Source: a virus
Strand: one strand, 5' to 3'
Length of the DNA stretch: 20,090 nt
Virus record (IMG/VR): IMGVR_UViG_3300050033_000550
Coordinates: 1-20,090 of that record
Of the stretch, positions 1-20,090 are shown piece by piece (the stretch's first letter is position 1; each line of letters starts with the position of its first letter). The translations under genes were made by a program, and so were the position numbers. The notes beneath the pieces were generated by a model. The model saw only the letters and a list, made by a program, of their open reading frames with translations, searched no databases and had not been told where the DNA came from.

Positions 1-570
1 AAGTTTTGTACTGTTGGAGTCCATCTCAGTACGGATTGCCGTTGCCGCGGGTGGCGCAGCATAACCGGCGCTCGCCAATCTCGATGTAATAGCAGCATCC
101 AGATTTGCAATCCTTGTATCGCCTAAAGCCGTGAAACCTGATCCGGTTGCCGGGATATTCTGGACACTAGCCGGTGTGGCGGCATTTAAAGAAGTTTTCT
201 GCAATGCGCCAAAGTCAATGTTGGCTTGAGAGACAACATTTGCATCTATGGCTCCTGTTACAGCATCCCCAACAACGTCCCAATACTCAACCGCCAGAAT
301 CGTTCCGTTCGACCGGCAATACCGCACAACATATTTACCATCATTGAAAGCGACTCTGTTTTCTGTAGCAGCATAGACCCCGGGAAGGTTGGCATCTTCT
401 GTAAGCGGCAATGCCTTATTTGTCACCGTTGCCTTAGAATAAAACGCGCCCAACGTGTGCCCACCGACAGAAGAATTCTCCAGTATATACCCGTCCGCCA
501 CCCGCTGGATATAGCAATACTCGCCGGTCAACGCAGGATAATCTTCTAATGTGAGAGTCTTAATCGCCAT
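1..570 (-). CDS. Fibre- or appendage-like phage structural protein, C-terminus cut off by window edge
   Basis: The frame opens at ATG 570-568 and stays open through base 1, giving 190 visible codons. An AAGGAA ribosome binding site lies 7 nt upstream, and the gene begins 12 nt after the stop of its upstream neighbour, so the two are co-transcribed. The protein starts MAIKTLTLEDYPALTGEYCY. Residues 1 to about 100 look like a compact beta-rich domain. Residues 150 to 190 include LDAAITSRLASAGY, a low-complexity helical stretch of a kind I recall from phage fibre and baseplate-associated proteins. There is no signal peptide or membrane segment. In Mu this position holds head-tail joining genes, so the product could be a head fibre, a tail fibre or an adaptor. 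The role is inferred from context only. Confidence 0.6.
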   Translation of the reverse strand, partial: MAIKTLTLEDYPALTGEYCYIQRVADGYILENSSVGGHTLGAFYSKATVTNKALPLTEDANLPGVYAATENRVAFNDGKYVVRYCRSNGTILAVEYWDVVGDAVTGAIDANVVSQANIDFGALQKTSLNAATPASVQNIPATGSGFTALGDTRIANLDAAITSRLASAGYAAPPAATAIRTEMDSNSTKL

Positions 571-582
571 TCTAAATTCCTT

Positions 583-1608
583 TTAATTAATCCGCTGCAT
601 TGTCATTCCTGTTGCGTGCGGATACAGATCATTACCAATTAAAATTCTGTTTCCGGAAGACCCGGTAACAGCCGCGCCAAGATGTACAGTGTCGCCTTTG
701 TTTACGACTATTTCAATAGTTCGCTCTTTTTGGTTATAACCAGCCATAGCATTCCGCATAGACAAGACATAAGTCGCACTGGCATAAGTCGCACTTCCAA
801 TCTTTATATAATAAAATAACTCCGCGTTGGAATAAGCTGCTATCGAAACAGAGAGTAAATACATCCCTCCTTGTTTTGCGACCATATTCATAACAGAATA
901 CTCTGTTATATCGCTCGTTTGCGAATTGGAGGTTGGAAGAATTGCGTTTGTTCCATAATCACTTTTTATTTTCCATTCAACCACTGGCATGAGACCGGCG
1001 GGAGAATTTTGGATTGTCCAATTAGTAGGCGAGGTGGCTGTGTTATAGTTTGCCCAGAAATGCCCGCAACAAACACAGAAGTCAGTGGCAACGCGAGTAT
1101 ATAATCCGCCACTGTGTTCAGAAGCTCCATATTCCAATCCCATATAGTCACTATCGGTAACTACAACGGTGGTGGGAACTTGCAGGAAGCCTGAATAACG
1201 ACTAAATCCATAAATTATTTTCTGGTCTGCTGCTGACCAGATTGCATAGACATGGATTTTATTTATATCGCTACCGCTGGGAGTATTGTTATAGGCAAAA
1301 TTATATAATGCTATAGCAGGTGACGCATTGTAAATAGACCCTGATGTTGTACTTCTGAGTGTGTTTCCACTACCGTCAGGGATCTGAATTCTTATAGCAT
1401 CGGTCGCACTTGGATTACCACCAGACGCTGTAAGTATAAATAGATTATATGAATTTATATATACAAGTCTAAGATTAGAAATGAGAGCGGGAATTACACC
1501 GGCAAGTTTCAACTGGTCCGGCGGAACCGCCAAATTGGGTGTTCCTGCAAGGATGTCTGCGGCGGTGGCTAAAGGAAGCCCGAGACCCGTGAATCTTTTG
1601 TTATTCAT
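583..1608 (-). CDS. Putative phage fibre/decoration protein with possible C-terminal jelly-roll domain
   Basis: This 341-residue protein begins MNNKRFTGLGLPLATAAD. Its first 45 residues (ADILAGTPNLAVPPDQLKLAG) look like an attachment or trimerisation segment. The rest is rich in Ser, Thr, Asn, Gly and Tyr with alternating hydrophobic strands, as in phage fibres. The last 110 residues (from about YSVMNMVAKQGGMYLLSVSI to the end) have the strand pattern of a C1q/TNF-like jelly roll; this is a pattern judgement, not a match. An unusual cysteine cluster, CVCC, lies near residue 180. The start is the only ATG near the frame opening, but the ribosome binding site is weak (CAGGGG, about 7 nt away). 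The gene lies between the gp35-like gene and another fibre-like gene, so it is probably a virion surface protein made late. Confidence 0.6.
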   Translation of the reverse strand: MNNKRFTGLGLPLATAADILAGTPNLAVPPDQLKLAGVIPALISNLRLVYINSYNLFILTASGGNPSATDAIRIQIPDGSGNTLRSTTSGSIYNASPAIALYNFAYNNTPSGSDINKIHVYAIWSAADQKIIYGFSRYSGFLQVPTTVVVTDSDYMGLEYGASEHSGGLYTRVATDFCVCCGHFWANYNTATSPTNWTIQNSPAGLMPVVEWKIKSDYGTNAILPTSNSQTSDITEYSVMNMVAKQGGMYLLSVSIAAYSNAELFYYIKIGSATYASATYVLSMRNAMAGYNQKERTIEIVVNKGDTVHLGAAVTGSSGNRILIGNDLYPHATGMTMQRIN

Positions 1609-1667
1609 TTTAAAACCCCTGAACTATTTTAAAATCATAAATGTCCCACATTTTGATCTCACCAGCA

Positions 1668-1695
1668 AAGCCCCCTCCCTCGCAGGAGGGAGCTT
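1668..1695 (-). repeat. GC-rich hairpin in gap between gp35-like and fibre-like genes
   Basis: CTCCCTC (1675-1681) pairs with GAGGGAG (1686-1692) around a GCAG loop, and flanking AAGC/GCTT can extend the stem past a bulge. No long T run follows on the minus strand, so it is at best a weak terminator. It resembles host-type intergenic palindromes seen elsewhere in this window. Confidence 0.5.
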
Positions 1696-1715
1696 CAAGC
1701 TGAGGTCAAACTATT

Positions 1716-1991
1716 CTATTTTTCCGACTCACTGATCAGCTCGAGCAGGATTGCCTTTGTGGCGTTAGCCGGGATATCCACGCCTTTATCTGTCAATACG
1801 GCGATAAGTTCTTTGTTCGTCAGATCCGCGTAGTCTTTTTTCTGATCGGCTGCTTCCTCGACAATCAGCATCGGCTCGGCTTTTAAAATCGCCAGTGTTT
1901 TAGTATCCACGTCAAACACTTGGGCAGTTTCCTTGAATTTCATTCCGGCCCGGCGAAATGTTTTGGGTATCGATCTCACTGATATTTTCAT
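1716..1991 (-). CDS. Mu gp35-like protein: FluMu N-terminal domain plus C-terminal HeH/SAP-like domain
   Basis: This 91-residue protein follows the capsid gene, exactly where gp35 sits in Mu. Residues 1-45 contain FRRAGMKF and LAILKAEPMLIVEE, which match the pattern I know for the N-terminal domain of Mu/FluMu gp35 proteins (an F-R-R-x-G core, then LxAEPMLVVE). Residues 58-88 (LTNKELIAVLTDKGVDIPAN and the following KAILLELI) fit a HeH/SAP-type helix-extension-helix domain, often found at the end of small phage head proteins. The start has a strong AGGAGG (2000-2005) 8 nt upstream. A structured element (2008-2094) lies directly before that site. The role is likely a minor head or head-completion protein; the exact function is unknown. 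Confidence 0.75.
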   Translation of the reverse strand: MKISVRSIPKTFRRAGMKFKETAQVFDVDTKTLAILKAEPMLIVEEAADQKKDYADLTNKELIAVLTDKGVDIPANATKAILLELISESEK

Positions 1992-2007
1992 TGTTTATTC
2001 CTCCTCA

Positions 2008-2094
2008 ATGAAACTCAAATTTTAGAAACATAGTGCGCTAAAATTTGTTAGTTGAATTGATCCCGCAACTCCGGGCACTTCCGGAGTTGTCGGG
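2008..2094 (-). promoter_or_regulatory. Structured 5'-leader element, copy A (before gp35-like gene, after capsid gene)
   Basis: Two hairpins are visible. The GC-rich one pairs CCCG (2062-2065) with CGGG (2091-2094) and CAACTCCGG (2066-2074) with CCGGAGTTG (2081-2089), leaving one bulged base at 2090. The AT-rich one pairs AAATTTTAG (2017-2025) perfectly with CTAAAATTT (2038-2046) around a 12-nt loop, read on the minus strand as CGCACTATGTTT. The gp35-like gene's AGGAGG begins 12 nt beyond the second hairpin. Copies B (3003-3082) and C (7924-8000) share the layout, loop and linker, with compensating stem changes. Confidence 0.75.
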
Positions 2095-2109
2095 ATAAGC
2101 ACCTTTATT

Positions 2110-2991
2110 CTACGCCAGCCAGGGCACGTTGACGGTTTTCACCGTGTTGTACCAGATGTTGCTGGCTCCACCTGCCTGATTGGCCGCGTCAATGGCGGTC
2201 TTGGCTGCGGATTCCAGCGACGGGCCATGCACGAGATGTGTAGGGATAACACCCAGGGGTGTTACACCGTCTTCTCGTTTGAACGACATCATGGCGGCTC
2301 TGGCAGCAGCGTAGCTGGCGACATTAAGTGTTTGCTTGCTGCCGTAGCACAGCGGCCACAGGCCGAAGCCGACGTTTTTGCGGTCATCGACACCGTACAT
2401 GAATTTTTTCCGCATGAAGTTTTCCTGATCATCCGGCTTATCCAATGCCACGAATTCGGGCGTTTTCCGAATCTGAAGGATGAGGGGTTTGATCGGACGG
2501 CGCAGATCCATAAGGAACCACGGCTCGCCGGAACCACCATCGCTATTGCTGACCTGACTCTCTCCCCAGGGATGGTCTGTGTCGCAGAAATACTGGCCGT
2601 CAAAGCATTTAGCAGTGAATGCCTGCTTCAGCAGAGCAAAGACGATAATGTCGGGATGCTCCTTGGCCGCCTGAGCGAGCCCCTGAATCATCGGATTATA
2701 GAGCCCAAGCAGATCGTCCGCAATATCATCACGATCCACACCTACGGTTGCTTCGTAGGATTTATTTTTAATTGTGTAATCGTATGCCGACAGATCCTTG
2801 ATCACTCTGTCGCCGAGCCATTCCCGCATGCCCGGAAAATCGCCGAGCCAGGGGTAACCCTGTTCGCGTGTGGTAGACGGCGCACGCATGGCCACCAGAT
2901 CGCACATGCTGGGCGCGCCATCAAATGCCTGGTTGAAAATAACTTTGAATGTCTTATATGCAGCCTGTAAGGTTGCCTGATTGATAATCAT
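2110..2991 (-). CDS. T: Mu-like major capsid protein (gpT family)
   Basis: This 293-residue protein is the main building block of the phage head. Features typical of the Mu gpT family are GYPWLGDFPGMREWLGDRVI near residue 45, followed by YTIKNKSYEATVGVDRDDI and later FCDTDHPWGESQVSNS and MRKKFMYGVDDRKNVGFGLW. Its length is close to Mu gpT (about 305). I chose ATG 2991-2989 because AGGAGG (2998-3003) lies 6 nt before it; a longer frame from a TTG at 3015 would translate through the ribosome binding site. The gene follows the protease/scaffold and decoration genes and is flanked on both sides by related structured elements (copies B and A), which suggests post-transcriptional control or mRNA processing around capsid expression. 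Confidence 0.9.
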   Translation of the reverse strand: MIINQATLQAAYKTFKVIFNQAFDGAPSMCDLVAMRAPSTTREQGYPWLGDFPGMREWLGDRVIKDLSAYDYTIKNKSYEATVGVDRDDIADDLLGLYNPMIQGLAQAAKEHPDIIVFALLKQAFTAKCFDGQYFCDTDHPWGESQVSNSDGGSGEPWFLMDLRRPIKPLILQIRKTPEFVALDKPDDQENFMRKKFMYGVDDRKNVGFGLWPLCYGSKQTLNVASYAAARAAMMSFKREDGVTPLGVIPTHLVHGPSLESAAKTAIDAANQAGGASNIWYNTVKTVNVPWLA

Positions 2992-3002
2992 TTTGTTCCT
3001 CC

Positions 3003-3082
3003 TAATGAGACCCAAGTTTTAGAAGCGCAGAGCGCTGAAACTTGATGGTCGAATTATCCCGTCCGCCGTGAGGCGGATCGGG
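3003..3082 (-). promoter_or_regulatory. Structured 5'-leader element, copy B (immediately before capsid gene)
   Basis: The GC-rich hairpin pairs CCCGTCCGCC (3058-3067) with GGCGGA plus CGGG (3072-3077, 3079-3082), leaving bulged base 3078 just inside CGGG, the same place as in copy A. The AT-rich hairpin pairs AAGTTTTAG (3014-3022) with CTGAAACTT (3035-3043), 8 of 9 positions, around a 12-nt loop read on the minus strand as CGCTCTGCGCTT. The third pair is G-C where copy A has A-T, a compensating change. The capsid gene's AGGAGG begins 11 nt past the hairpin. Confidence 0.75.
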
Positions 3083-3110
3083 GTTGGTTGTTAATATCCC
3101 TTTACGTCGT

Positions 3111-4115
3111 TTATTCGCCGTCATCTACCTGGCAAACCAGGATGATATCGCAATTTGCTCCTGCGCCGCTCGCCGTTTCGTTAGCCGAGATCACAAGATC
3201 AGTATCTTTCGCAATTGCAATGGCCAACGCCTCTGCCTCACCCGCTACATTCTCTTCAGCGATGGAAACCAGAGCGATGCCGTTCAACGTTAGTGCCAGG
3301 GTCTTACCGGTTCCGGGAGCGGTACCCAGTGAAACATATGCCCGTTTCACCATTATCGGAACTGGCTGCTCCAGAGCAGGCAGGGCAATAGCATGCGCCG
3401 AGCCGTCTTTTGTCCAACCCGTGAAGTGGGGAATGGTGATGTTGATTGTCTTGGCCAGTTTTTGCAGGGCCAACTCCACCGTGCTTTCCGCTGCGGCAAA
3501 ATTATTTCCCGCGTCGAGAATGGATATAGCTGAAGCGGCGTGCGCACCAGAAGAGTCGGCAATATGCGCCGCCACGTCTGCCTGACGGATTGCCGGTTCG
3601 ATATCGATATAAGCGTGGGTTGCGTCGATATACTCGGCGATGACACCGCAGAAAATATCATTTGTGGTGTAGGCGGTCAGGTCAACCGTTTCATCGTCGA
3701 CCAGGAAAACATTATCGCCGACGTTGGCTTGTGTAATGGCGTGTCCCAGCGTGGCCTTGATAAGTCCGCGTCTTCGTACAAGACCGGTTAAGTCGCCGTC
3801 GGCGCCGAGAGAATTATCCACATACTGACGGGAAATACCGTGGAAGATCAGAGCCGCTGTATCCGCGCCGGGAACTAGATATCCTGCTGCGTTTACGCAT
3901 ACCCATGCGCCTGCAAATATTTTGGTGAGCGCTGCCACCGGCGCGGGGATCTCCACGCCTTCTTTGTACTCCGTTTTTTTGTCCGCTGATAACGATCCGC
4001 GCTGGGAGAGGAGTATTCCGCCAAAAAACTCTCTCAGGAATTTGCTCTCCAGGGCGAATGTGATTAACAGCAAAAACAGCGCTGCTATTGCTAATAATAA
4101 AATATGTGTAACCAT
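3111..4115 (-). CDS. Capsid decoration-like protein with N-terminal membrane segment
   Basis: This 334-residue protein lies between the protease/scaffold gene and the capsid gene. Residues 4-22 (ILLLAIAALFLLLITFAL) form a clear hydrophobic helix, strange for a head protein. The start is secure: AAGGAGG lies 6-7 nt upstream, and no later methionine would exclude the helix. Residues 70-160 (ALIFHGISRQYVDNSLGADG, then VRRRGLIKATLGH, VGDNVFLVDDETVDL, AYIDIEPAIRQ) resemble phage decoration or capsid cement proteins. A linker near 165-205 (HAASAISILDAGNNF) looks like phage appendage spacers, and a beta-rich C-terminal domain of about 110 residues follows. The likely role is head surface decoration. 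The membrane helix could be removed by the phage protease or could anchor procapsid assembly; both are inference. Confidence 0.65.
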   Translation of the reverse strand: MVTHILLLAIAALFLLLITFALESKFLREFFGGILLSQRGSLSADKKTEYKEGVEIPAPVAALTKIFAGAWVCVNAAGYLVPGADTAALIFHGISRQYVDNSLGADGDLTGLVRRRGLIKATLGHAITQANVGDNVFLVDDETVDLTAYTTNDIFCGVIAEYIDATHAYIDIEPAIRQADVAAHIADSSGAHAASAISILDAGNNFAAAESTVELALQKLAKTINITIPHFTGWTKDGSAHAIALPALEQPVPIMVKRAYVSLGTAPGTGKTLALTLNGIALVSIAEENVAGEAEALAIAIAKDTDLVISANETASGAGANCDIILVCQVDDGE

Positions 4116-4156
4116 TGTTTCCTCCTTCTGACTATAGTGACATTGTTAATTTGTTT

Positions 4157-4190
4157 CACTTTTCACGAGATACGCTTCGCGCGTCCCGTG
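4157..4190 (-). repeat. Host-type intergenic palindrome after protease/scaffold gene
   Basis: CACGAGA (4164-4170) pairs with TCCCGTG (4184-4190), allowing one G-T pair, with an inner GCG/CGC stem. The repeat ends directly at the stop of the protease/scaffold gene (4191-4193). The sequence TTCACGAGATACGC recurs at about 14719-14732, so this is a dispersed repeat. It may also protect the mRNA 3' end between the two cistrons. Confidence 0.55.
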
Positions 4191-4700
4191 TTACTTATCG
4201 TACTTCTTGAACGTCTCCGTATCGACACCCATCTGCTTGTTGATTGAGAGTTGCGTGTCATCCAGAGCACCTTCGGCGGGCTTATCGGCACCGACGACCT
4301 TGCCCAGGACGACAACTACGGGCGCTTTGGCCACGAAAACCTTGAAACCCTCGATATCGCGCTTGGCGTATTCGGCGGCCCAGTCCTTCTGTGCGGGCGT
4401 GATTTTGCCATCCTTCATCGCCATTGCGACAACGTCGGTTGCGTCCTTCTCGCTCAACTTGTCTTTCAGGGTTTTTACTTCATTGGCCAAGTCGCCAACC
4501 TGCCCATGCGATTGCTTCATGGCCATGATGGTACCCGTCACTTCCGCTTCGGTTGCCGTCAGGGCCAAGCCCAGGGCAGTCAAAACGCTCTTGTTGGCAA
4601 TGACCTGCACGGGTTCCTTCAGTTTGTTCACCGCCACAATGGCATCCTGCTCTGTCGCTGCCTCCGGCAGGCCGAGCAACTTCAATAAATCTTTAAACAT
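4191..4700 (-). CDS. Z: Nested scaffold protein (Mu Z-like), in-frame internal start in the protease gene
   Basis: ATG 4700-4698 is in frame with the protease gene and is preceded by AAGGAGG 8 nt upstream, a better ribosome binding site than the protease's own. It would yield a 169-residue protein beginning MFKDLLKLLGLPEAA and ending at the same stop. This copies the arrangement of Mu I/Z and lambda C/Nu3, where a separate scaffold is made from an internal start. The product is mostly helical, charged and without membrane segments. It should fill the procapsid and guide capsid assembly, then be degraded by the protease. The arrangement is seen directly; that both products are made is inferred from the known systems. 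Confidence 0.7.
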   Translation of the reverse strand: MFKDLLKLLGLPEAATEQDAIVAVNKLKEPVQVIANKSVLTALGLALTATEAEVTGTIMAMKQSHGQVGDLANEVKTLKDKLSEKDATDVVAMAMKDGKITPAQKDWAAEYAKRDIEGFKVFVAKAPVVVVLGKVVGADKPAEGALDDTQLSINKQMGVDTETFKKYDK

Positions 4701-5177
4701 TGTTGTATCCTCCTTGTTTTCAGTTTGAATGTAATACCCCGCTTTATTTACGAGCGGCACCATGCCGTCGATGTTGGGTTGATTGGTTAGGGCCACATTA
4801 ATCAGGCCCAGGACTTTGGTGTCGGAAAGGCGTGTGTAGAATACAGGTGAAACATATTTATATTCTTTGTTGGCAATATATTGCCGGGCTTTCTGTGTCC
4901 ATTCGACTGCGGCCCAGATGCCATCTTTCCCTTTGTCGATTAGCTTGGTAATCCAACCGGCTGCCGGAGCCTCCGTCCCTTGTAAGGTCTGGTGCTCATA
5001 ATCAATTACCATTTGATTCTTTTTCATTGCAAAGGCGGCGACCACGGCAGGAGCATTTGTTTCATCGAGTGTGAATGCGCCTTTGGGCGTCGTTGTGGTG
5101 CCGTATGGGATCACCTGGATTTCGTCCGGGACAATTCCGTTTAAGTCTTTGCAAATCAATACGAGTAAACGATCCAT
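4191..5177 (-). CDS. I: Mu-like head maturation protease (gpI) with C-terminal scaffold region
   Basis: This 328-residue protein fits the Mu prophage I protein family (protease fused to scaffold). The N-terminal part carries MVIDYEHQTL (DYEH at about 59-62), AAGWITKL, GIWAAVEWTQKARQYI and YKYVSPVFYT, the conserved pattern of this family. The C-terminal 170 residues are helical and charged, with LANEVKTLKDKLSEKD and the conserved MAMKDGKITPAQKDWAAEYA, as expected of a scaffold. I chose ATG 5177-5175 with GAGGGGG 9 nt upstream; the frame extends to a TTG at 5195, which would run through that site. The protease should process head proteins inside the procapsid. It lies in the usual Mu place, after the gpG-like gene and before the capsid gene. 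A nested scaffold start lies at 4700. Confidence 0.85.
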   Translation of the reverse strand: MDRLLVLICKDLNGIVPDEIQVIPYGTTTTPKGAFTLDETNAPAVVAAFAMKKNQMVIDYEHQTLQGTEAPAAGWITKLIDKGKDGIWAAVEWTQKARQYIANKEYKYVSPVFYTRLSDTKVLGLINVALTNQPNIDGMVPLVNKAGYYIQTENKEDTTMFKDLLKLLGLPEAATEQDAIVAVNKLKEPVQVIANKSVLTALGLALTATEAEVTGTIMAMKQSHGQVGDLANEVKTLKDKLSEKDATDVVAMAMKDGKITPAQKDWAAEYAKRDIEGFKVFVAKAPVVVVLGKVVGADKPAEGALDDTQLSINKQMGVDTETFKKYDK

Positions 5178-5182
5178 CTTTA

Positions 5183-5217
5183 AAATCCCCCTCAATCCCC
5201 CTTTATGAAAGGGGGAG
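5183..5217. repeat. CCCCCTTT..AAAGGGGG dispersed palindromic element, copy 1
   Basis: The sequence has CCCCCTTT then ATG then AAAGGGGG (8-bp stem, 3-nt loop), preceded by a second CCCCCTCAAT block. It fills the gap between the gpG-like gene and the protease gene, and its GAGGGGG block serves as the protease ribosome binding site. A nearly identical copy lies at 10065-10098. Confidence 0.7.
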
Positions 5218-5220
5218 AAA

Positions 5221-5667
5221 TTAATAACCTTTTTGACTCAAATAATTTTGCATGCCTTCCGAATATTCTTTTCCCATGTTGACTTCACCTGCCGCCTTTC
5301 TTACCCAGGGACGGCCCTTCATGCCTTTGACCGATTTGACCGGATGTTTCGCGCCCGCCCAGAATAATGCTCGCTTGTTTACAGGTACGATGCGTTGATG
5401 ATGCGGCCCGAAAAGACCGGTGCCCTCATGAACGTATCCCGCGTAAGGCGCGGTGAAGGCGAGTCTGCCTCTGGTGCCGTCATCATTGACATTAGTTGTG
5501 CGTGTCCGGGCGAGGTTGCTGGTTCTTTTCGGCGCGGTCTTAACGGCAAGCGCTTCCACAGTTGTCAGCGCGTTAATCATGCCCGCCCTTTGCGCTTTGG
5601 GCATATCGCCCTGAAGGTTTTTAAATAATCTGCCGGGGTCAGGCTTTATGGTCATTGTTATTTCCAT
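5221..5667 (-). CDS. Virion morphogenesis / head-tail completion protein (gpG or HK97 gp10-like)
   Basis: This 148-residue protein lies after the portal gene, where Mu has gpG. The core APYAGYVHEGTG followed by NKRALFWAGAKHPVKSVKG and MKGRPWVRKA is characteristic of the HK97 gp10-like family, small proteins that join head and tail or complete the tail. The N-terminal half is basic, with KTAPKRTSNLARTRT. The start ATG 5667-5665 has GAGGA 9 nt upstream, provided by a 16-bp tandem repeat that also contains the portal stop; a second in-frame ATG lies at codon 5. The gene is in the late head operon. I cannot tell a gpG-type from a gp10-type role from sequence alone. Confidence 0.75.
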   Translation of the reverse strand: MEITMTIKPDPGRLFKNLQGDMPKAQRAGMINALTTVEALAVKTAPKRTSNLARTRTTNVNDDGTRGRLAFTAPYAGYVHEGTGLFGPHHQRIVPVNKRALFWAGAKHPVKSVKGMKGRPWVRKAAGEVNMGKEYSEGMQNYLSQKGY

Positions 5668-5670
5668 TTT

Positions 5671-5702
5671 TTCTAATCCTCTAACCTTCTAATCATCTAA
5701 CC
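5671..5702. repeat. 16-bp tandem duplication at portal/gpG junction
   Basis: Two units, TTCTAATCCTCTAACC and TTCTAATCATCTAACC, differ at one base. On the minus strand they carry the portal stop TGA (5695-5693) and the GAGGA ribosome binding site of the next gene. This looks like a GTTAGA-type simple repeat. Confidence 0.8.
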
Positions 5703-7816
5703 CTCTTAATAACTATGCCGTGGCAATGCGGATGATAGGGCGGCAGTACGCCTCTAGCCACGAGAGTTTCTGCATTGCCTGCTGCGGGCGTGATGGTTTT
5801 CATTTCGGCTGAGTATTCGTCCGGCGACATGCCCGCCTGTTTGGTCATGGTGTTATATGCGGTGGCAACGCTGATGACCCTGCCGTTCATCTCCCTGCAA
5901 AAATCGCATTCCATCGTCGGCTCATAAACTTCCAGTTCGGTAATTCCGGCTTCATGGAGCTGGGATGTCGCCGCCCAGTTCTGCGTCCTGGTGACAGATG
6001 TGTCAATTATCCGGCTCACCTGATAATCTTCCAGATCGGAAAGTTTCTGGCTGAAGAGATCCCGGAACGCCTGATAGTTTTCCGGCAGTGCGCGTTTGAA
6101 TAACCCGGCTCCTTCCTGGAGGTACCGCTCACTCAAAAATGATTTGACTGTTTCAATCGCGTCGGGGTTCTGGATAAATTTGGAAACATAAAAGCTATCC
6201 ACTTTGGAAAGGAAATTCATGGCGCGCAGATCCGGCCCGCCGAATTCAACCAGCGCCGCAGGATCGGGACTGCGGAATGCTTTGTATATGTCCGCAACTG
6301 CATTTTTAATAACCGGCCTGTCGACAACGCTGAAGGCCGCGCCTAATATTCCCTGCACAGCGGCAATAAATTCCGCCTCCGCAGGAGGAATGCTCTGCTT
6401 GCGCAACCAGGCCTCAACTTCATCGAGCGCGCCCGTGCGCGCATTTTGCAGGGACGGTTTGAGCGCATTCATATAAGAGGCAACCCAGTCGGGCGCATCG
6501 CCTGCGGCTTTGTTGGCAATAACCGACGTGCCTTTGTTGGCATTCAAGTCAAAAGGCGTGGGAGACGGCTGCGGTGCTCTTAGCGTCTCTTCACCCTTTT
6601 CCGGCAGGGGAATTCCGAAACGATCATGAATATGGGATACGGGGATGTCGTTAAACCCGGCATCTTTAACCAGGACGCCATAGGTGCGGGCAATCTTTTC
6701 CAGGTCTTCTCCGCCTTCAAAATGCAGCTTGAATATGGGCACGCCCTTGTCCGGGCCGTAATTGAAGATCACCCACGGTTTCAGCAATTTAAATTTTGCG
6801 GTCTTCATGGCTGATTTGGCATCGGACTCCAGCAGGTCCTGCCGGACTTTAGTTGCCTGATTTTCTCCGCCCAGTTTTCCCGGTGTACTTTCGGACGATC
6901 CGGTGTGCCCAAGGACGCTCTTGCTCATACCCTTTTCGCAATATTCCGCAAAGTTCCCAAATGTTGCAGTGTCGCCACGCTGTTTGGCTTCCAAGATTTC
7001 GATGATCATATTATCCGAGATCACGGCGGCGGCATCGACGCCCAGATTGAAGACGGCTTTTTTGAGCGCATCCTTTTCTTCCTGGCCAGCGCCGGGCTTA
7101 TACTTACCCACGCGCATGGGGACGGAAAACAATTCATTGAAAATGAGCCAGTCTTTGATATCGTAATTTTTAAACAGGTACATATAAGAGCAAGGCCGCA
7201 GCAATCCACCTCTGGCCGTAGCCCCGGAGCGGGCACGGTATTTGTGAACGATAAATTTATTGGGGATTAATTCCTCTCCCCATACCGGATTGTCAATGGT
7301 AAGTAGGCGCGGATCTTCCAGAAGGATCGTCGGCGTGTTAAAAGTAAAGCGCCGCTGATGCACCCATTTAATTTCTTTGGCCCATATTTGCCCTTCGGAC
7401 ATGTCCCACATTATTTCCTGCACGGCGAAGCCCTTGCCTACAGCATCAAGCATATCGAGGAGCGCATCCTCAAAATTTTCGATATACTCGATCATCTCGG
7501 TCGCGGCGGCGGCGATATTCTTATCTTCTTCGGAATCGGAGGCCGGAAGGATTTCCCAATCCAAACCGGTTACGGCTAGTTTTCTGGTTTGCAGTACGCC
7601 GCCCAGGTGCAGATCCTTTTCTTCCATTTCCTCGAACAACTCTGCCTGGCTCGTTACGTCTCCCTGATCCGCCTCTTTAAAGATGGTCGCCAGGCGTTGA
7701 GGAGTGAGCCCCTGAGACGGGTATGAACCGTACCGATCCCGAATGGTTTGAACCGCCACTTCCTCCAAAACCGGCTTATTGGATTTGATTTCCCGATTAT
7801 ACTGGTCGAACAGCAT
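5693..7816 (-). CDS. Portal protein (DUF935, Mu gp29-like) fused to MuF head morphogenesis domain (gp30-like)
   Basis: The protein has 707 residues; the Mu portal is about 510. Residues 1 to about 430 carry the DUF935 portal pattern: GGVLQTRKLAVTGLDWEI, GKGFAVQEIMWDM, RRFTFN, IPNKFIVHKYRARSG, GGLLRPCSYMYLFKNYDIKD and LGHTGSSES. A Pro-rich linker (APQPSPTPFD) follows. Residues from about 450 to 707 end in a MuF-type domain: SRIIDTSVTRTQNWA, ECDFCREMNG (C637, C640) and LPPYHPHCHG (H695, C698), the Cys/His set typical of phage Mu protein F-like domains. The portal forms the DNA gate of the head; MuF proteins act in head morphogenesis and are packaged in some phages. Mu encodes these as two genes, so this is a fusion. 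The start ATG 7816 has a modest GGGGCGGA ribosome binding site. Confidence 0.88.
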   Translation of the reverse strand: MLFDQYNREIKSNKPVLEEVAVQTIRDRYGSYPSQGLTPQRLATIFKEADQGDVTSQAELFEEMEEKDLHLGGVLQTRKLAVTGLDWEILPASDSEEDKNIAAAATEMIEYIENFEDALLDMLDAVGKGFAVQEIMWDMSEGQIWAKEIKWVHQRRFTFNTPTILLEDPRLLTIDNPVWGEELIPNKFIVHKYRARSGATARGGLLRPCSYMYLFKNYDIKDWLIFNELFSVPMRVGKYKPGAGQEEKDALKKAVFNLGVDAAAVISDNMIIEILEAKQRGDTATFGNFAEYCEKGMSKSVLGHTGSSESTPGKLGGENQATKVRQDLLESDAKSAMKTAKFKLLKPWVIFNYGPDKGVPIFKLHFEGGEDLEKIARTYGVLVKDAGFNDIPVSHIHDRFGIPLPEKGEETLRAPQPSPTPFDLNANKGTSVIANKAAGDAPDWVASYMNALKPSLQNARTGALDEVEAWLRKQSIPPAEAEFIAAVQGILGAAFSVVDRPVIKNAVADIYKAFRSPDPAALVEFGGPDLRAMNFLSKVDSFYVSKFIQNPDAIETVKSFLSERYLQEGAGLFKRALPENYQAFRDLFSQKLSDLEDYQVSRIIDTSVTRTQNWAATSQLHEAGITELEVYEPTMECDFCREMNGRVISVATAYNTMTKQAGMSPDEYSAEMKTITPAAGNAETLVARGVLPPYHPHCHGIVIKRVR

Positions 7817-7923
7817 GATTATTCCGCCCCTGCTTCGCGCGACGTTATGTTTATAAACAATGTCAATGAAACTCCTGCCCCTTTGTAGCCATTTGAGGCC
7901 TCAAATCGATTGTGGGGCAATTT

Positions 7924-8000
7924 AATGAGCCTGAATTTTCCGAAACGTAGTGCGCGGAAAATCCTAGAGCGAATTATCCCCGAAGCGAAGCGGAGCGGGG
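7924..8000 (-). promoter_or_regulatory. Structured element, copy C (terminase-portal gap, no ribosome binding site attached)
   Basis: The AT-rich hairpin pairs GAATTTTCCG (7933-7942) with CGGAAAATCC (7955-7964); one position is a G-U pair in minus-strand RNA. The loop reads CGCACTACGTTT, one base different from copy A. The two pairs next to the closing G-C are C-G where copy A has T-A and A-T, both compensated. The linker reads GGGATAATTC. The GC-rich arm is CCCCG (7978-7982) with CGGGG (7996-8000) around 13 nt. No ribosome binding site follows the hairpin, and the portal ATG is about 107 nt further on. Confidence 0.7.
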
Positions 8001-8027
8001 TGCTGTATTTCAAAAAATTATGGCTCA

Positions 8028-9575
8028 TCACCAGGCCCCTTTCGTCAACCCTTTGAAAGAATCCCGCGAGCGGATCGTTTCGTAGGTTCCCGGAATTCCG
8101 TATCCGCTTTGTAAATTACTAATGGCCATCTCGGAGGCATCCGGGCCGTCGTCATGAACAGTCTTGTTTTGAATATAAACGAATTGTTCTACTAAAATTT
8201 TCTGATCACTGTGCCGTTGTTCAAACTTCATTTTTTTATGTTCCCAAAGATATTCGCAGGTGCCGATGATGCGCGTGTCTATCTTGCTGGTCGTATGGTG
8301 GATCGCCTGCCAGGGCAAATAGCGTTTAACTTCTTTGGCGTAATTCTGGATTGCTTCATGGAGAAAATCTTTGAGCATGTTCTCTTCTACGATGACCGGC
8401 CCAGGATAATCATCGTGCTGCGCGTAAGCGGCGGCAAAGAATTCACCGATAGAACGGCGCTTGATCCAGGCGTGCATGCAGAAAAATTCCATCTTCACTC
8501 GTTCCAGTCCCCAGGTGACTACGCTGCGAAAATCACTCGTGGAACCGGCTGTACTGGCCGGATCTACTCCGGTGGCATATACTAACGGAACGCGGATCAG
8601 TTCTACGCGCTCATAATAGCTGACCGTCTCCTCCGGGAAGGGACTGTCCTCTTCCGTTGATTTATTACGATACTCTTTGTTAAATATCCGGTTAGTGACC
8701 AGCGACTTGCGGCGCATCAGCTTATCCCAGGGCCAGCGTGCAGGCCACAGGGTGATATGGTTTTCTTCATCCACAACGGCATCATAAACTTTCGAGTTGT
8801 ACAGTTTTTCGCCGGTCTCTTCATTTTCGGCGGCAATCAGTTGCGATATGGCACTCTTGGCGTGGAAGATGTTGCCAACCATCGTGGCCGAGCAATCGCC
8901 CTCGATACAGCCCAAAACTTCCCCCTGAATGAATTCTACGATGGCGCGGGTGACCGCCGGGCTTCTGACCGTGGCATTATCTTCCAGATCATCCAAACCG
9001 ATATCATCAGGCCGGTATGGGCCGAACTTCTTGCCGCGCCATTGATCGCCACGCCCCAGGGCTTCGACCATCGTGCCGCCTTTGGTGACAAAAAGGTCGT
9101 CTCCCCATATTTTTGTTTTTCCGATGGCTGCACCGTAATCGTGGCGCAGGCGCGGATTGTCTTCCAACTCGACTTTGATCGAGACACTGAAGCGTTTGGC
9201 CTGATCGTGAATGTTGGAACCCAGCATGATATAATGGCGCAACTTGCGGGCGATCCGGTAAACACGAAGACCGAAGGTAATCACTGTAGTCTTGGCGTGA
9301 TCGCGCGGCGCGCCGATCAGATTGAGGCCGGGCATGTCGGCTATCTCGCACCATTCGGCATGACATGCGGCTGGCGCGGACGGAAAATAATGCGGCATGT
9401 ATGTCTGCATGAAAGTGAGCGGATCAGCGCAGCGGGCAATGCGATCGCGCTTCTTTTCCGGCGTATCGTTTTCAAACGGAGAAACACTCTCGGCAATCTT
9501 TTTGCGCAGCGAGGCAACAAAGTCATCAAACTGCGGCTCGGAAAGGTTCTGTCGTTTACGCATTAATGTTGCCAT
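8028..9575 (-). CDS. Terminase large subunit (Mu gp28-like)
   Basis: This 515-residue DNA-packaging motor joins an ATPase domain to a nuclease domain. The Walker A-like loop is GAPRDHAKTT (88-97). A Walker B-like segment DIGLDDLED lies at 191-199, after the conserved RGKKFGPYRP. The RNase H-like nuclease shows GVDPAST (D338), VIVEEN (E397/E398) and DDGPDASEMAI (D479), consistent with three metal-binding acids. Length is close to Mu gp28 (about 550). The start ATG 9575 overlaps the end of the small terminase gene by 20 nt, and a second ATG (9563) is 4 codons on. It packages phage DNA into procapsids through the portal. A 211-nt gap before the portal holds structured element C. Confidence 0.9.
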   Translation of the reverse strand: MATLMRKRQNLSEPQFDDFVASLRKKIAESVSPFENDTPEKKRDRIARCADPLTFMQTYMPHYFPSAPAACHAEWCEIADMPGLNLIGAPRDHAKTTVITFGLRVYRIARKLRHYIMLGSNIHDQAKRFSVSIKVELEDNPRLRHDYGAAIGKTKIWGDDLFVTKGGTMVEALGRGDQWRGKKFGPYRPDDIGLDDLEDNATVRSPAVTRAIVEFIQGEVLGCIEGDCSATMVGNIFHAKSAISQLIAAENEETGEKLYNSKVYDAVVDEENHITLWPARWPWDKLMRRKSLVTNRIFNKEYRNKSTEEDSPFPEETVSYYERVELIRVPLVYATGVDPASTAGSTSDFRSVVTWGLERVKMEFFCMHAWIKRRSIGEFFAAAYAQHDDYPGPVIVEENMLKDFLHEAIQNYAKEVKRYLPWQAIHHTTSKIDTRIIGTCEYLWEHKKMKFEQRHSDQKILVEQFVYIQNKTVHDDGPDASEMAISNLQSGYGIPGTYETIRSRDSFKGLTKGAW

Positions 9576-10056
9576 TGCCTAATAGCTCCGTTTTGAACTT
9601 CATCGTCATGGCGTCAAAATCAGTTGCCAATGTTTTGAGTCCCTCAGGATCGTTTTCCGTTAACCATGTAATGATCCATTGCAGGTTTTCTAAAAATACT
9701 TTGGCTTTGTCGTAGCCCGCGCCGCCTTCGGATGCCCGGAATTTAACGACCAGGGAACCGAGTTTGGAGAGGTTATCGAGAGAGCCGCCATCAATCGCGC
9801 CCGGCTGGCGCTCTTCCGCGAAGGTCAGCTCGCGCTCCAGGAGGGCTTCCATCCTGATGCCGAAGTTTGCCTTGCGCGTTCTGGCTTTGTCCCATTCGTC
9901 GAATTCCTCAGACGGTTTTTTTGTTTGTCCCTTCCAGGCGGTGAGGGTCTGGCGCGAAACACCGATCATGGCCTCAATCGCGGTAAGCGACTTGCCGTCG
10001 ATGTACATTTGCCGTGCTACCGGCTCTAGTTGTGCGCGTGCTCCCTTTTCCGCCAT
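9556..10056 (-). CDS. Terminase small subunit-like DNA-binding protein (DUF1804-type)
   Basis: This 166-residue protein directly precedes the large terminase. Residues 12-42 (EPVARQMYIDGKSLTAIEAM, then IGVSRQTLTAWK) form a helix-turn-helix of the kind small terminases use to bind DNA. The continuation, with FDEWDKARTRKA and later SLDNLSKLGSLVVKFRASE, fits the DUF1804-type small proteins encoded before terminase in Mu-like phages; that family name is my best match from memory. The C-terminal half is helical. The ribosome binding site is weak (AGCGGG, close to the ATG) and lies against a host-type palindrome (10065-10098). It probably recognises the packaging start for the large subunit. Confidence 0.75.
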   Translation of the reverse strand: MAEKGARAQLEPVARQMYIDGKSLTAIEAMIGVSRQTLTAWKGQTKKPSEEFDEWDKARTRKANFGIRMEALLERELTFAEERQPGAIDGGSLDNLSKLGSLVVKFRASEGGAGYDKAKVFLENLQWIITWLTENDPEGLKTLATDFDAMTMKFKTELLGNGNINA

Positions 10057-10064
10057 CCCGCTTT

Positions 10065-10098
10065 AAATCCCCCTCAATCCCCCTTTACAAAGGGGGAG
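10065..10098. repeat. CCCCCTTT..AAAGGGGG dispersed palindromic element, copy 2
   Basis: This is nearly identical to 5183-5217: AAATCCCCCTCAATCCCCC, then TTT, ACA and AAAGGGGGAG. It fills the gap between the small coiled-coil gene and the small terminase gene. There is no T run after the stem on the minus strand. Confidence 0.7.
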
Positions 10099-10107
10099 GT
10101 TAATGCT

Positions 10108-10353
10108 TTATTCCAGCTCCGCTTTTATCTTCGCGATTTCCGCGAGGGTAACTGTCAGATCCGCCCACTTGTTTTTCAGGTCGTCCCACTGGCTATCCAC
10201 TTCGCCTACGGGCAACGACTCGGGCTGCTGCATACTGCAATCCAGGTTGATGCAAATGGTTTTGCACAGGCTCTCTATTTCCCTGCGGAGACGGCGGGCG
10301 ATGTGCTCCAGATTGGTCAGCCTCACGCGGCGCATTTCGTTTTGCATGCTCAT
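10108..10353 (-). CDS. Small coiled-coil phage protein of unknown function
   Basis: This 81-residue protein begins MSMQNEMRRVRLTNLEHIAR. Helical heptads run through residues 5-30 (RLTNLEHIARRLRREIESL) and again at the C-terminus (WADLTVTLAEIAKIKAELE), linked by a short segment with two cysteines. I do not recognise a named family. Small helical proteins at this place, between the lysis genes and terminase, are common in Mu-like phages (Mu gp25/gp26 region). The start ATG 10353 overlaps the upstream stop in an ATGA, and AGGAG lies 6 nt before it, so an 11-codon longer start is rejected. Confidence 0.65.
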   Translation of the reverse strand: MSMQNEMRRVRLTNLEHIARRLRREIESLCKTICINLDCSMQQPESLPVGEVDSQWDDLKNKWADLTVTLAEIAKIKAELE

Positions 10354-10676
10354 TTCGATCTCCTGATTTGTATTAATTCGTGGCACGGCGTCCTTGTTTT
10401 CAGATAGGTAGTCAGTTCAGTTATTGCCGCAGTGCTGAGACGTATAGTATCGACCTGCTCGGAGGCCATTTTCTCGTAATTCTTAACCAGTTGGACGTTG
10501 TTCTCATACATTTTCATCGCCGCTTCGTGACGCTTTTCTATTGCCCGGTTGACAAATCCCATGACGATCCAGGGGCCGAACACGATAACGACGAAAAGAG
10601 AACCGATGGGCCAGGTGCCAACATTCTCTAAAATTTTTGCAACGGCTAAAAGTAATGAAGTTTGCTCAGGGCTCAT
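10350..10676 (-). CDS. Membrane-anchored coiled-coil protein, possible lysis accessory or gp25-like
   Basis: This 108-residue protein has one hydrophobic helix at about 22-42 (WPIGSLFVVIVFGPWIVMGFV). A charged helical region of about 55 residues follows (RAIEKRHEAAMKMYENNVQL and on), then a basic tail. The layout, one membrane anchor and a coiled coil, recalls spanin-like or DUF2730-like proteins in Mu-like phages, but I see no specific motif. The start ATG overlaps the zinc-finger stop in an ATGA, and its own stop overlaps the next start in the same way, so translation is probably coupled. It may help lysis or be a small membrane protein of other use; the evidence does not decide. Confidence 0.6.
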   Translation of the reverse strand: MSPEQTSLLLAVAKILENVGTWPIGSLFVVIVFGPWIVMGFVNRAIEKRHEAAMKMYENNVQLVKNYEKMASEQVDTIRLSTAAITELTTYLKTRTPCHELIQIRRSK

Positions 10677-10906
10677 ATTTTATTTTCTTCATGTTCATGT
10701 ATTGTCTGGCATCCTATGCAGCGCACGGCATTTGGTTTTGCTTTTATCCGCGCCCACGGTATGGTTTCTTCGCAATCGATACATCTGCGTTTTTCTCCTG
10801 CGTTTCCTTCCGGCTGAATTTCCTGTTTGCGTCGGTTAAAGTGCGACCGCATCGCTGCTTCCTGATAAACTTCCGATGCTGCCTGGACACGATCAATCTC
10901 ATCCAT
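10673..10906 (-). CDS. DksA/TraR-family C4 zinc-finger protein
   Basis: This 77-residue protein has a four-cysteine finger: C42 and C45 in RCIDCEETIPWARI, C63 and C66 in VRCIGCQTIHE. The pattern CxxC-x17-CxxC with IPWARIKA between is that of short DksA/TraR-type proteins, common in Mu-like and P2-like phages. The first 40 residues are helical with DEIDRVQAASE, as in TraR. TraR-like proteins bind RNA polymerase in its secondary channel and change promoter response, so this one could shift host transcription late in infection; that is family knowledge applied by inference. ATG 10906 lies 2 nt past the upstream stop. Its ribosome binding site is weak. Confidence 0.8.
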   Translation of the reverse strand: MDEIDRVQAASEVYQEAAMRSHFNRRKQEIQPEGNAGEKRRCIDCEETIPWARIKAKPNAVRCIGCQTIHEHEENKI

Positions 10907-10908
10907 AA

Positions 10909-11484
10909 TTAATGAGACCCCGCACCCCAACGATATTCCAGCCCAACCATTGCCTTAATGTCGCCGGTGGGTGTGACCTCTCCATAGAAACCCGTGTGCG
11001 CGGCACCGATCCTTAAAAAATTCCAATTGCCATAACCATTGAGCTCTGTTTTATCCGCTGCCCTCGAGCTGTAACCCCAGCGGCATCCCAAAGCCCCTCG
11101 ATTTTCCAAACCGAAAAAGGAAAGCGGTTGTTGTTTGGCGAGGATCTCCGTCTTGCCCTTGCCATCGACTATAGTCATTATGGCCGCTACGTCCGTTTTC
11201 CCTTCGTAAGGCGGGATCTCCGCCGTAGCGGTTATTTGCTTATTGTCGTCGTTGGCTATGGCCTCTGGAAGTTTCAGTTTTTTCGATATAGCTTTTTTAT
11301 TGATGGTTAGTATTTTTTTAACCGGTACTTCGGCTTTCGGTATTCCTGCCGCCGCTTTTATTTACGGCGCGGCTGTCCACTGTGTTGTCAGTAGTTTTGG
11401 CACGCTATACCAGCCTTTGAGCGCAGCCACGCCCGCCAACACTGCTAACCCGATTACCACTCCGATGATGATTTTTGTTTTCAT
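10909..11484 (-). pseudogene. Membrane-anchored lysis-region protein frame broken by in-frame TAA
   Basis: The frame starts at ATG 11484, overlapping the transglycosylase stop in an ATGA. The first 40 codons encode a signal anchor (MKTKIIIGVVIGLAVLAGVA) and a short tail ending QWTAAP, then TAA at 11364-11362. The same frame then stays open for 150 codons to TAA at 10911-10909. The downstream part is Lys-rich (VPVKKILTINKKAISKKLKL) and then ends in a Gly/Tyr-rich beta-like region (GALGCRWGYSS, FYGEVTPTGDIKAMVGLEYRW). Its first ATG (11178) lacks a visible ribosome binding site. This fits a 191-residue anchored protein interrupted by one stop, from mutation, sequencing error or recoding. Alternatively a 40-residue membrane peptide is the real product. 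Confidence 0.55.
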
Positions 11485-12116
11485 TGCACCGACACCCCCT
11501 GATATTTCGCCCCTGCCGCACGAATCTTGTAAGGGTAATTGATGTTGACTTTGCAGAAGCTCAACTTGCCGCTGCGCGTCTGAATAACCTTCCTCTTGCA
11601 GCAGGCCTCGACGGCTTTGTATTCGCAGCTTGCGGCTCTGGCGATTTCACGATTGATTATCTCCATCCCGCCGTTATATGCCCGAAAGGCATAATGCCAA
11701 TCCTGGCAATCGACATTTTCATAAAGATATTTGTCGTAAAGAATCAGCGCCCGGATTGCCCAGCGCGGATTCTGCGGCTGCGCTGTGGCAGAGATTTCCC
11801 GCAGACCTTTTTCTTTGGTTTGCAGCCAGCGAGCCGTGCCGGGAGTGAACTGCCCTAAACCAATATCGCCGGTGATGCCGATGACATTGGCGATGCAGTT
11901 GCTTTCGGTTTCAATCTGCCCCATAAAATCATGCGCCGGGGCATCCATACCGACATGATAACGGGATTCCCGGATAACCTGCGGCCAATATTTCAGGCAA
12001 CGGTTGATGCTGCCTGATACCTGCTGCTCGCTTGAGTTACAGACCGAGGGTAAAAGCGAGAATGACAGCAGCGTAAAGAATGCCGCGAAAAACCATAATG
12101 CTGCGCATTTCCTCAT
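11481..12116 (-). CDS. SLT-type lytic transglycosylase (phage endolysin) with signal peptide
   Basis: This 211-residue protein has an N-terminal export signal at about 1-25 (CAALWFFAAFFTLLSFSLLP), then an SLT-like domain. Motifs are MGQIETESNC (catalytic Glu probably E71), GDIGLGQFTPGTARWL and YAFRAYNGG, the E-S / GLGQ / AYNGG series of transglycosylases. Such enzymes cut the glycan strands of peptidoglycan by forming 1,6-anhydro ends. Ten cysteines are present, many in the C-terminal part, which suits a periplasmic protein. The start lies 80 nt inside the upstream holin-like gene in another frame; GAGGA about 8 nt upstream and the signal peptide support it. Release may depend on Sec export as well as the holin. 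Mu itself uses a different endolysin gene. Confidence 0.85.
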   Translation of the reverse strand: MRKCAALWFFAAFFTLLSFSLLPSVCNSSEQQVSGSINRCLKYWPQVIRESRYHVGMDAPAHDFMGQIETESNCIANVIGITGDIGLGQFTPGTARWLQTKEKGLREISATAQPQNPRWAIRALILYDKYLYENVDCQDWHYAFRAYNGGMEIINREIARAASCEYKAVEACCKRKVIQTRSGKLSFCKVNINYPYKIRAAGAKYQGVSVQ

Positions 12117-12480
12117 GGTTTAATTCCTCACTACGTCCATAATAAGGTTTAAAAAAACAACTCCACATCAACTCGGCGCAGCCCACGCCGAAGAAAGCCA
12201 GGGCTGCTTTGTAAATTATAATGCGCAGGGCGTTTTCGCCCTGGGAGAAATAAACAGCCGGGACGGCAATCAGAATGACCAGGCCGAAGCGCATTAGATA
12301 TTTTTTGGTCTCCTGTTCAAAAGCCTGCAAAAATTTAGTTTTCGGATCTGCTGTTGGAGTTGATGCGTCTGATTTGTCGAAGATGACCTTTAGTTTACTA
12401 AAGATGGATTTGATGAACTGGGCTATTTGTGCCCATAATTTCTGTAAAAAGATTTTGATATTCAGCAATGTTTTGTTCAT
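12037..12480 (-). CDS. Holin-like multi-pass membrane protein
   Basis: This 147-residue protein begins MNKTLLNIKIFLQKLWAQIA. After a basic amphipathic region come three hydrophobic segments, near residues 66-80 (FGLVILIAVPAVYF), 88-108 (IIIYKAALAFFGVGCAELMW) and 132-147 (GILYAAVILAFTLGL). First gene after the promoter-like gap and directly before the endolysin, it has the place and form of a holin, which permeabilises the inner membrane to time lysis. I chose ATG 12480 with AAGAGG 7 nt upstream; an earlier start would translate part of the inverted repeat. Its 3' end overlaps the endolysin by 80 nt. Function is inferred from layout and membrane segments. Confidence 0.7.
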   Translation of the reverse strand: MNKTLLNIKIFLQKLWAQIAQFIKSIFSKLKVIFDKSDASTPTADPKTKFLQAFEQETKKYLMRFGLVILIAVPAVYFSQGENALRIIIYKAALAFFGVGCAELMWSCFFKPYYGRSEELNHEEMRSIMVFRGILYAAVILAFTLGL

Positions 12481-12508
12481 GAAATAACCTCTTGTCATTT
12501 TCCCCTGG

Positions 12509-12567
12509 CCTGCCGGTTTAACCGAATGACGGTTGTGTGCGGCCGTCACCCGGTCGAACCGGACAGG
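12509..12567 (-). promoter_or_regulatory. Long imperfect inverted repeat upstream of holin-like gene
   Basis: The left arm 12509-12532 (CCTGCCGGTTTAACCG, AATGACGG) and right arm 12543-12567 match over about 19 of 24 positions as reverse complements, around a 10-nt spacer. Each arm also holds its own small dyad (CGGTTTAACCG; CCGGTCGAACCGG). The repeat sits 29 nt before the holin start. No T run follows on the minus strand, so it is not an intrinsic terminator. It could be an operator or a leader hairpin. Confidence 0.6.
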
Positions 12568-12602
12568 CTGGGCGAAGAGATGTGTGGGATGAAATCTAAT
12601 TG

Positions 12603-12608
12603 ATTTTA
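12603..12608 (-). promoter_or_regulatory. Candidate -10 box of a middle/late promoter
   Basis: The minus strand reads TAAAAT here (5 of 6 to TATAAT), in an AT-rich gap between the early terminator and the holin-like gene, with no convincing -35 box. Mu's middle promoter likewise lacks a good -35 and needs Mor. The assignment is tentative. Confidence 0.25.
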
Positions 12609-12642
12609 AAATTGATAACTACCAAAGCACTTGAGAAATTGA

Positions 12643-12679
12643 CAAAAGAAAACCCCTCTCTCGCGCGAGCGAGGAGGGG
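12643..12679 (-). terminator. Intrinsic terminator ending the early operon
   Basis: CCCCTC (12653-12658) plus CTCGC (12660-12664) pair with GCGAG (12669-12673) plus GAGGGG (12674-12679), an 11-bp GC-rich stem with one bulge at 12659 and a 4-nt loop. On the minus strand TTTTCTTTTG follows at once. It sits 31 nt past the stop of the last early gene. Confidence 0.85.
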
Positions 12680-12709
12680 CTGGATAGTGTTATAATATAC
12701 AGTATAAAT

Positions 12710-12946
12710 TTACGGTTTCATTAATTCCGCCAGTTCGCGGAATTCTTCAGCAAGGGACTGCACTTGATCGCGTGATAGACTTGTTGAAGACATCTCCTCC
12801 TCATCCATTATCTCGATTTTAGATCTGTCTTTTGATATACCAATTGTTATCGGTAGAACTTCGGATATCATAGCGCCTTCGATTTCTTCCGTTATCTCTT
12901 TATCTTCATAATTATGGAATTTATATTTATCTATGATCTTGATCAT
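12710..12946 (-). CDS. Small acidic protein of unknown function, last gene of early operon
   Basis: This 78-residue protein begins MIKIIDKYKFHNYEDKEITE and is rich in Glu, Asp and Lys. It contains an acidic run (EIMDEEEM) and a helical C-terminus (DQVQSLAEEFRELAELMKP). No cysteine cluster, membrane segment or known motif is visible. The start ATG 12946 lies 4 nt after the Mor-like stop, with GGAGG about 9 nt upstream inside the end of that gene, so the two are co-translated. Mu's late activator C would be expected downstream of the middle promoter, but this protein has no helix-turn-helix and is not an evident C homologue. Confidence 0.65.
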   Translation of the reverse strand: MIKIIDKYKFHNYEDKEITEEIEGAMISEVLPITIGISKDRSKIEIMDEEEMSSTSLSRDQVQSLAEEFRELAELMKP

Positions 12947-12950
12947 AGGA

Positions 12951-13262
12951 TCATTCCTCCCTGTTAAAGAGATCGCATTGCTGTGATTTGCAGCGGAGAA
13001 TATCCCGGATGCGCGTCTCTGTCAATCCATAACGCCGGGCAAGATCGACGTGATTAAACCCAGTGAACTCCGCACGGATACGCTCATCGCGTTTGTCCAT
13101 CAACAGGCCTTCTATTTTTCGGAAATAAAAACGCTGGCCGCCAAAATATTCACTGAGTTGCAGCGTCGCCTCAATGCCGATGATCTCCGCAATCCCCTGA
13201 TAGGATTCCGGCAGGTGCTCAACAGACATTTCCGCCGCTATGTCAGTTACCCATTTCTCCAT
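12951..13262 (-). CDS. mor: Mor-family transcription activator (middle operon regulator)
   Basis: This 103-residue protein fits the Mor activator family. Residues 17-45 (LPESYQGIAEIIGIEATLQL, SEYFGGQRFY) form the dimerisation region typical of Mor and C. Residues 70-90 (NHVDLARRYGLTETRIRDIL) are the helix-turn-helix. Mu Mor is 129 residues; this form is shorter at the ends. In Mu, Mor is made at the end of the early operon and binds a dyad upstream of the middle promoter to recruit RNA polymerase. Here the gene lies near the end of the early operon, just before the terminator and promoter-like gap, so the same switch is likely. GGGGGA lies 5-6 nt before ATG 13262, and the gene overlaps gemA by 20 nt. 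Confidence 0.88.
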   Translation of the reverse strand: MEKWVTDIAAEMSVEHLPESYQGIAEIIGIEATLQLSEYFGGQRFYFRKIEGLLMDKRDERIRAEFTGFNHVDLARRYGLTETRIRDILRCKSQQCDLFNREE

Positions 13263-13740
13263 TTTTATCCCCCTGATGAGCCAGCAAACCTTTCAAGCCT
13301 TCGATGGTGCGGCTGGCCTGATCTGCCGTTTTGACCCGGTCAATCTTGATATATTTCTTAAGCCAGAGCCAATATCCACCTTCCACTTTCCACGCGATCT
13401 TTTCGATCAGAAAATTAATCTGATCAAATTGAGCAGGTGAACAAATGACGTAGACGTCCCCTGGCAACGGCCCGGTATTTCTCCGCGCATTAGCCGGATG
13501 CCAATAGGCGCGTCTGGCTGCGCCTGCCGTGCGGATATAATTGGATTTGATCTTGAAGCCCAGTGTCTTAACAAAATAATTGATGACAGCGTCCGCCTCA
13601 AAATAGGTTAGGTCTTTGCTTGATGTTTTTTTGCCCTTTGTTTGCGCCGCGATAATTCCCCGGTAATTATCATCCGAAAGACAAAGCTGTGCCTGGGCAA
13701 TATGAATGAGTTGAATTTGCTTTGCTTCGATCATTTTCAT
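13243..13740 (-). CDS. gemA: GemA-like regulatory protein (Mu gp16, DUF1018)
   Basis: This 165-residue protein shows the N-terminal pattern IQLIHIAQAQLCLSDDNYRG followed by the GKKTSSKDLTYFEADAVINY region, as in GemA/gp16 proteins. Its C-terminus shows the second half of the family: CSPAQFDQINFLIEKIAW, WLWLKKYIKIDRV and ASRTIEGLKGLL. The middle is basic and probably contacts DNA. In Mu, GemA (semi-essential early protein) changes host gene expression and DNA topology; its mechanism is poorly known. The start overlaps the upstream stop in an ATGA. Its 3' end overlaps the Mor-like gene by 20 nt, which supports a shared early transcript. The region between the two halves carries a basic ARRAYWHPANARR stretch. 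Confidence 0.8.
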   Translation of the reverse strand: MKMIEAKQIQLIHIAQAQLCLSDDNYRGIIAAQTKGKKTSSKDLTYFEADAVINYFVKTLGFKIKSNYIRTAGAARRAYWHPANARRNTGPLPGDVYVICSPAQFDQINFLIEKIAWKVEGGYWLWLKKYIKIDRVKTADQASRTIEGLKGLLAHQGDKNGEMGN

Positions 13741-14240
13741 TTGTTACCCCACTTATTCTTTAAATCTTTGATAGCCTGCTGTGCGGTCTCAGACAATGGC
13801 GCGGGTTCTTCATTAACGTCACGTCCGCGTTTCTGCCGGGCATCCTCGCGACCTTTTTCCATTTTTGCGGCAAGCTCTGCCGCCATCTCCCAGGCTACGT
13901 GCCGCAGGTAGTTATGGTTCTTAAGTCCCTTCGGGCCGGAGGCCAGAGTTGCTTCCAACGCCTTGCCCCATATTTCACCCGTGCAGGGCCGCGTCTCTCC
14001 GCCCTGCCAGTATACTGTTTGCGTCTCGACCAGTTCTTTCAGGCTGCGGGCAATCAAGAGGGCGCGCCTCCAGGGCAGCGCCTTTGTCCCCTGGCGAAAT
14101 AATCCCAAGTAAGCCAGGCTCTGACGCAGCACCGGCCCCGGCAATTGCACCAGGGCTTCAAAGGTGTACCGGATCGCCGTATCATTTGTCCAGGCTTCCG
14201 CGCTGGCTGTGGCTCCGCAACTAGGACAGACAAGTTTCAT
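13737..14240 (-). CDS. Conserved early phage protein with N-terminal CxxC motif, function unknown
   Basis: This 167-residue protein begins MKLVCPSCGATASAEAW, a half zinc-knuckle (C5, C8) with no second CxxC in line; a lone C86 lies further on. The middle (LPGPVLRQSLAYLGLFRQGT and LPWRRALLIARSL) resembles proteins I have seen next to gemA in other Mu-like phages. The C-terminal 50 residues are highly charged and helical (AAKMEKGREDARQKRGRDV), ending KDLKNKWGNK. ATG 14240 follows the Gam-like stop with no gap, and the gene overlaps gemA by an ATGA. A nucleic-acid binding role in replication or transposition is plausible but not shown. Confidence 0.65.
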   Translation of the reverse strand: MKLVCPSCGATASAEAWTNDTAIRYTFEALVQLPGPVLRQSLAYLGLFRQGTKALPWRRALLIARSLKELVETQTVYWQGGETRPCTGEIWGKALEATLASGPKGLKNHNYLRHVAWEMAAELAAKMEKGREDARQKRGRDVNEEPAPLSETAQQAIKDLKNKWGNK

Positions 14241-14615
14241 TTATTCCCATTCCTTGATGGGTTTTTCCGTTATCTTAATCAACACGTCCGTTTGATCAGG
14301 CAAATGCTTTTTGATCAGCCTGATAACCTGATCCTCATCCGACCAGGATATTTTCCCCTTCGCCTTCTGAAAGCCTATCTTGATGCCATGCAGAACCATC
14401 GTCCGTGGTTTGACAAACAACGTGCTGCTCTCTTCTATTGCCGCTTTCAATTGCGACTGCTTTTCCATAACGGTGTTCACGGTGTTTTTGATGCCCGTTA
14501 ATCTCCGGCGTTTGACGGTTTGTATTTCGTCTTCCAATGCCCGGACGCGATCCGCCAGTTGCTGGCGCGCTTCCGAAAATTCCTTTGTCAATTGTTCGAT
14601 CTGTCCTAAATTCAT
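14241..14615 (-). CDS. gam: Short Gam-like host-nuclease inhibitor
   Basis: This 124-residue protein begins MNLGQIEQLTKEFSEARQQL, a long N-terminal coiled coil, then has SSTLFVKPRTMVLHGIKIGF and KGKISWSDEDQVIRLIKKHL followed by TDVLIKITEKPIKEW. This helix pair and beta region match Mu Gam family proteins, which bind the ends of linear DNA and block exonucleases, and are related to Ku. Mu Gam is about 174 residues; this one stops soon after the conserved TEKP, so the tail is missing or natural variation. ATG 14615 has AGAGGA 7 nt upstream. A longer frame from 14783 would translate host-type repeats (VIPAQAGIQ) and is rejected. The gene protects phage DNA in transposition, by family knowledge. 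Confidence 0.7.
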   Translation of the reverse strand: MNLGQIEQLTKEFSEARQQLADRVRALEDEIQTVKRRRLTGIKNTVNTVMEKQSQLKAAIEESSTLFVKPRTMVLHGIKIGFQKAKGKISWSDEDQVIRLIKKHLPDQTDVLIKITEKPIKEWE

Positions 14616-14632
14616 GTTTTTATCCTCTCTTT

Positions 14633-14658
14633 GAACAAGGGGTTGCAACCCCTTGTTC
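14633..14658. repeat. 26-bp perfect palindrome upstream of gam-like gene
   Basis: GAACAAGGGG, TTGCAA and CCCCTTGTTC form a perfect self-complementary 26-mer. It ends 17 nt before the gam-like start and lies next to a GTCATTCCGG-type repeat. It could be an operator, a leader hairpin or a dispersed host repeat. Confidence 0.75.
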
Positions 14659-14663
14659 TGTTC

Positions 14664-14690
14664 CTGGATTCCGGCCTGCGCCGGAATGAC
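14664..14690. repeat. GTCATTCCGGC-type REP element, copy 1
   Basis: The minus strand reads GTCATTCCGGCGCAGGCCGG then AATCCAG, with the usual GGATTCCGGC/GCCGGAAT stem. Translation yields VIPAQAGIQ, a known mark of this bacterial repeat family. Relatives lie at 16863-16889 and 18733-18759. The flank 14708-14732 (TTCACGTTTCCCGC, TTCACGAGATACGC) is another dispersed repeat. Confidence 0.8.
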
Positions 14691-14763
14691 AGTCTGTTTT
14701 TTTCGCTTCACGTTTCCCGCTTCACGAGATACGCCAAAAGCCTCATCACAGAGGGTTTTAAGA

Positions 14764-15168
14764 TTACGCTGCTTCATTGCCACTCTCCAACTCTAGTTTA
14801 AGTTGCCCTAAATAATCAGGCAGGCTGATCTTGAGAATTTTCGCGTCGCGCCGGTGAATACGCAGAGCACGGAATTTATCTTTGCGCAGAAAATCGATCA
14901 GCTCGTCCCCGGCTGCCGCCAGATAATAACCACCGCTGTCACTGGAGGATGTCGAACAGATGGGCTCACCTTCATCGCGCAATTCGGTGATGAGGTGCCG
15001 CAGCGCCCGCGTGTCATTGATGCGGTTTTGCCAGGGGCGATCAAAAACGGCCTGATACAACTCTGCCATGCCGATGGCGTTCATTTTCCCGGCGTGCGAG
15101 GAGAGTTCCGCCATTAAACGACTGCGGGTTTCGACTGTATCAAACTCTAGTTTTGTCTGATTTTGCAT
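14764..15168 (-). CDS. Winged-helix-like early phage protein, function unknown
   Basis: This 134-residue protein begins MQNQTKLEFDTVETRSRL. Residues 15-90 (MNAIGMAELYQAVF, DTRALRHLITELRDEGEPI, SSSDSGGYYLAA) look like a winged-helix: helices, then a beta wing with Gly/Ser turns. The C-terminus has RALRIHRRDAKILKISLPDY. I do not know a named family. I chose ATG 15168 with AAGGAGG 9 nt upstream; an ATG three codons earlier sits too close to that site. An upstream extension would translate the host repeat at 15188-15224 and is rejected. The gene is part of the early operon between the MuB-like and Gam-like genes, so a role in replication or its control is likely but unproven. Confidence 0.65.
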   Translation of the reverse strand: MQNQTKLEFDTVETRSRLMAELSSHAGKMNAIGMAELYQAVFDRPWQNRINDTRALRHLITELRDEGEPICSTSSSDSGGYYLAAAGDELIDFLRKDKFRALRIHRRDAKILKISLPDYLGQLKLELESGNEAA

Positions 15169-15187
15169 GTTCTTCATCCTCCTTGTT

Positions 15188-15224
15188 AGATTGCCACGGC
15201 GCGCAAGGCGCTCCTCGCAATGAC
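15188..15224. repeat. GTCATTGCGAGGAGCG-type dispersed host repeat
   Basis: The minus strand reads GTCATTGCGAGGAGCGCC, then TTGCGCGCCGTGGCAATCT. This is a common intergenic palindrome in Proteobacteria and relatives; translated it gives CHCEE, as in the rejected extension of the next gene. It fills the gap just after the 50-residue membrane gene. Confidence 0.75.
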
Positions 15225-15227
15225 ATT

Positions 15228-15380
15228 TCACTTCAAAAATATTTGCAGGCAGATCGGCGCGAAGTAGATCACTGCCAAAATGATGATTGCCCAGCACCAG
15301 CGGTTTAATCTCCGCTCCTGCCTCTCCATCTCTACCTCCCAGGGTACCTGTCCTATGTAGGTTATAAATTTTTTGATCAT
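15228..15380 (-). CDS. 50-residue single-pass membrane protein
   Basis: This short gene encodes MIKKFITYIGQVPWEVEMER, a charged segment, then a hydrophobic helix at 28-48 (WCWAIIILAVIYFAPICLQIF) and a final LK. ATG 15380 has GGGGGA about 6 nt upstream and lies 15 nt after the MuB-like stop; the TGA (15230-15228) comes 3 nt before a host repeat. Operon position, ribosome binding site and the clean membrane helix support it as real. The topology would leave about 27 residues in the cytoplasm. Small early membrane proteins of phages often act in exclusion or membrane attachment, but nothing in the sequence tells which. Confidence 0.6.
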   Translation of the reverse strand: MIKKFITYIGQVPWEVEMERQERRLNRWCWAIIILAVIYFAPICLQIFLK

Positions 15381-15395
15381 GTGAAATCCCCCTTT

Positions 15396-16646
15396 TTAAA
15401 CCGCCATCACAACGGCTTCGGTTACTTTCTTCTCGCCCATCTCGTAGGCCAGGTTCATGGCCCGCGCGGCATAGTTATTGACGATCAGCGGATAGGCGTG
15501 AGACAGGGTTTTATCCCGGCGGTCTTTTGTCGTCAGGCGACCGCTTAAAGCAGTAAACGCGCCGTCTTCAAAAATATCTTCCACCTTCGCGTTGATGCGT
15601 TTAAATTTTAAGCGCAGGTAATCTTTGATGTTGCCGTTGAGGCCCTTGATTTCCGCCGTCTGGATGCGCCGGATCACTTCGCGCATTTCGATGTGGGCCT
15701 GCTCGTTGAAAAGGTTTTTTAATTCCGTTTGGCCGACAAGGATGATGCCCAAAAGTTTACGGTAACCGTCTTCCATTTCGTAGAATCGCTTTAAATATTT
15801 GAGCGTGTTGGTGTGCAGGTCGTGCGCCTCTTCGATGATTAAAACGCTGCGGAAGTTCTGTTTTGCGCGTTCCAGCAGGAGTTTGTGCACCTGGCGGGTC
15901 TTGGCTTCCAGTTTCATGGACGGCTTCTGCTCCGACAGATCCATGATGATGGCGTCGCAGATCGAAGCCGCGTTGACGCGGGACTTGTCGATCATCTGCG
16001 GATAGATCACGATGGTGTCGCCGTCTTTTTTGAGCTGCTCGACAACCTTGCGGCGCATAACTGACTTGCCGCTGCCGACCTCTCCGATTACGGCCAAAAA
16101 TCCGCCGTGCTTGGCGGCGTCCAGCATTGCCGCTTCAATGTAGCGGTGTTCTTCACTCATAAAAATGTCCGAATCTTTCTGGATATCATCGATAAAAGGG
16201 TTTCTGAATAGTTTGAAATATTTTTTTGTCTCCTCGGTAATCATCTCCACCTCCCAGTTAATTATTATTTGTTCGGGATTTCCCGGCACCATTGCCGGAG
16301 TCCTTCGAGTTTTCCACATCTTGGAATTATCCGCAGCCGGTGAAACATGCCGCAGCTCCTTGCCCAGCGGATTCCAGATATCCGCTACCTTCAACTGTCT
16401 ATCGTGCAGCCACTGCATTGCGCGCGGTTGTCCTGATATTCTCATTGCGATCATGCCCTTAAATTCCGGGCATTCCTTTGGAACATATCCCCGGTTAAGT
16501 GCGAGATTAATTGACGCTCTGCTCAATCCTGTGACCTCGCCGAGCCATGACTGACTAATCCCGCAGTCCACACACAATTCTTTTAAAATGATTGGTTCAA
16601 ATGCCAGTTGATAGGCTGTTTTTTCATTTACCTTTGGCCTTCCCAT
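15396..16646 (-). CDS. MuB-like AAA+ transposition ATPase with N-terminal helix-turn-helix region
   Basis: This 416-residue protein begins MGRPKVNEKTAYQLAFEPII. Residues 25-55 (CGISQSWLGEVTGLSRASIN) form a helix-turn-helix. The AAA+ domain starts near 135: Walker A GEVGSGKS (188-195), Walker B SVLIIEEAHDL (267-277), and IILVGQTEL (301-309), as in MuB and ExeA/TniB-like ATPases. MuB binds target DNA and delivers it to the transposase, and stimulates strand transfer. Mu MuB has 312 residues, so the N-terminal part is longer here. I chose ATG 16646 with AGGAG 8 nt upstream; ATG 16652 is too close to it. An internal in-frame ATG at 16244 follows GGGAGGTGGAG and could yield a 282-residue ATPase-only form. 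It lies after the transposase and zinc-ribbon genes. Confidence 0.82.
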   Translation of the reverse strand: MGRPKVNEKTAYQLAFEPIILKELCVDCGISQSWLGEVTGLSRASINLALNRGYVPKECPEFKGMIAMRISGQPRAMQWLHDRQLKVADIWNPLGKELRHVSPAADNSKMWKTRRTPAMVPGNPEQIIINWEVEMITEETKKYFKLFRNPFIDDIQKDSDIFMSEEHRYIEAAMLDAAKHGGFLAVIGEVGSGKSVMRRKVVEQLKKDGDTIVIYPQMIDKSRVNAASICDAIIMDLSEQKPSMKLEAKTRQVHKLLLERAKQNFRSVLIIEEAHDLHTNTLKYLKRFYEMEDGYRKLLGIILVGQTELKNLFNEQAHIEMREVIRRIQTAEIKGLNGNIKDYLRLKFKRINAKVEDIFEDGAFTALSGRLTTKDRRDKTLSHAYPLIVNNYAARAMNLAYEMGEKKVTEAVVMAV

Positions 16647-16671
16647 GCTCATCTCTCCTGTTTTCTTCTTG

Positions 16672-16851
16672 TTAAATCCTCTCCGCAAAAAACGGCGGAC
16701 AGACATTAAATTTGTTGCCGCAATTTTTGCATTTAATGTTTTGTGAACAGCCGCCTTCCGGCCCCGCTAAAAACCCTAAAGAATCACAGTCTGGACATCT
16801 ATTCTCAATAAAGATTTTGTCACGTTCATCCTTGCTTAATTCTCCTTCCAT
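16672..16851 (-). CDS. 59-residue zinc-ribbon protein
   Basis: This short gene encodes MEGELSKDERDKIFIENRCP and on, with C19-x2-C22 (RCPDCDS) and C41-x2-C44 (KCKNCGNKFNV), the two knuckles of a zinc ribbon, plus C35 and C51. ATG 16851 has a strong AGGAGGTG about 5 nt upstream, provided beside a REP element (16863-16889). Its stop lies 25 nt before the MuB-like start, so it is part of the transposition operon. Zinc ribbons of this size often bind nucleic acid or serve as a partner of another protein. Placed between transposase and ATPase, it may regulate transposition; this is inference. Confidence 0.75.
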   Translation of the reverse strand: MEGELSKDERDKIFIENRCPDCDSLGFLAGPEGGCSQNIKCKNCGNKFNVCPPFFAERI

Positions 16852-16862
16852 TTCTTCACCTC

Positions 16863-16889
16863 CTGGATTCCGGCCTTCGCCGGAATGAC
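16863..16889. repeat. GTCATTCCGGC-type REP element, copy 2
   Basis: The minus strand reads GTCATTCCGGCGAAGGCCGG then AATCCAG. It lies between the transposase and zinc-ribbon genes, and its end runs into the AGGAGGTG ribosome binding site of the latter. Confidence 0.8.
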
Positions 16890-16915
16890 ACTTTTTACTT
16901 TTCGCTCTTCACTTT

Positions 16916-18721
16916 TCACCCCGTGAGAGACACCGTCTCTAATGGGGCCACATTCCACGTTCCTTCCGAAATCGCCCTGATCACCTCCTCCGCTTCTTTT
17001 ATTTCGATACCGTTTTCATATTTTGCCCGGAGATCGCTGTTCATCACCGGCGTGATGACGCCGATCTCCGCGCGTAGGTTCTTTAAAAATTCAGTAAAGG
17101 AAATCCTCCGCACGGCAATGCCGCGCGAGACTTGCGCCGCATCGACCGGCATTGCGGTGTTAACCGGCAGTTCAGGCGCTTTGATTTCCAGCGGCGTTCC
17201 TTTGCGTTCGATAAATTCGAGATTTCCGACTTTGTCCGCATGATGTCCGAAGACAGTCAGCGGCGATTCAAAGCCGACAGGCGGGGCCACAGCCATGCGC
17301 TTGTCGCCGGTGCCTTTCCAGGTGAGTCCCCAGGCTTCGGCTGTGTGTTCCATTTCGGTCTTGGCCTGCTGTGTGGCCGTGTATTTCGGCGTCTTATATT
17401 CTCCGTAGGGCGTCCCGTTGGTGAGGCGTCCAAAGATGTCTTCGGGTATCGGCTCGCACAGCCAGACGTTGCCATTGAAATGCACTTCGATATTCGGGAT
17501 TTCATAGGGATGCCGCACAACGCTGACCTTTTGTCCTGCGGCCTGGGAATCGGGGATCTGGTAGGAGCGATTGTCCACGCTGATCAGCCGCGAGCCGTCC
17601 GCGATTCGCGTGAAAGTCGGTTCTTTGATGAGCATGCGATAGAGGTCTTCCTCCGGGCACAACCGCAGTTGATCGGCTGTAATGTATGACCATAAAACCG
17701 AGCGTGGCGCGATGTCGCGCATCTTGATCGCGCCGTTGGCATAAATGCACCAGTCAAGAGCCCAGCGGTTTAATTCAGCCAGATCGGCGGGACGCTGAAA
17801 CTTTAACCGGCCTTCAAAACGGTTGATGTATTTCATCAGGCCTTCGATTGCGCCCTTCGCGCGGGGATTGCCCGGCATGTGCAGTTGCAGATCGACCCGC
17901 AGCGCCTCCATGAGCGTTTGATTGGCCTTTGCTGTCAGGATGGAGCCGCGATCGGATATGAGCATGAACGGCACGCCGTGGAAACGGTATTTTCCGAGTT
18001 TGGTAGCCGACTCTCCGTTCCATGTGCGCTTGATGAGTTCATCTTTAGGACGCATGGCGCGGAAGAGAAAATCGGAGCCGTCCACGGCGCGCTCGCCGGA
18101 CGCATAATAATAAAGGAAGAAAAAAGCCCCGCTGCAATGATCGACCACTGCGTAACGGAGCAATTCTTTTTTGATGGTTTTGGCTGTCTTGACGATTTTG
18201 TTTTTGTACATGGTCATTTCGGTGTCGCGCTCGCCCATGCCTTTTTTCGCGTCAAGAAAATACTGGAGGCAATTCGTCACGTCAAATTGCCAGACATGGT
18301 TCGGGTGCGCTGATAGCAGGCGTTGATGCGGCGATGGTTTGAGGAGATCCTTCGCGGAGATTTGTTCTTCCCGTAGGCGCGATATAAACCGGCTGGTCGA
18401 AACGCCGCCCGTCTCGAGTCCGGAATCTTCGAGGATCATCTTGGCGTCGCAGGCGGGCAGGGGAATCTCGTTGGATGTGCGTCTGGATGTCAACATAAGC
18501 GTTGATGCGTTGAGAACGATCTCACGCGTCGCGCCGGACTGTCCTTTTGTTTTACGCTCCTTCCGAAACCGGATTCCCCGTGCCGCCGCGTAACGATTGA
18601 TGGTGGCTGGTTTGACACCGTAATGCGTTGCCAATTCTCTTATCCGTGCCGAGACCTCGTTTAGCGGGAGGCCGCATAAACTCTGTTGAATGTGATCAAG
18701 TATGGTTTCCGAAACTGCCAT
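16916..18721 (-). CDS. Mu-like DDE transposase (MuA analogue)
   Basis: This 601-residue protein carries out replicative transposition. Residues 1-55 hold a helix-turn-helix (IRELATHYGVKPATINRYAA). The RNase H-like catalytic core shows HPNHVWQFDVTN (D147), FMLISDRGSIL (D257) and GNPRAKGAIEGLMKYIN (E293), the DDE triad. The D257-E293 spacing of 36 is as in IS and retroviral integrases rather than the 56 in Mu MuA. A C-terminal beta-barrel-like part (ISVDNRSYQIPDSQ) and a charged tail follow, which in MuA contacts MuB. Mu MuA has 663 residues. ATG 18721 follows GGAG near a REP element. The transposase is early, next to the ATPase partner, as expected. Confidence 0.9.
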   Translation of the reverse strand: MAVSETILDHIQQSLCGLPLNEVSARIRELATHYGVKPATINRYAAARGIRFRKERKTKGQSGATREIVLNASTLMLTSRRTSNEIPLPACDAKMILEDSGLETGGVSTSRFISRLREEQISAKDLLKPSPHQRLLSAHPNHVWQFDVTNCLQYFLDAKKGMGERDTEMTMYKNKIVKTAKTIKKELLRYAVVDHCSGAFFFLYYYASGERAVDGSDFLFRAMRPKDELIKRTWNGESATKLGKYRFHGVPFMLISDRGSILTAKANQTLMEALRVDLQLHMPGNPRAKGAIEGLMKYINRFEGRLKFQRPADLAELNRWALDWCIYANGAIKMRDIAPRSVLWSYITADQLRLCPEEDLYRMLIKEPTFTRIADGSRLISVDNRSYQIPDSQAAGQKVSVVRHPYEIPNIEVHFNGNVWLCEPIPEDIFGRLTNGTPYGEYKTPKYTATQQAKTEMEHTAEAWGLTWKGTGDKRMAVAPPVGFESPLTVFGHHADKVGNLEFIERKGTPLEIKAPELPVNTAMPVDAAQVSRGIAVRRISFTEFLKNLRAEIGVITPVMNSDLRAKYENGIEIKEAEEVIRAISEGTWNVAPLETVSLTG

Positions 18722-18732
18722 AGTTCTACTCC

Positions 18733-18759
18733 GTCATACCGACGCAGGCCGGTATCCAG
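18733..18759. repeat. GTCATACCGACGCAGG-type REP element, opposite orientation
   Basis: On the plus strand it reads GTCATACCGACGCAGGCCGG then TATCCAG, a divergent REP relative in opposite orientation to copies 14664-14690 and 16863-16889. It occupies most of the 43-nt gap before the transposase start. Confidence 0.7.
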
Positions 18760-18764
18760 TATTT

Positions 18765-19061
18765 TTATGCTGCTACTTTCTTTAATTCCGGTTGAGCGCA
18801 ACGCGGTAGAAAACAATCTCGCAGTTCGCCAGTTTCACGGTCAAGGTGCCTGTAAATTCCCTGTATATCGTGATAAAAATCAAAATCATCAGCCTGAAGT
18901 AGTTTGTTTAAATTTAAAGGGCAGCCATTGAGATGTGTCGCCGTTATATCCATTTCCAAGTCTATTTTTTTGCAATACCACTTCATCATTATCTTAAAGC
19001 CGCGTTTAGCAATTTTATCGATCAACACCATGTCTTCTTTTGTCGCATTCCATTTAATCAT
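18765..19061 (-). CDS. Conserved small phage protein (possibly DUF6874-like), function unknown
   Basis: This 98-residue protein has the core LEMDITATHLNGCPLNLNKL followed by LQADDFDFYHDIQGI and RHLDRETGELRDCFLPRC. I remember this LxMDITATHxNG..L..ADDFxFxHDxxGI pattern from small proteins in transposition modules of Mu-like phages and related islands; the family name (DUF6874) is from memory. Four cysteines are present but no obvious zinc site. ATG 19061 has AGGAGGAG about 6 nt upstream. The protein precedes the transposase in the operon and follows the coiled-coil gene, so it is probably an early regulator or accessory; no function is known to me. Confidence 0.65.
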   Translation of the reverse strand: MIKWNATKEDMVLIDKIAKRGFKIMMKWYCKKIDLEMDITATHLNGCPLNLNKLLQADDFDFYHDIQGIYRHLDRETGELRDCFLPRCAQPELKKVAA

Positions 19062-19099
19062 TTCATCTCCTCCTGTTTTTTCTATTCACCATTCACCCT

Positions 19100-20047
19100 T
19101 CACTTTTTCACACTTTTCTTCGCTGCCCGCTCCTCCATTTTCTCCACCACTTTCTTGCCCAGGCCCTTGCCCGCCGTCATGGGCAGGTTATCGATGAGCA
19201 CGTCCGTGGGCGGCAGTTCCATTTCGGAAATCTCCCAGGGAACATCTTCCGCATTTTTGTATTCGTCATGCAGGAAAAGACGCTCTTCCATCGTAACTTT
19301 GGACATGAATATATAAAGGTAGTAAAGCTGACGCAGGACGACTTCCGGCGCTTTGTGCGGCACAATTTTTTTCTTGATGTCGGAGATCGTGGTGAGGAAA
19401 TCTTTTTGAAACTGAATGAGCATGTCCACGCCTTCCTGCTCTTCCTCGGTGAGTTCGGATTTCTCGACTGTTCGTTCCAGGCGTTTTAATTCGCGCTCCA
19501 GTTTATTAAGTGTGTCGTCCTTTGCCTTGAGCAGCCGATCCTTAGTTCTGATCGTCGTGTCGGCTTCGTCTTTTTCTTTTTTGTGGTTATCTTCGAGGGT
19601 TTCGATTAAGGACTGGATTTCTTCGGCATGCTCCTGATCGACAGGGATCGTTTCACCGTTGTAGGTGATGGCATTTTCTGTAATTCCGGAGGTTCCCTCC
19701 GCAATCGACTCGCCTAAGTATTTGATTTTGTTTAATGTGGTTCCAGAAAACCGGAGGAAATCCTCCAGAAATTCCACTTTAAAGGGTTTTAAATCTTTCA
19801 GTTGTTCATCTATCCAGCGTCGGTCCACCCCGACATAATCACAAAAATCTTCCCAGGACATTTTGAATAGATCACGATATGATTTTGAGTCCTTAATCTC
19901 CTTCATCTTTAGTAAATAAAAAAAGTTGGACTGAGATTTTTGGAATTTCAGCGTTTTTATTGAACCCGCGCCCTCAAAAATTTTCGCTATCGCCGCCTCC
20001 TTATCCTTTTGTGTCTGCTCGGCGCTGATAACTAAATCACGCTTCAT
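19100..20047 (-). CDS. Coiled-coil early phage protein, start uncertain (frame open to window edge)
   Basis: At least 315 residues are encoded from ATG 20047. The frame is open upstream to base 20090 and the ribosome binding site at 20047 is weak (CGGAAA), so the true start may lie outside the window. Residues 45-90 (LKMKEIKDSKSYRDLFKMSW, EDFCDYVGVDRRWIDEQLKD) look like a small helical, perhaps DNA-binding domain. Residues 140-205 form a long charged coiled coil (LIETLEDNHKKEKDEADTTI, LNKLERELKRLERTVEKSEL). The C-terminus is basic (GKKVVEKMEERAAKKSVKK). It is first in the visible early operon. I recognise no specific family; a structural or regulatory DNA-binding role is possible. Confidence 0.6.
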   Translation of the reverse strand: MKRDLVISAEQTQKDKEAAIAKIFEGAGSIKTLKFQKSQSNFFYLLKMKEIKDSKSYRDLFKMSWEDFCDYVGVDRRWIDEQLKDLKPFKVEFLEDFLRFSGTTLNKIKYLGESIAEGTSGITENAITYNGETIPVDQEHAEEIQSLIETLEDNHKKEKDEADTTIRTKDRLLKAKDDTLNKLERELKRLERTVEKSELTEEEQEGVDMLIQFQKDFLTTISDIKKKIVPHKAPEVVLRQLYYLYIFMSKVTMEERLFLHDEYKNAEDVPWEISEMELPPTDVLIDNLPMTAGKGLGKKVVEKMEERAAKKSVKK

Positions 20048-20090
20048 ATTTTCCGAGTTTTCCGACGAATCCTTAAACGCTTTTGAAACC

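Follow-up and report, generated by a model that had tools for sequence, protein, structure and literature searches.

A short repeat of two hairpins, present in three copies in the window (the whole stretch of 20,090 bases analysed here, a fragment of a Mu-like phage from an IMG/VR virus record), belongs to a family that is also dispersed between the genes of bacterial chromosomes and that stands, in phages, mainly in the sense orientation at gene starts. In this placement it resembles a portable leader with which phages begin the translation of their late genes. The element is probably a REP/BOX-like dispersed repeat that serves phages as a start-associated leader. Short palindromic repeats are commonly regarded as chromosomal parasites or as terminator-like debris. 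The contrast between the random orientation of the host copies and the sense bias of the phage copies makes a conversion of host repeats into regulatory parts by phages directly testable, and if this reading is true, unrelated phage genes have one leader in common, so that their joint control would be possible.

Structure of the element in the window

All genes of the window lie on the minus strand, as do the three copies, A, B and C, with their hairpins and Shine-Dalgarno sequences. The gene of the Mu-like major head protein gpT (2110..2991; PF10124, E 3.5e-111) is located between copies B and A. Copy A is preceded by gpT and followed downstream by a small gene for a FluMu_N-domain protein (1716..1991; PF17891, E 1.5e-6), and the gene behind copy C encodes a Mu-like portal (5693..7816; PF06074, E 1.6e-91). 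A Mu-like protease/scaffold was also identified in the window.

The three copies were found where the preliminary description had placed them, and they share an exact common pattern of 52 nt with fixed spacing, AATTC-N15-GCGCNCTNNGNNTC-N13-TCATT. When the pattern was searched with <=3 mismatches, A, B and C were the only three matches in the window, and the shuffles gave a mean of 0.00 (n = 100). These 52 nt form hairpin 2, the core of the element, which was matched with 0 mismatches at 2007..2058 in copy A (model R1, 73.3 bits; 19/19 pairs Watson-Crick), at 3004..3055 in copy B (70.6 bits) and at 7924..7975 in copy C (69.0 bits). Upstream of it lies hairpin 1, of about 25-37 nt, which has the form AUCCC...GGGAU with an inner stem that varies freely. 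In the predicted folds, its GC-rich stem occupies 2060..2096 in copy A, directly behind the gpT stop region, 3057..3083 in copy B and 7976..8000 in copy C, and its distance from the upstream stop is 14-30 nt in copies A and B. The bulged A noted earlier at the matching place in the GC stems of A and B is present in the predicted fold of both; the stem of copy C is without it, and by inspection it occurs in several other phage copies.

Hairpin 2 consists of an outer AAU/AUU helix, a constant UC/UC internal loop, a stem of 4 bp, a 2-nt bulge, a stem of 10 bp and a 12-nt apical loop, which gives the layout 5'-AAU-UC-GNNC-NN-(10 bp)-loop of 12-(10 bp)-GNNC-UC-AUU. The preliminary description had treated the AATTC stretch as a linker and CATTA/CATTG as a separate box. 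The order of parts that it gave is common to the copies, but folding and comparison indicate that the linker and the box pair together as the two arms of one long stem. The paired changes in the stem are real and are borne out over 44 sequences, in which 91% of the cells are paired and both sides have changed in 16/19 pairs; the covariation score is 0.431, compared with 0.02-0.13 when the partners were slid (maximum 0.128). The outermost pairs co-vary too, with AAT/ATT, AGT/ACT and AGC/GCT all found. The 12-nt loop carries the motif RC-UNY-GY, in which R-Y and C-G form a second small helix closing UNY (G-C 20, A-U 17). In phage copies that were known before this pattern was searched, GATCAATTC on the 5' side is accompanied by TCATTGA on the 3' side, which indicates that the helix is longer in those copies.

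A sister subfamily has the same GGGATAATTC...TCATTA frame and a different inner stem (AATTCCACCAGCGCTTCAAACTGCGC...GTGTCATT); its modules were seen at L042:5401-5458, L335:9785-9836 and L337:4126-4178 and on L046 (reverse, 2070). Looser searches, with GCGCNCT...CTCATTA and GGGATNAATTC..., returned hits that were for the most part due to chance.

The Shine-Dalgarno sequence GAGGAGG (2000..2006) stands directly 3' of copy A, 8 nt from the ATG of the FluMu_N gene, and AGGAGG (2998..3003) stands directly 3' of copy B, ahead of the gpT ATG. The ribosome binding site had been described as beginning 11-12 nt past the hairpin; in both copies, it starts immediately after the outer stem. Copy C is without a nearby ribosome site, and the portal start is 107 nt away. 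Copy A precedes the FluMu_N gene, and a position before head genes, as originally proposed, thus fits copy B alone closely. The single-strand folds of A and B are far more stable than those of shuffles (z −5.7 and −4.5, respectively), whereas that of C is not (z −1.2). No intrinsic terminator was called at A, B or C, and hairpin 1 has no U run behind it.

Over the 52 positions, A and C are each 48/52 identical to a host copy, whereas they are 35/52 identical to each other. Since both are nearer to host copies than to each other, the phage and the chromosomes share subfamilies. Copy C, with its distance from the portal start and no ribosome site, is a host-like copy. Copy B is 50/52 identical to a copy in another phage (contig L043), placed at the ribosome site of that phage's major head gene.

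Placement in phages and in bacterial chromosomes

Pattern searches and searches with a covariance model, as suggested in the preliminary description, found copies in other virus contigs and in bacterial genomes. On the virus contigs, which are fragmentary, in part related and not independent, and annotated with a simple gene caller, 39 distinct copies comprise 31 sense and 8 antisense to the downstream gene (p = 2.9e-4). The numbers are 27 sense and 8 antisense when four copies known only from the GATC/TCATTGA pattern are left out; one later phage scan required AGGAGG, and no copy depends solely on that scan. A start codon follows 28/31 sense copies at a distance of 0 to 16 nt. The ATG directly abuts the copy in 17 of the 31 (class I), and in 16 of these 17 the 3' arm of the 4-bp stem contains a GGAG/AGGA/AAGG/GAGG core approximately 6-7 nt from the ATG, compared with 18 of 97 host copies without an ATG behind them (p = 2.4e-9). 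In eleven more sense copies, including A and B, the start codon is 11-16 nt past the stem, and the interval mostly contains GAGGAGG, AGGAGG or a weaker stretch of purines.

Phage contigs carry several copies each, at gene borders, and the genes behind them encode two major head proteins, a head-tail adaptor, a tail chaperone, a baseplate hub and wedge, and unknown proteins. The earlier view of a recurring structure with compensating changes, located at translation starts, is borne out, whereas its link to head genes and capsid dosage is not, as further copies precede adaptor, tail chaperone, baseplate and unknown genes. A search with blastn against sequenced phages and plasmids gave no matches of value. 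The idea that the phage copies are mere tolerated insertions was dropped after the phage set had been enlarged.

Another dispersed palindrome, TCCCCCTTTNNTAAAGGGGGATTGAGGGGGATTT(T)AAA, occurs on the minus strand of the window at 5180-5214 and 10062-10096. Both here and on several other phage contigs (L045, L362, L312), it stands a few nt before an ATG, with GAGGGGGA as the likely Shine-Dalgarno sequence, and is also found in the host loci L084 and L142.

The gap behind gpT, which copy A occupies in the window, was compared with other gaps in relatives. Gaps of >35 nt make up 15/22 of those behind gpT and 54/209 of the others, and the hairpins in the gaps behind gpT are stronger (median z −2.8 vs −1.0, p = 2.6e-4), with unrelated sequences; in front of gpT, no hairpin enrichment was found (p = 0.31). 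From these longer gaps and stronger hairpins, it seems that the gpT message calls for a hairpin at its 3' end, a place which the window phage fills with its own repeat. Strong hairpins behind the major head gene, kept in position and not in sequence, were observed in the Mu-like relatives L007-L009, L014, L018, L025, L032-L034 and L237-L240.

In bacteria, exact matches to the pattern were found in 2 of 395 genomes of one phylum, to which a MAG titled 'Deltaproteobacteria bacterium' belongs. Covariance model R1 was applied to 80 genomes from the order of one of these two and found 73 copies in G372, 66 in G338, 35 in G165 and 9 in G068; eleven further genomes have 1-3 copies, and 65 have none. 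The loci around the copies in G372, G338 and G165 include DNA segments that are 85-98% identical, and these three genomes are congeneric. No copy was found in the class of G001 (29 genomes). The preliminary description had named identical host copies unlinked to head genes as an observation against its proposal; similar copies with no link to phage head genes do occur throughout bacterial genomes and speak in part against it, although they are not identical.

The host copies lie on both strands, with 23 sense and 25 antisense between co-directional genes as called by our own hexamer script, a simple caller. They adjoin tRNA genes, stop codons and terminators, and some are in tandem or nested. 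In some host copies (L115:14281-14352; L195, reverse), the apical loop contains CTATAGTGACCTTTAGG-like insertions, which suggests nesting of yet another palindrome.

One orthologous site measures 12 nt in G479 and 160 nt in G338, although the ends are not exact, and the additional ~150 nt in G338 consist of a copy, the remnant of another copy and a CGTC-type palindrome. The G479 site, the single clean case, appears to be an empty site. No target-site duplication was seen at it, and the AAT/ATT ends of the element belong to its hairpin. Searches for a Y1 transposase (PF01797) gave no match in G372, with its 73 copies, and four in G165, none of which is flanked by copies, so that no mobilising enzyme was found in these two genomes.

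Mu-like prophages whose gpT is 62-82% identical to that of the window occur in the same bacterial order as the repeat, which ties the phage and the repeat to one host group. The element is absent from the five prophage genomes with the closest gpT. It is also absent from the corresponding junctions in phages with 75-84% identical gpT, where other palindromes are found.

Level of the pairing and competing explanations

A pairing maintained on account of the transcript would be expected to tolerate G·U and not A·C. The numbers of G·U and A·C cells are 58 and 61 in the host copies, 14 and 13 in the host copies that are sense to both neighbours, and 21 and 30 in the phage sense copies. The tRNAs of the same genus gave 48 and 0, a control that leans to G·U because ARAGORN favours paired stems. 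With no excess of G·U over A·C, the covariation points to a palindrome maintained as DNA, as in REP-like elements, and it is unsafe to take the covariation as proof of selection on RNA, as had been done. The pairing may be preserved in the DNA alone, whereas the placement in phages argues for a use in translation. Both can hold, if a DNA-borne repeat persists at the places where it functions as a leader.

In the following outline, the existence of the family, its structure and distribution, the orientation bias and the placement of the Shine-Dalgarno sequences are established by the results above, whereas the effect of the element on translation and on mRNA ends, and its means of spread, are what we infer. 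The three copies belong to one family of short, dispersed two-hairpin intergenic repeats, which multiplies in the chromosomes of one genus within one order and is common to these chromosomes and to the phages infecting that order. The phages keep copies mainly where the 3' end of the repeat coincides with a gene start. In class I, the stem is directly followed by the ATG and carries a Shine-Dalgarno core in its 4-bp part, on the 3' side; in class II, to which A and B belong, the outer stem runs into an external GAGGAGG or AGGAGG. Copies A and B are most likely intercistronic leaders, in which hairpin 1 would close off the upstream cistron, in copy A at the end of the gpT message, while the base of hairpin 2 would present the following gene's ribosome site.

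Several observations count against the leader reading: G·U is not above A·C, copy C lies away from a start, the element is missing from the prophage genomes whose gpT is closest, and no mobilising enzyme was found in G372 or G165. The equality of G·U and A·C would also be expected of a purely selfish or neutral REP/MITE-like palindrome, in which the pairing would serve as a transposition substrate (a DNA hairpin) or result from quasi-palindrome correction and the positions at starts would be harmless insertions. The unbiased orientation in hosts, the insertions beside stop codons, tRNAs and terminators, and the nested copies together with the apparent empty site agree with such a palindrome. 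We nevertheless regard it as unlikely, because it does not account for the sense bias and exact ATG abutment in phages or for the Shine-Dalgarno core in 16/17 abutting phage copies against 18/97 host copies, and because a constant UC/UC mismatch and a constant bulge are unexpected if correction perfects palindromes. A more far-reaching possibility is that the dispersed chromosomal palindrome family provides phages with a portable translation-initiation module. This would be a two-hairpin leader whose Shine-Dalgarno sequence is locked in a conserved arm of the stem, with the ATG exactly at its base, reused before many late genes and possibly switched jointly by one factor recognising the conserved loop and the UC/UC motif. 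This is a tentative possibility, which we hold to be less probable than the dispersed repeat used as a leader.

Two further explanations concern the phage copies. In the first, that of the preliminary description, a cis-regulatory RNA specific to phages would set the amount of capsid relative to minor head protein, which agrees with copy B at the gpT ribosome site and with the copy, 50/52 identical to it, at the major head gene of L043. This explanation is very improbable, since copies also precede tail, baseplate and adaptor genes, dozens are chromosomal, and phages with 75-84% identical gpT carry other palindromes at those junctions. The near identity of the same two copies before different major head genes, together with the several copies per contig at gene borders, could also be understood if the copies were boundary sequences promoting module exchange by recombination, in which a gene and its leader travel jointly. 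Since copies in one genome differ by up to 17/52 bases and no tested case showed one leader with genes swapped at both ends, we give this explanation hardly any weight, the least among those considered here. The use of a dispersed repeat as a start-associated leader remains the best explanation.

Comparison with known systems

The window has no match to any described RNA family in Rfam 15. For the Mu-gpT-DE RNA motif (RF03012), which is linked by name with Mu-like gpT, no match was obtained in the window at the gathering score or at E<=10; in one scan, the control genomes were also negative and its sensitivity is thus unproven, and another scan was performed at E<=10. An integron attC site was rejected by inspection, as the RYYYAAC/GTTRRRY boxes of attC are absent from the consensus of the element. 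A search of the literature on dispersed palindromes in Desulfobacterota yielded nothing specific, and we found no description of the combination of a dispersed host repeat with an association to phage gene starts.

The element resembles REP elements in that these are short palindromes present in many copies, intergenic, in both orientations, patchy among relatives, and mosaic or nested (PMC3733652, PMC2817692). It differs from them in its greater length (two hairpins, ~80-90 nt), in its constant internal loop and bulge, and in its association with starts in phages. Unlike GTAG REPs, it ends in AATTC...TCATT without a terminal unpaired GTAG tag (consensus and flanks, 44-99 copies), and no RAYT (Y1) transposase gene flanked by the repeat was found in G372 or G165. 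The CGTC REP super-family has a CGTC tag, a stem of 8-9 bp and a CCA tail (PMC3733652), whereas the stem and ends of the present element differ and no CGTC tag is found. The general features of untagged REP-like dispersed repeats are present, namely tens of copies, intergenic location, both strands and a patchy distribution.

Palindromes of the form TGTC-ATTCCGGC...GCCGGAAT-CCA were observed in the window at 14653-14707, 16852-16906 and 18733-18759, and one of them is directly followed by GGAGG. They fit the CGTC REP super-family as a TGTC variant with a CCA tail (PMC3733652).

The BOX, RUP and SPRITE repeats of pneumococcus are, like the present element, modular intergenic hairpin repeats with nested families; they have been proposed to affect co-transcribed genes and are enriched between convergent genes (PMC3049150). 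Their lineage is unrelated, and they are not described as start-associated in phages (PMC3049150). The SAS/ESAS repeats of cluster K mycobacteriophages are similar in their many copies, nearly uniform sense orientation, location at translation starts, Shine-Dalgarno sequence within the repeat, and inverted repeat upstream (PMC3203893). SAS is a 13-bp sequence, GGGATAGGAGCCC, which does not occur in the host genome and is limited to non-structural genes (PMC3203893). In contrast, the element described here has a different sequence, carries the Shine-Dalgarno sequence in a stem arm, has chromosomal copies and precedes structural genes.
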